From: Bacteroidota bacterium | GTDB taxonomy: Bacteria; Bacteroidota; Bacteroidia; 2-12-FULL-35-15 | Direction of reading: 5' to 3' | Assembly (NCBI GenBank): GCA_947449315.1 | Contig: CANFRC010000008.1 | Span: 62,001 to 126,000, forward strand | Length of the DNA stretch: 64,000 nucleotides | In this document: positions 1 to 64,000 of the stretch, in pieces | Position numbering within the stretch: position 1 is the stretch's first letter | Layout: each line of letters begins with the position of its first letter | Program-made: the position numbers and the translations under genes | Notes under the pieces: model-generated | Told to the model about the DNA's origin: nothing | Databases searched by the model: none | The model's input: the letters and a program-made list of their open reading frames with translations, nothing else

Positions 1-2493
1 TATAAAATTGGAGGTGTTACTTTTTCTGGTGCAGAACATTTAGATCAGGGAGTGCTTACGCTTCTTACTGGTCTTGCACAAGGGGATGTCGTTCAGGTTC
101 CGGGAGAAAAATTTTCAACAGCTATCAGTAACCTTTGGAAACAAGGATTATTTGAGGATATTAAAGTAACAGGAAAAGTGGTTGCTGACAATGTTTTTGT
201 AACATTTACTGTTGTTGAAAGACCTCGCTTATCTAAATTTTCTTTAAAAGGAATTACAAAAAGTGAAGCAGATGATTTGCGCGAAAAAATAAAATTATAC
301 AGAGGAACAGTAATTACGGATCGTCTTATCTCATCAACAACTTCTAAGATCAAAGACTTTTTCATCAACAAGGGTTACATGAATGTGAAGGTTGATATCA
401 AAGAGGAGAGCGTAGAAAAGGTGGATAATGTTGTCATCCTTGCTATTAACGTCTATAAAGGAAACTTAATTCGGATCGAGAATATTAATCTGTATGGTGC
501 AACTGCAATTTCTAAAGGTAAATTACGTAGAACCTTTAAAGAAACAAAAGCTAGAAAATGGTGGAACCCTTTCAACTCCGGAAAATTTGATGAAGACAAT
601 TACGAGAAAGATAAAAAAGCTTTACTCGCAAAATACAATGAACGCGGATTCAGAGATGCTAAAATTAGTAAAGATTCTGTTTATAAAATTGAAAAGACAA
701 AGGTTGTTAAAAGACAGACTAAAACAGGTGTTGTAAAAGAAACTGTCACTGTCACAAAACGGATAGGAATTGATATTACTATTGCTGAAGGAAACAAATA
801 CTATTTCAGAAATGTAAACTGGGTTGGCAATAGCAAATATACCACAAAAGTATTGAGTGAAGTCTTTGGCATCAAAAAAGGAGACATCTATGATCAATCT
901 CAATTAGATCAAAAATTATTCAGTAATCCAAATGGAAATGATATCAGTTCATTGTATATGGATGAAGGATATTTATTTTTTAATGTTTCCCCGATTGAAA
1001 CAATGGTGAACGGAGATTCGATTGACCTAGAAATGAGAATTTACGAAGGGAAGCAAGCTATAATAAACAAGGTTACAATCGTAGGAAATACAAAAACAAA
1101 CGACAGAGTAATTCTAAGAGAGATTCGAACTAAACCAGGACAACTATTTCGCAGATCCGATGTCATACGTTCTCAACGTGAACTTTCTCAATTAGGATAT
1201 TTCGATCCTGAAAAAATGAATGTTGTTCCTACACCCAATCAAGCTACAGGAACTGTTGATATCGAATATACCGTGGAAGAAAAACCTTCCGACCAAATTG
1301 AATTATCCGGAGGTTATGGTGGTGGCCGGGTCGTTGGGACCTTAGGGATATCTTTTAATAATTTTTCAGGCAGAAATTTTTTTAAGAAAAATGCTTGGAG
1401 ACCTTTGCCTTCTGGAGACGGGCAACGTCTGAGCGTTCGTGCACAATCTAATGGCTTGTATTTCCAATCCTATAATATGTCGTTTACAGAACCATGGTTA
1501 GGAGGTAAAAAACCGAATTCACTTAGTGTAACAGGCTATTATTCTGTGCAATCAAATGGTCAAAAAAGAAATATAACTAAAGAAGGTGCTACTATTCCGA
1601 ACCCTTTAAGACAATCCTTGGATATTTTTGGAGTATCTGTAGGATTAGGGAAACGATTAAAACGCCCGGATGATTATTTTACGTTATACCAAGAATTGAA
1701 TTATCAATATTATACGCTGAACAATTTTAATTCCATCTTTTCTTTCAGCAAAGGATATTCAAATAATATTTATTACAAGTTAACACTTCAGCGAAACAAT
1801 ATTGACAAGCCAATTTTTGAAACGCGCGGATCTCAAATAGCTTGGACAGGACAGTGGACCCCGCCCTATTCTTTGTTTAATAACAAGGATTATTCTAGCT
1901 CTTCAATGACTGATCAGGAGCGCTATAAATTTGTAGAATACCAAAAATATAAATTCACGACTACTTTTTATACGCCAATCACCAACAAACGTGGAGTGGA
2001 TGGAAAAGAGGCACGCAATTTGATTCTGCGCACATCAGCTGGATTTGGTTTCTTAACATCTTACAATAGCAAAGCTGGAATTTCACCATTTGAGCGCTTT
2101 TATTTAGGAGGGAGCGGATTAACAGGATTCGCATTAGACGGAAGAGAAATAATTGCATTAAGAGGTTATGATGATCAATCATTATCACCTCAAACAGGAG
2201 CAGCTTATATTGCAAAATATTCTGCTGAATTACGTTACCCGATCACACTAAATCCTCAGGCAACAATTTATGTTTTAGGATTTGCTGAAGCAGGGAACTC
2301 CTGGTCGAAAGCAAAAGATTTTAATCCGTTCAAAGTAAATCGTTCGGCAGGAGTTGGAGTTAGAGTGTTTTTACCCATGTTTGGATTATTAGGATTTGAT
2401 TATGGATGGAGATTAGATGATGTGCCAAGCAATTTGGGAATGCAAAAAGGACAGTTCCACTTTACTATTGGAGCAGCTATTGGAGAGTTATAA
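1..2493 (+). CDS. bamA: BamA outer-membrane assembly factor (5' end cut by window)
   Basis: Central subunit of the machine that folds beta-barrel proteins into the outer membrane. The frame is open from base 1 with no stop, so the true start lies outside the window; a GTG at 52 is only an internal codon. About 830 residues are visible. The N-terminal half reads as successive POTRA repeats (patterns such as NLWKQGLFEDIKV and IYEGKQAIINKVTIVGNTKT). The second half, from about residue 440, is an Omp85 barrel with alternating aromatic strands. It contains FERFYLGGSGLTGF, a Bacteroidota version of the surface antigen motif. Two OmpH-like chaperones follow on the same strand 63 bases later, as is usual for this phylum, so one operon is likely. 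TamA-type paralogues are the main alternative, but length and context favour BamA. Confidence 0.95.
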   Translation, partial: YKIGGVTFSGAEHLDQGVLTLLTGLAQGDVVQVPGEKFSTAISNLWKQGLFEDIKVTGKVVADNVFVTFTVVERPRLSKFSLKGITKSEADDLREKIKLYRGTVITDRLISSTTSKIKDFFINKGYMNVKVDIKEESVEKVDNVVILAINVYKGNLIRIENINLYGATAISKGKLRRTFKETKARKWWNPFNSGKFDEDNYEKDKKALLAKYNERGFRDAKISKDSVYKIEKTKVVKRQTKTGVVKETVTVTKRIGIDITIAEGNKYYFRNVNWVGNSKYTTKVLSEVFGIKKGDIYDQSQLDQKLFSNPNGNDISSLYMDEGYLFFNVSPIETMVNGDSIDLEMRIYEGKQAIINKVTIVGNTKTNDRVILREIRTKPGQLFRRSDVIRSQRELSQLGYFDPEKMNVVPTPNQATGTVDIEYTVEEKPSDQIELSGGYGGGRVVGTLGISFNNFSGRNFFKKNAWRPLPSGDGQRLSVRAQSNGLYFQSYNMSFTEPWLGGKKPNSLSVTGYYSVQSNGQKRNITKEGATIPNPLRQSLDIFGVSVGLGKRLKRPDDYFTLYQELNYQYYTLNNFNSIFSFSKGYSNNIYYKLTLQRNNIDKPIFETRGSQIAWTGQWTPPYSLFNNKDYSSSSMTDQERYKFVEYQKYKFTTTFYTPITNKRGVDGKEARNLILRTSAGFGFLTSYNSKAGISPFERFYLGGSGLTGFALDGREIIALRGYDDQSLSPQTGAAYIAKYSAELRYPITLNPQATIYVLGFAEAGNSWSKAKDFNPFKVNRSAGVGVRVFLPMFGLLGFDYGWRLDDVPSNLGMQKGQFHFTIGAAIGEL

Positions 2494-2556
2494 TAAATTA
2501 CTAAATTCGCAACCTCAGTGTTGAAAAGAGTGTTAAATCAAAAATTAAAAATTAAA

Positions 2557-3099
2557 ATGAAGAAACTAATTTTAACATTAAGCATCCTGCTAGTCACTAG
2601 CATTGCTTCATTCGGACAAAAATTTGCTTATGTTGACACCGAGTATATCTTAGGACAAATACCGGAATACAAGGCCGCACAAACTGAATTAGATAAAACT
2701 TCTATGCAATGGCAAAAAGAGATTGAAGCAAAATATGCGGAGATCGATAAAATGTATAAAGCCTATCAAGCAGAGCAGATCTTATTAACAGACGATATGA
2801 AAAAGAAACGCGAAGCGGATATTGTTCTGAAAGAAAAAGATGCAAAAGATCTTCAAAAACAACGTTTTGGGGTAGATGGTGAATTATTTAAAAAACGTCA
2901 GGAATTAGTAAAACCTATCCAAGACAAAGTATATAACGCTATTAAAGCTGTTGCAGAAAAAGGTGCGTATTCAATTATTTTTGATAAATCTAGCGACTTA
3001 ACTATGTTATATACCACCTCTAAACTTGATAAAAGTGATGATGTATTAACTCAACTGGGTTACAAAAGCGGAGAAAACAAAGCAGGATCAAAAAAATAA
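2557..3099 (+). CDS. OmpH/Skp-family periplasmic chaperone, first copy
   Basis: 180-aa periplasmic holdase that keeps unfolded outer-membrane proteins soluble on their way to BamA. I place the start at ATG 2557 (MKKLILTLSILL), because this gives a clean Sec signal peptide ending near SFGQ; an in-frame GTG at 2518 would put 13 basic residues in front of it. The mature part begins KFAYVDTEYILGQIPEY, the OmpH signature. A long charged helical region (residues about 50-125, rich in K, E and Q) would form the tentacle coiled coil. The protein ends in a Lys-rich tail. It lies between bamA and a second ompH-like gene. Confidence 0.9.
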   Translation: MKKLILTLSILLVTSIASFGQKFAYVDTEYILGQIPEYKAAQTELDKTSMQWQKEIEAKYAEIDKMYKAYQAEQILLTDDMKKKREADIVLKEKDAKDLQKQRFGVDGELFKKRQELVKPIQDKVYNAIKAVAEKGAYSIIFDKSSDLTMLYTTSKLDKSDDVLTQLGYKSGENKAGSKK

Positions 3100-3153
3100 T
3101 AACTTAAATTCTATAATTAAAAACAAATAAAAAAAACCATAAAAATTAATCCT

Positions 3154-3717
3154 ATGAAAAACATTTTTAAAATAGCTGTTGTTGGAGTTGCATTAATAGC
3201 TAGTTCGTATACTGCAAATGCTCAAAAGATGGCTCACATCAATTTAGATTCTTTAATCACTTTAATGCCGGAATCTAAAACTGCACAAGCAGCTGTTCAA
3301 GATTATTCAAAACAATTGGAACAACAAATCACTGCAATGCAAACAGAATTGCAAACAAAATATCAAACCTACCAAACTGATTCTCCTAACATGGCGGAAG
3401 TTGTAAAAGCATCAAAAGAAAAAGAATTGAATGACTTGAACCAACGAATCACTGATTTCCAGCAACAAGCGCAAGCGGATTATCAAAAGAAAAGTGCTGA
3501 ACTTTCTAAACCTGTTTACGAAAAAGCTAAAAAAGCAATTGATCAAGTTGCGAAAGACAACGGATACAAATTTGTGTTAGACACAAGCACAGGTTTGGTT
3601 TTATACAGTGAGCCCACAGATGATATCATTTCTTTAGTTATTAAGAAATTAGGTATTGTTGTACCACCTGCACAAACAAAACCAACGATCACAACTACTC
3701 CTGCTCCTAAAAAATAG
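3154..3717 (+). CDS. OmpH/Skp-family periplasmic chaperone, second copy
   Basis: 187-aa paralogue of the preceding gene, 54 bases downstream. It has a signal peptide (cleavage near ANAQ), then KMAHINLDSLITLMPE, which aligns with the OmpH start of the first copy. A Gln-rich coiled-coil region follows (residues about 45-115), then a conserved C-terminal strand segment (YKFVLDTSTGLVLY). The C-terminal tail is rich in Pro and Thr (PPAQTKPTITTTPAPKK), unlike the Lys tail of the first copy, so the two may handle different clients. A strong terminator follows 15 bases after the stop and closes the bamA-ompH-ompH unit. Confidence 0.9.
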   Translation: MKNIFKIAVVGVALIASSYTANAQKMAHINLDSLITLMPESKTAQAAVQDYSKQLEQQITAMQTELQTKYQTYQTDSPNMAEVVKASKEKELNDLNQRITDFQQQAQADYQKKSAELSKPVYEKAKKAIDQVAKDNGYKFVLDTSTGLVLYSEPTDDIISLVIKKLGIVVPPAQTKPTITTTPAPKK

Positions 3718-3732
3718 GATCAACTAAAAAAT

Positions 3733-3769
3733 AAAAAGCCCCATTTCTATTTTAAGAATGGGGCTTTTT
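3733..3769 (+). terminator. Rho-independent terminator after ompH pair
   Basis: A 13-bp perfect stem (AAAAAGCCCCATT pairing with AATGGGGCTTTTT) with an 11-base loop sits just after the second ompH-like gene. It has a T-run on the plus strand and an A-run on the 5' side. Confidence 0.85.
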
Positions 3770-3812
3770 ATTTTAAAAGTATTTTTTTTAACTTGCATTA
3801 AAATTAGCCGCA

Positions 3813-4643
3813 TTGCAAAATCAAGCAAAAAAACCAATAGGAGTATTTGATTCTGGTTACGGAGGATTAACTGTTTTGAAAGAAATAGAGAAGCAACTAC
3901 CTGATTATGATTATTTATATTTAGGGGATAATGCACGTGCTCCTTATGGCACACGATCCTTTGAAACGGTTTATGAATACACCTTGCAATGTGTAAAGAA
4001 GTTGTTTGATATGGGTTGTCCTTTGGTGATCTTAGCCTGTAATACTGCTTCCGCAAAAGCATTAAGAAATATTCAACAAAAAGATCTACCGCTAATAGCA
4101 CCTGAAAAAAGAGTGCTTGGAGTAATCCGCCCAACGACCGAAGTTGTTGGAAAATACAGCAAAACAGGACATATTGGTGTACTAGGAACAACGGGGACAA
4201 TTACATCCAACTCCTACCCTATTGAAATAGCAAAATTTTATCCAAATATGGTTGTTCATCAGGAAGCATGTCCGATGTGGGTTCCTATTGTGGAGAACAA
4301 TGAAATAGAAAGCGACGCATCCGATATTTTTATCCGCAAAAATTTAGAAAATCTACTTTCAAAAGATAAAAATATCGACACTATTATATTGGGATGTACG
4401 CATTATCCTTTGCTGATGACTAAGATAAAGCAACATTTACCCGACACCATCAAACTAGTATCACAAGGAGAAATTGTTGCAGAAAGCTTAGTTGAATATT
4501 TAAAACGGCATGACGAACTAGAACAAAAATGCACGAAAGGAGGTTCTATTGATTTTTTCACTACGGACTCATCCGAAAATTTTGATTCGGCTGCAAGTAT
4601 GTTTTACGGTAAGCCTGTAAAATCAAGCCATTTAGAATTGTAA
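3813..4643 (+). CDS. murI: Glutamate racemase
   Basis: Converts L-glutamate to D-glutamate for peptidoglycan synthesis. 276 aa, the usual family length. The N-terminus IGVFDSGYGGLTVL is the MurI signature. The two catalytic cysteines are visible: C76 in LACNTAS and C195 in LGCTHYP. The start is TTG at 3813: the nearest upstream in-frame stop is at 3789, no ATG or GTG lies between, and the TTG is directly followed by the conserved N-terminus. The gene comes after the terminator that closes the bamA-ompH unit, so it probably has its own promoter. It converges on the next gene with only one base between stop codons. Confidence 0.95.
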   Translation: MQNQAKKPIGVFDSGYGGLTVLKEIEKQLPDYDYLYLGDNARAPYGTRSFETVYEYTLQCVKKLFDMGCPLVILACNTASAKALRNIQQKDLPLIAPEKRVLGVIRPTTEVVGKYSKTGHIGVLGTTGTITSNSYPIEIAKFYPNMVVHQEACPMWVPIVENNEIESDASDIFIRKNLENLLSKDKNIDTIILGCTHYPLLMTKIKQHLPDTIKLVSQGEIVAESLVEYLKRHDELEQKCTKGGSIDFFTTDSSENFDSAASMFYGKPVKSSHLEL

Positions 4644-4644
4644 T

Positions 4645-5166
4645 TTATTTCTCCTCTTTAAACCAACTACTGTACATTAAATAATTATCTGCGATTCTAT
4701 TTATCTCCCCTTTTATTAATTCCTGATTAATGTCTTTTACTTTTTTTGCTGGAACACCTGCATAAATAACTCCGGATTCAACCTTCGTATTTTCAAGCAC
4801 AACCGCCCCGGCTGCAATAATGGTATTACTTCCTATCTCACAATTATCCATCACAATGGCTCCCATCCCAATTAAAACATTGTCGTGTATGGCACATCCG
4901 TGAACCAAGGCATTATGACCTATAGAAACATTATTTCCGATAGTCACTTTCGTTTTTTCATAGGTGCAATGAATCACTGCTCCATCCTGAACATTTACCT
5001 TGTTTCCCATACGGATGGAGTTTACATCACCTCGTACTACAGCATTGAACCAAATGCTGCATTGGTCACCCATAACAACATCGCCTACAATTGTTGAATT
5101 TTCTGCTAAGTAACAATCGTTACCAAATTTCGGATGAACTCCTTTTACTGGTTTTATTAATGCCAT
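4645..5166 (-). CDS. Gamma-carbonic-anhydrase-like hexapeptide-repeat protein
   Basis: 173-aa left-handed beta-helix protein of the gamma carbonic anhydrase/YrdA/PaaY family. Hexapeptide repeats run from about residue 20 to 150 (for example STIVGDVVMGDQ, VTIGNNVSIGH). The three likely zinc-binding histidines are H66 (VIHCT), H84 (SIGH) and H89 (LVHG), so the metal site looks intact. Family members trimerise. Many lack detectable carbonic anhydrase activity, and some are thioesterases or metal chaperones, so the exact reaction is open. It overlaps no neighbour and lies tail-to-tail with murI. Confidence 0.88.
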   Translation of the reverse strand: MALIKPVKGVHPKFGNDCYLAENSTIVGDVVMGDQCSIWFNAVVRGDVNSIRMGNKVNVQDGAVIHCTYEKTKVTIGNNVSIGHNALVHGCAIHDNVLIGMGAIVMDNCEIGSNTIIAAGAVVLENTKVESGVIYAGVPAKKVKDINQELIKGEINRIADNYLMYSSWFKEEK

Positions 5167-5252
5167 TTAATTTATAATTTTTTTCTGAAGTAAAAATACA
5201 ATTAATTTTTGCTTGAGATGAATGGGTTTATTTGCTAATCAAAAAAAAGAGT

Positions 5253-5609
5253 TTACTTATCCGTGCAAACTTTCCCTTTTTTGCAACAGTCGTCTAAATT
5301 GTTGTAGGCCTTTTCATTTGCTTTCACATCATCTGCATCATATCCACTTTTTGAAACAGCCAGACGAATTTTTTCTGGAGTCGTTTTTTGGGGATTATAT
5401 GTGACCGTTAGAATTTTCGAATCAACATCTAAGCTAGATTTTTTTATTCCTTTTTCAAATGAAAGGTAGTTCTCAATAGTAGTTTTACACATACTACAGG
5501 TAGCTGATGTTTTAATTTTTATTTCAGCTTTTGTCGCTTCTTGAGCATTGATAGAATTTGCAAACATTAGCAAAATACTTACAAATAAAATTGTTTTTAT
5601 TTTTTTCAT
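5253..5609 (-). CDS. Secreted heavy-metal-associated (HMA) domain protein
   Basis: 118 aa: a signal peptide (residues 1-22, ending SINAQ), then a MerP/Atx1-like HMA domain with the metal-binding motif CSMC (C38 and C41). A Cys-rich tail follows (DDCCKKGKVC). Such domains bind Cu(I) or similar soft metals; here the protein would be periplasmic. It is the last gene of a minus-strand set with a TonB receptor and a Cys-rich exported protein, so a role in capturing or delivering a metal is inferred. The metal cannot be read from the sequence. Confidence 0.85.
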   Translation of the reverse strand: MKKIKTILFVSILLMFANSINAQEATKAEIKIKTSATCSMCKTTIENYLSFEKGIKKSSLDVDSKILTVTYNPQKTTPEKIRLAVSKSGYDADDVKANEKAYNNLDDCCKKGKVCTDK

Positions 5610-5673
5610 TTTTTTATTTTTAAAATTTAAATATGTCCGTCAAAATTAAAAAGCGAGTTGGAAACGATATTCA

Positions 5674-7893
5674 TTATTTAATTTCTAATCTTAATCCCAA
5701 ATAAATAATTCTTCCTTCTACAGGCGCATAGATCATCGATGCATCAAAATTTGATCCAAAGGGATTTTCAGAAGCAATAATTGGGTTTTTTTGTGTGTAA
5801 TTCAGAATATTTTCACAGCCCAAATACGTTTCAAATTTTCTGAATTTTTTTGTAACCTGTGCATTCAACAGAAAATAATCTTTCGAATGAGAGGGCAATT
5901 GGTATGGAGCTGGGCTTAGCGCAGTAGATGGAAGACGGCTTTGCCCTAACCAATTTGTTGTAAAATCGAATTTCCAAATATCCATATATGTTGAATAAGC
6001 CATGTTGAGCATCACGCGGTGCTTTGGCACATAAGGTTTATCTAGCAACTCCTTATTATATGTGCTTTTTACATCGTACCATTTATATGCCAATTTAACT
6101 GCAAAATCTTCCAATGGCTCAAAACCCATATCCATCTGTAAACTGTGTGAATAGGAACGTCCATCTAGATTGTAAAAAACTACTTTATTTACGCTTTGAT
6201 CCAAATCAACGATGACCTGATTTTCAAAATCTGTTCTAAAAAAATCGAGATTAACAAATGCTTCATTGCCGAAGAGTTTAAATTGCTGATTGAAAGAAAT
6301 ACCATAATTCCAGGCTATTTCCGGATTTAACTTTTCATTCATTACAATTTTCCGAGAGCTGGCAAATACCGATTGGTTTTCTATAAAAACATTGCTTGTT
6401 CTAAAGCCTCTGCCACCAGATAAGCGCAGGGTTGTTTTCTTTGTAATAGTATATCGAACATGTAAACGCGGTGTATAAAATATCCCATACATATTGTGAT
6501 AATCCGCACGAATACCGGCAACCAAAGAAAAATTATCCAGATAAGAATAGGTATATTCCGCAAACACACCGGGAACACTTTCTGTTCTCGCAAATGCTGT
6601 GTCATTATATTTTTCGGAATAATCATCTAACAAATAACTAGCTCCCAATTTATATTTATGATTGGTATTATGAATAATATTCGCATAAATAGCATTCACA
6701 TAAACGTTTTTCTGCTCCCCATTATAATTCCTCAAACCGAAATACATATCCTGCTGTTGCCACTTTCCGGATGTTTGAATTCCTATACTTTTGTATGGTT
6801 TAGAAGGAAACATAAAACCGGTTTTAGAAAAATACTCCATCGCTTTCGTATTTATTCCTATTCCATAATGATTTGAAGAATCTCTTTCCGGCGAATAAAT
6901 AAAATTTGTTTGTCCACCTTGTCGAGTTTCATACAAGCCCTTTATACCGAACTGCGCTTCAAAATTTTTCTGGTTGTGAAAATCCCATCGGTTAAAAACG
7001 GAATACTGACGGGTGAGTGGCATATCCAAAAAACCATCCTTATTCATATCTTGTTTCATTGTATTGGAGCTTGCATGTGTAAACAACATCGTAGTTAATT
7101 TAGTATTGAATTTTTTTGCTGCATGAACATTCACTTCCGCTCTTCCTTTCTGATTGCCGTATACATTAATAAAAAAACGCTTTTTCTGTTCTTGTGGTTT
7201 TAGAAACTCCAAATTAATTTGTCCGGAGATACTTTCATATCCATTCACAACGGAACCGGTACCTTTGGTGACCATGATATTTTCGATCCAGGTTCCTGGA
7301 ATATAATTTAAGCCATACGATGCAGAAAGCCCACGCAGCATGGGCATATTTTCGGAAAGTATTTGTGTATAAACACCATCCAGTCCAAGCATTTGGATTT
7401 TTTTTGCTCCAGAAACGGCGTCCGTAAATGCAACATCAACAGAAGCATTGGTGCTAAAACTTTCAGAAATATTACAACAAGCCGCTTTTAATAATTCTTT
7501 CCCGCTTATGACTTCAGTGTTAATAGGTGTAAAAATTTTATATAAGGTTGTGCCTTGCTTGTCTGCAACTTCAACTACATTGAGATTCATTGCGCTAGCG
7601 AGTTCAACAAATAAGTCCGACCTCTCATAACTATTTATATTAATCGTATCGCTTAAATAGCCGACCATCGTCACAATTAATTGTGCTGGAATTGTTGCTG
7701 GATTGGGGATAGAAAACATTCCGAGGGAGTCGGAAGTTGAAGCTACAGTTGTTCCAATCCAATAAACTGTTGCACCAACAATTTCTTCTTTTTTCCCAAT
7801 ACTAGTTGATCCAACAACTTTTCCGGAAGTGTGCTGAGCAGCAACTGGAATAGTAAAAAATAAAAGAATGATTAAATAAAATAATTTATTCAT
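5674..7893 (-). CDS. TonB-dependent outer-membrane receptor, probably metal-related
   Basis: 739-aa receptor importing a ligand across the outer membrane with TonB energy. ATG at 7893 gives a clean signal peptide (MNKLFYLIILLFFTIPVAAQ). An upstream in-frame codon at 7941 would add a poor leader. Domain order: signal, CarboxypepD_reg-like beta-sandwich (about 20-105), plug (about 125-235, with GVYTQILSENMPMLRGLSA), 22-strand-type barrel to the C-terminal LGLRLEIK. The plug contains an unusual paired cysteine (KAACCNISESF). The flanking genes encode Cys-rich and HMA-domain exported proteins, so copper or another soft metal, or its chelate, is a reasonable ligand guess. Siderophore uptake is the alternative. 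Confidence 0.92.
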   Translation of the reverse strand: MNKLFYLIILLFFTIPVAAQHTSGKVVGSTSIGKKEEIVGATVYWIGTTVASTSDSLGMFSIPNPATIPAQLIVTMVGYLSDTININSYERSDLFVELASAMNLNVVEVADKQGTTLYKIFTPINTEVISGKELLKAACCNISESFSTNASVDVAFTDAVSGAKKIQMLGLDGVYTQILSENMPMLRGLSASYGLNYIPGTWIENIMVTKGTGSVVNGYESISGQINLEFLKPQEQKKRFFINVYGNQKGRAEVNVHAAKKFNTKLTTMLFTHASSNTMKQDMNKDGFLDMPLTRQYSVFNRWDFHNQKNFEAQFGIKGLYETRQGGQTNFIYSPERDSSNHYGIGINTKAMEYFSKTGFMFPSKPYKSIGIQTSGKWQQQDMYFGLRNYNGEQKNVYVNAIYANIIHNTNHKYKLGASYLLDDYSEKYNDTAFARTESVPGVFAEYTYSYLDNFSLVAGIRADYHNMYGIFYTPRLHVRYTITKKTTLRLSGGRGFRTSNVFIENQSVFASSRKIVMNEKLNPEIAWNYGISFNQQFKLFGNEAFVNLDFFRTDFENQVIVDLDQSVNKVVFYNLDGRSYSHSLQMDMGFEPLEDFAVKLAYKWYDVKSTYNKELLDKPYVPKHRVMLNMAYSTYMDIWKFDFTTNWLGQSRLPSTALSPAPYQLPSHSKDYFLLNAQVTKKFRKFETYLGCENILNYTQKNPIIASENPFGSNFDASMIYAPVEGRIIYLGLRLEIK

Positions 7894-7978
7894 TTGATTG
7901 TATATGATTGAATATAATTTCTTGACAAGCGAGAACAACAAGTATGATAATTAGAGCATACCTGAAAACGAATACAAA

Positions 7979-8443
7979 TCAAATAATAAGGATAGAAATA
8001 ATACTCAATAGATTTCGTCCGAAAGGAGGTGGAGGAAGATCAGAAGCATGAAAGGGTAATTTATTTTCTGAGGAAAAAACAGGAGATAGGTCCGAAGAAA
8101 GAAATATTGAATTTAAAACAGTTGGCAGACCAATAAATAATTGTTGTGAATTTTGAAAATCATTCAGCTTATACGTAAAATTGGTAATGTCGCAGCATTC
8201 GCCTTTATTAATTGTTGCACTGCGATCGGATAATTGTAATTCCTTTTCATCATCACAACAAACGGGTTTGGTAATTACTGCAGCTCTTTCTGTATTTTTA
8301 GAGCAGCAGTCCTCTATCATTGCAAAAGAAACTTTGCCTTTCCCACTTTTGATACACACCATTGAACTAATGGTAAAACCAAAACTGCTAAAAAGAAAAA
8401 TCACTGCTAAAAAAACAGCTGTTATTTTTTGAATTGTTTTCAA
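7979..8443 (-). CDS. Cys-rich exported protein, HYC_CC_PP-like family
   Basis: 154 aa, beginning with a hydrophobic signal (residues about 5-28). It then has spaced cysteines: C at MVCIKSG, CCSKN, CCDDE and CCDITNF. Near the C-terminus is DLPPPPFG, then a hydrophobic end. This pattern of a Cys after the signal, CC pairs and a PP motif matches small Bacteroidota proteins annotated as HYC_CC_PP, which sit beside TonB receptors and HMA proteins. The usual HYC is replaced here by MVC. The start is TTG at 8443: an in-frame stop lies immediately upstream (8444-8446), and an internal ATG would remove the signal. It is first in the three-gene set and is probably metal-responsive. Confidence 0.7.
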   Translation of the reverse strand: MKTIQKITAVFLAVIFLFSSFGFTISSMVCIKSGKGKVSFAMIEDCCSKNTERAAVITKPVCCDDEKELQLSDRSATINKGECCDITNFTYKLNDFQNSQQLFIGLPTVLNSIFLSSDLSPVFSSENKLPFHASDLPPPPFGRNLLSIISILII

Positions 8444-8445
8444 TT

Positions 8446-8457
8446 ACTTAGCTAAGT
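8446..8457. promoter_or_regulatory. Palindrome at start of metal cassette
   Basis: A perfect 12-base palindrome, ACTTAGCTAAGT, lies directly upstream of the TTG start of the Cys-rich gene. Its place makes it a possible regulator site, but short palindromes occur by chance in AT-rich DNA and no cognate regulator is next to it. Confidence 0.25.
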
Positions 8458-8556
8458 TAAGTAAATCGGATTGTTTTCTCATTAAAAAATGTTAAATCAT
8501 TTTATCTGCCTTTTTCTTCAAAACTATTACCTTTATCCCTCAAACAAAAAAATCAA

Positions 8557-9714
8557 ATGAAAGATTCATCAAAATTTGGCTTTGGAACAAAAGCGATACA
8601 TGCAGGTCAGGAGCCTGATCCAACAACTGGAGCAATCATGACTCCAATTTACCAAACCTCTACCTACTGGCAAGAAAGTCCAGGAAACCACAAAGGATAT
8701 GCGTATGCTCGAGGTAAAAACCCAACACGTTCTGCATTAGAAAAATGTTTGGCCGAATTGGAAGGAGCGAAACACGCATTGTGCTTTTCAAGTGGTATGG
8801 GTGCAATTGATGCGGTCATGAAATTATTGCGTCCTGGAGATGAAGTAATCACAGGTGATGATTTGTATGGCGGAAGTTATAGGATGTTCACAAAGGTATT
8901 CGCACCATTTGGTATCAAATTTCATTTCATTGATATGAAAGATGTAAACAACATCAAAAAATATATCAATGCAAATACAAAAATGATCTGGCTGGAAACA
9001 CCTACTAATCCTACTATGCAAATTGTAGACATTGAAGCATGTGCTAAAATTGCAAAAGAAAATAAATTAATCTGTGCTGTCGACAACACCTTTGCTTCTC
9101 CTTATTTACAAAACCCGTTAGCCTTAGGAGCTGATATTGTCATGCATTCGGCAACAAAATATTTAGGAGGTCATAGCGATGTCATTATGGGTGCTTTGTG
9201 TGTGACCGATGAAAACCTTTATACACAACTAGCCTTCATTCATAACAGTTGTGGTGCAACGCCAGGACCAATGGATAGCTTCCTTGTTTTGCGCGGACTG
9301 AAAACCTTACACATCCGCATGGAGCGTCATTGTTTTAACGGACGTAAAATTGCGGAATTCTTAAAGACACACCCTAAGATTGATAACCTCTACTGGCCAG
9401 GGTTTCCTGACAGTCACAACCACGACATTGCTAAAAAGCAAATGAAGGATTTTGGCGGCATGATCTCTTTCTCATTAAAAGGAAACAAACAAGAAGATGC
9501 TTTTAAAATTGCTTCCAGCATGAAAGTTTTCTCTTTGGCTGAATCATTGGGCGGAGTGGAATCCTTAATTAATCACCCTGCAACAATGACACATGCTTCT
9601 ATTCCAAAAGAAGAAAGAGATAAGGCAGGAGTGGTTGAATCCTTGTTGCGTTTAAGCGTAGGTATCGAGAACATTGAAGACTTGATAGCAGATCTGAAAC
9701 AAGCATTGGCATAA
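8557..9714 (+). CDS. PLP-dependent trans-sulfuration enzyme (cystathionine gamma-synthase/lyase type)
   Basis: 385-aa Cys/Met metabolism PLP enzyme. The PLP lysine is K201 in SATKYLGGHSD; the aspartate that pairs with the pyridine nitrogen is D176 in VDNTFASP. YARGKNPTR (about residues 50-58) is the substrate and PLP-phosphate region contributed across the dimer. The C-terminus SVGIENIEDLIADL is typical. Gamma-synthase, gamma-lyase and beta-lyase members cannot be separated safely by eye. The start at ATG 8557 gives the usual N-terminus (FGTKAIHAGQEPDP). It has its own terminator, so it is probably monocistronic. Confidence 0.9.
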   Translation: MKDSSKFGFGTKAIHAGQEPDPTTGAIMTPIYQTSTYWQESPGNHKGYAYARGKNPTRSALEKCLAELEGAKHALCFSSGMGAIDAVMKLLRPGDEVITGDDLYGGSYRMFTKVFAPFGIKFHFIDMKDVNNIKKYINANTKMIWLETPTNPTMQIVDIEACAKIAKENKLICAVDNTFASPYLQNPLALGADIVMHSATKYLGGHSDVIMGALCVTDENLYTQLAFIHNSCGATPGPMDSFLVLRGLKTLHIRMERHCFNGRKIAEFLKTHPKIDNLYWPGFPDSHNHDIAKKQMKDFGGMISFSLKGNKQEDAFKIASSMKVFSLAESLGGVESLINHPATMTHASIPKEERDKAGVVESLLRLSVGIENIEDLIADLKQALA

Positions 9715-9734
9715 GCCAAATTTCAACTGATTTT

Positions 9735-9770
9735 AAAAAAGCAAGAGACCTAAATTCTCTTGCTTTTTTT
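9735..9770 (+). terminator. Rho-independent terminator after PLP enzyme
   Basis: Stem GCAAGAG (9741-9747) with CTCTTGC (9757-9763), extended by an A-run on the left and seven Ts on the right, 20 bases past the stop codon. Confidence 0.85.
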
Positions 9771-9810
9771 GTTTTCATTGATTATCTTTATAACCCTAAA
9801 AAAATCATTG

Positions 9811-10554
9811 GTGAATTATTATTACATAACAGGTACAAGTCGGGGAATTGGAAAAGCATTTTCAGAACAGTTATTGGAAGATCCTTCTAATAATGTGATT
9901 GGATTATCGCGCCAAAACACCATTGAACATGGAAATTATAGGCATTTCTACCTTGATCTGACTGATGTGAAAGCAATCGCGGATTTCAAATTTGAATTGC
10001 ATGCAAATGCTAAAAAAATATATCTAATCAACAATGCAGGGGACCTAGGATTCATTAAACCAATTGGTAAACATAGTGCTGATACAATCATCAGGAATTA
10101 CACGCTTAATTTAATTTCACCAAGTGTGTTAACAAATTCCTTTATTGATTGTTATAATACAACTGAAGCTGAAAAAGTGATCATAAATATAAGTTCAGGC
10201 GCAGGCAAAAACCCAATTGACGGTTGGGCTAGTTATTGCGCATCAAAAGCAGGGATAGATATGTTCAGCAGAGTGGTTGATGCTGAACAAAAAATTAAAA
10301 TAGAACATGCAAAAGAAAGTATTCATCAAGGATTTAAAATATTTTCGATCGCTCCTGGAGTTGTGAATACAAAAATGCAAACAGACATCAGAAGTGCTAA
10401 TAAGGAAAATTTTAGTCGATTGGAAGACTTTATTGGATATCAATCGAATAACCAACTTGCCGAGCCAGACGCTGTTGCAATGAAATACATAAATTTATTT
10501 TCTAACTTAAATAATATAAAAGATGTTGTATCATCTATTAAAGATTACGAATAA
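9811..10554 (+). CDS. Short-chain dehydrogenase/reductase
   Basis: 247-aa Rossmann-fold NAD(P)-dependent oxidoreductase. Motifs in order: TGTSRGIG (cofactor-binding glycines, right at the N-terminus), NNAG, the catalytic Ser in NISSGAG, YCASK (catalytic Tyr and Lys), and IAPGVVNTKM. The layout resembles the sepiapterin-reductase branch, but the substrate cannot be told. I choose GTG 9811 (adjacent TTG 9808 also possible), because the longer reading frame from 9760 begins inside the upstream terminator and adds a hydrophobic stretch foreign to the family. The M43 protease gene follows 36 bases later on the same strand. Confidence 0.85.
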   Translation: MNYYYITGTSRGIGKAFSEQLLEDPSNNVIGLSRQNTIEHGNYRHFYLDLTDVKAIADFKFELHANAKKIYLINNAGDLGFIKPIGKHSADTIIRNYTLNLISPSVLTNSFIDCYNTTEAEKVIINISSGAGKNPIDGWASYCASKAGIDMFSRVVDAEQKIKIEHAKESIHQGFKIFSIAPGVVNTKMQTDIRSANKENFSRLEDFIGYQSNNQLAEPDAVAMKYINLFSNLNNIKDVVSSIKDYE

Positions 10555-10590
10555 ATCTCTCTAACAATCAATAAAATCAAACAAAAAGCT

Positions 10591-12762
10591 ATGAATACAC
10601 CTTACAAAATAATTTTAGCCGGATTAATATCCCTTTGTTCTTTCAATGCAGGTCTTGCACAAGATGTAAAAATGTGCGGAACATATGAAATGACAAAAAA
10701 GTTACTCGATACTAATCCTGAATTGAGAAAAGAATATTTGGAAGGTCTTAAAAAAGATGATGAAGCGGATAAAGCAGCATTTGCAAACGGATATAAAACA
10801 GGTGAAGGCAAATCAATGCTTACACTTTATACTATTCCGGTTGTATTTCACATCCTTCATCTTGGTGGAACTGAAAATATCAGCGATGCTCAGATAAAAG
10901 ATGAAATTACAATCCTAAATAATGATTTCCGTAAATTAAATGCAGATATATCTGCGGTAGTTCCTGCATTTACTTCTGTTGCTGCTGATTGTGAAATTGA
11001 ATTCCGCTTAGCTCAAAAAGATCCTAGTGGTAATTGTACGAACGGGATCGATCGTATTTATTCAACAGAAACAAATATCGGTGACGACGGTTCTAAATTA
11101 AATCAGTGGCCGCGCAATCAGTATTTGAATATATGGGTTGTTAAAGCAATTTCCAGCGGAGCTGCTGGATATGCCTATACTCCGGGATCTGTTGCTGGTG
11201 GAGGATCTGCAGCAAACGATGGGATCGTTATCTTATCTACTTACGTTGGAAGTATTGGAACCGGACATGTTGCTACATCTCGTGCATTAACTCATGAGAT
11301 CGGACATTATTTAAATCTACAACATACCTGGGGCCCTACAAATCAACCGGGGTGTGATGGAACAGCAACATTAACAACAGATCCTTGCTGGAGCCCAGGA
11401 CCGTTTCCAGCGGCAGGACCAATTGATAACTGCTCGTATGATGATGGTGTAACAGATACACCTAACACTCGCGGATGGACAAGTTGTAATCTTACAGGAA
11501 ATACCTGCGGTGCGTTGGACAATGTTCAAAATTATATGGATTACTCGTATTGCTCTAATATGTATACCACAGGACAAAAAACCAGAATGCGCTCGGCCTT
11601 AACAAGCACTACTGCATCGAGAAATAATTTATGGACAGCAGCTAACTTAACTGCTACAGGATTAAGTACCCCATCTGTTCTTTGCCTTGCTGATTTTCAA
11701 TCAAGCAAAACAACAAATACCGTTTGTCAGGGAGACAGTTTAACATTCACAGATCTTTCCTGGAATGGTAATCCTACAAGCTGGAGCTGGACATTCGGAG
11801 GTGGAACACCTGCAACATCAACTGATTCAATGCCTACGATTATTTATAATACGCCGGGAGTTTATAATGTTTCTATGACAGTATCAAACGCTTCAGGTTC
11901 TGTGAGTGCAACCAAAACCGGGTACATTACTGTTTATCCAAATACAGCAACCTATGCGGCTCCATTCTATTCCGAAGGATTTGAAGGAAGTGCAATTCCG
12001 AATGTTGACTGGAATGTAAACAATGCAAATTCAGGTACTAATACCTGGACACAAACATCTACTGCTGCTGCTACAGGAACAAAATCGGTGAGCATCATCA
12101 ATGCCTCTACCTATGATGGAATGGTAGATGAGTTGATAAGTCCGCCAATTAATATGACTGCTATAACAGGATCATCTCCAACGCTAACATTCAAAGTTGC
12201 TCATGCACAAAAAACATCTACCTCTTCAGATAAGTTACAGGTTTATGTATCTACAAATTGTGCACAAACTTGGATCTTAAGAAAAACGATTTCCGGAGTA
12301 TCTCTTTCTACGGCAGGAGTAGTAAGCACTTCTTTTGTTCCAACAGCAAGTCAGTGGGCAACACAAAGTATAAATCTTACAGGATACGCAGGTGTCTCAA
12401 GTCTTTTTGTTATGTTCCGCTTTACAAGTAATGCAGGAAATAATATTTATCTGGATGATATAAATATTGCAGGTACATTAGGGGTTCAGGATGAAATTTC
12501 TAGCAATCTGAATTTCAATGTTTATCCTAATCCTGCCGAAGATAATACCGTAATTGCATTCACGCTATTAGAGAACAACAAAACGGATATTTCTATTTGT
12601 GATGTAGTTGGTCGTAAAATTGCAATCGTTTATTCCGGTGAGCTAGGTGCAGGTGAGCATCAATACACAATCGCAGACAATGCAAAATTATCGGCGGGAG
12701 TTTATTTTGTAAAACTAACAGTAGCAGGCGAAAGCTTCACGAAGAAATTGATTGTGAACTAA
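10591..12762 (+). CDS. Secreted M43-family metalloprotease with PKD and T9SS sorting domain
   Basis: 723-aa exported zinc protease. Order: signal peptide (1-23, ending GLAQ); propeptide-like region; catalytic domain with the metzincin zinc motif HEIGHYLNLQH (H235, E236, H239, H245) and a downstream NYMDYSYC Met-turn; PKD domain (about 375-450, with WSWTFGGGTPATS); a MAM/jelly-roll-like segment (about 460-630); and a T9SS type A C-terminal domain (FNVYPNPAEDNT to KLIVN). The pappalysin/cytophagalysin family cleaves proteins outside the cell, so extracellular protein degradation is likely. The C-terminal domain marks it for type IX secretion and surface attachment or release. Confidence 0.92.
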   Translation: MNTPYKIILAGLISLCSFNAGLAQDVKMCGTYEMTKKLLDTNPELRKEYLEGLKKDDEADKAAFANGYKTGEGKSMLTLYTIPVVFHILHLGGTENISDAQIKDEITILNNDFRKLNADISAVVPAFTSVAADCEIEFRLAQKDPSGNCTNGIDRIYSTETNIGDDGSKLNQWPRNQYLNIWVVKAISSGAAGYAYTPGSVAGGGSAANDGIVILSTYVGSIGTGHVATSRALTHEIGHYLNLQHTWGPTNQPGCDGTATLTTDPCWSPGPFPAAGPIDNCSYDDGVTDTPNTRGWTSCNLTGNTCGALDNVQNYMDYSYCSNMYTTGQKTRMRSALTSTTASRNNLWTAANLTATGLSTPSVLCLADFQSSKTTNTVCQGDSLTFTDLSWNGNPTSWSWTFGGGTPATSTDSMPTIIYNTPGVYNVSMTVSNASGSVSATKTGYITVYPNTATYAAPFYSEGFEGSAIPNVDWNVNNANSGTNTWTQTSTAAATGTKSVSIINASTYDGMVDELISPPINMTAITGSSPTLTFKVAHAQKTSTSSDKLQVYVSTNCAQTWILRKTISGVSLSTAGVVSTSFVPTASQWATQSINLTGYAGVSSLFVMFRFTSNAGNNIYLDDINIAGTLGVQDEISSNLNFNVYPNPAEDNTVIAFTLLENNKTDISICDVVGRKIAIVYSGELGAGEHQYTIADNAKLSAGVYFVKLTVAGESFTKKLIVN

Positions 12763-13138
12763 TAGAAAACAAAGAATCTCTGTTTTCAGTATTCGCTTCG
12801 ATGCGGGAAGTTGTTTTTTCATCAAACGTGTTAGAAAAAACTATTGCATCCCATTAACATTTTCAATATAATTCAAAAAGTTTGCTTTATTTTTTGAAAC
12901 AACTACTTTTAACAAAGTAGTTGTTTCAACTGAATAAGGAATTTAACAAAAAATAGTTTGCGCTTTCTTATCATTGATAGGAGGATTAGAATCTGGTCTG
13001 TCCTACTTAGATTCGGAAGGAAGCACAAGAAATGAACGCTACTGAAATAGCAAACTAAGATGCGAAAGGATTGTTTTTAAAAGTTGTGAAAAAATGAGGC
13101 TGGTAAATTCGAGGACTATTTTTTAATTTGAAGCTGCA
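12763..13138. other. Intergenic region with two hairpins, no gene seen
   Basis: 376 bases between the protease gene and the end of dxs. A weak hairpin (GAAAACA with TGTTTTC, 12765-12787) follows the protease stop and may act in termination, though it lacks a good T-run. A much stronger hairpin lies at 12896-12927. No reading frame with a start and coding character was found on either strand. Confidence 0.6.
12896..12927. repeat. 14-bp perfect inverted repeat
   Basis: GAAACAACTACTTT, a four-base loop TAAC, then AAAGTAGTTGTTTC. The pairing is perfect, but no T-run follows on either strand, so it is not a standard intrinsic terminator. It may be an mRNA-end stabiliser, a protein site or a remnant. 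Confidence 0.6.
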
Positions 13139-15070
13139 CTATCCAACCATTGTATTCTGTTTCATACCAACCATTTCAACGGCAGTTTTAATAATACTAT
13201 CTGTATCGAATCCGCACTCTATTTGAAGCTCCAGTTGTTCGCCATGCTCAATGAATTTATCAGGAATACCCAATCGTTTTATATGGCAATTGTAATTATT
13301 GTCAGCCATAAATTCTATGACAGCACTTCCCATACCTCCCATGATGCAACCATCTTCAACAGTAATTACTTTGGTGTGTTTTGCAAAAACCTCATGTAAT
13401 AATTGTTCATCGATTGGTTTTACAAAACGCATATCATAATGAGCCGCTTTGATACCAGATTCTTCTAACTTTTTGCAGGCCTCTACCGCATAATTACCAA
13501 TATGTCCGATCGTTAAAATGGCAATATCATCTCCGTTCTGAATTCTGCGCCCAGTGCCAATCTTTACTTTCTGAAAAGGTGTTTTCCAATCTTTCATGAC
13601 ACCATTTCCTCTAGGATAACGGATGGAGAAAGGGCCTGCATTTTCAGATAATTGAGCTGTGTACATTAAGTTACGCAACTCTTCTTCATTCATCGGAGCA
13701 GAAACAACCATATTGGGAATACAACGGAAATAAGCCAAATCGTATGCTCCATGATGTGTAGGACCATCAGCGCCCGCAAAACCGCCTCTGTCCAAACAAA
13801 ATACAACATGTAAATTTTGCAAGGCGACATCATGCACTACTTGATCGTAGGCACGTTGCATAAAAGAGGAGTAGATATTACAAAATGGAACTAATCCTTG
13901 GGTCGCTAATCCGGCAGAAAAAGTTACCGCGTGCTGCTCAGCAATTCCAACATCGAAGGCTCTGTCCGGCATTGCTTTCATCATGATGTTCAAAGAACAT
14001 CCGGAAGGCATTGCAGGAGTAATGCCCATAATCTTGGAATTTTTTTCTGCTAATTCCACAATTGAATAACCAAAAACATCCTGGTATTTCGGTGGCTGCG
14101 GCTCCTTTGGTACTATCTTTATGATCTCTCCTGTATCTTTATTGAAAAGTCCTGGAGCGTGCCAAACTGTTTGATTTCCTTCTTCCGAAAATTTATACCC
14201 TTTTCCTTTTTGTGTTAAGCAATGTAAAATTTTTGGTCCCGGAATATCTTTCAGATCCTGCAACACTTTTGTCAATCGTTCTACATCATGTCCGTCAACA
14301 GGTCCAAAATAACGGAACTTCAATGACTCAAATAAATTGCTTTGTTTTAATAACGAAGATTTAATTCCATTCTCAATTTTAGACACGATCTCCTGCGCAT
14401 TGGGTCCGAACTTACTTATTTTTCCCAGCAGATTCCAGATTTCATCTTTTACTTTATTGTAAGTATGTGACGTAGTGATGTCTGTTAAATATTCTTTTAA
14501 AGCACCCACATTCGGATCGATGCTCATACAGTTATCATTCAGAACAACCAATAGATTAGAATTTGTTATTCCAGCATGATTGAGTGCTTCAAATGCTTGT
14601 CCGGCAGTCATGGCGCCATCACCGATAACGGCAATATGCTGTCGTTCTTTTTCACCTTTATAAGCAGAAGCAACTGCCATTCCTAAAGCCGCACCAATGG
14701 AAGTAGATGAATGCCCTACACCAAAAGTATCGTATTCACTCTCTGAACGTTTTGGGAAACCGCTTATTCCTTTATAAACACGATTGGTATCAAATACTTT
14801 TCTTCTTCCGGTAAGAATTTTATGGCCGTAAGCCTGATGACCTACATCCCACACCAATTGATCATAAGGCGTATTAAAAACATAATGCAAGGCAACAGTT
14901 AATTCAACTACACCCAGACTAGCTCCGAAGTGGCCGCCTTTCTGGGAAACAACATCAATGATAAATTGTCTGAGTTCATTACTGACTTCCGGTAGCTGAT
15001 CTTCTTTCAGCTTCCTAAGATCTGCGGGAAATTCAATTTTATCGAGAAGCTTACCTGCTTTAAATTCCAT
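13139..15070 (-). CDS. dxs: 1-deoxy-D-xylulose-5-phosphate synthase
   Basis: First enzyme of the non-mevalonate isoprenoid pathway: pyruvate plus glyceraldehyde 3-phosphate gives DXP, with thiamine diphosphate. 643 aa, full length. The ThDP/Mg motif runs from GDGAMTAG (150-157) to NDN (178-180). VWDVGHQAYGHK (about 73-84) and DRGGFAGADGPTHHG are characteristic transketolase-family segments. The second half holds the pyrimidine-binding and C-terminal transketolase domains. ATG 15070 is preceded by a good -7 promoter element. Confidence 0.97.
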   Translation of the reverse strand: MEFKAGKLLDKIEFPADLRKLKEDQLPEVSNELRQFIIDVVSQKGGHFGASLGVVELTVALHYVFNTPYDQLVWDVGHQAYGHKILTGRRKVFDTNRVYKGISGFPKRSESEYDTFGVGHSSTSIGAALGMAVASAYKGEKERQHIAVIGDGAMTAGQAFEALNHAGITNSNLLVVLNDNCMSIDPNVGALKEYLTDITTSHTYNKVKDEIWNLLGKISKFGPNAQEIVSKIENGIKSSLLKQSNLFESLKFRYFGPVDGHDVERLTKVLQDLKDIPGPKILHCLTQKGKGYKFSEEGNQTVWHAPGLFNKDTGEIIKIVPKEPQPPKYQDVFGYSIVELAEKNSKIMGITPAMPSGCSLNIMMKAMPDRAFDVGIAEQHAVTFSAGLATQGLVPFCNIYSSFMQRAYDQVVHDVALQNLHVVFCLDRGGFAGADGPTHHGAYDLAYFRCIPNMVVSAPMNEEELRNLMYTAQLSENAGPFSIRYPRGNGVMKDWKTPFQKVKIGTGRRIQNGDDIAILTIGHIGNYAVEACKKLEESGIKAAHYDMRFVKPIDEQLLHEVFAKHTKVITVEDGCIMGGMGSAVIEFMADNNYNCHIKRLGIPDKFIEHGEQLELQIECGFDTDSIIKTAVEMVGMKQNTMVG

Positions 15071-15097
15071 TCCTTGGGGATACTTTTTTATTAATCA

Positions 15098-15105
15098 CAA
15101 AGATA
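15098..15105 (-). promoter_or_regulatory. Candidate -7 element of dxs
   Basis: On the minus strand the bases read TATCTTTG, a perfect fit to the Bacteroidota -7 consensus TAnnTTTG, 28 bases upstream of the dxs ATG. No clear -33 TTTG stands at the proper distance. Confidence 0.45.
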
Positions 15106-15214
15106 AAATAATTTCCAATACCGTATTTTAACAATTGATTAACATCTAAAGATACCATTTGTTGTGTTACCACTCCATTTTTTGATCTTTTAACAAGTCC
15201 GAATGAGAAGAAGC

Positions 15215-15400
15215 TTATTTTTCCTTTTCAGAAAGATCAGGAAGGAAGAAAAGGATAAATGTGGCAATCACAGGCAATAGCAAGCCAATAAAGAACCATC
15301 GTTTAGGGTCTCGGCCCATTCGTTTTGCAAGTCGGGATGTAATGATAGGAATGCTTAAGAGAAATAGAATTCCAATAGAAAAGAAAATAGCGGCTCCCAT
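15215..15400 (-). CDS. Small two-helix membrane protein of unknown function
   Basis: 61 aa with two hydrophobic segments (about residues 3-20 and 35-53). They are joined by a basic cytoplasmic-type loop, SRLAKRMGRDPKRWFF, and a charged tail, DLSEKEK, follows. The loop with Gly-Arg-Asp and an aromatic pair before a Gly-rich helix (FIGLLLPVI) resembles many small bacterial membrane proteins annotated as hypothetical. A purine-rich stretch precedes the ATG. It lies between dxs and the efflux operon terminator, so it is probably transcribed by itself. I do not recognise a function. Confidence 0.6.
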   Translation of the reverse strand: MGAAIFFSIGILFLLSIPIITSRLAKRMGRDPKRWFFIGLLLPVIATFILFFLPDLSEKEK

Positions 15401-15446
15401 TCTTTTTTACTAATTTTTGATTTGCCTTTTTGTATTTAAGATATAA

Positions 15447-15477
15447 AAAAGCGTTCCAGAATGCCCGGAACGCTTTT
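15447..15477 (-). terminator. Terminator of the RND efflux operon
   Basis: Perfect 11-bp stem AAAAGCGTTCC / GGAACGCTTTT with a nine-base loop. It lies 5 bases beyond the stop of the RND pump gene, and the T-run extends on the minus strand. Confidence 0.88.
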
Positions 15478-15481
15478 AATA

Positions 15482-18400
15482 TTAATAATCTAGATCTCCG
15501 TAATCCAATTTTATCCCTCTTAAATACATCACAAAACGTGTTATTAAGATGAAGAACGGAACATACATCACAACATTGGGTAATCCAAAATATTGTAAGA
15601 TAATCGCAGATTTTCGTTTCAAACGTTCTGCAATCAGATACATTGCAGGTACTAACAACAGTGTTAAAAATGTTGCGAAAGAAAGGCCAAAGATCATCGT
15701 CCAAGATAAAGGCCCCCAGAACACCACGTTGTCTCCTCCAAAATAAATGTGAGGATTGCCATGTGAAAGGAGTGTTTCAAAATCGATATTCAATCCAACT
15801 GCTAAAGGTATCAATCCAAGAATTGCTGCTGTTGCGGTTAAGATCACCGGAGTCATACGCGTACGACCTGCATTAACGGTTGCGTCCCACAAACTTTTTC
15901 CATCGGCACGTTCCATCTCGGCAAATTCTACCAACAATATTCCGTTCCTTACTACAATCCCTGCTAATGCAATTACTCCAACACCTGTCATCACGATACT
16001 CATATCCATCTTGAATAAAGCGGTACCAATTAAAACTCCGATGATACTAAAGAAGATCTCTGTTAAAATGATAAATGGTTTTCCAATAGAGTTAAACTGA
16101 GTAACCAGAATCAAAAGGATCAAGCCAAGAGATAGCAACATGGCATTGCCAAGAAATGCGCCTGTCTCCGCTTGCTCTTCTTGCTGACCAGTCATTTTTA
16201 TCTCCACATTTCCTTTTGCAACGTAGCCTTTCATCGCTTTTTCAACTGCCGCAGCAACTTCATTTTCATTATTTCCTGCCGTCACATTCGAACCCAATGT
16301 GATCACACGTTTTTGCATCTTACGTTTAATGCCGCCATACGTGTTGCTATATTCAACAGATGCGAAAGCAGACAAAGGAACACTTCTTAAGATACCTCCC
16401 ATGTTCATATCACGGAACGTGATCTTCAAATTTCTTAAGGCTTCAATATTATTTCGTTGATCATACATATAGCGAAGCTGAATAGGATATTCATCATTGT
16501 CATCACGAAATTTACTCACCTCAGCACCAAAAACAGCATTACGAATCTCCATACCAATACTTCCGGTAGAAATACCTTCTCGATTTGCACGCTCTCTATC
16601 GATATTAAAAACTATTTCGGGTTTGTTACTTTCAAAATCGGATTTTAAATTTTCAACTCCGGTAATTTTTTGTTCATCTAAATAACGTTTCAATTGTGTT
16701 GCATTATATACAAGCTCATCAAAATCATCTCCTTTTACTTCAATATTAATTGGCTTAGAAACAGGAGGCCCAGCTTGTTCTTTGTTGACGTTTATCTCCG
16801 CTCCTGGAATATTCCAATCTAATTTTTGCAGGCTTGTTAAAATCTCTCCAGTAGATGCGCCATGACGTTCAGAAAAATCTACAAAGGAGATCGCAATCTT
16901 TCCTTTATTCGGATAATCACTTTGATCCTGATCCTGAGGATCGGTAGTTCCTTTAGTAACATTGGTGATCACCGATTTTACAATCTTATTTGAATCACCT
17001 AATACTGAATTTACTTTTTGTTCCACCTGCATCATCACTTTATTTGTTTTGGCAGGATCGGTACCTACAGGTAATTTCACATATACATATACGAAGTTCG
17101 GATCTCCTTGCGGGAAGAACACCACCTTTGGGCTGCGCAAAGCGAAAAAGACAATTGCAAAAACAAACAATACCAAAGTGCTGGCAAGAGCCATCCAAGG
17201 ACGATTTAAAAAGCGGAATAATAATTTTGTATAACGATCCTGAAAGGCAGGCCAAATTTTTGTTTGAAATTTTTCAATCACTTTGTGCAACCAAAAACGG
17301 TGAAGCAACATAAAGAAAGCAAAAAACAAAACCAGATTTCCAAACGAGGAATGTCCCATCAAATGAGCAATTACAGATGCAACGACATATAACAATAATT
17401 GAATTTTTGCAAGCTTAGTCAGTTTACCATATTTCGCTTTTTCTTCTTCATGTGTTTTCATAAAATCAACAGCAAAAACAGGATTGATAATATAAGCAAC
17501 TAATAAAGAAGCGAGCAAAGTAATGATCAAAGTGATGGGCAAAAAGAACATAAATTTACCGATGATACCTGTCCAAAATGCAAGTGGGATAAAGGGCGCC
17601 AGCGTAGTAAGTGTTCCACTTAATACGGGAAGAAACACTTCTCCTGCAGCCATTTTTGCAGCCACTTTAATGTTACGTTTTCCGTTATCAAAAAGTCGGT
17701 GTGTATTTTCAATAACAACAATCGCATCATCTACTACAATTCCGAGAGCCAACAAAAATGCAAATAGCACAATCATATTTAATGTAAATCCAATACTCGG
17801 CATAAACAAGAAAGCGATGAACATGGATAATGGAACCGATGCCGCCACAAATATGGCATTAGTAACACCCATAAAGAACATTAAAATAAAAGTCACCAAA
17901 ATAAATCCGATGATAATCGTATTGATAAGATCATGCAGGGTGCTTCTTGATTTTTCTGACTGATCACCGGTAACTGTAACTTTCAGGTCTTTAGGAAAAT
18001 CTTTTACCTTCATATCTGCAATGATCTCATTGATCTTGTCGGAAGCTTCGATCAGGTTTTCTCCAGAACGTTTTATAATGTTCAGCGTTATTACGTTCTT
18101 TCCTTCCAAACGAGCATAACTCTCTTGCTCTTTATTGCCATCTACAACTTCTGCAATATCTTTCAAATACATTTTTGCACCAGAACCCGAGGTGATCACA
18201 AGATTTTTTATTTCTTCCACTGATTTAAATTCAGCTTTCACGGAAAGGTTTCTTTTCATCCCATCCATTGGAACCAAACCACCGGAAATATTCATGTTCT
18301 CGTATTGAACGGCTCTTTGAATGTCACTCAAAGCGAAATTTGCAGCCTGAAGTTTATACATATCCACATTGATCTGAATTTCTCTTTCAAGATCTCCAAC

Positions 18401-18940
18401 CATAACTACTTTGGATATTTGTTTCATTCCTTCGATCTTGTCTTTCAGATCATCGCCATATTTTTTTAATTTATTAAGATCCATGTTCCCTGCAATGTTC
18501 ACATACATAATAGGAAGATCGGAGAATGCCACTTCCAAAACATTTGGCTGACGCGTAAGATCTTTCGGAAGATCTGTAGCTGCTTTATCAACAGCATCTT
18601 TTACTTTTTGCTTTGCAATGGCAACATCCACATTTGTATTAAACTCAACAAGTATAACCGAGACATCTTGTAAGGAGGTAGAATTTAATTTTTTTACCCC
18701 TGAAATCGATTTCAATTGTTTTTCAATAGGTTTCGTAACCAAATTCTCAATATTTGTAGGAGAATTTCCTACGTATACGGTATTCACATAAATTGTCGGA
18801 ACAACAATATCCGGGAAGTTTTCTTTTGGTAATTTGTTGTAGGACATAATACCAGCAATTGCAATAAAAATGGTAAGAATATAGATACTTATTTTATTAT
18901 CAATCGCCCAGCTTGATGGTTTAAATTCTTTAAAATTCAT
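15482..18940 (-). CDS. RND-family efflux pump, inner-membrane permease
   Basis: 1152-aa proton-driven exporter of the AcrB/HAE1 superfamily. An N-terminal helix (ISIYILTIFIAIAGIMSY) is followed by a large periplasmic loop. A block of helices carries the paired aspartates of the proton relay (GIVVDDAIVVIENTHR), then come a second periplasmic loop and a C-terminal block (GVGVIALAGIVVRNGILLVEF). An extra insertion of hydrophobic segments near residues 500-560 lengthens it beyond the usual 1030-1050 aa. ATG 18940 is preferred over TTG 18946. It is the last gene of tetR-tolC-adaptor-pump. The paired aspartates suggest drug-type rather than metal-type export. Confidence 0.93.
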   Translation of the reverse strand: MNFKEFKPSSWAIDNKISIYILTIFIAIAGIMSYNKLPKENFPDIVVPTIYVNTVYVGNSPTNIENLVTKPIEKQLKSISGVKKLNSTSLQDVSVILVEFNTNVDVAIAKQKVKDAVDKAATDLPKDLTRQPNVLEVAFSDLPIMYVNIAGNMDLNKLKKYGDDLKDKIEGMKQISKVVMVGDLEREIQINVDMYKLQAANFALSDIQRAVQYENMNISGGLVPMDGMKRNLSVKAEFKSVEEIKNLVITSGSGAKMYLKDIAEVVDGNKEQESYARLEGKNVITLNIIKRSGENLIEASDKINEIIADMKVKDFPKDLKVTVTGDQSEKSRSTLHDLINTIIIGFILVTFILMFFMGVTNAIFVAASVPLSMFIAFLFMPSIGFTLNMIVLFAFLLALGIVVDDAIVVIENTHRLFDNGKRNIKVAAKMAAGEVFLPVLSGTLTTLAPFIPLAFWTGIIGKFMFFLPITLIITLLASLLVAYIINPVFAVDFMKTHEEEKAKYGKLTKLAKIQLLLYVVASVIAHLMGHSSFGNLVLFFAFFMLLHRFWLHKVIEKFQTKIWPAFQDRYTKLLFRFLNRPWMALASTLVLFVFAIVFFALRSPKVVFFPQGDPNFVYVYVKLPVGTDPAKTNKVMMQVEQKVNSVLGDSNKIVKSVITNVTKGTTDPQDQDQSDYPNKGKIAISFVDFSERHGASTGEILTSLQKLDWNIPGAEINVNKEQAGPPVSKPINIEVKGDDFDELVYNATQLKRYLDEQKITGVENLKSDFESNKPEIVFNIDRERANREGISTGSIGMEIRNAVFGAEVSKFRDDNDEYPIQLRYMYDQRNNIEALRNLKITFRDMNMGGILRSVPLSAFASVEYSNTYGGIKRKMQKRVITLGSNVTAGNNENEVAAAVEKAMKGYVAKGNVEIKMTGQQEEQAETGAFLGNAMLLSLGLILLILVTQFNSIGKPFIILTEIFFSIIGVLIGTALFKMDMSIVMTGVGVIALAGIVVRNGILLVEFAEMERADGKSLWDATVNAGRTRMTPVILTATAAILGLIPLAVGLNIDFETLLSHGNPHIYFGGDNVVFWGPLSWTMIFGLSFATFLTLLLVPAMYLIAERLKRKSAIILQYFGLPNVVMYVPFFILITRFVMYLRGIKLDYGDLDY

Positions 18941-19011
18941 AGTCAATTTATATTAATTTCATTTTAATTCGAATCATTTTGGAATGCTACCATTCTGTAT
19001 GAATCAAAAAA

Positions 19012-20118
19012 TTATTTTTTATATGCGATCAAATCTCCTTCATTTACTAGGTCGTAGCCACTTTCTAAAAGAAGATCCCCTTCTTTTAAGCCCGAAATAA
19101 TTTCCGCTTTCCCATTGTACTGTTTACCAATATTTACCAATTGTTTTTTTGCTTTATTGCCTTCGGCAACAAAAACATAAAAAGAATTGTTCTCATCTTT
19201 TTGTATGACATTTACCGGAACAATCAAAACAGGTGTCGCCGATTGGTAATCATTAATACTTAAACGTGCAACCATATTTGGATGATATTGTTTTTTATTA
19301 TCCAACAACACCTCCACGTTAAAAGTTCTGCTACTCAAATTAATTGCACGGGAAACAAAATTAACTTTCGCGATAATGGAATCATTCATGTCGGGAAAAC
19401 GAACAACAACATCAGCTCCTTTTTGGATCTTAGCAGCATAGGTTTCTGCAACATCTGCTTTCACTTTTAAGTTAGAATAGTTGATCACTCTAATGGAAGG
19501 CATTCCAGGAGAAGCAATTTGGCCAAGCTTAATATCCACGGCATCCACATTTCCATTAATCGGAGAAATTATCTTTGTCATTTTTAATTGCTCCTGTAAC
19601 GCAGCCATTTTTTTAGACATACTTTCTTTATTTGTTTTCGCTTGTAAATACTGCACTTCAGTACCAATTTTTTGTTCCCAAAGATTTTTTTGTTTCTCAT
19701 AGATTTGGGTTACAAGATCTGCATTGGTTTGCAAGTCAGAAATTTGCTGACTGATAGCGCGAGCATCTGTTTCAGCTAAAACCTGTCCTACACTAACTTC
19801 ATCACCTACTTTTACATTTATTTTTGTAATCGTTCCGGGCATTTCAGAACTCAGCGCAACATTTTCATCTGCATCTACTTTGCCTTGCACATCAATAAAA
19901 TTTCTGAACATTTCTGCTTTAAGACTAATGACAGAAACAGCCAACCCTTTTGGAGCAGAATCATTTGCGCTCAACTCTGTTTCCAAAGCTTGAATTTTTG
20001 ATTTTAATTCTGATTCTTGTTTTTTTAATTTCTCCAGCTCCGCTTTTTTGTCGTTACCTGCCGAATGACATGCTAATATTGCTAATGCTAATGTTGGTAT
20101 AAAAAATAATTTTTTCAT
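19012..20118 (-). CDS. RND efflux periplasmic adaptor (membrane fusion protein), lipoprotein
   Basis: 368-aa adaptor linking the pump to its outer-membrane channel. A lipobox ILAC puts the lipid on C17. A short coiled coil immediately after it (residues about 24-52, KKAELEKLKKQESELKSK) is followed by the biotinyl-lipoyl half (VKVGDEVSVGQVLAETDA), an alpha-hairpin, the matching lipoyl half (KIISPINGNVDAV), and barrel and membrane-proximal domains. It sits between the tolC-like and pump genes with short gaps, in one operon. Confidence 0.92.
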   Translation of the reverse strand: MKKLFFIPTLALAILACHSAGNDKKAELEKLKKQESELKSKIQALETELSANDSAPKGLAVSVISLKAEMFRNFIDVQGKVDADENVALSSEMPGTITKINVKVGDEVSVGQVLAETDARAISQQISDLQTNADLVTQIYEKQKNLWEQKIGTEVQYLQAKTNKESMSKKMAALQEQLKMTKIISPINGNVDAVDIKLGQIASPGMPSIRVINYSNLKVKADVAETYAAKIQKGADVVVRFPDMNDSIIAKVNFVSRAINLSSRTFNVEVLLDNKKQYHPNMVARLSINDYQSATPVLIVPVNVIQKDENNSFYVFVAEGNKAKKQLVNIGKQYNGKAEIISGLKEGDLLLESGYDLVNEGDLIAYKK

Positions 20119-20150
20119 TGTATCTATTTTTTGATTGAATAAGTAATTTA

Positions 20151-21494
20151 CTATTTAAGGTTTCCGTTTGCTTTATCAAAATCGATCTTTGCCACAATGG
20201 CATCAAACAAGGCATTGTAATAATTTGTCTGTGCTTCTTTTAATGCTGTTTCTGCTGAGGTTAGCTCCAAATTTGAACCCACACCTTGTTCGTATTTTAG
20301 CTTAGCAACACGCACAACTTCTTCTGCAATAGAAATATTTTTCTTTTGATTATCTAATGAGGATGAGGCATTCTGTAGCACAGTAACAGATGAAGCCAAT
20401 TCAAGATCGATGGATTTTTTTATAAAATCCATATTGTTTTCTGCTTTTTGCAATGACAATTGTGCTTGTTGTGTTCTTGCATGACCTCTTAAACCTGTGA
20501 AGATGGGGAAGGTAACTTTAGCGCCTATTAAAGCTGTAGGATACCAAGGTGTAGCAGCATTGAAAATATCAAACTCGTTTCTCATCGCAGTTTGAGACAG
20601 CGATCCATAGGCAACAGCAGTAGGTAAAAAAGCCATTTTATTACGTTTCAGATCAAGTTTTGCTAACTGATATTGCGCTTCAAATAATCCATACTCTGAA
20701 CGTTTGGCATAGTCGAATTTATCAGATGTATTGTTGGTGCCCACATCAAATTTTACATCGTCTAATTTATCCGACAAGGTAAGTGTTGCGTTGATATCCA
20801 TTCCCATCTGATATTTTAACAGATAGCTTCCTAAACCTAACAAGCGTTGAATTTTCTCTTGTTCTACTAAAAGATTGTTATAGGTAACGGTCAGTCGGTC
20901 GTAATCAATTTTTTCAACAAAGCCATTCTCCAACAAAGCTTTTGTATCATCAAGCGCTTTTTTTACCCGCACAATATTTGCATCCATCAGCTTGTTTCGT
21001 TGTTCATTTACAAGAACAGTGTAATATGCCTTGCTAACAGCAGCACATGTTTCCGTCTTAGTTCGCTGTGTGGCTATTTTTGATAATTCAACAAATGTTT
21101 TTGACGCTTTCAAACCAAGAAAATAATCACTGCTGAATAAAAGCTGTGATGCATCCAGTCCTGCTGATGCTTGATATTGCAATCCGAATTTAAGAGCAGA
21201 ATAAACTCCCGGAGGGCCACCAAAATTTGATGCAGCAACTATGCTCGTCGGCACTTCAATAAAATCTTTGAAGTCAAAACTTCCATTGATTTGAGGTAAA
21301 CCCGATCCTAAAATTTCGTTTACCTTCTTTTGTGCAATAGCTTCATCGATGATTGCATTTTTCACATCCTTTTGATTTTGCAGTGCATAATCTATTGCCT
21401 GCTTTAGAGAAAATGTATAGGACGTATTCTCTTTTGTTTGTCCAAAAGAATCCAACATCAATATACTTAATCCAATAATTATTATTCGTTTCAT
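20151..21494 (-). CDS. TolC-family outer-membrane efflux channel
   Basis: 447-aa outer-membrane factor with a signal peptide (about 1-20). It has two repeated halves of long amphipathic helices, each beginning in the family manner (FSLKQAIDYALQNQKDVKNA; RSEYGLFEAQYQLAKLDLKRNKMAFLP). The C-terminal ELTSAETALKEAQTNYYNALFDAIVAKIDF is the closing helix pair of OEP domains. It should form the trimeric exit duct of the pump encoded downstream. It is placed between the tetR regulator gene and the adaptor gene. Confidence 0.92.
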   Translation of the reverse strand: MKRIIIIGLSILMLDSFGQTKENTSYTFSLKQAIDYALQNQKDVKNAIIDEAIAQKKVNEILGSGLPQINGSFDFKDFIEVPTSIVAASNFGGPPGVYSALKFGLQYQASAGLDASQLLFSSDYFLGLKASKTFVELSKIATQRTKTETCAAVSKAYYTVLVNEQRNKLMDANIVRVKKALDDTKALLENGFVEKIDYDRLTVTYNNLLVEQEKIQRLLGLGSYLLKYQMGMDINATLTLSDKLDDVKFDVGTNNTSDKFDYAKRSEYGLFEAQYQLAKLDLKRNKMAFLPTAVAYGSLSQTAMRNEFDIFNAATPWYPTALIGAKVTFPIFTGLRGHARTQQAQLSLQKAENNMDFIKKSIDLELASSVTVLQNASSSLDNQKKNISIAEEVVRVAKLKYEQGVGSNLELTSAETALKEAQTNYYNALFDAIVAKIDFDKANGNLK

Positions 21495-21534
21495 AGTTCT
21501 ATTTTTAATCTGGTTGTGTATATATTATTTTTGA

Positions 21535-22149
21535 TTATTCATCATCCGACAGATCTTTATTCTTGTTGATCATTTTGTGTCCTTTTAGCGTACAAATGCC
21601 ATATAAAAAATGATCCAGCAACGCCAACTGTATGTCCACAATCTTAAATTTATCCAAGGGAAAAACTTCAGAATTTAATCCCATCTCAACTTGCTCAATC
21701 CTCATAATTGAAAGCACTTTTGAATTCACATCGCTTCTCACGAGCCCCTCTCTTTTGCCTCTTTCAATTGATGCTTCAATTGTTCGTGCCATACAATCAT
21801 GCTTAAATGCTTGAAAGAGATTCCAGGCTTTAGGATGATATTTTTGAAGATCATAAAATATTGTCGGATTGGTTTTTGAGAAGATGATGCTAATGTGTTT
21901 CATCATGTGAAAAACTTCCTCTATCATATTTGCGGACTCTTTCTGAATAATTTGAAATTCGATCTCATCCTCTTTTAACTTAGCAGCCATTAATGTTTCT
22001 ACCAACTCATTTTTATCACTATAAAACTGATAGATTGTTTTTTTTGATATGGCCAAATGTTTTGCAATATCATCCATTGTGATACTTTTTATCCCATACT
22101 TAAAGAAAAGCTCTTCGGCACCATGTAATATCCTTTCTTTTGTTTCCAT
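21535..22149 (-). CDS. TetR/AcrR-family repressor of the efflux operon
   Basis: 204-aa regulator. The N-terminal helix-turn-helix (residues about 5-50) contains GIKSITMDDIAKHLAISKK and TIYQFYSDKNEL, the classic TetR recognition region. The rest is an all-helical ligand-binding and dimer domain with no recognisable ligand signature. It is the first gene of the operon, a layout typical for a repressor that also controls itself. Two GGAAAC-N16-GTTTCC inverted repeats lie just upstream, one inside the operon promoter. The C-terminal tail is charged (MINKNKDLSDDE). Confidence 0.92.
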   Translation of the reverse strand: METKERILHGAEELFFKYGIKSITMDDIAKHLAISKKTIYQFYSDKNELVETLMAAKLKEDEIEFQIIQKESANMIEEVFHMMKHISIIFSKTNPTIFYDLQKYHPKAWNLFQAFKHDCMARTIEASIERGKREGLVRSDVNSKVLSIMRIEQVEMGLNSEVFPLDKFKIVDIQLALLDHFLYGICTLKGHKMINKNKDLSDDE

Positions 22150-22172
22150 TTTCTATTTAGTTAAATCCGCGG

Positions 22173-22203
22173 CAAAACTATGGAAACATTTTTTATTTCC
22201 AAA
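22173..22203 (-). promoter_or_regulatory. Promoter of the tetR-efflux operon
   Basis: On the minus strand a -33 TTTG (22200-22203) and a -7 TAGTTTTG (22173-22180) are separated by exactly 19 bases, matching TTTG-N19-TAnnTTTG. It lies 24-54 bases upstream of the tetR ATG. Confidence 0.75.
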
Positions 22204-22209
22204 GTTTCC
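22182..22209. promoter_or_regulatory. Candidate TetR operator 1 (inside promoter)
   Basis: Inverted repeat GGAAAC-N16-GTTTCC that fills the spacer between the -7 and -33 elements and covers the -33. A protein bound here should block RNA polymerase. The same repeat with equal spacing recurs at 22264-22291. Confidence 0.6.
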
Positions 22210-22263
22210 GCTCTGTTTTTCTTGCAATTGAAACTTAATGGCCTGATTACCAATAATAAAAAC

Positions 22264-22291
22264 GGAAACTATTTTTTAAGAAAATGTTTCC
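22264..22291. promoter_or_regulatory. Candidate TetR operator 2
   Basis: Second GGAAAC-N16-GTTTCC inverted repeat, 82 bases centre-to-centre from the first. Compared in the proper orientation, the two sites share CGGAAACT and, ten bases on, AAAATGTTTCCA. Confidence 0.55.
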
Positions 22292-22311
22292 AAAATGTAT
22301 TTTTTCAGGAA

Positions 22312-22341
22312 TTTACGATGACAGACTGTTTACTAATTTTG
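22312..22341 (+). promoter_or_regulatory. Plus-strand promoter-like site before an orphan terminator
   Basis: TAATTTTG (22334-22341) fits the -7 consensus perfectly. TTTA (22312-22315), 18 bases upstream, is a one-mismatch -33. Transcription would run toward the terminator at 22415-22446. Confidence 0.4.
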
Positions 22342-22347
22342 TTGATG

Positions 22348-22446
22348 ATGCTATAGATTGTTTATTTCAAAGCATAAAATCAGTATCGAAATAATCCAAA
22401 ATAACACCGTTTTAAAAAAGCCATTCTCAATAAAGAAGGGCTTTTT
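22348..22446 (+). ncRNA. Putative small RNA upstream of asnS
   Basis: A promoter-like site at 22312-22341 and an intrinsic terminator at 22415-22446 bound a unit of roughly 100 bases that has no reading frame of note and belongs to no neighbouring gene. asnS has its own promoter-like site further downstream. The start is estimated from the distance to the -7 element. An attenuated asnS leader is the other reading. Confidence 0.3.
22415..22446 (+). terminator. Orphan intrinsic terminator upstream of asnS
   Basis: Stem AAAAAGCC / GGCTTTTT, continued inward by TTCT / AGAA after one mismatch, with loop CAATAA. No gene ends here on either strand: tetR runs leftward from 22149 and asnS begins at 22538. 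Confidence 0.65.
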
Positions 22447-22457
22447 AAATTTAATAT

Positions 22458-22488
22458 ATTGTTAAACCCTAAAAAATTCGTTTTTTTG
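22458..22488 (+). promoter_or_regulatory. Candidate asnS promoter
   Basis: ATTG (22458-22461), a 19-base spacer, then TTTTTTTG (22481-22488), which differs from TAnnTTTG by one base. It lies between the orphan terminator and the asnS start. Confidence 0.35.
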
Positions 22489-22537
22489 TATGCTCCATTT
22501 TTTATCGAATTGGGAAAACAAACAAAATGATTTATCA

Positions 22538-23971
22538 ATGAAAAGAACTAAAGTGAAAGAGCTGTTAAATTCTACAGCATATGGAAATGAAGTAACTGTA
22601 ATGGGGTGGGTGCGTACATTTCGTAACAATCAATTTATTGCAATTAATGATGGTTCAACAATAAATAATATTCAGGCAGTTGTTGATTTTGAAAACACTG
22701 ATGAAACACTTTTAAAAAGACTTACTACGGGTGCCGCAATAAGCATTACAGGTGAACTCATCGAATCGTTGGGGAAAGGTCAGAAAGTGGAAGTTAAAGT
22801 GAAACACCTTGAAATACTTGGAGATAGTGACGCTGAAAAATTTCCGTTACAACCAAAAAAACACAGCCTTGAATTCTTACGCGAAATAGCTCATTTGCGA
22901 TTCAGAACAAATACCTTCAACGCGGTATTTAAGGTACGTCATACATTAGCATTCGCTATTCACCAATTTTTTAATGACAGAGGATTTGTTTATTTGCATA
23001 CCCCTATCATCACAGCATCGGATGCAGAAGGAGCTGGAGAGATGTTTCGTGTTACCAATCTAGATTTCGACAACCCACCTCGTTCAGAGGATGGTAAAGT
23101 TGATTTCAAACAAGATTTCTTTGGCCGCTCTACCAACCTTACCGTTTCGGGTCAGCTGGAAGGGGAACTTGCAGCAATGGCATTAGGAGAGATTTACACA
23201 TTCGGTCCCACATTCCGGGCAGAAAATTCTAACACCACTCGTCACCTTGCTGAATTTTGGATGATAGAACCAGAAGTTGCATTTGCTGACTTACAAGACA
23301 ACATGCAGTTAGCGGAAGACCTATTGAAATACGTGATTAAATATGCTATTGAACATTGCGCGGACGAATTGGAATTTTTAAAGAACCGTTTATTAGAAGA
23401 AGAAAAATCAAAACCTCAGGACGAACGTTCTGAATTGGATTTACTTGCTAAATTGAATTTCTGTTTGTCAAATGATTTCGAACGATTAACATACACCGAA
23501 GCGATTGACATCTTAAAAAATTCAACCCCTAATAAAAAGAAAAAATTCAAATACCTGATCGAAAATTGGGGTGCCGACCTGCAAAGTGAACACGAACGCT
23601 TTTTAGTAGAGAAACATTTCAAGAAACCTGTCATATTAACGGATTATCCAAAAGACATTAAGTCGTTTTACATGAGACAAAATGAAGATGGAAAAACAGT
23701 TGCAGCGATGGATATTTTATTTCCTGGTATTGGTGAAATAATTGGTGGATCTCAGCGAGAAGAACGAATGAGTCTGCTTGAGAAAAGAATGGATGAAATG
23801 CATATTCCTAAAGATGAACTTTACTGGTACCTGGATACCCGAAAATTTGGAACTGCCCCACACGCTGGATTCGGATTGGGGTTTGAAAGATTGGTTTTGT
23901 TTGTGACTGGAATGACAAACATTCGTGACGTAATACCTTTCCCTAGAGCTCCAAAAACTGCCGAATTTTAA
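22538..23971 (+). CDS. asnS: Asparaginyl-tRNA synthetase
   Basis: 477-aa class IIb synthetase charging tRNA-Asn. The N-terminal OB-fold anticodon-binding domain covers about residues 1-110 ([13 protein letters not shown]). The catalytic core has motif 2 ([20 protein letters not shown]) and motif 3 ([12 protein letters not shown]). PFPRAP near the C-terminus is typical of AsnRS/AspRS. ATG 22538 begins the conserved [10 protein letters not shown]; the reading frame extends 16 codons upstream without family similarity. Confidence 0.96.
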
Positions 23972-24118
23972 ATAGCACTATTTATTTTTTTCTTTTCTAA
24001 AAAAATAACTACATGCTATTGCGAATACCAATGACTTCAGGAATTTTAATATTGAAAATGGATTCGCACAATCGCAAATATTATCTATTTGTCGGGACAG
24101 AAATAGCAATATTTGGTT

Positions 24119-24126
24119 TACTTTTG
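24119..24126 (+). promoter_or_regulatory. Candidate -7 element of rpoN
   Basis: TACTTTTG fits TAnnTTTG exactly and lies 28 bases before the rpoN ATG. No -33 TTTG is found at 17-23 bases upstream. Confidence 0.4.
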
Positions 24127-24154
24127 TAGCAAGAAATTAGAGCGCACATACAGT

Positions 24155-25612
24155 ATGTTAAGGCAAATACAATCACAAAAATTACTACAAAAATTATCCC
24201 CTCAGCAAATCCAGCTGATGAAGTTGTTGCAGTTGCCGACTATTGCGCTTGAACAACGCATCAAAGAAGAGATGGAGATCAACCCAGCTTTGGAAGAAGG
24301 TGTTGATAATGACGAAGAAACAAACTCCGATCTGGAAGATGAAAACTACGAAGACGCTCCTGTTGATGATGACAATCAACGGGAGGATTTCAGCATCAGC
24401 GATTACATGGATGATGATGAAGGAGCATCTTATAAGCTAAAAGCAAATAATACAAGCCCTGATGAAGAACGCAAAGAGATCCCTTTTTCTGTAGGAGTTT
24501 CTTTTCAAGACAATCTGGAAAGTCAACTGGGAATGAAAGCCCTTGACGACAGAGAATATCAAATTGCCCTTAATTTGATTGGTAATTTAGATGACGATGG
24601 TTACTTGCGCAGAGACCTTAGCTCCATCGTTGATGACATCGCCTTTTCACAAAATATTACGACAACCGAAGCGGAGTTAAATGAATTATTGAAGATCATT
24701 CAGGATTTCGATCCTGCTGGTGTTGGGGCTCGCGACCTTCAAGAGTGCTTACTCATTCAGCTCAGACGAATTGAAGTTCAAACCATGATTGTTGAGCTTG
24801 CTACTGAAGTGGTAGAAAAGCAGATGGATGAATTTTCAAAAAAACATTATGATAAGATTTCCAAAAAATTAGATATTGAGGATGACCTTTTAAAGGAAGT
24901 GATTCAGGAAATTTTAAAATTGAATCCTCGCCCGGGGAACTCGATGGCTGATGGTCAGAAGAGTTTTCAACAAGTGATTGCCGACTTCATCATGATCAAT
25001 GAAGATGGGCAACTTTTACTTACTCTTAACTCCCGCAACTCTCCTGACCTCAAAGTGAGTAAAGAGTATTCTAAAATGCTGGAGGAATATTCGAAATCAA
25101 AAGACAAGAGCAGCAAAGAAGCGTCTGTATTTGTAAAACAAAAACTAGAAGGAGCAAAATGGTTCATTGATGCGATTCAACAACGAAGCTATACTCTACT
25201 ATTTACTATGAATGCAATCATGGAATATCAAAAAGATTATTTTTTGACCGGTGACGAAACCATGCTAAAACCTATGATACTGAAAGATATTGCAGAAAGA
25301 GTTAACCTTGACATTTCGACAATCTCCCGTGTTGCAAATAGTAAATATGTACAAACACCCTTCGGTACTTTTTTATTAAAATCATTTTTTAGTGAATCGC
25401 TTTCTACAGATAGTGGCGAAGAGGTTTCTACCCGTGAAGTAAAAAAAATACTGGAAGATTGTATTGCTGCGGAAAACAAAAAGAAACCTTTAACAGACGA
25501 TAAACTCACGAAAATCCTGAAAGAAAAGGGGTATAACATTGCTAGAAGAACAATTGCCAAATACCGCGAACAGCTTGAAATCCCTGTTGCACGCTTAAGA
25601 AAAGAATTATAA
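24155..25612 (+). CDS. rpoN: RNA polymerase sigma-54 factor
   Basis: 485-aa alternative sigma factor needing AAA+ activators. Region I is Gln/Leu-rich (KLLQKLSPQQIQLMKLLQLP, then INPALEEG). An acidic region II follows (residues about 42-90). The core-binding domain contains FDPAGVGARDLQECL. The HTH segment includes DISTISRVANSKYVQTPFG. The C-terminal RpoN box ARRTIAKYRE (about 463-472) reads the -24 element. ATG 24155 is chosen over an upstream in-frame GTG at 24113. No enhancer-binding protein gene lies in this window. The next gene starts immediately after the stop. Confidence 0.96.
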   Translation: MLRQIQSQKLLQKLSPQQIQLMKLLQLPTIALEQRIKEEMEINPALEEGVDNDEETNSDLEDENYEDAPVDDDNQREDFSISDYMDDDEGASYKLKANNTSPDEERKEIPFSVGVSFQDNLESQLGMKALDDREYQIALNLIGNLDDDGYLRRDLSSIVDDIAFSQNITTTEAELNELLKIIQDFDPAGVGARDLQECLLIQLRRIEVQTMIVELATEVVEKQMDEFSKKHYDKISKKLDIEDDLLKEVIQEILKLNPRPGNSMADGQKSFQQVIADFIMINEDGQLLLTLNSRNSPDLKVSKEYSKMLEEYSKSKDKSSKEASVFVKQKLEGAKWFIDAIQQRSYTLLFTMNAIMEYQKDYFLTGDETMLKPMILKDIAERVNLDISTISRVANSKYVQTPFGTFLLKSFFSESLSTDSGEEVSTREVKKILEDCIAAENKKKPLTDDKLTKILKEKGYNIARRTIAKYREQLEIPVARLRKEL

Positions 25613-26278
25613 ATGGATACAGCTCCTGTTGCCGAAAAGGATTTTGAAAAAAATCTTGCCACCATTTTTTCCTATCTATTTCATCCATTGTTAATGCCCA
25701 CGTATGGCTTTACATTCATCTTTTTTTCTACAAACTATATTTCAGATGTCACACCATTAAACTTAAAAGTGGTCATCTTGTCTGTCACTTTTATTTTTAC
25801 TTTTCTCTTACCATCGGTCAATGCATTCATTTTATTAAAAATGGGAAGAATCAAGTCGCTGGAGATGGAAACAAGTGCTGAACGCGTCATCCCATTTAGC
25901 ACTACAGCCATCTATTATTTTGCATTGTTTTATTTATTTCATCATGCAAACTTCCCTGACTTTTATAAAGTAACAGTGATTGATTTTTTAAATATTTTAA
26001 ATTTGGGAGCTGCCATTTCTATTTTACTTACGCTGATAATAAATTTCAAATGGAAAATCAGTGCTCATCTGATAGGTATAGGAGGATTAACAGGAGCGAC
26101 ACTTGGCATGATAGAAAGGTTACAGATCGACCTGCATTTCATATTTATGACTCTTCTATTTTGTTCCGGTATAATTGGCTTTGCACGTTTAAAATTAAAA
26201 GCACATACGCCTATGCAAGTATACTCAGGATTTGCTTTGGGATTTCTAGTTGAATTTGTACTTATGCTATTTTATTAA
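25613..26278 (+). CDS. PAP2-like integral membrane protein
   Basis: 221 aa with about six hydrophobic helices. The start ATG touches the rpoN stop codon, so the genes are translationally coupled. The second half resembles the PAP2 phosphatase layout: K.SAHLIGIGG (about 146-155) would be the middle motif and RLKLKAHTPMQVYSG (about 191-205) the R-x5-H motif. The usual Asp after that His is replaced by Gln, and the first KxxxxxxRP motif is not clear. It is therefore either a divergent lipid or isoprenoid phosphatase or a non-catalytic relative. Confidence 0.6.
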   Translation: MDTAPVAEKDFEKNLATIFSYLFHPLLMPTYGFTFIFFSTNYISDVTPLNLKVVILSVTFIFTFLLPSVNAFILLKMGRIKSLEMETSAERVIPFSTTAIYYFALFYLFHHANFPDFYKVTVIDFLNILNLGAAISILLTLIINFKWKISAHLIGIGGLTGATLGMIERLQIDLHFIFMTLLFCSGIIGFARLKLKAHTPMQVYSGFALGFLVEFVLMLFY

Positions 26279-26331
26279 AAGGTCTTCATAAAGCAAAAGG
26301 CCCTTCTCGAAACATTCAGAAAAAAGGGATT

Positions 26332-26973
26332 CTACGAATGTGTTTCATCCCAGGTAGTTTTCAAGGCTTGCAAAAATGTAGCACTTTCCTGCGCACCAGA
26401 AACAGCGTACTTATTTCCAAGAACAAAAAACGGAACGCCTCTTACACCCACCTGCTGAGCTTCATAAACATCCTGCTGCACTTCGTCAGAAAAAGCTGCA
26501 CTTTTCAATACCTCATCTACCTCTGTAATATTTAAACCTATATCTCCAGCCAGTTGAGAAAGCACATGAAGGTCGTCAACATTTTTTCCTTCCGTAAAAT
26601 AGGCTTTAAATAATCGTTCTTCAGCAGCATCACCTTTGCCAGTGTTTTTTGCAAATTGAATCAACCGATGTGCATTAAAAGAATTTGCGACAACCGCTTT
26701 ATTCAAATCATACTCTAAACCAACTTGTTTGGCCATTTCTGTTACACGGTCATTCATTTCTTTTGCTTGTTCAACAGACCATCCTTTAATTTCAGCTAAA
26801 TACTGATTGATATTCTTACCTGCTTCCGTCTTCATATCTGGGTTCAGCTGAAAACTTTTCCAAACGATATCCACATCATCTTTATGCTCAAACTGAGCAA
26901 GCGCCGATTCAAACTTTCGTTTTCCTATGTAACAAAACGGACACATGATGTCAGACCAAATTTCTACTTTCAT
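26332..26973 (-). CDS. DsbA-family oxidoreductase, FrnE-like
   Basis: 213-aa thioredoxin-fold protein with an inserted helical domain. The redox motif CPFC (C11-C14) follows the first strand (VEIWSDIM). The cis-Pro loop GVRGVPFFVLGNKYAVSGAQ (about 176-195) is characteristic of the FrnE/2-hydroxychromene-2-carboxylate isomerase group. No signal peptide is present, so it acts in the cytoplasm; relatives include disulfide isomerases linked to oxidative stress. It converges with the PAP2-like gene. Confidence 0.9.
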   Translation of the reverse strand: MKVEIWSDIMCPFCYIGKRKFESALAQFEHKDDVDIVWKSFQLNPDMKTEAGKNINQYLAEIKGWSVEQAKEMNDRVTEMAKQVGLEYDLNKAVVANSFNAHRLIQFAKNTGKGDAAEERLFKAYFTEGKNVDDLHVLSQLAGDIGLNITEVDEVLKSAAFSDEVQQDVYEAQQVGVRGVPFFVLGNKYAVSGAQESATFLQALKTTWDETHS

Positions 26974-27055
26974 TTTTTAAAATGTTATTTTACTTCTTAA
27001 TAGCACTATTTCTAAAGAAACGTTCAAAACAAATCCGACGCTAACAATAAAATGA

Positions 27056-27081
27056 AAAAACCCGCATTTCTACGGGTTTTT
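27056..27081 (-). terminator. Terminator after tRNA
   Basis: Perfect stem AAAAACCCG / CGGGTTTTT with an eight-base loop, starting 7 bases past the tRNA 3' end on the minus strand and followed by a T-run there. Confidence 0.85.
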
Positions 27082-27087
27082 CTTGGG

Positions 27088-27161
27088 TGGGCCCACTTGG
27101 AATCGAACCAAGCACCCACAGATTATGAGTCTGTTGCTCTAACCGAATGAGCTATAGGCCC
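27088..27161 (-). tRNA. tRNA with CAT anticodon (Met, possibly Ile2)
   Basis: The minus strand folds into a full 74-base cloverleaf: acceptor GGGCCTA/TGGGCCC with one G-T pair, D arm GCTC/GAGC, anticodon stem ACAGA/TCTGT with loop CTCATAA, five-base variable loop, T arm CTTGG-TTCGATT-CCAAG, discriminator A. CCA is not encoded. The CAT anticodon fits elongator tRNA-Met. It would read Ile AUA if the C were changed to lysidine by TilS, and sequence alone does not decide. It is not initiator-like, because the three G-C pairs at the anticodon stem base are absent. Confidence 0.95.
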
Positions 27162-27223
27162 GGCTTTTATACTCTGCGGTGAGTTTTCCATTCAGAATGT
27201 ATAACGAATGGAATGCGAAATTA

Positions 27224-27231
27224 TATATTTG
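27224..27231 (+). promoter_or_regulatory. Candidate -7 element of HAD phosphatase gene
   Basis: TATATTTG matches TAnnTTTG exactly, 32 bases before the ATG. No good -33 element is visible. Confidence 0.35.
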
Positions 27232-27263
27232 TATCCAATTAACAAAACTCTTTGCTCCTTATT

Positions 27264-27890
27264 ATGCCGATTGATCTAAATAAGTATAAAAACATTCTAT
27301 TCGATTTAGGGAATGTTATTTTAAACATCGACTATACCCTTACTGTGAAGTCTTTTCAGGAATTAGAACTTTCTAATTTTGAAAATCTTTTTTCACAGGC
27401 ACAACAACAGCAATTGTTTGATGTATATGAGAAAGGCGAAATCTCTTCAGCACAATTTCGCTCTGCTCTAAAAACTTTTTGTAAAAAAAATACTACAGAT
27501 CATGCTATTGATAAGGCCTGGAATTCAATGCTGTTGGATCTGCCTGCTGAAAGGCTTGATTTATTAGGTCGTTTGAAGCAGACCCACCGCACTTTTTTAC
27601 TCAGCAATACCAACGAAATTCACATCATTGCTTTTCACGAATACCTTGAAAAAAACTTCAAAACATCGGATTTATCGGCTTATTTCGAAAAAATGTATTT
27701 GTCCTATCAAATTGGAATGCGAAAGCCTGACATCGAAATTTTCGAATTTATTATAAAGGAAAACAACTTGAACCCTATGGAAACTTTGTTCATTGACGAC
27801 TCTATCCAACATGTGGAAAGTGCTAAAAAATTGGGAATAGAGGCCTATTGGTTGAATGTGAAAAAGGAAACTATTTTGGATCTGTTTTGA
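27264..27890 (+). CDS. HAD-superfamily phosphatase (YihX-like)
   Basis: 208-aa cytoplasmic hydrolase. Motif I is ILFDLGNVIL: the nucleophile is D14, and the usual second Asp is Gly, as in the YihX sugar-phosphatase branch. Motif II is LLSNTN, motif III is MRKPDIEIF, motif IV is LFIDDS. An alpha-helical cap lies between motifs I and II (about 22-95). ATG 27264 is favoured over a TTG four codons upstream. A small sugar phosphate such as glucose 1-phosphate is the likely kind of substrate, by family only. Confidence 0.88.
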   Translation: MPIDLNKYKNILFDLGNVILNIDYTLTVKSFQELELSNFENLFSQAQQQQLFDVYEKGEISSAQFRSALKTFCKKNTTDHAIDKAWNSMLLDLPAERLDLLGRLKQTHRTFLLSNTNEIHIIAFHEYLEKNFKTSDLSAYFEKMYLSYQIGMRKPDIEIFEFIIKENNLNPMETLFIDDSIQHVESAKKLGIEAYWLNVKKETILDLF

Positions 27891-28013
27891 TAATGTGTTC
27901 TTTAACACTTACCTCATTCTTAAGTCGTTCTTTCAACCTAAGCCTGCTGTGAAATAAACAAGTTCTTCCATCAGCACTTATATCATTACCATATCAGCTA
28001 AGAGAAATTCAAA

Positions 28014-28415
28014 TTATTTTATCTCTTGACAAAGTTCTATCAGCACCCCATTTGTTTCTTTCGGATGCAAAAAACAGATCAATTTATTATCAGCCCCTTT
28101 TTTAGGTTCTGCTGATAAGAGTGTAAACCCCTCGTTTTGCAAGCGCTTCATCTCCATCACCACATCTTCTACTTCAAAAGCAATATGATGAATCCCCTCG
28201 CCCTTTTTATCTATAAATTTAGCAATCGCACTTTCAGGGTTTGTTGCTTCTAATAATTCTATTTTATTGTCGCCAATCATAAAAAAAGAGGTGGAAACAG
28301 CTTCTGAATCTACCTTCTCCAACTTATATGGTTTTTTGCCAAACAACTTTGAGAATAATTCATTCGACTGCTCTAAATTTTTAACTGCAATTCCTAAATG
28401 TTCGATTTTTAACAT
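28014..28415 (-). CDS. mce: Methylmalonyl-CoA epimerase
   Basis: 133-aa glyoxalase-fold (VOC) enzyme interconverting R- and S-methylmalonyl-CoA in propionate and odd-chain metabolism. Metal ligands in the expected places: H6 in IEHLGIAV, E53 in KIELLEA, H76 in GEGIHHIAFEV, E127 in VLIELCQ. The GIHHIAFEV segment and the closing GVLIELCQ are diagnostic. ATG 28415 gives the standard N-terminus; the TTG at 28421 is less likely. No methylmalonyl-CoA mutase gene is close by. Confidence 0.9.
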   Translation of the reverse strand: MLKIEHLGIAVKNLEQSNELFSKLFGKKPYKLEKVDSEAVSTSFFMIGDNKIELLEATNPESAIAKFIDKKGEGIHHIAFEVEDVVMEMKRLQNEGFTLLSAEPKKGADNKLICFLHPKETNGVLIELCQEIK

Positions 28416-28497
28416 GATCAATAGTTTAGCGTTTTTAGAAAAAAAACAATCCCGATAAAAACCTGGACTGTTATATTATTTTCAGCGAAGCTAAAAA

Positions 28498-29301
28498 TTA
28501 TTTTTTAATGAACTCGCCCATTTTATTATCGTAATTAAAATAATAAGCTCCTTTGGCAAGATTAGAGGCATCAATTGTTGATGCATAGCCTCTTTTAAGG
28601 ATATTCCCAAATTGATCGTATATCTCAAACATTGTTTCTTTTGGTGTGCTGCCGGCAAAAAATTCTATTTCTTTAGAAACTTTGGCGGGACTGAATGTAA
28701 TTTCAGGAGATGTACAGTTATAATCAACTGTTTTAGATAATTTTGGTTGACCAGTATAATCTACCTGTTTAATGCGGTATTGGTTTTTTCCTGAGTGTGG
28801 AGATACTAGGAAAGAATAGTTGTTTACTTCTGGAGTACCCTTCCCTTCCACTTCACCAACTTTTACCCATTTGTTCCAACGGAATTGCTCAATTGTAAAA
28901 GTGAGTTTGCCTGTTTCTCCTTTTGTAGACCATTTGAAAATTAGATCAGATTGAATGGACATGGAGACAATTTCAAATGTACTTTTAGGCTTTAATACTT
29001 CTGGATTTAATACTTTCGGATTGCAACCATCTTTATGTGAAATTTTCACCACTACCTTATCCCCTATCTTCAAATTAAAGTTTCTGAAATCAATTTCGAA
29101 CGCACTAAATGCAATTTCGTCTGTCAGTACATTTCCATTTACACGAACCTCCGACACGCAAAAACCTGCTCCGGATCCAGCATATGGATTTTGAATAAAT
29201 AAATTTTTTCCTTGATAGTTTCCTTCCAACACAATTACTTGTAAAGCAAAAACAGAGGATGAAACAAACAAGATAAAAACAGCAATTAGTATTTTTTTCA
29301 T
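28498..29301 (-). CDS. Secreted protein with T9SS-like C-terminal domain, function unknown
   Basis: 267 aa. A signal peptide (1-19) is followed by a beta-rich N-terminal region with paired features of an adhesin or binding domain. Segment YRIKQVDYTGQPKLS (about 180-195) resembles the strand preceding many Bacteroidota sorting domains. The last 80 residues (FEIYDQFGNILKRGYAST to GEFIKK) look like a type A sorting domain. Two cysteines (FCVSE and DGCNP) could form a disulfide. I do not recognise a catalytic motif. It is flanked by genes of unrelated function and appears monocistronic. Confidence 0.7.
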   Translation of the reverse strand: MKKILIAVFILFVSSSVFALQVIVLEGNYQGKNLFIQNPYAGSGAGFCVSEVRVNGNVLTDEIAFSAFEIDFRNFNLKIGDKVVVKISHKDGCNPKVLNPEVLKPKSTFEIVSMSIQSDLIFKWSTKGETGKLTFTIEQFRWNKWVKVGEVEGKGTPEVNNYSFLVSPHSGKNQYRIKQVDYTGQPKLSKTVDYNCTSPEITFSPAKVSKEIEFFAGSTPKETMFEIYDQFGNILKRGYASTIDASNLAKGAYYFNYDNKMGEFIKK

Positions 29302-29541
29302 TTTTTTCTATGTTAAAAACAGGAACTTATTCTTAATTGGCAGTACTTTTCATACGCAATATTGTAATCTTAACTTCAAAATAAAATTATTGCTTTTCTA
29401 ATTTGTCGCAAAATTAAAGTATTTTGTCGTACAAAAAACATCTTTCGTCAACAAATTCATAAAATTTTAGTAATTCCTTGAAAAGAAGATTTTTTGTATT
29501 TTTACTTGCTTTTAATTCGCGAATGCTGAGCCTATAAATTA

Positions 29542-30501
29542 ATGCAACAAAATAACCATTACCTATTATTAGGATTAGCAAATAACGCATCCAGCGATGA
29601 GATCAAAAATGCATACCGGACACTAGCTAAAAAATACCACCCCGATAAAAATCCTGGCAACAAAGCAGCCGAAGAATACTTTAAAGAGATTCAACAAGCC
29701 TACACCGTTTTATCAAATCCCGAGAAACGGAAAAAATATGATCTACGATTTACATATGGAAGCAGCAGTTCGTATAAGCAAAATACAGCTTCTACAGGAA
29801 GGCCCTATACAGGAAATGCCTATCAATATGCACAACAAAATGCGCAAGACAAAAAACGCCCATATGCATCTGCACAGCAGAAACGCCCAACAAAGAAGCA
29901 GGATAATTCAGAAGGGTTTCAAATAATTGTGAGTATAGGAATTGCGCTTATTCTACTCTATTTTATTATTTCCTATTCAACAGACAGCCCGAAACAAAAT
30001 TCAACACATTTACCTACAACTGAAATAAAAAAAACAGAACAACCAGCTATTCGTGAATTTGAATCGCCATACTCTGGTTTCTTTGGCGAAGAAATATCGG
30101 ACAACCAAAGTAAAAACTGCATAAACATCAAAACGAGTTACGAGTGCGAAAGCGTTGTATGTTTAGTTCAAAACCAGCAGCCATTTAAAACCATCCGCAA
30201 TCAATACATGAACAGAGGTAGCGAATTTAAAATGAATGAAATACCAGACGGCGAATATTATTTAAAAGTTTACTTTGGAACAGATTGGGATACCACTAAA
30301 CTATTTTTAAACAACCGATCCATCAGGGGAGGCTTTAAAAATGAAATAGGGTTTGTCGAATTAAATACCGGGAATGATGTTTTTAAAATGAAACAGGAAC
30401 AAGCGGGTACAGGAAGATCTTTTTCATCCTATGAAATTGCAATAAGTCATGCAAAAAATGATAAAGTAAAAACCATTACCGCGAAAGATTTTTTTAAGTA
30501 A
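29542..30501 (+). CDS. Membrane-anchored J-domain protein
   Basis: 319 aa. The N-terminal J domain (residues 6-70) has the HPD motif at 33-35 ([12 protein letters not shown]), which stimulates Hsp70 ATPase. A Gln/Tyr/Lys-rich linker (75-122) precedes a single transmembrane helix (about 126-146). The C-terminal 170 residues are soluble and beta-rich, with no zinc finger or DnaJ C-terminal domain. By the positive-inside rule the J domain is cytoplasmic and the tail extracytoplasmic. It is a co-chaperone that could couple DnaK to the membrane, not the general DnaJ. Confidence 0.85.
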
Positions 30502-30504
30502 CAC

Positions 30505-30960
30505 TTATTTCTTCCCTTCCATCTTTGCTTTTGATACAATGCGGCAAGTAAAGCGACTGATGCATGTTAATTCACCAACATCATTATAAATTTTTATTTC
30601 CCAAATATGGTTCATTCCCTTTATATGAATAGGCTTACAAATAGCAGTCACATAACCTTCTTTGACAGCTTTAATATGATTTGCATTGATCTCGATGCCG
30701 ACCCCAATGAATAATTCAGGATTTACCGTTAACCAGGAGGCTATACTACCCAATGTTTCCGCTAAAGCAACAGAAGCGCCGCCATGCAACAGACCAAAAG
30801 GCTGTTTGGTTCGACCATCTACAGGCATAGTTCCTTTTAAATAGTCATGACCAATCTCTGTAATCCTAATTTGAAGCGATTCTGAAAGTGTATTTGAATT
30901 CATCCAATCCAGGCTTTCAACAGTTGGATCGGCATACCATATTTTTGTAGTGTTTATCAT
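30505..30960 (-). CDS. Hotdog-fold thioesterase (PaaI/MenI-like)
   Basis: 151-aa acyl-CoA thioesterase. The active-site region GLLHGGASVALAETLGS holds H59 and the catalytic Glu E68, as in 1,4-dihydroxy-2-naphthoyl-CoA hydrolase and PaaI groups. GIEINANHIKAVKEGYVTA is the second family block. Menaquinone synthesis is a fair guess for Bacteroidota, but no men genes are next to it, so the substrate is open. It converges on the J-protein gene with three bases between. Confidence 0.87.
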   Translation of the reverse strand: MINTTKIWYADPTVESLDWMNSNTLSESLQIRITEIGHDYLKGTMPVDGRTKQPFGLLHGGASVALAETLGSIASWLTVNPELFIGVGIEINANHIKAVKEGYVTAICKPIHIKGMNHIWEIKIYNDVGELTCISRFTCRIVSKAKMEGKK

Positions 30961-30983
30961 ATTTTAAGCGCTTATCTGATTCC

Positions 30984-30991
30984 CAAAAGTA
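30984..30991 (-). promoter_or_regulatory. Candidate -7 element of thioesterase gene
   Basis: The minus strand reads TACTTTTG, an exact TAnnTTTG match, 24 bases upstream of the ATG. There is no clear -33. Confidence 0.4.
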
Positions 30992-31054
30992 CATAATTTC
31001 GACCAACACAGATTATTAGCGGTCGGCTTATGCAGAAATACCAATAAATATCAC

Positions 31055-31062
31055 TACTTTTG
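31055..31062 (+). promoter_or_regulatory. Candidate -7 element of typA
   Basis: TACTTTTG followed by CACCC fits the strong Bacteroidota -7 consensus and predicts a leader of about 70 bases. A TATG 22 bases upstream is only a partial -33. Confidence 0.5.
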
Positions 31063-31137
31063 CACCCTTAAAATCAATTATTGATTGAATGTGATGAATT
31101 ATTTTAAATCATGGCATTCATTTAAAACCAATTTACA

Positions 31138-32952
31138 ATGAAAAATATCAGAAACATTGCCATTATTGCCCATGTCGATCACGGAAAAACGACCCTGGTA
31201 GACAAAATTTTACACACCGGAAAATTGTTCCGTGAAAACCAAGAGTCAGGAGAATTGATTCTTGACAACAATGACCTGGAGCGTGAACGCGGAATCACAA
31301 TTTTGGCAAAGAATGTATCTGTAAGATATAAAGGAACAAAAATCAACATCATTGACACTCCGGGCCATGCTGACTTTGGAGGAGAAGTAGAGCGTGTTTT
31401 GAACATGGCTGATGGGGTTGTATTATTAGTAGATGCGTTTGAAGGTGCAATGCCTCAAACACGTTTCGTTACACAAAAAGCATTGGCTCAAGGAAAACGA
31501 GTTGTATTGGTGATCAACAAAGTAGATAAACCAAACTGTCGACCTGATGAGGTACATGATCAAGTGTTTGATCTGTTCTTTAATTTAGATGCTACGGAAG
31601 AACAATTAGATTTTAAAACAGTTTATGGTTCTTCAAAACAAGGATGGATGGGTCCAGATTGGAAAAATCCAACAGAAGATATTACCTATTTATTAGATAC
31701 TATCATTGATTTTTTTCCGGAAGCTCCAAGACAAGAAGGTACATTGCAAATGCAAATTACTTCTTTGGATTTTTCATCTTTCGTAGGACGTATTGCTGTT
31801 GGACGTGTTCACAGAGGCTCTATTAAGGAAAACATGCCTGTGTCATTGGTAAAACGTGATGGGTCAATTGTTAAATCCCGTATAAAAGAATTATTCATCT
31901 TCGAAGGTTTAGGAAAAGCTAAAACAACCGACACCATTCAATCAGGAGAAATTGTTGCAATTACCGGAATTGAAGGATTCGAAATTGGTGATACCATTGC
32001 TGACTTTGAAAATCCGGAAGGATTGACTCCTATCGCGATCGATGAACCTACCATGAATATGTTGTTTTGTATCAACAACTCGCCATTCTTTGGTAAAGAA
32101 GGAAAATTTGTAACCTCACGCCACTTGCGCGATCGTTTATTTAAAGAGTTAGAAAAAAATCTTGCCTTGCGCGTTGAAGAAACAAACTCTGCTGATTCTT
32201 ATTTAGTATTTGGAAGAGGGATTCTTCACTTATCTGTTTTGATTGAAACAATGAGACGTGAAGGATATGAATTACAAGTTGGACAACCACAAGTGATCAT
32301 CAAAGAAATTGATGGCGTAAAATGTGAGCCGATAGAATATTTAACAGTTGATGTTCCAGAAGAGTCTGCTGGAAAAGTGATCGAATATGTAAGCCAGCGT
32401 AAAGGGGATATGTTGTTGATGGAACCCAAAGGTGATTTACAGCATTTGGAATTTGAGATCCCATCCCGTGGTATCATCGGATTACGTAATAACATTTTAA
32501 CTGCAACAGCTGGTGAGGCTATTATGGCTCATCGCTTTAAAGCATTTGAACCTTGGAAAGGCCCTATCCCTAGCCGTAACAATGGTGTGTTGATTTCAGG
32601 TGAATTAGGAACTGCGATTGCCTACTCAATTGACAAATTACAAGACAGAGGTAAATTCTTTGTTGAACCAGGTGAACCAATTTATACAGGACAAATTATC
32701 GGAGAAAATAACCGCCAGGATGATATCGTAGTAAATATTACGAAAGAGAAAAAATTATCGAACATGCGCGCATCTGGAACAGATGATAAAATGCGTATTG
32801 CTCCAAAAATTCCTTTTTCATTAGAAGAAGCAATGGAATACATTCAGATTGATGAATATGTTGAAGTAACTCCAGGGTCTATTCGCATGCGAAAAGTTAT
32901 TTTGGATGAGACGGAGCGTAAACGTCAGGAGAAAAAAATGGTTTCTCAATAA
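31138..32952 (+). CDS. typA: Ribosome-associated translational GTPase TypA/BipA
   Basis: 604-aa GTPase of the EF-G/LepA class that acts in ribosome assembly and stress or cold adaptation. G motifs: IAHVDHGKTTL (G1), RERGITI (switch I), DTPGHADFGGEVERVL (G3), NKVDKPNC (G4). Domain II, an EF-G-like domain III and the unique C-terminal domain (RKVILDETERKRQEKK) follow, and the length is standard. A strong terminator follows. Confidence 0.96.
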   Translation: MKNIRNIAIIAHVDHGKTTLVDKILHTGKLFRENQESGELILDNNDLERERGITILAKNVSVRYKGTKINIIDTPGHADFGGEVERVLNMADGVVLLVDAFEGAMPQTRFVTQKALAQGKRVVLVINKVDKPNCRPDEVHDQVFDLFFNLDATEEQLDFKTVYGSSKQGWMGPDWKNPTEDITYLLDTIIDFFPEAPRQEGTLQMQITSLDFSSFVGRIAVGRVHRGSIKENMPVSLVKRDGSIVKSRIKELFIFEGLGKAKTTDTIQSGEIVAITGIEGFEIGDTIADFENPEGLTPIAIDEPTMNMLFCINNSPFFGKEGKFVTSRHLRDRLFKELEKNLALRVEETNSADSYLVFGRGILHLSVLIETMRREGYELQVGQPQVIIKEIDGVKCEPIEYLTVDVPEESAGKVIEYVSQRKGDMLLMEPKGDLQHLEFEIPSRGIIGLRNNILTATAGEAIMAHRFKAFEPWKGPIPSRNNGVLISGELGTAIAYSIDKLQDRGKFFVEPGEPIYTGQIIGENNRQDDIVVNITKEKKLSNMRASGTDDKMRIAPKIPFSLEEAMEYIQIDEYVEVTPGSIRMRKVILDETERKRQEKKMVSQ

Positions 32953-32972
32953 TCATTCAATTAAAATAATGA

Positions 32973-33006
32973 AACGCCTTTGTAGAAATACAAAGGCGTT
33001 TTTTTT
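32973..33006 (+). terminator. Terminator of typA
   Basis: Perfect 12-bp stem AACGCCTTTGTA / TACAAAGGCGTT with GAAA tetraloop, followed by a T-run. Confidence 0.92.
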
Positions 33007-33062
33007 GGGGAACAATGTCAGAATTATTAATGCGTCAATAAAAAAATGCTGTTTACTAAAAA

Positions 33063-34298
33063 TCACATTTCAAAAGGGTCATTGAGCAAAAGACGTAACC
33101 CTTCCCTCCTCTTCAACATCCAAAAACCGACTGCCGTTAACAAACTCAATCCGATAAAGAAGTAAAACATTTTATCAAATCCATATGTATCGGCAATACC
33201 TAAACCCAATAATGGGGCGAAAATATTTGCTAAGCCATAAGAAATAGAATACAATGCAGCATATTGTCCTTGACGTTCTTTTGCAGGACGGGATAAGGAA
33301 TAGTTCATCATAAATGGCATGGCGAGTATTTCTGACATCGTTATGAATAATGTGTAAACAACAGCCCAAATCATCATCCCTTTTCCAAAATGCAAGATTG
33401 CAAATGAAACAGGCAAACAAAGCACTCCGGCAATAATGAAAGAGAATATCTTTTTGTTTTTTTCCAATGCAGCTACCAATGGCATTTCGATAATTACAAC
33501 TAACAATCCATTCAGTGCCATCAACAAGCCAATCCTATCTTCATTATAGTGGCATTCCTGAGAAAAATACTGAGGCATACTAGCAAACAGTTGAAAAAAA
33601 CAAATTCCAAAAAATGCAACAAGCACTATAAAAACTAAATAAGGCCAATCACGATAGGCTGATGAAGAGCTGTCACCTAAAACAGCAGAATCTATTTTTT
33701 TGCTTTCATCTGTTCCTCTTGGCAGATACATCCATAACATAATGGCTGCCAAAAAACCACTGCACGCATCAATTACAAATAACCATTTGTAGCCAAGGTA
33801 TAAAGCAATAAATCCACCGGCAGCAGGGCCGATTGAAAATCCTAAATTAATTGCTAAACGAACTAAAGAAACGGAGCGGGTTCTATTTTCGGGAGTGCTA
33901 TTTGCCGCAATTGCTTTTGAGTTTGCGGGACGAAAAATATCTGCAGCAAACGCATAACAGAAAATAATAAGAGAAATGGCAAAAGGTGTTGTAGCAATTA
34001 AAAGCAATAAAAGAATCAACCCACTAACAATGAGCGAAAGAAACATAATGTCGAAAAAATTCTTCCTATCGGTTAACCACCCACCCGCATAGGAACCCAA
34101 AACGCTTCCAATTCCATAAAAACTCAGAGCAATTCCAGCTTGAGCAATAGTGAAGTGTAGGTCTTTTGTCAGATACAGAGAAGTAAATAACAAAACCATC
34201 GAACCGCTTCTATTGATGAACATAGCAATTGAAAGGATCCAAATATTGCGTTGAATATTTGCAAAGGATTCTGTGTATAAATTAAATATGCGTAACAT
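33063..34298 (-). CDS. MFS transporter, drug-efflux type
   Basis: 411-aa polytopic inner-membrane protein with about 12 hydrophobic helices. The loop 2-3 signature of MFS is seen as GSYAGGWLTDRKN (about 68-80), and R/K-rich loops follow helix 4 (RPANSKAIAANSTPENRTRS), a segment common in the MdtH/YajR-like subfamily. The substrate is unknown. It stands alone between two terminators. Confidence 0.88.
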   Translation of the reverse strand: MLRIFNLYTESFANIQRNIWILSIAMFINRSGSMVLLFTSLYLTKDLHFTIAQAGIALSFYGIGSVLGSYAGGWLTDRKNFFDIMFLSLIVSGLILLLLLIATTPFAISLIIFCYAFAADIFRPANSKAIAANSTPENRTRSVSLVRLAINLGFSIGPAAGGFIALYLGYKWLFVIDACSGFLAAIMLWMYLPRGTDESKKIDSAVLGDSSSSAYRDWPYLVFIVLVAFFGICFFQLFASMPQYFSQECHYNEDRIGLLMALNGLLVVIIEMPLVAALEKNKKIFSFIIAGVLCLPVSFAILHFGKGMMIWAVVYTLFITMSEILAMPFMMNYSLSRPAKERQGQYAALYSISYGLANIFAPLLGLGIADTYGFDKMFYFFIGLSLLTAVGFWMLKRREGLRLLLNDPFEM

Positions 34299-34320
34299 GA
34301 TGTATTCTATAATTAATATT

Positions 34321-34356
34321 AAAAAAAAACCTCGCTACTACAATTCGAAGCGAGGT
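34321..34356 (-). terminator. Terminator of lipoprotein gene
   Basis: Stem ACCTCGCT / AGCGAGGT with a 12-base loop, followed on the minus strand by a run of nine T. It separates the lipoprotein gene from the MFS gene downstream. Confidence 0.88.
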
Positions 34357-34379
34357 GTCGTTTAAAATATTTCCTTTTT

Positions 34380-34898
34380 TTACGAATTTGGTTTTACAGC
34401 TTCTTTTGTTTTCAATGTTTTTGCTGCATCTACCATTGTTTGAACAGCGTTTTCACTAAACACATCTCCTTTAATATCCTGGATTACATAAGGTACTGTT
34501 CCGGGTTTTACGATTGTATAAAAATGACATTCAGGTGCTGTGATCGCTGATTCCCAAAACAACAACGTTGTTTCATCTTTTACAAAACGTTTGAATTTAT
34601 TGACATCGTTTCCCGCAATATCACTTTTCATAAGTGCAATATCTCCTTCCCCTTCTTCGATTGAAATTTGAAAATCTTTCCCTACTTGAATTTCAGTCGC
34701 ACCCCAAGGTTGTTCAACGATTTCGACCTTCCCTTTTGTTGAGTCGGGAACCATAATAGATAGCGGAGTGCCATTCATTTTTAGGTCTACCTCCATCATA
34801 CCTGACATGGATGCAGTTGTTTCTTCTTTTTTTGAACCTGCGCAACTTGCAAAAAACAAAATGGAAGAGGCGAATAATAATAAAATGAAAGATTTCAT
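34380..34898 (-). CDS. Lipoprotein of unknown function
   Basis: 172 aa. Signal and lipobox FASC put the lipidated Cys at about residue 19, and the next residues AGSKKEE suggest an exposed linker. The mature part is a single beta-rich domain without cysteines except one (APECHFY). I recognise no catalytic motif. It is monocistronic, with a consensus promoter and a strong terminator, so it is likely well expressed. Confidence 0.8.
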   Translation of the reverse strand: MKSFILLLFASSILFFASCAGSKKEETTASMSGMMEVDLKMNGTPLSIMVPDSTKGKVEIVEQPWGATEIQVGKDFQISIEEGEGDIALMKSDIAGNDVNKFKRFVKDETTLLFWESAITAPECHFYTIVKPGTVPYVIQDIKGDVFSENAVQTMVDAAKTLKTKEAVKPNS

Positions 34899-34925
34899 TA
34901 TTGTGAATTTGTTATGTTAATGACA

Positions 34926-34956
34926 CAAATATAGGATATATATAGAATAGCACAAA
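34926..34956 (-). promoter_or_regulatory. Consensus promoter of lipoprotein gene
   Basis: On the minus strand TTTG (34953-34956), a 19-base spacer, and TATATTTG (34926-34933): a perfect TTTG-N19-TAnnTTTG. The -7 element lies 28 bases upstream of the ATG. Confidence 0.75.
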
Positions 34957-35157
34957 TGGTTCTAATAACAAACAATGAACAAATTATTTTCGCTCCTTAA
35001 AAAAATTTGAACTAGAAATAAATTCAAGAAGAACGAACCTAAGAACACAAAGCTGAAAAATAATTTAAAAGGCTCTTACTAATTGATTCGGCATTGTCCT
35101 AAATTTTGCTTGGCGTGTTTTGCGATATTCTATTTACTTTCGTAAAAACAATAAAAA

Positions 35158-36183
35158 ATGAAACTCACCTATTTTCCTTACACGCTCTATTTTAAACGTC
35201 CTTTTAAAATTGCTCATGGAATCCGATCAACAACCCCCATCGTAATTACTAAAATTGAATACGAGGGAATGATTGGATACGGGGAAGCCAGTATGCCACC
35301 CTATTTAGGGGAATCACATGAAACTGTTCTGTCGTTTTTAAAGAAGGCGGAATTGGTCCTTTCAAAATTCAGTGACCCATTTGAAATTGAATCTATTTTG
35401 ATTGAAATTGATGGAATAGAAAAATACAACACAGCAGCAAAAGCTTCAATTGATATCGCACTACATGATCTTATAGGGAAAATTAAAAACAAACCTTGTT
35501 GGCAGTTATTTCATGGTGATAAAAAAGACACTCCGTATACAACCTATACGCTCGGGATTGATGAACCGGAGGTCTTAAAACAAAAAGTATTGGAAGGAGA
35601 GGACTATCCAATTCTTAAAGTAAAGCTCAACGGAGAAAACGACAAAATAATCATTGATACTATTCGAAGTATTTCGAACAAGCCAATCGCAATTGATGTA
35701 AATCAAGGATGGAAAGACAAACATCTCGCTTTGGAGATGATCAACTGGTTGAGCGATAAAAATGTATTATTTATTGAACAAGCATTACCAAAAGATAATT
35801 TGGATGATGCGAATTGGCTATTTGAAAGAAGTTCTATCCCATTGTTTGCTGATGAAAGCATTCAACGTTTTTCAGATATTGATAAAGTGAAGGACTGTTT
35901 TCATGGAATCAATATTAAATTAATGAAATGTACAGGAATGCATGAAGCACACAAGATGATTCTTCGTGCAAAAGAATTAAATTTAAAACTATTGATCGGA
36001 TGTATGAGCGAAACATCCTGTGCAATTTCTGCTGCAGCACAATTGACTACAAAAGTTGATTATGCCGATTTGGATGGAGCATTATTAATAAAAAACAATC
36101 TGTTTGATGGAATTACTTTTGAAAACGGGAAGATCACTTTAAATGAAATGCAAGGTATTGGTGTAATTCTGAAAGCCTTGTAG
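35158..36183 (+). CDS. Dipeptide epimerase (L-Ala-D/L-Glu epimerase type, enolase superfamily)
   Basis: 341-aa muconate-lactonizing-type enolase-superfamily enzyme. Catalytic lysines: K156 in the KVKLNG motif and K254 in NIKLMKCTG. Metal ligands: D180 (IDVNQGW), E207 (FIEQAL) and D232 (ADES). The arrangement is that of dipeptide epimerases, which recycle murein peptides. Some members act on other dipeptides, so the exact specificity is inferred. The C-terminal GCMSETSCAISAAAQL matches the family. It appears monocistronic. Confidence 0.88.
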   Translation: MKLTYFPYTLYFKRPFKIAHGIRSTTPIVITKIEYEGMIGYGEASMPPYLGESHETVLSFLKKAELVLSKFSDPFEIESILIEIDGIEKYNTAAKASIDIALHDLIGKIKNKPCWQLFHGDKKDTPYTTYTLGIDEPEVLKQKVLEGEDYPILKVKLNGENDKIIIDTIRSISNKPIAIDVNQGWKDKHLALEMINWLSDKNVLFIEQALPKDNLDDANWLFERSSIPLFADESIQRFSDIDKVKDCFHGINIKLMKCTGMHEAHKMILRAKELNLKLLIGCMSETSCAISAAAQLTTKVDYADLDGALLIKNNLFDGITFENGKITLNEMQGIGVILKAL

Positions 36184-36216
36184 GAAGAGTAATTGAGGAA
36201 AGGAAAATAAAGGGCA

Positions 36217-36244
36217 AAAAAAAAGCCCCGAAGGGCTTTTTTTT
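36217..36244. terminator. Bidirectional terminator with TTCG/CGAA loop
   Basis: AAAAGCCC-CGAA-GGGCTTTT. On the minus strand the loop is the very stable TTCG. It serves the epimerase gene on the plus strand and the H1-like gene on the minus strand, whose TAA overlaps its edge. Confidence 0.9.
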
Positions 36245-36377
36245 ACTTTTTCTTTTTAGCTGCTTTTTTAGCTGCTTTTTTTGGAGCTGCTTTTTTAGCT
36301 GCTTTTTTTGGAGCTGCTTTTTTCTTAGCTGCTTTTTTTGCTGCTTTTTTAGGAGCTGCTTTCTTTTTTGTTGCCAT
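36243..36377 (-). CDS. Histone-H1-like Lys/Ala-rich mini-protein
   Basis: 44 aa, starting MATKKKAAPKKAAKK and made of near-repeats of AAPKKAAKK to a KKKK end. Only M, A, T, K and P are used, with 24 Lys. It is shorter than usual ORF cut-offs, but the frame is clean from ATG 36377 to TAA 36243 and an excellent terminator follows the stop. Both support a real gene. Composition matches the basic tails of histone H1-like and HU-like nucleoid proteins, so DNA or RNA binding is likely. Related mini-proteins are known in Bacteroidota and Chlamydiae. The DNA repeat is imperfect at codon level (GCA/GCT and AAA/AAG mixed). Confidence 0.8.
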   Translation of the reverse strand: MATKKKAAPKKAAKKAAKKKAAPKKAAKKAAPKKAAKKAAKKKK

Positions 36378-36855
36378 GGTTTTTTTGGTTATTAAATTAT
36401 TTGATACGAAGTAAGAAAAATAATTAACACAAACGAAAAAAAGAAGGTTTATTTTATTAACATTAAATTGTTAATATTGTTAATATCCTCTTCTTACAAT
36501 TCCATTCTATTTCAATTTTATTTTTTGGATTTCAACACCAAGCTTATAAAAAAAAATTTTTGTTTTTATACGATCTCTTGTATGTTCATATTTAACAAGC
36601 TTTTTGAGGTATCGTTATTTTTATTTAAAAAAATAAAAATAAAAATAAAAATAATTGAACGAAAGAAATCGTCATTTTAATCCTTAATCAATTCAATAAA
36701 AGAGGAAAAAATAATTAAATTATTTTTCGAGATTTTTCTGAATTTTTCAAAAATGGTGTGTTATCGAACGGTTTTCAAAAAAACACTTTTGATTTCAAAG
36801 AACAAAATGATGGAATAAAAACAAGTAAAATAAAAATTCTGATATTGAAAATAAT
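36378..36855. other. Very AT-rich intergenic stretch, no gene seen
   Basis: 478 bases upstream of the H1-like gene and downstream of the RNA methyltransferase gene. It is dominated by A and T runs. An open frame on the plus strand at 36468-36680 encodes a low-complexity F/K/I string and is not credible. A TTAACATTAAATTGTTAA partial palindrome near 36458-36475 and an AAAAAT tandem repeat are the only structures. Confidence 0.6.
36627..36652. repeat. AAAAAT short tandem repeat
   Basis: Three exact AAAAAT units (36635-36652) after a slightly longer AAAAAAAT unit. Such a run could slip in replication. It is in non-coding DNA. Confidence 0.6.
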
Positions 36856-38091
36856 CTACTTCAGTCTTTCAAGTAATGCCATATAAAACCCATCGGCATG
36901 ATACACTTCAGGAGAATAGCGCTTTTCACCAATAAGATTCCATTTGTCTCCAACATTTTTCAAAAACCACTGAACTTGATCTTCTCCTTCTGATGGTAAG
37001 ATGCTACATGTGGCATAAACCATTTTCCCTCCTACTTTTGTGATATCCGAAAAATTAGTGAGGATCTCCCGCTGAATTGTTTTTACTCTTTCTATCTCCT
37101 CTAAATTCAGTTTCCACTTACTATCCGGATTTCTTCTTAATACACCTAGTCCAGAACAAGGCACATCTAATAACAATCTGTCTGCTGTATCTTTTAATCT
37201 CTTAACAACCTTTGATGAATCAATTGCTCTTGTTTCAACAATCCGAACATCGGCTCTTGTTGCTCGCTTTTTTAACTCTTCCAATTTTTTCTCTTTAACA
37301 TCCAAAGCAATGATCCTTCCCTTATTTTTCATCAAGGATGCAAGATGCAGTGTTTTTCCTCCCGCACCAGCACATGCATCAACCACTCGCATGCCTGGTT
37401 GAACATTTAAAAATTCTGAAACCATTTGTGAGGATGCATCTTGAACTTCAAACAATCCTTTATGAAATGCTTCTGTTCTGAAAACATTCCTTGGAAATTT
37501 TAATTCGACAGCATCGGGTGACCAAACAATCAAAGAAGCTTCTGTAATATTTTCTGCCTCTAAAAGCGTTTGCAATTCTTTTGGATTTATTTTTAAGGAA
37601 TTTGCTCTTAATACGGTTGTCGGTCGTTGATTCAATGCACGAATCACTTTATCCCAATCTTTCCCCAATTCTTTTTCGCCCAAAGCATCCAACCAATCAG
37701 GAACAGATTCTCTGATCTTTCTGATCTTATGAAATTTTTCCAGCTGAGAAACAATCTTCTTTTCATGAATCCCTTTAAAATAATTACTCTCCGGTAATTG
37801 ATATCCGTCAAAAACCAGATACGCTCCAAAAATCATCCACAGGTTTCTATCTGACAATTTTGCTTCCGGCTCTACTCCTGAAGAAGCAAGTATCAAACGC
37901 CAATTACGAACCATATCATAGGTTACATCTGATACGAATGCACGTTCACGAACATCCCAATATTTATTCGCCTTCATTACTTTTTCAATGGCTTTATCGG
38001 CATAAACATTTTTTTCGAAGATGTCTTTCAATGCAGCAAAAATTGCCTTAATATGAAATGTATGGTGCTTTAAATAAAATTCTTTTGTCAT
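36856..38091 (-). CDS. RsmB/NOP-family RNA cytosine-C5 methyltransferase
   Basis: 411 aa. The N-terminal helical region (1-120) is NusB-like. The Rossmann methyltransferase domain has the SAM motif DACAGAGGKTLHLASL, LLDVPCSGLGVLRRNPDSKW with the releasing Cys, and YATCSILPSEGEDQV with the catalytic Cys. This is the arrangement of 16S rRNA m5C967 methyltransferase (RsmB) and related enzymes. The exact rRNA or tRNA target cannot be fixed by eye. A -7 element sits just upstream, giving a nearly leaderless transcript. Confidence 0.9.
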   Translation of the reverse strand: MTKEFYLKHHTFHIKAIFAALKDIFEKNVYADKAIEKVMKANKYWDVRERAFVSDVTYDMVRNWRLILASSGVEPEAKLSDRNLWMIFGAYLVFDGYQLPESNYFKGIHEKKIVSQLEKFHKIRKIRESVPDWLDALGEKELGKDWDKVIRALNQRPTTVLRANSLKINPKELQTLLEAENITEASLIVWSPDAVELKFPRNVFRTEAFHKGLFEVQDASSQMVSEFLNVQPGMRVVDACAGAGGKTLHLASLMKNKGRIIALDVKEKKLEELKKRATRADVRIVETRAIDSSKVVKRLKDTADRLLLDVPCSGLGVLRRNPDSKWKLNLEEIERVKTIQREILTNFSDITKVGGKMVYATCSILPSEGEDQVQWFLKNVGDKWNLIGEKRYSPEVYHADGFYMALLERLK

Positions 38092-38095
38092 AGTG

Positions 38096-38103
38096 CAAAT
38101 ATA
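38096..38103 (-). promoter_or_regulatory. Candidate -7 element of RNA methyltransferase gene
   Basis: The minus strand reads TATATTTG followed by CACT and the ATG. TTTA, 17 bases upstream, is a one-mismatch -33. The transcript would start within a few bases of the start codon. Confidence 0.45.
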
Positions 38104-38254
38104 CTATTAATCATGGTTACTAAATAGTGTATAGTAAAACCTAAAAATTTAACCTCATAGAATCATAGAAAAAATATGAGCCTTTGATGAATTCTTAAAT
38201 TTCCTGCACCTGACTCTTTGTTTCTATGTGGTTAAAAATTTGAGAAAGGAGATA

Positions 38255-39265
38255 TCATCGTCTCTTCGAGATTGCTTTCAGCTCTTTCCCGATTCCGATA
38301 AATGTAAAATGATTCAGTGGAAACTCAAAAAAGACATGCAACATGCTTAAAAGAAATAGAGCGTAAAATCCAACCTTATAACTTAAAACATATAATAGAA
38401 TCGAACAAACCCATAATACTATAATAACAGTAAGCCGCTGCTTTGAGATCTGATTCCATTTAATAACCGTTGTTTTTGAAAACCAATTCAAATAATGATA
38501 GGTATAGGCAAAAGCAATAAATCGCATAATTGCAATCGCTTTGGGCATATAATATAAGGCATCGTCGCTTGTCGACATTTCACCAAATCCGAAAAGTGCA
38601 TAAAGTGTTGTGTTAAGAAGTTTAAAATAGGAATACGCCTTTTTCCCATATTCCGTTACTGTGAACCCAAAATTTTCAGGTATGTATAGAAAGCATATTA
38701 TCCCGCATCCTATAAATAGTATAAATGAAATAATACCGGAAATGCTTTTTGACTTTAAAGCTCCGAATAGAATAAACCCGCCTGTAAAAAAATAAACATG
38801 AATGATGGTAGGTAACCAAATCGCAAAAAGCAAAAATGGAGCATTCGGGTAGTTATTAAAGTGAAAAATGACAGAGAGCAGGAATACAAACAATATAAGA
38901 ATAAGCTTTAATCCTAGTTTATCTATGAATAAGATGATGAGTCCATATATAAAACCGGAAAATAGAAAACTAGCTATGAATGAATTTAATCTTGAATGGC
39001 TGTTGAACATTCCTATAGTGATACACAAAACCAAAATGACAAATACCCAAATATCATTTTTCGATTTTATAAAATAATTCTTTTTCTCTAACCAAGATAT
39101 TTCAGTCAGATAATGAAGAGGACCTAGAATCGCATAAGAGAAAAGAAATACTTCAAAAGGCAAAATGTAGGCAGCTACTAAGCTGATCAACATCAAACCG
39201 ATATTTATATAATTGAGTCCGTTCCCGGTTGATAACTTAGAAATTAAACCTGTTGAATTATTCAT
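38255..39265 (-). CDS. Polytopic membrane protein with conserved-looking histidines, unknown function
   Basis: 336 aa, about nine or ten hydrophobic helices. Histidines fall in or at the ends of helices: H51 (GPLHYL), H135 (FHFNN), H156 (IIHVYFF), H257 (YTYHYLNWF), H310 (MLHVFFEF) and H319 (PLNHF). Their pairing with aromatic and acidic residues (LTEISWL, FEFPLNH) suggests metal or heme binding, broadly like membrane di-iron or Brp/Blh carotenoid-cleavage enzymes. I see no diagnostic motif of those families, and the function is unknown. It is downstream of the ABM remnant on the same strand. Confidence 0.75.
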   Translation of the reverse strand: MNNSTGLISKLSTGNGLNYINIGLMLISLVAAYILPFEVFLFSYAILGPLHYLTEISWLEKKNYFIKSKNDIWVFVILVLCITIGMFNSHSRLNSFIASFLFSGFIYGLIILFIDKLGLKLILILFVFLLSVIFHFNNYPNAPFLLFAIWLPTIIHVYFFTGGFILFGALKSKSISGIISFILFIGCGIICFLYIPENFGFTVTEYGKKAYSYFKLLNTTLYALFGFGEMSTSDDALYYMPKAIAIMRFIAFAYTYHYLNWFSKTTVIKWNQISKQRLTVIIVLWVCSILLYVLSYKVGFYALFLLSMLHVFFEFPLNHFTFIGIGKELKAISKRR

Positions 39266-39323
39266 ACGTTATTTTTTTATATCGTTAGGAAAGCTGCTGA
39301 AGTATTAAAATTATCACCTTGTT

Positions 39324-39470
39324 CTAACAAACCAATCTACCTTCTTTATTTTTTAAAAGTTCATGCATACGATCAAACATATCAGAATAACCATTCTCTG
39401 CTTCCATTCTTTCTGAAGTAAAGATCACGGCATAATAAGGTGGTTTTGGTGTTTTTGAAATCAGAGACAT
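39324..39470 (-). pseudogene. Truncated antibiotic-biosynthesis-monooxygenase (ABM) domain gene
   Basis: A 48-codon frame starts MSLISKTPKPPYYAVIFTS and continues ERMEAENGYSDMFDRMHELLK, then stops after GRLVC. The beginning matches, from memory of the family, the N-terminus of Bacteroidota ABM-type proteins of about 100 aa (PKPPYYAVIFTS, then NGY and a helix ending in PGFLG.ES). The second half of the ferredoxin-like fold, with the ESAR strand and the final helix, is missing. Nothing downstream in any frame restores it. It is therefore a broken remnant, or less likely a short functional protein. Confidence 0.65.
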
Positions 39471-39502
39471 GTATTTGTTATATCTAACAAATATAAAAAC
39501 AA

Positions 39503-39542
39503 AAAGCGATTAGTCTTAAAACGAATCGCTTTGAAAATCGCC
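39503..39542 (-). terminator. Terminator of alpha-2-macroglobulin gene
   Basis: Perfect 9-bp stem AAAGCGATT / AATCGCTTT with a 22-base intervening loop, followed on the minus strand by TTTGTTTTT. It lies about 90 bases past the stop of the large gene. Confidence 0.6.
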
Positions 39543-39629
39543 ATCTCCCTGCTCGCTTCAAAAGAAGACATTCTCCGAAACAGTTATTATTCTTAACAAC
39601 TAACACTTATCCGAACTCCCGACTCCTAA

Positions 39630-42600
39630 CTATCTACCAACCTTCACTCTAATGCCTTCTGAGTTACTAGCAAATTCAGGAGCATACATACATTGAATAG
39701 ATGTAATACCATTTGAGAAATCTCCGTTATGAGTTACCACCATCGGATATTCAAAAACATACGTTCCTTTTGGCAATCTATCAAAAAAGAAGTTGGTTGC
39801 TGCATCACGGGTGCTTTCATAATATCCTAAGCCGTCTTGATACTTATACGTTGAAATAACATTGGTCGGTTCAAATCCGGAAGCGCGCATATCTTTCATC
39901 TGAACATATTCCATATCTCTATCTACTCGTAACTCAATTCTTACTTTTATCTTATCTCCTACTTTTAAAGTAGTTTTTTCAGACATCGGTTCGATCACCG
40001 GACCGGCATCTGTATTTTTTTGAAGGAACAATTGTTTTTTCAAATTCAATGGTGTCTTTGAAGGAGTGATCTTATCCAACTGCTCGAAATATTGCCAATA
40101 GACTGCCCCCCAACTTACACCTTCATCTTTTTTAGAAACCGTAATTTCCCCCATGATTGGTTTTATATCGCTTCCGCTCCAGGATGTTTTAAAATATCCT
40201 GTCCCTGCTTCCACTTTTACATCGGGCATTTTCTTAGGATCTATTTTTATATTCCCCATCGTAATTTCTACATTGCTTTCTGTCGCCAACCAATCTGTGC
40301 CTCTCAACAATAAAGCATATACCGCTTCAGTTGTTGCTTTTGTTGTTTGCCAGTTTTGTGTTTGTTTCGATTTCAACAACCAAACTTTCATATCGTCTAC
40401 CGATTTTTTATCATGACTCACTTCATCAAATGCTTCTATCAACAACGCTTGCGATTCGATTGGTGCTTGATACCAATAATACCCTTGATAGTTCTCTTTC
40501 CAATACATTCCCATTTCATCTGAAGAAAGTGAATTTTCTTTCAAAGATTTCATGATGTCTTTGGAAGTTACTTTATCGTCATACCGATATAAAGCCAATG
40601 CAATCATCCCTTGCATGTATCTTTCGTTCGACAACCAATATTTTTTCTCTTGACCCAAATAATAATCAAATGCTTTTTGATTACGATGGTCAATTAATAT
40701 ATCTTTAAAATAACTCCGCGCATATAAATATTGGATTTGCATATAACTCAAATGATTTTCGTTTATATGTGCTTTATCATACTTTAAGATCCATTCATAA
40801 TCTTCACGAATACGATTATCCAAATATTTCACCCCCTGATTTACCATACTCCAAGTTGCTTCTTCCTCATGAACACTTTTCACACCTAAATGATCTAAAT
40901 GTCCCATTCCTGTGATTATGTGTTGTGTGATGTAACGATCATCTGGCATTCCTGCAAACCAAGGGAACCCGCCGTTTGGCGACTGCATTTTTTGCAATTT
41001 TTTCATCGCATGTGTTAATTCATTACTCATTTTATTCAGATCAAATAATAGACCTACGCGTTTTTTACGCTCAGATTCATTCTTTGCATCCAACACCCAA
41101 GGAGTTTCTTCTAACATCAATGATTTTAACTCTTGGTTTTTTTCTAAGTTCGAAAGCAATGCTTCCGGACTTTGTGATTTCCAGGAATTAAATACGGCTT
41201 TTATCTTAGGAGAAGAATTGGCGATATGTGACGCAATACTATTTGCATAAAAACGAGAAAATGTTTGTTCTGCACATTCATATGGGTACTCCATTAAATA
41301 GGGTAATGATTGCACAGCATACCAAGCAGGATTGGAAGTAAATTCTAATGTTACTTTATGATTCCTTAAAGTAGAGGACCCATTACTTTGATTGATCAGT
41401 TTTTCGAAACGGAAGGCTTTTGTCTGATTACCCCGAATGGACAGAGGCATTGTTTCTGTGACTAACATCCGATTTGTCAAAACGGGCAAAGCCATTTCTT
41501 CACCATCAGTAAAACTTCCAGCTTTCGCAACAACTTTATAGGTAATAGCGCCAACACCTTCTGGAATTAGGATATCCCAATTAATCGAAACGCTTTGACC
41601 TTTTTTAGACGTAAATGTTCTGACACCCTCATCATGAATATTTTTGGTCTGCACAAGAATATCAATAGGTTTCATTGTAGTAGCATCTGAAAAGAAGATC
41701 TGTGCTGTTCCTGTGAGATCCCCATCAGACAAATTGGAAATTTTTGTACTGAATTCCATTTTATCGTTTTCACGAAAAAATCGTGGTGCATTCGGAACTA
41801 CCATAAGATCTTTCTGCGTTTGCAATTCTTTTTCTATGGTCCCAAACTTCAAATCTTTAGAATGAGCGAAGCCCAACATTTTCCATTTTGTTAATGCCTC
41901 CGGAATGGTAAACTTTATAATAACGTTTCCATCCTTATCTGTTTCTAATTGAGGATAGAAAAATGCTGTTTCTGCAAAATTGCTTCGTGCCGAAACTTTG
42001 GATAAGTCAACTCCTTTTCCTTCTCCGCTCATTACTGATTGAAATGTTCCAGTCGTCGCAGAAGCTGTTGTAACAGCTATACCAGCAGTTGCATCGTTTT
42101 GATTTTCTGCAAACCCTGCCCGATCTTCTTTTTTTCGAGCTTTGTCCTTAGCACCTTCTTCGCGTTCTAAGGACTTTTCTTCAGTAGCGGTTACATCAGA
42201 AACATTCCTAGATTTTGAAAAAGCCAAGGCTCTTGCTCCTCGATAGTTAGATTCATCCCCATCCAGATTGTCATCATAATAACCATAATAACCATTGCTA
42301 TATCCGAACCAATTCAAATGATCATAATAACGATATGCTCCTGTGGGATATTTATTCCAACCCATTTCATATAGTTGCGCATTGACGATGCCGAATCCAT
42401 TGTTTACTTCCCAATATAAATTGGAATAATAGTTATTATATATATTGAAATACCAGTTGTTTGGTTTAAAAGAATCTAAAGAAGCATCGTATAATGTTGC
42501 CATCATTTCAGCCGCCACTTTATCACCTTTTTTATCTTTTATTTTTACTTTCCATTCCTCCTGTTGTCCGGGAATTAATTTATTACGGAAGGTTTCAAAT

Positions 42601-45600
42601 TCCAAATCCAATTCTTTGTTCGTATAAGGAACTGTAACAACTCCATTTTGCATATACGTGCGGTTATTTTTTACAAATACTAAATGGAAAGAAAAATTTC
42701 CTCTGTCAGATTCCTGAACTGGGATCTCTATTAATTTTTGTTCCTTATCAAGAGTAATATATTCCTTCTTTACAATTTCGCCTTTGCGTTCAATTTCATA
42801 TAGAACTTTTACATCATCCTCTTTTGTACCTATAACAAATTTTGCATTCTCGCCCGGTTCAACAGGGTTTGTTGTTAACTGACTGAACCAGTTAATTTCA
42901 TTGCTTGGGGCTTCATGCCCGTTATTTGCATACACCGTAAAATATTTTATGTCTTTCACATCCTCCCCATATGCATCTGTGCTGTGGGCCTCCATCACAT
43001 AAACACCCTGTTTCCAATTTTTAAGATCTGAAAATTTTACAGAGTCATTTGTATTTGCCGTTGTTGATGTCTTTGTTTTTAAAGGAACCTGAACGGATGT
43101 ATTACTAAAGTTTTTTTCAAAAACCTTTTCTCCTCGTGCCCATTTATAAAGATTGTTTTCATCCTTATATTCATCTTTAGGAAATGATTTTTCAAAGGTT
43201 TCTTTACTGATGATATATGTATCGGGTTGAGCCCATGGTCGGCTGCGATAGGTCTTTTCTGGTTCTTTTAATTTATAAATTTCAACTTTCCCAGTGGCTG
43301 GTTGAAATTGTCCACTCATATTGGTAGTATAAATAGCAAAGTTTTCTTTGTTATCTTTTTCCAATAACGTAGGAATATTCACATTCAGATTCAATGCGGT
43401 ATAAGCTGCACTTACATATGTTTGTGAACTATGTGTTTCACCATTAATGTCTGTTACGTCGGCATAAATTGTATACGAATACGTTGGCTGATACGATTTA
43501 GGAATACTCAAATCAGGAATTGCTTTAAAGTTGACAAAAAACGCTCCCGTATCATTTGAAATAGTGACCCCGTTTGTAATTTCCATTTGTGCTGATTGCG
43601 GGGAATATCCTCTCCACCAATACCACCAATAAGGGAACGAAGCATTTCTCACCACACGATATTTCACTTCAGCGCCATCAATATTTGCTCCTGAATAAGC
43701 TTTTGCTATTCCATTTACTTTTATATTTTCATCTAATCTGTAGCTTCCTAAAACAGGATTAAAGGTCACATCGAATTTCGGACGCTTGTATTCTTCAACA
43801 GAAAAATAAATACTTCCATTCTCATTCATTAAACTCATTTGACCATTCAGAACTCCCGAAGGAGTTGTAAAAAATCCAGTGAATGTTCCATATTCGTTAG
43901 TGGTAAGTTTCACATCTGAAATTTTCTGACTGTTCACATCATAAAATGTAACGGTTGTAGTTGTGTTAGGCATTATTTCGTTTGTTTCACCATCGGTATT
44001 GATCATAATACCTTTAAAATAAAGCGTTTGACCCGGACGATAGATTGCTCTATCCATAAAGAAGAAGGAACGAGGATATTTTTTCTTGTCTTGCTCGTAA
44101 GTCTTGTACTGATAAATTCCGTTATCTGTTTGAAGATGATCTAGCTCCCCTTTTCCCTGAACAAAAGGAGAGACACTTCCATATGAAAAATCAATCGTAA
44201 AATTCCTATAATCTGAAGTGGGAGGGACATTAAAATAACCCTTATCATCAGAAGAATATTTTTCAGATCGCACATATTCATAAGCACGGGTTCCATAATT
44301 ATATTTTTCATAATACAATTGCGCAATCACTCCTTTCAATGGCTTCCCGGATTCACGATTTTGAACATAAAAATCATAGCTCCCATTTGTCATTCTGCGG
44401 TTGATGTAGCTGATATTTGATGACCAGGTTGCAGCATATGCAACACCATTTTCTTTATATGAGAACGCCTTATCGGTTCCCATCATTATAACATAATGAC
44501 CCAGCGGTAATTCAGGAATTTTAATCTCCGTAGAATGAGATTGATAATCTCCATCATCGGGGAGTTGTATAATAAACTCCTTCACAGGAATTAGCTTCGT
44601 ATACTCTTTTATAAGTTGTTCACCATAATACCGCTCAATGGATTTATTATATTTATCAATATCCATTTTAGCTATGCGAACATAAACTGTCTTTACATTT
44701 TTGAAAGTTACTCGTGCACGAAAAGGGGTATTAGGGACATTCACTTTTTCAGTTTGAAAGTCTAAGGAATGAGCCATTATTTGTGCTTTTAGTGCAATAC
44801 AATTTTTTGCACCATCGCTATCTGGATATTTTTTAGCAACAGACTCACATAATGCTAATGCTTGTTTTTTCATCCATTTATTTTCTTCCGATTGAAGAGG
44901 CGCATATTTTGCTCCCTTTTCAAAATACATTTTCGCTATTTCGTAATTTACTTCTGAGGAAGCAGGGTTCGTAGAAAATTTTGCTTCCAGATCTTTTAAA
45001 GCCATTAGATATAGGCTGTCTTTTATTTCTGAGATTGATTTGCTTCTGACAAACTTTAATCGCTTTAAATCAACATCGATCAATGCTTTCGGATTTTCAT
45101 CTTGGCAATGAAAAGCTGTCAGCTCCTGCAATATTTTGATCGCATAAAATTTCAAAGACAACGTATCTTTCGATTCAATCTTCAGCTTTATAAAATCATT
45201 AAAATTCCAGAAATAACTTTCAGAATTCAATTCAAATTTATAGTTGGGACGGGTAACATCGGGCTCTTCATTGGAATAAAAATCAACAGCGCGATGCGCA
45301 AGGAAATCATAAAGCGTTGGACGGAATTTTCTAGAATTGCTTTGTTTTACTAAAACCTCATCATAAATATTTAGGGGTGTTCTTTTTAAACTGTCTGTGT
45401 TTTGTAAGGAAGACTGATAATTTTTTATTACCTGAGAAAAAATAGTTTTTAGATCCCATGTAGTAATGTCGTCATTATTAAAATTTATTGTTTCTGTTCG
45501 ATTGTAGAATTTATATCTGTTGTTCTGATAATACTGCCAGTAGCTTTCTGCTATCATGGATTGTAAAATCGGTTTTACGGGATATTTTGCCTCCTTTGCT

Positions 45601-45932
45601 TCTTTATTTAATTTATTAAGGGCCTCCACCAAAGAATATTCTTCCATATATTGTTCAAACTTCATTCTATGAATGATTGCTTTTACATATTGGGAAGCGT
45701 TATTTTCACTTTTTGCTTTGTCATAAATTCCGTTTACAACATCGAGTGCAGACTTGTTCAACCCTTTTGCGGCAAGAGAATCTACCTTCTTCCATTCCTT
45801 TTCATAGGAGCTTCCTTTGGGGAATATCAACAATGTTGGTTTGCTGTTTGTTTGATAAGCTGCAACTGTTATAGCGCCTATTACAGTCCATATAGCTATA
45901 GAAAAAAGAAAAAAAGTTTTTTTGAATTTCAT
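39630..45932 (-). CDS. Alpha-2-macroglobulin family protein with thioester motif
   Basis: 2100 aa. A hydrophobic N-terminus (residues 5-25) exports or anchors it. The next 380 residues are helical and TPR-like, in place of the short leader of enterobacterial YfhM. MG-type beta domains follow, with FFMDRAIYRPGQTLYFKG marking the MG2 region (about 630). A bait-like low-complexity stretch (about 1230-1300, rich in K, E and A) comes before ETAFFYPQLETDKDGNV, the start of the A2M domain. The thioester motif is present: Cys1553-A-E-Gln1556 in PYECAEQTFSRFY. It probably traps foreign proteases in the periplasm or at the cell surface. The partner penicillin-binding protein PbpC, often adjacent in proteobacteria, is not here. 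Confidence 0.93.
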   Translation of the reverse strand: MKFKKTFFLFSIAIWTVIGAITVAAYQTNSKPTLLIFPKGSSYEKEWKKVDSLAAKGLNKSALDVVNGIYDKAKSENNASQYVKAIIHRMKFEQYMEEYSLVEALNKLNKEAKEAKYPVKPILQSMIAESYWQYYQNNRYKFYNRTETINFNNDDITTWDLKTIFSQVIKNYQSSLQNTDSLKRTPLNIYDEVLVKQSNSRKFRPTLYDFLAHRAVDFYSNEEPDVTRPNYKFELNSESYFWNFNDFIKLKIESKDTLSLKFYAIKILQELTAFHCQDENPKALIDVDLKRLKFVRSKSISEIKDSLYLMALKDLEAKFSTNPASSEVNYEIAKMYFEKGAKYAPLQSEENKWMKKQALALCESVAKKYPDSDGAKNCIALKAQIMAHSLDFQTEKVNVPNTPFRARVTFKNVKTVYVRIAKMDIDKYNKSIERYYGEQLIKEYTKLIPVKEFIIQLPDDGDYQSHSTEIKIPELPLGHYVIMMGTDKAFSYKENGVAYAATWSSNISYINRRMTNGSYDFYVQNRESGKPLKGVIAQLYYEKYNYGTRAYEYVRSEKYSSDDKGYFNVPPTSDYRNFTIDFSYGSVSPFVQGKGELDHLQTDNGIYQYKTYEQDKKKYPRSFFFMDRAIYRPGQTLYFKGIMINTDGETNEIMPNTTTTVTFYDVNSQKISDVKLTTNEYGTFTGFFTTPSGVLNGQMSLMNENGSIYFSVEEYKRPKFDVTFNPVLGSYRLDENIKVNGIAKAYSGANIDGAEVKYRVVRNASFPYWWYWWRGYSPQSAQMEITNGVTISNDTGAFFVNFKAIPDLSIPKSYQPTYSYTIYADVTDINGETHSSQTYVSAAYTALNLNVNIPTLLEKDNKENFAIYTTNMSGQFQPATGKVEIYKLKEPEKTYRSRPWAQPDTYIISKETFEKSFPKDEYKDENNLYKWARGEKVFEKNFSNTSVQVPLKTKTSTTANTNDSVKFSDLKNWKQGVYVMEAHSTDAYGEDVKDIKYFTVYANNGHEAPSNEINWFSQLTTNPVEPGENAKFVIGTKEDDVKVLYEIERKGEIVKKEYITLDKEQKLIEIPVQESDRGNFSFHLVFVKNNRTYMQNGVVTVPYTNKELDLEFETFRNKLIPGQQEEWKVKIKDKKGDKVAAEMMATLYDASLDSFKPNNWYFNIYNNYYSNLYWEVNNGFGIVNAQLYEMGWNKYPTGAYRYYDHLNWFGYSNGYYGYYDDNLDGDESNYRGARALAFSKSRNVSDVTATEEKSLEREEGAKDKARKKEDRAGFAENQNDATAGIAVTTASATTGTFQSVMSGEGKGVDLSKVSARSNFAETAFFYPQLETDKDGNVIIKFTIPEALTKWKMLGFAHSKDLKFGTIEKELQTQKDLMVVPNAPRFFRENDKMEFSTKISNLSDGDLTGTAQIFFSDATTMKPIDILVQTKNIHDEGVRTFTSKKGQSVSINWDILIPEGVGAITYKVVAKAGSFTDGEEMALPVLTNRMLVTETMPLSIRGNQTKAFRFEKLINQSNGSSTLRNHKVTLEFTSNPAWYAVQSLPYLMEYPYECAEQTFSRFYANSIASHIANSSPKIKAVFNSWKSQSPEALLSNLEKNQELKSLMLEETPWVLDAKNESERKKRVGLLFDLNKMSNELTHAMKKLQKMQSPNGGFPWFAGMPDDRYITQHIITGMGHLDHLGVKSVHEEEATWSMVNQGVKYLDNRIREDYEWILKYDKAHINENHLSYMQIQYLYARSYFKDILIDHRNQKAFDYYLGQEKKYWLSNERYMQGMIALALYRYDDKVTSKDIMKSLKENSLSSDEMGMYWKENYQGYYWYQAPIESQALLIEAFDEVSHDKKSVDDMKVWLLKSKQTQNWQTTKATTEAVYALLLRGTDWLATESNVEITMGNIKIDPKKMPDVKVEAGTGYFKTSWSGSDIKPIMGEITVSKKDEGVSWGAVYWQYFEQLDKITPSKTPLNLKKQLFLQKNTDAGPVIEPMSEKTTLKVGDKIKVRIELRVDRDMEYVQMKDMRASGFEPTNVISTYKYQDGLGYYESTRDAATNFFFDRLPKGTYVFEYPMVVTHNGDFSNGITSIQCMYAPEFASNSEGIRVKVGR

Positions 45933-46008
45933 ACCTAAAGAATTAAAAAATGAATGGTTTCACCATTAGATGCAATTTAAATCAAAATTCCACAACAGAA
46001 AATGATTT

Positions 46009-47064
46009 TTAACGGAAGCGGTTAATATTTGCTTCCTTGTCCAATGGTAATTGGTGCTCAAGAAAATTTACAAACTGTTTTGCAAAATACGGAGCAAGCA
46101 TGACCCCCTTTGTTCCCAAACCATTAAAAACAGCTAAAGATGGGTGATCTGGATGCAGCCCGATAAGAGGTCTTCGATCACTAACAGTTGGACGAACCCC
46201 AGCCTGATGATCAGTAATTTCAAAAGGCACCTTTAGAACTTTTTGCAGCTTCTCAATCAAATCAGACTTTCCTTTCTCGGTGGGTAACTGAGAAAGATCT
46301 TGCCACTCGTATGTGGCACCAACTTTATACGTATTATTTCCCAATGGTAAAATAAAAACACCTTTATTAATGACTTTATCTATCGGGATAACATGATTTC
46401 CATTCAGCTTTATGGTGATGATTTCACCTTTAGTTAATTTAAAAGGGAGCCATGAAAAATAGGGGTTTTCAAGTGCTTTATAGCCTTCACAAAAAATGAT
46501 TTTTTCCGCCACTATGTTTTTATAAGTGACCGAATTTTCAGAAATGACCATTTGTTTATAATCAAAGCGTTCTTCGAGAAGAAGTTCCCTTTCATTATAA
46601 TAATTACGAAAAGAAGTTAAAAATATTCCTGTATCTAAATTACCCGACTGCATAACTTCTGATGCACCCAAAGGACTATAAATAATGTCATTTATATAGT
46701 TATCATACATTTTTTTACCCAAATATTTTCCAATATCTTCATTGCTTTTCTTCAACCATAACACCTTTTCTTGTTCTTCTGCAAAAGGTTTAAGGATCTG
46801 CTTTTTAAAATAAAATTGAGTTCCTAAAAGTAGTTCCGCATGTCGGTAAAACTCCTCCATACTAGGTAAAAGTTCATCCGCCAGCCAGCTTTTTACCAAA
46901 CGTTTAAAAACAACTGGATTGAATAATCCAGCTGCAATTCTTGATGCATTTGAAAATCCAAGTTCGTCAATAACAATTATCGATTTGCCTTCCATGAGAA
47001 ATGTCTGAGCAAGAATAGTACCTGCAAGGCCTTGTCCAACTATTATATAATTTGTTTTTTTCAT
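46009..47064 (-). CDS. FAD-dependent oxidoreductase (DAO/ThiO-like)
   Basis: 351 aa. The N-terminal dinucleotide fold YIIVGQGLAGTILAQ (G10, G12, G15) binds FAD. The middle is a substrate-binding sheet. The C-terminus has GVRPTVSDRRPLIGLHPD and FNGLGTKGVMLAPYFAKQF, which bind flavin and are typical of D-amino-acid-oxidase-type enzymes such as glycine oxidase. An amine or amino-acid substrate is likely, but the identity is unknown. It is divergent from the RimB-RimK-AstE set. Confidence 0.88.
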   Translation of the reverse strand: MKKTNYIIVGQGLAGTILAQTFLMEGKSIIVIDELGFSNASRIAAGLFNPVVFKRLVKSWLADELLPSMEEFYRHAELLLGTQFYFKKQILKPFAEEQEKVLWLKKSNEDIGKYLGKKMYDNYINDIIYSPLGASEVMQSGNLDTGIFLTSFRNYYNERELLLEERFDYKQMVISENSVTYKNIVAEKIIFCEGYKALENPYFSWLPFKLTKGEIITIKLNGNHVIPIDKVINKGVFILPLGNNTYKVGATYEWQDLSQLPTEKGKSDLIEKLQKVLKVPFEITDHQAGVRPTVSDRRPLIGLHPDHPSLAVFNGLGTKGVMLAPYFAKQFVNFLEHQLPLDKEANINRFR

Positions 47065-47168
47065 ACAGCAGCATAAAATTAGTACTAAATCTTTGATTAA
47101 AAGTTTTTATCTTGCAGTGGATTAAAACTTGGCCTAACTATAATTTTTGAAAAAATTGGTGTTTGAAA

Positions 47169-47609
47169 ATGATTAAAGAAAAATTAAGGATAGGCAGAAG
47201 AGAAACAATTGACTTTCCGGAACTGGGATTGTATGGAATTATAGCTAAAGTTGATACTGGTGCTTATACAACTGCGCTTCATTGCCATGACATCAGAGAA
47301 GAAAAAGGTGTTTTGTATTTTAAATTATTAGATCCAACGCATCCTGATTATAATGAACAAGAACAACTATTTTCAGACTATTTTCAAAAAGAGATCAAGA
47401 ATTCTTTCGGTGAAGTTGAGAAACGATACATGATAAAAACGACAGTTAAAATTGGTAGTAAGCGCATTAAATCATTAATCTCGTTAACGGACAGAGGAAC
47501 AATGCGCTATCCTGTTCTAATTGGAAGAAAATTATTAAAGAACCGTTTTATTGTTGATGTTTCATTATTAAATAATATTCCGTCCATCATTAAAAAAAAC
47601 AAAAAATAG
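47169..47609 (+). CDS. RimB-like retropepsin-type protease (ATP-dependent zinc protease family)
   Basis: 146 aa, family PF05618. The aspartic-protease-like motif D29-T-G-A32 stands in AKVDTGAYTTALHC, and RGTMRYPVLIGRKLL is the second conserved strand. The old family name cites zinc, but the fold is that of retropepsins, which dimerise to form one active site. Homologues named RimB act with RimK in glutamate-tail modification of ribosomal protein S6. ATG 47169 is used; a TTG two codons upstream is possible. The rimK gene starts 3 bases after this stop. Confidence 0.85.
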   Translation: MIKEKLRIGRRETIDFPELGLYGIIAKVDTGAYTTALHCHDIREEKGVLYFKLLDPTHPDYNEQEQLFSDYFQKEIKNSFGEVEKRYMIKTTVKIGSKRIKSLISLTDRGTMRYPVLIGRKLLKNRFIVDVSLLNNIPSIIKKNKK

Positions 47610-47612
47610 AAT

Positions 47613-48500
47613 ATGAAAATAGCAATCCTTTCCCGTGGACCAAAGCTTTATTCAACTCGCAGATTAGTTGAAGCAGCAGAACAGCGCGGGCATGAAGTAG
47701 TTGTACTCGACCATTTGAAATGTGTATTAGTAATTGAAAAAGGGAATCCACATATTTATTATGGAGGGAAAGAAGTTGTTGGCATTGATGCAATCATTCC
47801 TCGCATTGGAACGTCTGTAACCTTTTATGGGGCAGCCGTTGTTCGTCAATTCGAACAGATGAAAGTTTTTTCTTCTGTTGAATCACAAGCATTGGTTCGC
47901 TCGCGTGACAAGTTACGAAGTTTGCAATTACTTGCAAAAGCAGGAATTGGAATGCCGAAGACCGCATTTGCATCCATTCCAAAAAACATTGAAAACGTAT
48001 TAGAACAAGTTGGTGGTGCACCTGTTGTCATTAAATTACTAGAAGGGACGCAAGGGATAGGCGTTATTTTAGCGGAGACGCATAAGTCGGCGAAATCGGT
48101 GATTGAATCTTTCTTGGCATTAAAAGCAAATATTTTAGTCCAAGAATTTATTAAAGAAGCAGGTGGTGCTGACATAAGAGCATTTATTGTAGATGGAAAA
48201 ATTGTTGGCGCAATGAAACGTCAGGGATTGCCAGGCGAATTCAGAAGCAATTTACATCGCGGAGGAATTGCTAATGTAATAGAACTAACTAAGGAAGAAA
48301 GAGAGACAGCTATCAAAGCGGCTAAAAAATTAGGATTAGCAATTGCTGGGGTAGACATGTTACAATCTTCTCGTGGGCCGCTTGTCATGGAAGTAAATTC
48401 ATCACCTGGATTAGAAGGAATTGAAGGGGCTACAGGCATTGATATTGCTTCTAAAATTATTGAGTATATTGAAAGAAATGAGTTTAATGAACAATCTTAA
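47613..48500 (+). CDS. rimK: RimK-family ATP-grasp glutamate ligase
   Basis: 295 aa. The N-terminal preATP-grasp domain (1-95) opens [15 protein letters not shown]. The ATP-grasp domain has [18 protein letters not shown] (phosphate-binding loop), [22 protein letters not shown] and [13 protein letters not shown] (metal ligands). RimK adds glutamates to the C-terminus of S6 or makes poly-glutamate peptides; the length and residues fit it closely. Three bases separate it from the RimB-like gene and 55 from the deacylase gene, so the three are likely co-transcribed. Confidence 0.93.
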
Positions 48501-48555
48501 TTGAACATTCAATCTCAATGTTTACATTCAGTAATCGTGTATTTCGAAAACAAAA

Positions 48556-49512
48556 ATGACTTATCACCACAAGAACATTCATATAAACGGAGTTGAAATA
48601 AGCCCAGGCAATAACGCTCAGGTAAGTTTAAATTGGTATCAACTTCCAACCAAAACAGTTATTGAGATTCCGGTTTATGTTTTTCGTTCAGAGAAACCAG
48701 GACCTGTTCTTTTAATACTTGCTGGAATGCATGGTGACGAAATAAACGGGATTGAAATAGTCCGTAGATTAATAACTCGCGAGGATGTGAAAAATCCGCT
48801 GTGTGGTAGTATCATTGCAATTCCAGTGATTAATATTATTTCATTTTTATCCGGTTCGCGTGACCTACCAGATGGCAGAGATTTGAATCGTTGTTTCCCT
48901 GGAACAAAAAGTGGTTCACTAGGCAGCAGAATTGCATATGATCTGATGAATGAGATCATCCCTCAAATTGATTTTGGAATCGACTTTCATACAGGTGGTG
49001 CCAAGATCAACAACTACCCGCAATTACGCTGCGTATTCAACAATAAAACGAATTTAGATTTAGGTAAAAAATTTTCGCCGACATTGATTATTAATTCAGC
49101 ATTCCGAGATAACACATTGCGAAAAGAAGCAGCAAAAAAAGGAAAATCTATTCTTGTTTTTGAAGGGGGTGAATCGTCACGCTTTGATTACTTATCTATC
49201 AATGAAGGCATGAATGGATGTTTAAGATTAATGAAGCACCTAAAGATGGTTGATATTGATCTTCCAAATAACCCTACTGTTCTTCTGCATAAAACATCAT
49301 GGGTAAGAGCAAAATCATCCGGATTATTTCACACTTCAAAAATGAATGGCTCACATATTAATAAAGGTGAACTGATAGGAATGATCGTTGACCCCTATGG
49401 CGAGCATCAAGAAAAGCTGGTTGCGCCGCACGATGGATACATTGTTGGAATCAACAATCAACCGGTAGTAAATCAAGGGGATGCCTTAATGCACATAGGA
49501 ATTGAAGAATAA
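48556..49512 (+). CDS. Succinylglutamate desuccinylase/aspartoacylase family zinc hydrolase
   Basis: 318 aa, M14-type zinc amidohydrolase. Zinc ligands: H59 and E62 in AGMHGDEINGIEI, and H145 in DFGIDFHTGG. R in DGRDLNRCFPG binds the substrate carboxylate. The C-terminal beta domain (about 230-318, with LVAPHDGYIVGI) is present. It would cleave an N-acyl amino acid or an amide-linked glutamyl or aspartyl group. Placement after RimK suggests that it trims or recycles a RimK product rather than working in arginine catabolism, since no other ast genes are here. Confidence 0.9.
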   Translation: MTYHHKNIHINGVEISPGNNAQVSLNWYQLPTKTVIEIPVYVFRSEKPGPVLLILAGMHGDEINGIEIVRRLITREDVKNPLCGSIIAIPVINIISFLSGSRDLPDGRDLNRCFPGTKSGSLGSRIAYDLMNEIIPQIDFGIDFHTGGAKINNYPQLRCVFNNKTNLDLGKKFSPTLIINSAFRDNTLRKEAAKKGKSILVFEGGESSRFDYLSINEGMNGCLRLMKHLKMVDIDLPNNPTVLLHKTSWVRAKSSGLFHTSKMNGSHINKGELIGMIVDPYGEHQEKLVAPHDGYIVGINNQPVVNQGDALMHIGIEE

Positions 49513-49548
49513 AAAAAAGAGGGATGAAATTTCATCCCTCTTTTTTTT
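49511..49548. terminator. Bidirectional terminator between deacylase and kbl
   Basis: A symmetric hairpin with an A-run, AGAGGGATGAAA, its exact complement TTTCATCCCTCT, and a T-run. It serves the converging genes and abuts the kbl stop codon. Confidence 0.9.
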
Positions 49549-50734
49549 ATTTTATAACACCCAACTGTTTTCCAACTTTTTCAAATGCCGCTAACGCTTG
49601 ATCCAAATGCTCCTTTTCATGAGCCGCAGAAAGTTGCACACGAATACGTGCCTGTCCTTTTGCAACAACAGGGAAAAAGAATCCGATAACATAAATTCCT
49701 TCATCTAATAATTTAGCAGCAAACTCTTGAGCCAATTTCGCATCATAAAGCATTACAGGAACGATTGCGGAATCGCCCTCTTTTATTTCTAAACCTGCTT
49801 TTTTAATCCCAGCTTTAAAATAATTAACGTTCCACTCTAATTTATCTCGAAGCGTAGTTGCTTCACCCAACATATCCAAAACAGCGATTGATGCACCTAC
49901 AATAGAAGGGGCTAATGAATTACTGAATAAATAGGGGCGTGAGCGCTGGCGCAACATATCTATAATTTCCTTTTTTGCAGATGTGAATCCACCCATGGCA
50001 CCTCCCAATGCTTTCCCTAAAGTGCCTGTTACAATATCAACACGATGCATTACATTTTTTAATTCAATCGTTCCTCTTCCTGTTTTTCCGATAAAGCCAC
50101 TTGCATGACTTTCATCTACCATTACCATCGCATTATATTTATCGGCCAGGTCACAAATTTTATCTAGTGGAGCAACAAAACCATCCATAGAAAAAACACC
50201 GTCAGTAACAATTATTCTAAAACGATTTTTCTGAGCGGCTTTCAATTGCACTTCCAAATCAGCCATGTCACAATTTTTATAGCGGTAGCGTTCCGCTTTA
50301 CACAAACGCACACCATCAATAATAGAAGCATGATTTAATTCATCTGAAATTATTGCATCCTCTTCACCAAAAAGAGGTTCAAACACTCCTCCGTTTGCAT
50401 CGAAACAAGCAGCATATAATATTGTATCTTCTTGTCCGACAAACGTGGAAAGTTTTTGCTCCAATTCTTTGTGAATATCTTGCGTTCCACAAATAAAACG
50501 AACACTGCTCATGCCATAGCCATGACGATCCAATGTTTTGTGAGCTGCTTCTATTACTTTTGGATGGGACGATAAACCCAAATAGTTGTTGGCACAAAAA
50601 ATTATTACATCTTTCCCGTTTACTTTTACAACAGCACCTTGAGCACTTGTGATTACTCGCTCGCGTTTATACAAACCGGCTTCATCAATCGTATTTAATT
50701 CCGCTTGTAAATGATCTTGAAATTTTCCGTACAT
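49547..50734 (-). CDS. kbl: Glycine C-acetyltransferase (2-amino-3-ketobutyrate CoA ligase)
   Basis: 395-aa PLP enzyme of the alpha-oxoamine synthase family. It cleaves 2-amino-3-ketobutyrate to glycine and acetyl-CoA, completing threonine breakdown. The PLP lysine is K241 in [41 protein letters not shown] and [16 protein letters not shown] are family blocks, the first two shared with serine palmitoyltransferase. The length and the start [13 protein letters not shown] fit Kbl better than 8-amino-7-oxononanoate synthase. No threonine dehydrogenase gene is adjacent. Confidence 0.9.
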
Positions 50735-50783
50735 AATATAAATATTAGATGTTAGCCCAATTGAGTTTGTTGATATTTCGAAA

Positions 50784-50791
50784 CAAAAGTA
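50784..50791 (-). promoter_or_regulatory. Candidate -7 element of kbl
   Basis: The minus strand reads TACTTTTG, exact to TAnnTTTG, 50 bases upstream of the kbl ATG. No -33 TTTG stands at 17-23 bases. Confidence 0.4.
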
Positions 50792-50838
50792 TAGAAAATT
50801 TCCTTTAAATTGCGATACTAAATTGTTGATTTAAAAAC

Positions 50839-52005
50839 ATGAAAAAAATAATGCTTTTAGGCTCGGGAGAGTTAGGAAAAGAGTTTGTAATTGCACTGAA
50901 ACGACTTGGGCAATTCGTAATTGCAGTAGATTCGTATAATGATGCTCCAGCACAACAAGTTGCGGATGAACGCGAAGTGATTAATATGCTTGACGGAACA
51001 GAGTTGGATAGAATTATTGAAAAACACAAACCAGATATTATTGTTCCAGAAATTGAAGCCATTCGCACCGAACGTTTTTATGATTATGAAAAGCAAGGAA
51101 TTACAGTTGTGCCGAGTGCGAAAGCAGCCAATTTCACAATGAATAGAAAAGCTATACGAGATTTAGCATCAAAAGAGTTAGGATTAAAAACTGCAAAATA
51201 TCAATATGCAAATAGTTTTGATGAATTAGTCTCTGCTGTTAAAACAGTAGGAATTCCTTGTGTTGTAAAACCTTTGATGAGCTCATCGGGGAAAGGGCAG
51301 TCGGTAATAAAAACGGAAAATGATATTCAAAAAGCATGGGAATATGCACAAGCAGGCAAACGTGGCGATTACACGGAAGTAATTGCAGAAGCATTTGTAA
51401 AATTTAATTCTGAAATTACATTACTTACCGTTACTCAAAAAAACGGAACCACTTTATTTTGCCCGCCAATAGGGCACCGACAAGAACGAGGCGACTATCA
51501 GGAAAGCTGGCAACCAGCTGAAATAAAACCAGAACATTTGAAAGAAGCACAAGAAATGGCTGCTAAGGTGACTGAGGCATTAACAGGTTCAGGCATTTGG
51601 GGAGTAGAATATTTTCTTGCTGATGACGGTGTTTATTTTTCTGAATTGTCTCCTCGACCGCATGATACAGGAATGGTAACATTAGCAGGGACACAAAATT
51701 TTTCTGAGTTTGAATTGCACGCCCGCGCCGTTTTAGGATTACCAATTGCAGAAATCACGTTGGAAAGAGTTGGCGCTAGTGCAGTCATTTTAGCAAATAA
51801 AGAAGGCAAAAACCCGACCTATTCCGGATTACAAAAAGCGATGGATCACAAACAAAGCGACATTCGTATTTTCGGAAAACCAATCACAAGACCTTTTAGA
51901 AGAATGGCTGTTGCACTCACTTATGATAAGGTAGGAAGCAATGTAGATGCTGTTAAACAGCGCGCCATTGAAATTGCAAAATTGGTTACTGTTGACGCAA
52001 ACTAA
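50839..52005 (+). CDS. purT: Formate-dependent phosphoribosylglycinamide formyltransferase
   Basis: 388-aa ATP-grasp enzyme making FGAR from GAR, formate and ATP in purine synthesis. The N-terminal GSGELGKEF (about 8-16) and [14 protein letters not shown] (about 31-44) bind substrate. [17 protein letters not shown] is the ATP-grasp loop. [29 protein letters not shown] holds metal and formate-site residues. The C-terminal [17 protein letters not shown] is typical. It diverges from kbl. Confidence 0.95.
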
Positions 52006-52036
52006 TTTTACATTTCGTTATAAATAAGTATCTTTC
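52006..52036 (+). promoter_or_regulatory. Weak promoter candidate before peptide transporter gene
   Basis: TTTT (52006-52009), a 19-base spacer, and TATCTTTC (52029-52036): each element differs by one base from TTTG and TAnnTTTG. Confidence 0.3.
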
Positions 52037-52052
52037 TAGAAATATACAAACA

Positions 52053-53552
52053 ATGCAAGAAGAACTAACATTAGATCAAATTCAGAATTTTGAAGGGAAA
52101 TATCCGAAACAATTATGGTATCTGTTTTTAGTGGAAATGTGGGAACGTTTTTGTTTTTATGGAATGCGTGGTGTTCTTACAATCTTCATGGCTGATAAAA
52201 TGTTAGGTCTCTCCTTATCAGACAAGGACGCAAATTTAAAATATGGCGCTATTCAAGCGTTTGTTTATGCTTTTACTTTTATTGGTGGGATTTTCGCTGA
52301 TAAAATTTTAGGATTTAAAAAATCTCTCCTATTTGGAGGATTAGTTATGATCATTGGGAATTTGATCATTGCAGCTTCTCCGCAAAAATTTTTCTATTTA
52401 GGAATAACATTGTCAATTATTGGTACTGGTTTTTTTAAACCAAATATTTCTTCTATGGTTGGTGATCTATATAAAGAAAATGATCCAAGAAGAGATGCAG
52501 GATTTGGTCTATTTTACTCAGGTATTAATATAGGAGCTTTGCTTGGTGGGGCAGTTTGCGTTTACCTTGGAACAAGCAAGGATTACGGTTGGAGCTATGC
52601 TTTTCTTTCTGCTGCTGTTGTAATGGTTGTAGGGCTATTCACTTTTTTATTTACAAAAAAATCCTTAGGTCCGATCGGTAATTCACCCTTGTTGAACCTT
52701 AGTTCTTCTAAAAGAACAACAAAAGAAATATTCGTATATGCCGGCTCATTGATCAGCATTCCTTTGATCTTCATCATGATCAAAAATACTGAATACACAG
52801 ACTATTTTATGTATACAATCGGACCTTTGGCAGTAATTTATTTTCTTTATGAAACCATGAAGGAGAAAGAAAAGTCGGCACAAAAAAAATTAATTGCAGC
52901 ATTCATATTCATATTATTTTCTATTATTTTTTGGGCCTTCTTCGAACAAAGTGGTGGCTCTTTAGCCCTTTTCGCACAGGACAATTTGCAACATAGCTTA
53001 TTATCCTTTGAGATGAATCCTAATATTATTAATAATACCTCTAATTCTTTATTCGTAATTATTTTTAGTCCTCTATTGGGATTGGTTTGGCTAGCAATGA
53101 TTAAAAGAAAAATTGAACCTAATACTGTAATAAAATTTGGAATCGGATTTTTATTCTTAGCTGCGGCATTTTACATCTTTTACTATACTCGCTTTTTTGC
53201 TGGAGCAGATGGAAAGACATCTTTAAATATTTTCACCATCGCTTATCTCGTCATCACCTTCGGAGAACTTTGTTTATCGCCGATAGGGTTATCTATCATG
53301 ACCAAACTATCGCCAAAAAGATTAGCAGGAATGATGATGGGGATGTGGTTTTTAGCAAGTGCATATGGTCAATATGCAGCCGGAATATTAGGAGCAGGAA
53401 TGTCTAGCCCAAATGAGAATGCAACACTTATGGAAAAATTGCAATCCTACACTGATGGATATAAACAACTTGCGATCTATGCACTTATAGCAGGTGTTTT
53501 AATGATCATTGTTTCTCCTATGATTCGTAAACTGATGCACGAAGTAAAATAA
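52053..53552 (+). CDS. POT/PTR-family proton-dependent peptide transporter
   Basis: 499-aa transporter with about 14 helices. Signatures: ERFCFYGMRGVLTIFM (helix 1, ExxER-type proton motif), FIGGIFADKILGFKKS, GTGFFKPNISSMVGDLY (PTR signature), FYSGINIGALLGG, and FFEQSGGSLALFAQD (helix 7). It imports di- and tripeptides into the cytoplasm. The selU gene starts 2 bases after its stop, so the two are translationally linked. Confidence 0.92.
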   Translation: MQEELTLDQIQNFEGKYPKQLWYLFLVEMWERFCFYGMRGVLTIFMADKMLGLSLSDKDANLKYGAIQAFVYAFTFIGGIFADKILGFKKSLLFGGLVMIIGNLIIAASPQKFFYLGITLSIIGTGFFKPNISSMVGDLYKENDPRRDAGFGLFYSGINIGALLGGAVCVYLGTSKDYGWSYAFLSAAVVMVVGLFTFLFTKKSLGPIGNSPLLNLSSSKRTTKEIFVYAGSLISIPLIFIMIKNTEYTDYFMYTIGPLAVIYFLYETMKEKEKSAQKKLIAAFIFILFSIIFWAFFEQSGGSLALFAQDNLQHSLLSFEMNPNIINNTSNSLFVIIFSPLLGLVWLAMIKRKIEPNTVIKFGIGFLFLAAAFYIFYYTRFFAGADGKTSLNIFTIAYLVITFGELCLSPIGLSIMTKLSPKRLAGMMMGMWFLASAYGQYAAGILGAGMSSPNENATLMEKLQSYTDGYKQLAIYALIAGVLMIIVSPMIRKLMHEVK

Positions 53553-53554
53553 TT

Positions 53555-54574
53555 TTGCGAACTTCCTTACACATAGATGAATTTTTAAAACTTTCGGAAA
53601 CCCATCCGATACTGGATGTTCGTACGCCAGCTGAATTTGAGCAAGGCCATATTGTTGGTGCGCTCAATTTACCATTATTTACAAATGAAGAACGTGTGAT
53701 TGTTGGCACCATCTATAAAAAGGAGGGGAAACAACCTGCTATTTTAAAAGGACTGGAAATTGTAGGTCCTAAGCTTCACGAGTATGTGAAAGCTGCCATT
53801 CAACTAAACAAAAGCGCTACTTTTTTAGTTCATTGTTGGCGGGGAGGGATGCGAAGTTCAAGCATGGCTTGGTTTTTAGAAACATATGGATTCAAGTGTA
53901 TCACGCTCAAAGGAGGGTATAAGAGTTATCGAAAACATGTACTAGATAGTTTCAACGAACAAAAAAAAATTATTATACTCGGAGGGAAAACCGGAACAGG
54001 GAAAACACTTGTTTTACAAGAGCTACAAAACCTAAATGAACAGATCATTGATTTAGAAAAAATAGCGCGTCATAAAGGTTCGTCTTTTGGATCATTGGGA
54101 GAAAAGGCTCAAACATCTCAAGAGCAGTTTGAAAATGAGCTTTCCTTTCAACTTTCAAAAATTACACCTCAAAAAAAATGTTGGTTTGAAAATGAAAGCA
54201 GAAGTATTGGCAAAAACATTATTCCTGCAGGATTATGGGAGCAAATGAGAAACGCAATTGTACTATCACTCAATCTTCCTCTTGAAGAACGAATAAATTA
54301 CCTAGCGAAAGAATATGGTACGTTTTCGAAAGAAGAGCTAATAGCTGCGACAGAACGTATCGGGAAACGATTGGGGGGGCAACATGTAAAACGTGCTATT
54401 GAAGCACTTCAAGTAGGTGATTATAAAACAGCTTTTGAAATTTGTCTCGTCTATTATGATAAAACATATCATTATGGGGAAGAAAAAAGAGAAAAAGAAA
54501 AAGTCATTCATTATACATTTGAGAAAATGGATTTAACTCGCATTGCGAAGACCATAAAAGATCATGACTGCTAA
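53555..54574 (+). CDS. selU: tRNA 2-selenouridine synthase
   Basis: 339-aa enzyme (also MnmH) that replaces sulfur by selenium at wobble uridine 34 of Lys, Glu and Gln tRNAs. The N-terminal rhodanese domain has the active Cys C94 in VHCWRGGMRSSSM. The C-terminal P-loop domain has GGKTGTGKT (143-151), which binds the isoprenoid donor. The start is TTG 53555: the conserved N-terminus follows at once and no other start fits. It depends on selenophosphate, made by the next gene's product. Confidence 0.93.
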   Translation: MRTSLHIDEFLKLSETHPILDVRTPAEFEQGHIVGALNLPLFTNEERVIVGTIYKKEGKQPAILKGLEIVGPKLHEYVKAAIQLNKSATFLVHCWRGGMRSSSMAWFLETYGFKCITLKGGYKSYRKHVLDSFNEQKKIIILGGKTGTGKTLVLQELQNLNEQIIDLEKIARHKGSSFGSLGEKAQTSQEQFENELSFQLSKITPQKKCWFENESRSIGKNIIPAGLWEQMRNAIVLSLNLPLEERINYLAKEYGTFSKEELIAATERIGKRLGGQHVKRAIEALQVGDYKTAFEICLVYYDKTYHYGEEKREKEKVIHYTFEKMDLTRIAKTIKDHDC

Positions 54575-54618
54575 GGCAAAAAAATTAAAAAAATAATCGC
54601 ATTTTACTGATCAACAAT

Positions 54619-55659
54619 ATGGAAGAAATAAAATTAACACATTACTCACATGGAACGGGTTGTGGCTGCAAAATAGCGCCTGCTGTCTTAGATGAAATAT
54701 TAAAATCCAAATTCGTTGCTCCTCCTAATGACAAACTAATCGTTGGAAATAGTAGTAAAGACGATGCTGCTGTATTTGACATCGGAAACGGACAAGCTCT
54801 TATCAGTACGACGGATTTTTTTATGCCTATAGTTGATGACGCCTTTGATTTTGGTAAAATTGCATCCGCAAATGCGATTAGTGATGTGTATGCGATGGGC
54901 GGGAAACCCTTGTTGGCAGTGGCAATTTTGGGATGGCCCATCAACAAGCTTTCTACTGAATTAGCTCAGCAAGTGATTGAAGGAGCTAGAAAAATCTGCT
55001 CTGAGGCAGGAATACCACTTGCAGGTGGACACAGCATTGACAGCCCGGAACCTATTTTTGGACTTGCAGTAACAGGAATTATTGATCTCAAAAATTTAAA
55101 ACAAAACAATACCGCGAAAGCAGGAGATCTCATCTACCTTACAAAAAAAATAGGAGTGGGAATCCTTTCTACTGCTGAGAAAAAAAACCTCTTAAAAGAA
55201 GAACACAAAGGCATTGCTGCCAATCAAATGATGCAACTAAATAAATTAGGAGAAAAATTAGGAACGTTGAAAGGTGTTACAGCAATGACCGATGTTACTG
55301 GATTTGGATTGTTGGGGCATTTAATCGAAATGGCAGAGGGAGCAAACTTATCGGCAGAGATCCACTATTCTAAAATCCCATTAATAGAAGATCTTAGTTT
55401 TTATATTTCACAAATGTGTGTTCCCGATAATAGTTTCAGAAATTGGAGTAGCTACGATCCGAAAGTGTCCGGCATAACAGGAGATTCCTTACTAACGCTA
55501 TGCGATCCACAAACAAATGGAGGGTTATTAATTACCGTTAACGCCGATTCCAAAGATGAATTTGAAAAATTATTGAGAACTGAAGGATTCGAGAATTTCC
55601 TTGAACCTATTGGTTTCATGAAAGCAAGTGGAGAAAAAATTATTGATATTAATCCATAG
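54619..55659 (+). CDS. selD: Selenophosphate synthetase
   Basis: 346 aa; makes selenophosphate from selenide and ATP. The active-site loop HGTGCGCKIAP holds C15 and K18, equal to Cys17 and Lys20 of E. coli SelD. The active residue is Cys, not selenocysteine. STTDFFMPIVDDAFDFGKIA, the AMGGKP segment and AGGHSIDSPEP are conserved ATP/Mg blocks; TDVTGFGLLGHL and DPQTNGGLL complete the fold. It lies 44 bases after selU, so selenium is used here at least for tRNA. Confidence 0.95.
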   Translation: MEEIKLTHYSHGTGCGCKIAPAVLDEILKSKFVAPPNDKLIVGNSSKDDAAVFDIGNGQALISTTDFFMPIVDDAFDFGKIASANAISDVYAMGGKPLLAVAILGWPINKLSTELAQQVIEGARKICSEAGIPLAGGHSIDSPEPIFGLAVTGIIDLKNLKQNNTAKAGDLIYLTKKIGVGILSTAEKKNLLKEEHKGIAANQMMQLNKLGEKLGTLKGVTAMTDVTGFGLLGHLIEMAEGANLSAEIHYSKIPLIEDLSFYISQMCVPDNSFRNWSSYDPKVSGITGDSLLTLCDPQTNGGLLITVNADSKDEFEKLLRTEGFENFLEPIGFMKASGEKIIDINP

Positions 55660-55665
55660 ATCATT

Positions 55666-57084
55666 TTGAGCAAACTTATAAATACAACCAGCCAAATTTT
55701 AGTGTGGATTTCTGCTATAGCATTTGTTTTGCTTTACCTTACCTTAAGTTATTATAATCGTTTGGCATCTGATGATATTGTATTCATTGCTCTTTCAAAG
55801 AATCAAACCCTTTTCCAATATATAAGTGCTTTTTATCAGACATGGAGTGGACGTTGGTCGTGCGGTAGTTATTTTTATATTATTACGAATATGGGTAATT
55901 CTTTTCAAAACACTCCAGTTTATATTTTCTTGTACTATTTTATCTCTTTAATAATTTTCATTTATTCTATAAAGTCCATTCTTCATTTCTCTTTTTTAAA
56001 ATTTTTCAACACCTGTCTTGATAGAAGTACATTATACCTTTACAGTATATTATTTATCGCTAGTTTTTATTATTTCACCTTCCAATGTAGTGAAGTATGG
56101 TGGTGGGTTTGCGCATCTGTTGATACCTTACAAGGGATCATTTTTTTATTATTTGGAATGAGCCTTTTGCTTAAAGAACAAAAAAATAAATTCCATTACT
56201 TTTTAATCTTCCTTTCATTTATATATGTTGGAGGAGGGTTTGAAATTTACAGTTTAATAGTAGAATCATTCTGCTTTTTATTATTCATATATTGTGTTTT
56301 CAAAAATCAATCCGTTTTTTATACGCTAAGAAAAAGCACTTATACAAAAGGTATACTTATCGGAATAATTTCCCTGTTTTTTTCTTCGGCAATTTCTTTT
56401 TCCGCACCCGGCAACAGAAACAGGAGGGATGCTGTTACTAAGGAGCTTTCACTTAATGTTATAGCCAATAAACAGAATACACTCGTTGAAATCAGTAAAA
56501 ATATTTTTTCTGAAAAAAAATACATCCTTGCTGCAGGACTTTCCAGTTTGTGGATATTATTAGGAATGAGACTGAAAAAGGATGGAAATGCCGACAAAAA
56601 AATAGCGCTCAAAAAACTATTAATTATTTCCTTATTGCCATTCATTCTTTCAATATTAATCACTTGGGGGTTTCAAATATTATTAATGAGAGGCTATTCT
56701 ATTCCAGTAAGAGCATGGACATTTTCTAGTTTTTCTTTGACTTTTTTCTGCTGTTTCCTTTGTTTAACAATCGGATACTCATTTCAATTTCAATCACACG
56801 CATTAGATTATTTAATTAAAGTAATTGTTCCTCTTTCCATTGCAATATTATTATCTACAAATTTTATCATGCAATATAAATACGCATCCGTTTACAGCAG
56901 AGCATACGATCAATTGATAAGTAAATTAATTGATTCGAGATCTGATGGCCGAATAAAAACGATTGCAGTAAATAAGCTTCCCGAATCAGGAATGTTGATT
57001 CCGCTAGACATTGCGGATGATTATATTAAAATTCCGCTAAAGGAATTCTTAGATCTGAAGTGCGAAATAAAAGTCATTGAATAA
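55666..57084 (+). CDS. Polytopic membrane protein, GT-C/DUF6056-like
   Basis: 472 aa with about 10-11 hydrophobic helices. The first extracytoplasmic loop has the Asp pair D36-D37 in NRLASDDIVF, and W-SGRW follows at about 60-64. GGGFEIYSL and SFSAPGNRNRR occur further on. This order of DD, W-x-GR and APGN-R is that of Bacteroidota proteins annotated as DUF6056 or glucosyltransferase-like, which suggests a lipid-linked-sugar GT-C enzyme. The function is unproven. It starts at TTG 55666, 6 bases after selD, in the same operon, although its link to selenium is unclear. Confidence 0.7.
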   Translation: MSKLINTTSQILVWISAIAFVLLYLTLSYYNRLASDDIVFIALSKNQTLFQYISAFYQTWSGRWSCGSYFYIITNMGNSFQNTPVYIFLYYFISLIIFIYSIKSILHFSFLKFFNTCLDRSTLYLYSILFIASFYYFTFQCSEVWWWVCASVDTLQGIIFLLFGMSLLLKEQKNKFHYFLIFLSFIYVGGGFEIYSLIVESFCFLLFIYCVFKNQSVFYTLRKSTYTKGILIGIISLFFSSAISFSAPGNRNRRDAVTKELSLNVIANKQNTLVEISKNIFSEKKYILAAGLSSLWILLGMRLKKDGNADKKIALKKLLIISLLPFILSILITWGFQILLMRGYSIPVRAWTFSSFSLTFFCCFLCLTIGYSFQFQSHALDYLIKVIVPLSIAILLSTNFIMQYKYASVYSRAYDQLISKLIDSRSDGRIKTIAVNKLPESGMLIPLDIADDYIKIPLKEFLDLKCEIKVIE

Positions 57085-57085
57085 A

Positions 57086-58225
57086 TCAATTTTTCAACTC
57101 CATTAGTAATTTCCGAAATAAACTTATCGCCTCGTTGATTTCAGCTTCTGTAGTATATTTCCCCAAACTAAAGCGAATGGAAGAAAAGGAATCATCATCA
57201 TTTAGGCCCATTGCTTTTAACACATGCGATGGTTGAGCAAGGGCAGAAGTACAAGCCGAACCCAAGGCAACTGTAATGTTTGGGATTTTATTTATCAAGG
57301 ATTCGGAACGGATACCCTGAAAAGTAATATTTGTGGTGTTAAACAAACGGTGTTTGGTACTTCCATTTATAAAAACATTTTCCGTTTCACATAATAATTG
57401 TTCTAATTTGGTCCGTAGTTTAGAAATGCGTATTGCATCCTCCCACATTTCTTCTTTCGCCAATTCACAGGCTTTTCCTAAACCAACAATCCCCGTAACA
57501 TTTAAGGTTCCAGATCGCAAACCGCGTTCGTGCCCACCCCCATGCATTTGAGGAAACAAAGAAACACGAGGCCCCTTCCTTCTTACATAAAGAGCTCCTA
57601 CCCCTTTTGGACCATACATCTTATGAGCACTTACACACATAAGATCAATATGCTCTTCTTCCACATCAATCGTAATTTTCCCTACCGCTTGCGTGGCGTC
57701 ACAAAGCAAAATACTATTGTTAGCATGAACCAAATCGGCAATTTTCTTTATCGGTTGAATGACTCCTGTTTCATTATTTGCATACATAACGGCAACAAGA
57801 ATTGTTTCCGACGACAAAGCACTTTTTAATTCATCAAGGTCAATTAACCCTTCTCTGTCAACAGACAAATAAGTTATTTTTGCTCCCCTTTTTTCAAGAA
57901 ATGCACAACAATCCAAAACCGCTTTATGCTCCGTTTTTACAGTTACAATATGCTTTCCCTTGAATTGATAATTTTCCCAAACACCTTTTATAGCAAAATT
58001 AATTGCTTCCGTTGAGCCGGATGTAAAAACAATCTCTTGCTCTAAACAGTTTATCAATTCTGCAACTTGTTGTCTAGCTATTTTCACAGCATCCTCTGCT
58101 AACCAGCCAAAAGAATGGGTTCGGCTAGAAGCATTTCCAAAATTTTCAGTAAAATAAGGCAACATTACTTCCAGCACCCGCTTGTCAACAGGAGTGGTGG
58201 CATTATAATCTAAATAAATAGGCAT
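57086..58225 (-). CDS. Class I cysteine desulfurase (IscS/NifS type)
   Basis: 379-aa PLP enzyme taking sulfur, or selenium, from cysteine or selenocysteine. The PLP lysine is K202 in SAHKMYGPKG; the persulfide Cys is C324 in ALGSACTSALAQPSHVL. The class I loop is present in full. ATG 58225 starts MPIYLDYNATTPVD; the GTG at 58231 is an alternative. It diverges from sufS and converges with the membrane-protein gene at one base distance. It could serve tRNA thiolation or supply selenium to SelD. Confidence 0.92.
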   Translation of the reverse strand: MPIYLDYNATTPVDKRVLEVMLPYFTENFGNASSRTHSFGWLAEDAVKIARQQVAELINCLEQEIVFTSGSTEAINFAIKGVWENYQFKGKHIVTVKTEHKAVLDCCAFLEKRGAKITYLSVDREGLIDLDELKSALSSETILVAVMYANNETGVIQPIKKIADLVHANNSILLCDATQAVGKITIDVEEEHIDLMCVSAHKMYGPKGVGALYVRRKGPRVSLFPQMHGGGHERGLRSGTLNVTGIVGLGKACELAKEEMWEDAIRISKLRTKLEQLLCETENVFINGSTKHRLFNTTNITFQGIRSESLINKIPNITVALGSACTSALAQPSHVLKAMGLNDDDSFSSIRFSLGKYTTEAEINEAISLFRKLLMELKN

Positions 58226-58235
58226 TTTCACGCTA

Positions 58236-58243
58236 CAAAAGTA
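58236..58243 (-). promoter_or_regulatory. Candidate -7 element of class I desulfurase gene
   Basis: The minus strand reads TACTTTTG, exact to TAnnTTTG. It is 10 bases from the ATG, so the mRNA would be almost leaderless. Confidence 0.4.
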
Positions 58244-58370
58244 ACAAATAGAACCTGGATAATACAGAGATTCATTTCATAAATCTTACTTTTTATTCCC
58301 CATAGAACACTTTATTTATAAGGAAACAGCTCGCTATTTAGAATAATTCTTAACTTAGCGCTGCAAAAAT

Positions 58371-59615
58371 ATGAGCCAATCAGCCAACCATCGAAAAAGC
58401 ATAGCCATCGAAAAAATTCGTGCTGATTTCCCAATTCTTTCCAAAAAAGTAAATGGGAAGCCACTCGTTTATTTTGATAATGCTTCAACCGCCCAAAAAC
58501 CGAAATTGGTGATTGATGCAATCACCAATTATTATGAAAATCAGAATGCAAATATTCATCGTGGCGTTCATACCCTAAGTCAGGAGATAACCATTGCCTA
58601 TGAAAATGCACGCGTTACTGTACAAAAACATTTGAATGCAGCGCATCCTCATGAAATAATTTTTACAAAAGGAACAACTGAATCTATCAACCTTATTGCA
58701 AGCTCTTTCGGAAAAAAATTTATTTCAAAAGGTGACGAGATAATCGTTTCGGAAATGGAACATCATTCCAATATATTGCCATGGCAACAGGTATGCGAGG
58801 AAAGAGGTGCACTATTAAAAGTAATTCCCATCAACGATGCAGGCGAATTAATTATTTCTGATTACAAACGATTACTGAATTCAAAAACCAAGATTGTTGC
58901 AATCACACACCTATCAAATACACTTGGTACTATTAATCCAATCGAAGAAATTATTGCCTTAGCGCATGCTCAAAACATTCCTGTTTTGGTAGATGGAGCG
59001 CAAGCTGTGCCTCATATTCGTGTTGATGTACAAAAACTATTTGCTGACTTTTATGTTTTCAGCGGACATAAGCTATTTGGTCCAACAGGAGTTGGAATTC
59101 TTTACGGAAAAGAAAAATGGTTAAATGAGTTACCACCTTACCAAGTGGGTGGCGGAACAATAAAAACAGTGACTTTCGAAAAAACCGATTTTGCTGATCT
59201 GCCTTTAAAATTTGAAGCTGGAACACCACATATTGAAGGCGGGATTGGACTGGCAGTGGCAATTGATTATATCAATACTATCGGATTGGATGCTATTGCA
59301 GAATATGAACACGAATTATTAGTTTACGCAACTGAAAAATTAGAAACGATAGAAGGAGTAAAAATAATAGGCACATCAAAAAATAAAGCGAGTGTAATTT
59401 CATTTATTGTTGACGGCTTACATCCGTTTGATATCGGAACTATTTTGGATCAACTTGGAATCGCTGTCCGAACAGGTCATCATTGCACCCAGCCATTGAT
59501 GCAACGCTTTGGAATTCCAGGTACAATAAGAGCATCGTTTGCTTTTTATAATACAAAAGAAGAAATCGATATCTTCCTGTCGGGCTTAGAAAAGGCTATT
59601 AAAATGTTGAAATAA
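58371..59615 (+). CDS. sufS: Class II cysteine desulfurase SufS
   Basis: 414-aa enzyme passing cysteine sulfur to SufE for Fe-S assembly. The PLP lysine is K234 in FSGHKLFGPTG; the catalytic Cys is C372 in TGHHCTQP, in the short class II loop. It starts the operon sufS-sufE-sufT-like-DUF2480 with gaps of 1, 2 and 35 bases. The scaffold genes sufBCD, usually directly upstream in Bacteroidota, are absent here, and a divergent class I desulfurase gene takes that place. Confidence 0.95.
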   Translation: MSQSANHRKSIAIEKIRADFPILSKKVNGKPLVYFDNASTAQKPKLVIDAITNYYENQNANIHRGVHTLSQEITIAYENARVTVQKHLNAAHPHEIIFTKGTTESINLIASSFGKKFISKGDEIIVSEMEHHSNILPWQQVCEERGALLKVIPINDAGELIISDYKRLLNSKTKIVAITHLSNTLGTINPIEEIIALAHAQNIPVLVDGAQAVPHIRVDVQKLFADFYVFSGHKLFGPTGVGILYGKEKWLNELPPYQVGGGTIKTVTFEKTDFADLPLKFEAGTPHIEGGIGLAVAIDYINTIGLDAIAEYEHELLVYATEKLETIEGVKIIGTSKNKASVISFIVDGLHPFDIGTILDQLGIAVRTGHHCTQPLMQRFGIPGTIRASFAFYNTKEEIDIFLSGLEKAIKMLK

Positions 59616-59616
59616 T

Positions 59617-60036
59617 ATGAGCATAGAAGCAACTGAAAATGAAATAGTAGATGAGTTCGAAATGTTTGAGGACTGGATTCAGAAATATGAATATCTGATC
59701 GATCTTGGAAAATCATTGCCATTGATCGATGAAAAATATAAAACAGAAGATAATTTAATCAAAGGGTGTCAAAGTCAAGTTTGGATGCATTCTGAACTTA
59801 AAGACGGGAAGATTGTTTATACTGCTGACAGTGATGCTATTATTACAAAAGGAATGGTTGCACTTATGGTTCGTGTGTTATCCAATCATTCCCCAGAGGA
59901 AATAATAAATTCCAAATTAGATTTTGTAGAAAAGATTGGATTGACAAAACACCTTTCACCTACCCGCAGCAACGGATTGGTAAGTATGATCAAGCAAATG
60001 AAATTAGATGCAGTAGCTTATAAAATCAAAAATTAG
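59617..60036 (+). CDS. sufE: SufE sulfur acceptor
   Basis: 139 aa; takes persulfide from SufS and passes it to the scaffold. The acceptor Cys is C51 in DNLIKGCQSQVWM, and the family strand KIVYTADSDAIITKGMVALMVRVL follows. The length is typical. It starts one base after the sufS stop. Confidence 0.95.
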   Translation: MSIEATENEIVDEFEMFEDWIQKYEYLIDLGKSLPLIDEKYKTEDNLIKGCQSQVWMHSELKDGKIVYTADSDAIITKGMVALMVRVLSNHSPEEIINSKLDFVEKIGLTKHLSPTRSNGLVSMIKQMKLDAVAYKIKN

Positions 60037-60038
60037 AA

Positions 60039-60368
60039 ATGCCCGCAATCATAAACACACATAATACCGAACTTACTCAGCGCGTAATCGATACGATTAA
60101 AACATGCTATGACCCCGAGATTCCTGTTGATATTTGGGAGCTTGGACTGATCTATGAGATCAACATTGATGAAGAAAATAATCTTTTAGTCAAGATGACC
60201 CTCACGTCTCCATCTTGCCCTGTTGCTGAAACATTGCCTCCGGAAGTTGAAGACAAGCTGCGTGAAGTAGAAGGAATACGATCAGCAAAAATTGAACTCA
60301 CGTTTGAACCTTCCTGGGAAAAAGAAATGATGAGTGAAGTGGCTCAACTAGAATTAGGTTTCATGTAA
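60039..60368 (+). CDS. SufT-like iron-sulfur maturation factor (DUF59/MIP18)
   Basis: 109-aa small domain (DUF59) shared with PaaD, SufT and the eukaryotic CIA factor MIP18. TCYDPEIPVDIWELGLIY carries the conserved D25-P-E; MTLTSPSCPVAETLP has the conserved Cys C60. The family helps mature Fe-S proteins. Two bases after sufE, it belongs to the same operon. Confidence 0.92.
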   Translation: MPAIINTHNTELTQRVIDTIKTCYDPEIPVDIWELGLIYEINIDEENNLLVKMTLTSPSCPVAETLPPEVEDKLREVEGIRSAKIELTFEPSWEKEMMSEVAQLELGFM

Positions 60369-60403
60369 ATAAAATTTGAACCTTAAATTCGAAGACCTCA
60401 AAA

Positions 60404-60913
60404 ATGGAAAATGAAATTGTAAATAAAGTATCACAAAGCGGCTTAATAACTATCGATCTGGAAGAATTTTATCCGGATGGAGAACGGGTATTGTTTGATA
60501 TAAAAGAGTTGTTATTCCAAGGGTTGGTTTTGCGAGAAAAAGATTTCAGAGAATTTATAAAAAATGAAGATTGGAATAAATACAAAGACAAGTATGTAGC
60601 ATTAACCTGTTCTGCTGATGCTATTGTTCCCACTTGGGCATATATGTTATTGGCTACCCAGTTAGAACCTATCGCAAAAAAAGTTGTTTTTGGAAATCTG
60701 GAATCTTTAGAAACAATTCTTTATACTGAAATTCTTTCCAAAATAGACATTAACAATTATAAAGATGCGCGCGTTGTAATTAAAGGCTGCGGAAATTTAC
60801 CAATACCCAAATCTGCTTACGTTCAAATAACAAGCTTATTACGACCGCTTGCAAAAAGCATTATGTATGGAGAGCCTTGTTCTACGGTTCCTTTGTATAA
60901 ACAAGCAAAATAA
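60404..60913 (+). CDS. DUF2480 protein in SUF operon
   Basis: 169 aa, a family confined largely to Bacteroidota and commonly next to suf genes. It begins IVNKVSQSGLITIDLEEFYP and ends SIMYGEPCSTVPLYK. Three cysteines are seen: C69 (ALTCSAD), C129 (IKGCGN) and C159 (EPCST). Together with conserved Asp and His-poor surroundings they could hold a cluster or metal. There is no signal peptide, so it is cytoplasmic. A role in Fe-S assembly is inferred from place only. Confidence 0.85.
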   Translation: MENEIVNKVSQSGLITIDLEEFYPDGERVLFDIKELLFQGLVLREKDFREFIKNEDWNKYKDKYVALTCSADAIVPTWAYMLLATQLEPIAKKVVFGNLESLETILYTEILSKIDINNYKDARVVIKGCGNLPIPKSAYVQITSLLRPLAKSIMYGEPCSTVPLYKQAK

Positions 60914-60924
60914 TTTTATAAAAT

Positions 60925-60955
60925 AAAAAAGCCCCGCAAATTGCGAGGCTTTTTT
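60925..60955. terminator. Bidirectional terminator between DUF2480 and T9SS cargo gene
   Basis: AAAAAAGCC with CGCAA / TTGCG after one mismatch, and GGCTTTTTT. It serves both converging genes. Confidence 0.88.
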
Positions 60956-60975
60956 GTTACCGATCTTACCGATTA

Positions 60976-62256
60976 TTATTGTATGATTAATTTTTGAACT
61001 TTCATATCTGTTCCTGTATTGATTCGTACATAATAAATCCCTTTGGATAAACCTTCCAAATTAATTTGTTTATTATAACCTGATGTAATGTTTTTATCCA
61101 TTGTGCTGAAAACTTCTTTCCCTTGAAGATCAATTACACTGATCGTCAATTGGCTAAAAACAGCATTGTTAACTGTTACATGAAACAGTCCATTTGTTGG
61201 GTTCGGATAAACAGATACACTTCCAGCTGTTAATTCATCTATTCCTACTCCTGTTATTACAACTGTGTTGGAAACAGTATCTGCGCCACAACTACCTGTT
61301 ACAATCAACTGAACAGTGTATGTGCCATTCGCAGTATATGTATGAACTGGATTTGTAACAGTACTTACAGCACTTCCATCTCCAAAATTCCAAGAGTTTG
61401 ACCCACTTGTAGATGTATTTGTGAATGTAATCACATTGGCTACGTTTGAATACGTATACGCAGCAACCTGAAAATCTGAAACAACTACTGTTTGTGCTGT
61501 TGAATCACACGAACTCAAATGATAAACGATTGTGTGTGTTCCCACACCTGCAATGGAAGGATCAAATGTATATAGCATTGTTCCTGGGAATTGTGCAACA
61601 CCCGCTCCCGTGAAAAAACCTCCTAATTCAACAGGCACAATTGTAACGGCTGGATCAAGGGAACAGTAATTCGGATTCAAGGTTGTGAAAGAGGGGTCTG
61701 CAACACCCAAATCAGTGAGCACAATCGTAGTTGAACCACCAGGAGAAGTATATGGATCTAATTGAACATAATATGTTTTACCAGGTGTAAGACAACTTAC
61801 AAGACTTAAATAAGATGAAAACTCAACCCCTCCATGAAGAAAAAAATGTCGGTCATCGTCATTTGCAGCAATGAGTGTTGCTCCGCCTTGTAAAATACTA
61901 TCACATGAAACTGCATCCCATATTGCTAACTGCGTATCAAAACCAGGTGACTGAACAGATACGCGACCTGAAGCTGGTGCAACAAATGTAAACCATAGTG
62001 TATTGGTTATAGTGTTGCTAAAATTACACCAACCTGTTTGCGCTGTACAATCACCTCCTGGCGGAACAGGCTCTCCAACCTGAATTGTTCCCACTGATGT
62101 ATTAAACGGCCCATTCACTCCAAAAGATAATGGTAGCGCTGCACAAACATTGTCAGCAGGAGGTATCGTTTGTGCATTCAGATTAGATTGGTAACCCATT
62201 ATTAAAAAGGGGTAAAATAAAACAAGGTTTAATTTTAAAAAGAATTTTTTTTTCAT
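60976..62256 (-). CDS. T9SS-exported PKD-domain protein, copy A
   Basis: 426 aa. ATG 62256 gives the signal MKKKFFLKLNLVLFYPFLI, ending near LNAQ; an upstream in-frame TTG at 62286 is less likely. Next is a beta-sandwich (about 35-175, with GWCNFSNTITNTLWFTFVAP and LIAANDDD, akin to pre-peptidase C-terminal or pro-domain folds). A Bacteroidota linker repeat follows (GGFFTGAGV to HTIVYHL), then a PKD domain (about 275-345, WNFGDGSAVS) and a type A sorting domain (VYPNPTNGLFHV to KLIIQ). It is probably a surface adhesin or structural protein, since no catalytic motif is seen. A paralogue lies upstream. Confidence 0.9.
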   Translation of the reverse strand: MKKKFFLKLNLVLFYPFLIMGYQSNLNAQTIPPADNVCAALPLSFGVNGPFNTSVGTIQVGEPVPPGGDCTAQTGWCNFSNTITNTLWFTFVAPASGRVSVQSPGFDTQLAIWDAVSCDSILQGGATLIAANDDDRHFFLHGGVEFSSYLSLVSCLTPGKTYYVQLDPYTSPGGSTTIVLTDLGVADPSFTTLNPNYCSLDPAVTIVPVELGGFFTGAGVAQFPGTMLYTFDPSIAGVGTHTIVYHLSSCDSTAQTVVVSDFQVAAYTYSNVANVITFTNTSTSGSNSWNFGDGSAVSTVTNPVHTYTANGTYTVQLIVTGSCGADTVSNTVVITGVGIDELTAGSVSVYPNPTNGLFHVTVNNAVFSQLTISVIDLQGKEVFSTMDKNITSGYNKQINLEGLSKGIYYVRINTGTDMKVQKLIIQ

Positions 62257-62832
62257 AGTTTTAAGAAATTTAAATAATACATTCAATTAATATGGATTCG
62301 TTTTTTATTAATAATGCTAGACTAATTGATACAAGAAAGTCCTATTAAAATAAAATTATAGTTTGATGACTATCAATTAATATAACAGGACAAAAGTGAA
62401 ATAAAAAATACCAGAGCACAAACACAAAGAGTCAAAAAACAAGTTCTCGGAACTCGAATTTTTCTTTTTTTTATACTTAATTATAAAATAAAAAACACGT
62501 TACACCTATCGGTTTTATTGATTAAAAAATAATTAGGCTGAAGGTAGTACTATGAAAATCTTTAAGTTTTCGAAGCCTATTTTTAGGGTCGAAATAAATA
62601 ACCAATACCATATTAATTGAAAATACAATACAAACTAAGGAGGAGCTGATTTGCTAAGTTCGATTTGCTATGAAAGCCTTTCGAAGGAAGTAATTTACGG
62701 AGAGTAAAAAACATTGAAAACAATTTTATATTCAAAAATTAAAAATCAATTAACTATTGACGAATACACGTTGTGCGTAGTGTTATAAAATTAAAATCCC
62801 CTCCTAATATAGGAGGGGATTTTAATTGAAAA
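62257..62832. other. Intergenic region between the two T9SS paralogues
   Basis: 576 AT-rich bases. The right end holds a strong terminator for copy B. The remainder must carry the promoter of copy A, but no TAnnTTTG with a matching -33 is convincing. No credible reading frame is present. Confidence 0.6.
62791..62825 (-). terminator. Terminator after T9SS copy B
   Basis: Perfect 14-bp stem TTAAAATCCCCTCC / GGAGGGGATTTTAA with a seven-base loop, 8 bases past the copy B stop on the minus strand. Confidence 0.85.
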
Positions 62833-64000
62833 CTATTGTATGATTAATTTTTGAACTTTCATATCTGTTCCTGTATTGAGTCGTATATAATAAATCCCTT
62901 TGGATATGCCTTCCAAATTAATTTGTTTATTATAACCTGATGTAATGTTTTTATCCATTGTGCTGAAAACTTCTTTCCCTTGAAGATCAATTACACTGAT
63001 CGTCAATTGGCTAAAAACAGCATTGTTGACTGTTACATGAAACAGTCCACTTGTTGGGTTCGGATAAACAGATACACTTCCAGCTGTTAATTCATCTATT
63101 CCTACTCCTGATATTACAACTGTGTTGGAAACGGTATCAAAACTACATCCATTTGTTACTAACAACTGAACAGTGTATGCGCCATTCGCAGTATATGTAT
63201 GGACTGGATTTGTAACAGCACTGGGTGCACTTCCATCTCCAAAATTCCAATAATTTGTGTTACTGCCTAAAGACATATTTGTGAATGCAACAACGTTAAC
63301 TACGTTTGAATACGTATAAGCAGCAACTGGTACATTTTCCACAGCTACTGTTTGTACTGTTGAATCACACGAACTCAAATGATAAACGATTGTGTGTGTT
63401 CCCACACCTGCAGTTACAGGATCAAATGTAAATCCTGCAACTCCATCACCACTGAAAAAGCCTCCTGCTTCAACAGGCGCTAATGTTAGTGCCGTATCAA
63501 AAATACAGTATGTCGGATTCAATGTTGCGAAAGAGGCATCTGCAACACCTATATCAGTGAGCACAATCCTAGTTGAACCTCCAGGAGAAGAGAATGGATC
63601 TAATTGAACATAATATGTTTTACCAGGTGTAAGACAACTTACAGGACTTAAAAAAGATGAAAACATAACACCTCCATGAGCATCAAAATTTGGGTCATCG
63701 TCATTTGCAGCAATGAGTGTTGCTCCGCCTTGTAAAATAGTATCGCATGAAACTGCATCCCATATTGCTAACTGCGTATCAAAATCAGGTGATTGAACAG
63801 ATACGCGACCTGAAGCTGGAGCAACAAATGTAAACCATAGTGTATTGGTTATAGTGTTGCTAAAATTACACCAACCTGTTTGTGCTGCACAATCAGCTGC
63901 TGGCGGAACAGGCTCTCCAACCTGAATTGAAGCTACTGATGTCTCAAAAGGTCCATTCACTCCAAAAGATAATGGTAGAGCTCCACAAATACTATCATAA
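62833..64000 (-). CDS. T9SS-exported PKD-domain protein, copy B (5' end cut by window)
   Basis: The frame runs open to the right window edge (reading GVNGPFETS back through LPLSFG, SICGA and DSICG), so the GTG at 63960 is not the start and the signal peptide lies outside. About 389 residues are seen. Layout equals copy A: beta-sandwich, linker repeat (GGFFSGDGVAGFTF, five residues shorter than in A), PKD domain and type A sorting domain. The sorting domain is almost identical to that of A, while the middle differs more. It is a tandem duplicate in the same orientation. Confidence 0.9.
   Translation of the reverse strand, partial: YDSICGALPLSFGVNGPFETSVASIQVGEPVPPAADCAAQTGWCNFSNTITNTLWFTFVAPASGRVSVQSPDFDTQLAIWDAVSCDTILQGGATLIAANDDDPNFDAHGGVMFSSFLSPVSCLTPGKTYYVQLDPFSSPGGSTRIVLTDIGVADASFATLNPTYCIFDTALTLAPVEAGGFFSGDGVAGFTFDPVTAGVGTHTIVYHLSSCDSTVQTVAVENVPVAAYTYSNVVNVVAFTNMSLGSNTNYWNFGDGSAPSAVTNPVHTYTANGAYTVQLLVTNGCSFDTVSNTVVISGVGIDELTAGSVSVYPNPTSGLFHVTVNNAVFSQLTISVIDLQGKEVFSTMDKNITSGYNKQINLEGISKGIYYIRLNTGTDMKVQKLIIQ

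Follow-up and report, generated by a model that had tools for sequence, protein, structure and literature searches.

A palindromic operator predicted to join a TetR-regulated RND efflux operon to a wider cell-envelope regulon in Bacteroidota, with a probable auxiliary site upstream

The stretch of DNA analysed here (the window, 64,000 nucleotides of a Bacteroidota genome) carries on its minus strand genes for a predicted TetR-family repressor, a TolC-like outer-membrane protein, a periplasmic adaptor and an RND permease, preceded by the two inverted repeats that we term O1 and O2 (Table 1). Both repeats had been reported in the initial annotation as copies of GGAAAC-N16-GTTTCC, and both were confirmed in place with zero mismatches. 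As also described there, they have CGGAAACT and AAAATGTTTCCA in common when O1 is read on the minus strand and O2 on the plus strand, and the distance of 82 bp given between them is that from start to start. Base composition predicts approximately 0.002 exact repeats of this kind per 64 kb and 0.09 for the whole genome of 2.61 Mb; the genome contains four, against none for a reversed-pattern control. Of the remaining two copies, one falls in the promoter of a metallophosphoesterase gene (L001), the other in that of a TonB receptor gene (L002).

Table 1. Positions within the window of the genes, operators and promoter elements discussed in the text.
Feature	Position	Strand	Basis or remark
RND permease (AcrB/AcrD/AcrF family)	15482..18946	minus	Pfam ACR_tran, 621 bits
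RND pump periplasmic adaptor	19012..20118	minus	TIGR01730, 164 bits (cut-off 94.9)
tolC-like outer-membrane efflux protein	20151..21494	minus	Pfam OEP
tetR, predicted repressor, 204 aa	21535..22149	minus	Pfam TetR_N (PF00440), 44.6 bits (cut-off 24)
-7 element TAGTTTTG	22173..22180	minus	19 bp after the -33 element, 1 bp after O1
O1, primary operator GGAAAC-N16-GTTTCC	22182..22209	minus	Exact palindrome; overlaps the tetR-tolC-mfp-acrB promoter
-33 element TTTG of the tetR promoter	22200..22203	minus	Inside O1; sequence, sigma-ABfr consensus
Conserved element, possible HU/IHF-type bend site	22236..22262	minus	Alignment and position-peaked score
O2, GGAAAC-N16-GTTTCC	22264..22291	.	Exact palindrome, 82 bp upstream of O1; no promoter elements recognised

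Read on the minus strand, O1 and the promoter have the sequence GCGGAAACTTTGGAAATAAAAAATGTTTCCATAGTTTTGCCG. The initial annotation had O1 exactly filling the gap between the -33 and -7 elements, which we correct here: the -33 TTTG (22203-22200, minus strand) sits within O1, as the four bases directly following its outer GGAAAC, and the 19-bp promoter spacer runs from 22199 to 22181. The resulting arrangement, TTTG-N19-TAGTTTTG, agrees with the sigma-ABfr promoter consensus of Bacteroidota, which has TTTG near -33 and TAnnTTTG near -7 (PMC7366714). By containing the -33 element and abutting the -7 element, O1 has the predicted layout of a TetR-family operator, a palindrome placed over the promoter of the regulator's own operon. 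This layout is common to all three genomic copies other than O2, and a genome search for the 37-bp composite GGAAAC-N16-GTTTCC-N-TAGTTTTG, allowing up to three mismatches, returned exactly three sites, each of them a perfect match, and none for the control.

The protein encoded by tetR carries the N-terminal TetR_N helix-turn-helix domain of the family, and its AlphaFold2 model (pLDDT 94.2) predicts an all-helical TetR fold with a ligand-binding domain. The best matches in a structure search were TetR-family chains, SmeT and MtrR among them, with Z scores of 15-17 over 175-200 residues and a maximum of 17.4 (rmsd 2.6 over 181 residues). Within the recognition helix, residues S35, K36, T38 and Y40 are invariant in 55 aligned homologues of 31-77% identity.

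Comparison of the same intergenic region in related genomes had been put forward in the initial annotation as a test that could refute the operator, and across this comparison the operator was retained with at most one mismatch at 79 of 79 and 35 of 39 loci. The first set, made up of loci in named genomes for which sufficient upstream sequence was available, held 73 exact operators and 6 with one mismatch, while 29 were exact in the second set of 39 tetR relatives. TetR identity in this second set ranged from 63% down to 31%, and most loci came from other families; the genus itself contributed five, of which three are orthologues at 61-63% and two are second copies at 48%. In both sets, the best match upstream of tetR to a control with reversed half-sites had three mismatches. 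The gene order tetR-tolC-adaptor-pump was also kept in nearly all relatives; the operator is still present in the most distant families, often without TAGTTTTG after it. The proposal that O1 is the operator through which TetR represses tetR-tolC-adaptor-pump is thus supported by conservation of both operator and gene order, and O1 as a predicted switch by which TetR represses its own drug-pump operon is strongly supported across many Bacteroidota families.

Beyond this genome, the composite operator-promoter motif was matched approximately 120 times in 84 of 395 genomes of the class (control 0). Thirty-six composite loci fetched from other families precede either a TetR gene (n = 24) or a TonB receptor gene (n = 12), the receptors being 45-64% identical to that of L002. 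Within the genus, composite sites precede genes for TetR, the TonB receptor or the phosphoesterase, with the exception of L021, where the site precedes a 457-aa reading frame that matches none of the three. A DUF4249 gene follows the TonB receptor gene, and the phosphoesterase resembles YaeI and LpxG, below the cut-offs of both models (105.8 vs 188 bits and 100.8 vs 350 bits, respectively). Since other promoters in the genome carry the operator, it appears from sequence to mark several promoters and hence a regulon rather than a single operon, and the common theme of the members is the cell envelope. A fatty-acid desaturase gene (L269:5996-6724) was also observed immediately upstream of the TonB receptor operon predicted to be under the operator's control.

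From these observations we infer a mechanism in which the TetR encoded at 21535-22149 would bind O1 as its operator and, once bound, would cover the sequence from -33 to -7 in the sole promoter that we recognised for the tetR-tolC-adaptor-RND pump genes, blocking transcription until a ligand releases it. The same operator-promoter module would place the TonB receptor/DUF4249 operon under this TetR and, in this genus, the YaeI/LpxG-like phosphoesterase as well. O2 would most likely strengthen repression of the tetR promoter, either because TetR binds O2 and O1 cooperatively or because a short loop joins the two, possibly with the help of a DNA-bending protein at the element between them. Taken as a whole, the explanation in which O1 is the TetR operator, the regulon includes the receptor and the phosphoesterase, and O2 is auxiliary to the same promoter appears highly probable to us. 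The sequence analyses show the operator, how it is conserved, how it is tied to this TetR family and overlaps the promoter, which genes belong to the regulon, and that the O2-O1 spacing is fixed and the element between the sites conserved along with it; that TetR binds and represses, that a ligand releases it, that the two sites cooperate or loop and that a bending protein takes part are inferred, and looping through a bending protein is possible.

A second operator at a fixed distance is a feature of the genus. Among 103 non-redundant tetR promoters, sites of the O2 type (at most one mismatch) were found at an offset of 81 bp in eight loci and 82 bp in six, all 14 within the genus, and singly at offsets of 51, 107 and 108. 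Exact double operators were absent from other genera among the 395 class genomes searched. On the TetR tree, the presence of O2 has to change four times, which can be read as a single gain at the base of a 22-row clade and three later losses; on this reading O2 is younger than O1, gained within the genus and lost about three times. Because about half of the genus loci are without it, O2 is not essential. In the 17 loci bearing O2 with up to three mismatches, pairwise identity is 87% for the half-sites, 45% for the O2 core and 30% for the 30 bp beyond O2. As all O2 loci fall within one 22-row clade, the fixed spacing may be partly ancestral, although 1-bp indels do occur and the surrounding DNA has diverged. 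O2 is likely to be an auxiliary operator.

Alignment of the DNA between the two operators revealed a T-tract, TGATWATCA and TTA; in the window, the T-tract occupies 22262-22258 and is followed by AATCAG-GCCA-TTA at 22248-22236. The consensus for IHF binding is WATCAANNNNTTR, with which the window element agrees at 8 of 9 positions, and together with the upstream A/T tract it gives the window and the O2-bearing loci the sequence features of a putative IHF-type site. The highest WATCAANNNNTTR score falls exactly 39 bp upstream of O1 in O2-bearing loci (mean 7.29/9), compared to 4.51 +/- 0.16 in 2000 shuffles of the spacer (maximum 5.18); as the motif was chosen after the alignment had been seen, this comparison speaks to a conserved position rather than to IHF-type binding predicted beforehand. 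The peak was absent from the 15 genus loci without O2. Scores at individual loci were 7-9 in the 17 O2-bearing loci vs 3-7 in those without O2, consistent with loss of the element alongside O2 (Mann-Whitney P = 3e-6, without correction for shared ancestry). The genome encodes four HU-family proteins, for none of which an IHF alpha or beta model reaches its cut-off, and an IHF site proper was therefore rejected. Since IHF is moreover reported to be essentially proteobacterial (PMC5683647), we call the element only IHF-like.

Several other readings of the second operator and of the element were weighed against its role at the tetR promoter. The initial annotation had suggested that O2 could control a plus-strand unit, and in nine O2-bearing relatives a divergent gene is indeed present, encoding a secreted protein (876-1192 aa by reading frame) that in several relatives stands between tetR and asnS. 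No such gene occurs in the examined genomes without O2, so an ancestral role for O2 at that gene is conceivable, and the window O2 could be a remnant left after gene loss; the window is without the divergent gene but retains before asnS an orphan terminator-like hairpin on the plus strand (22412-22449, with no recognised gene upstream), which may be left over from the secreted-protein gene of the relatives. Against this reading, exact O2 persists in three genomes that do not have the gene (the window, G004 and G026), and a TTTG-N18-20-TAnnTTT promoter was not found on the divergent strand near O2 in any of the 17 O2-bearing loci. Candidate -7 boxes of the divergent gene, picked by pattern, lie 61-106 bp beyond O2, counted from its far end, and this distance varies, while the O2-O1 distance is fixed at 81-82 bp. 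This combination of a fixed and a variable distance favours a role on the tetR promoter, making control of the plus-strand unit disfavoured and O2 as the divergent gene's operator an improbable explanation, at perhaps a quarter of our belief. Only slightly more credible is independent binding of TetR at O2, which would add local occupancy or titration but neither loop nor cooperate with O1: the half-sites of O2 are well conserved and a single operator suffices in most relatives outside the genus, yet neither the fixed spacing nor the conserved element between the sites would be predicted.

The element itself could instead be the site of another transcription factor, recognising the 9-bp palindrome TGATWATCA, a reading to which we give a little under even odds. 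TGAT, its left half, shows almost the same conservation as ATCA, and TGATWATCAAN4TTA recurs in ten genomes of the genus (for example L291-L300), with 42 matches vs 6 for the control. Conversely, neither the TTA nor the T-tract has a mirrored counterpart, so that the layout is asymmetric like that of an IHF-type site, and the few other copies examined are mostly intergenic and near unrelated genes, as expected of an architectural protein. That the two operators and the bend-like element together make up a repression loop for TetR, with an HU-family protein of Bacteroidota replacing IHF at an IHF-type sequence, is a tentative and rather doubtful proposal, and to our knowledge such an HU-assisted architecture is not known in the TetR family. 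Finally, as the operator also precedes genes that are not adjacent to tetR, it might belong to a global regulator other than the TetR encoded here. This is very improbable, given that almost all the relatives tested, to as low as 31% identity, have the operator upstream of tetR, and that the TetR family of this locus usually has a single member per genome.

Other observations were made around the locus. The divergent arrangement of asnS and tetR (21535-23971) recurs in several families of the class. Among the divergent secreted proteins encoded next to O2, upstream of tetR, in nine relatives (L271-L280), that of L271 has a C-terminus resembling a type IX secretion signal, and in L041 and L274 a shorter palindrome, GGAAACATGAAAAGTTTCC, in which the same half-sites stand 7 bp apart, adjoins O2. 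A small RNA at 22292-22460 was considered and rejected, as the region folds little better than shuffled sequence (z -0.78) apart from its one terminator-like hairpin, and Rfam returned nothing above gathering thresholds in 21400-22700.

Our preferred reading, TetR acting at O1 with O2 as auxiliary, resembles the AcrR, TtgR, SmeT and MtrR systems, in which a TetR-family repressor is encoded beside RND pump genes and its operator overlies the pump promoter. In those systems the regulator gene is divergent from its pump operon, whereas tetR is here the first gene of the operon; the operator sequence, the sigma-ABfr-type promoter and the TonB receptor and phosphoesterase targets also differ, and the NCBIfam models for AcrR and MtrR gave weak N-terminal matches only (26.5 and 26.7 bits). 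The locus also resembles repression loops of the GalR/HU or lac type, in that two operators tens of bp apart flank a possible bend site upstream of a promoter. It differs from them in having a TetR-family protein, and its loop is putative. QacR of Staphylococcus aureus binds a 28-bp operator as two dimers (PMC6018408). O1 and O2 agree with this dimer-of-dimers class in operator length only, their half-sites being outer hexamers on either side of a 16-bp core that varies and is mostly A/T-rich. The type of switch is already known, while no description of this operator, regulon or O2 module was found in the open-licence part of PubMed Central.

Overall, these analyses provide a precise predicted operator and regulon for a TetR-RND family that spans many Bacteroidota families. 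The regulator, pump, receptor and phosphoesterase can now be studied jointly and a common inducer sought. Should looping prove true, the O2-O1 module would offer a compact system for asking whether HU-family proteins take over the work of IHF in a phylum from which IHF is reported to be missing.
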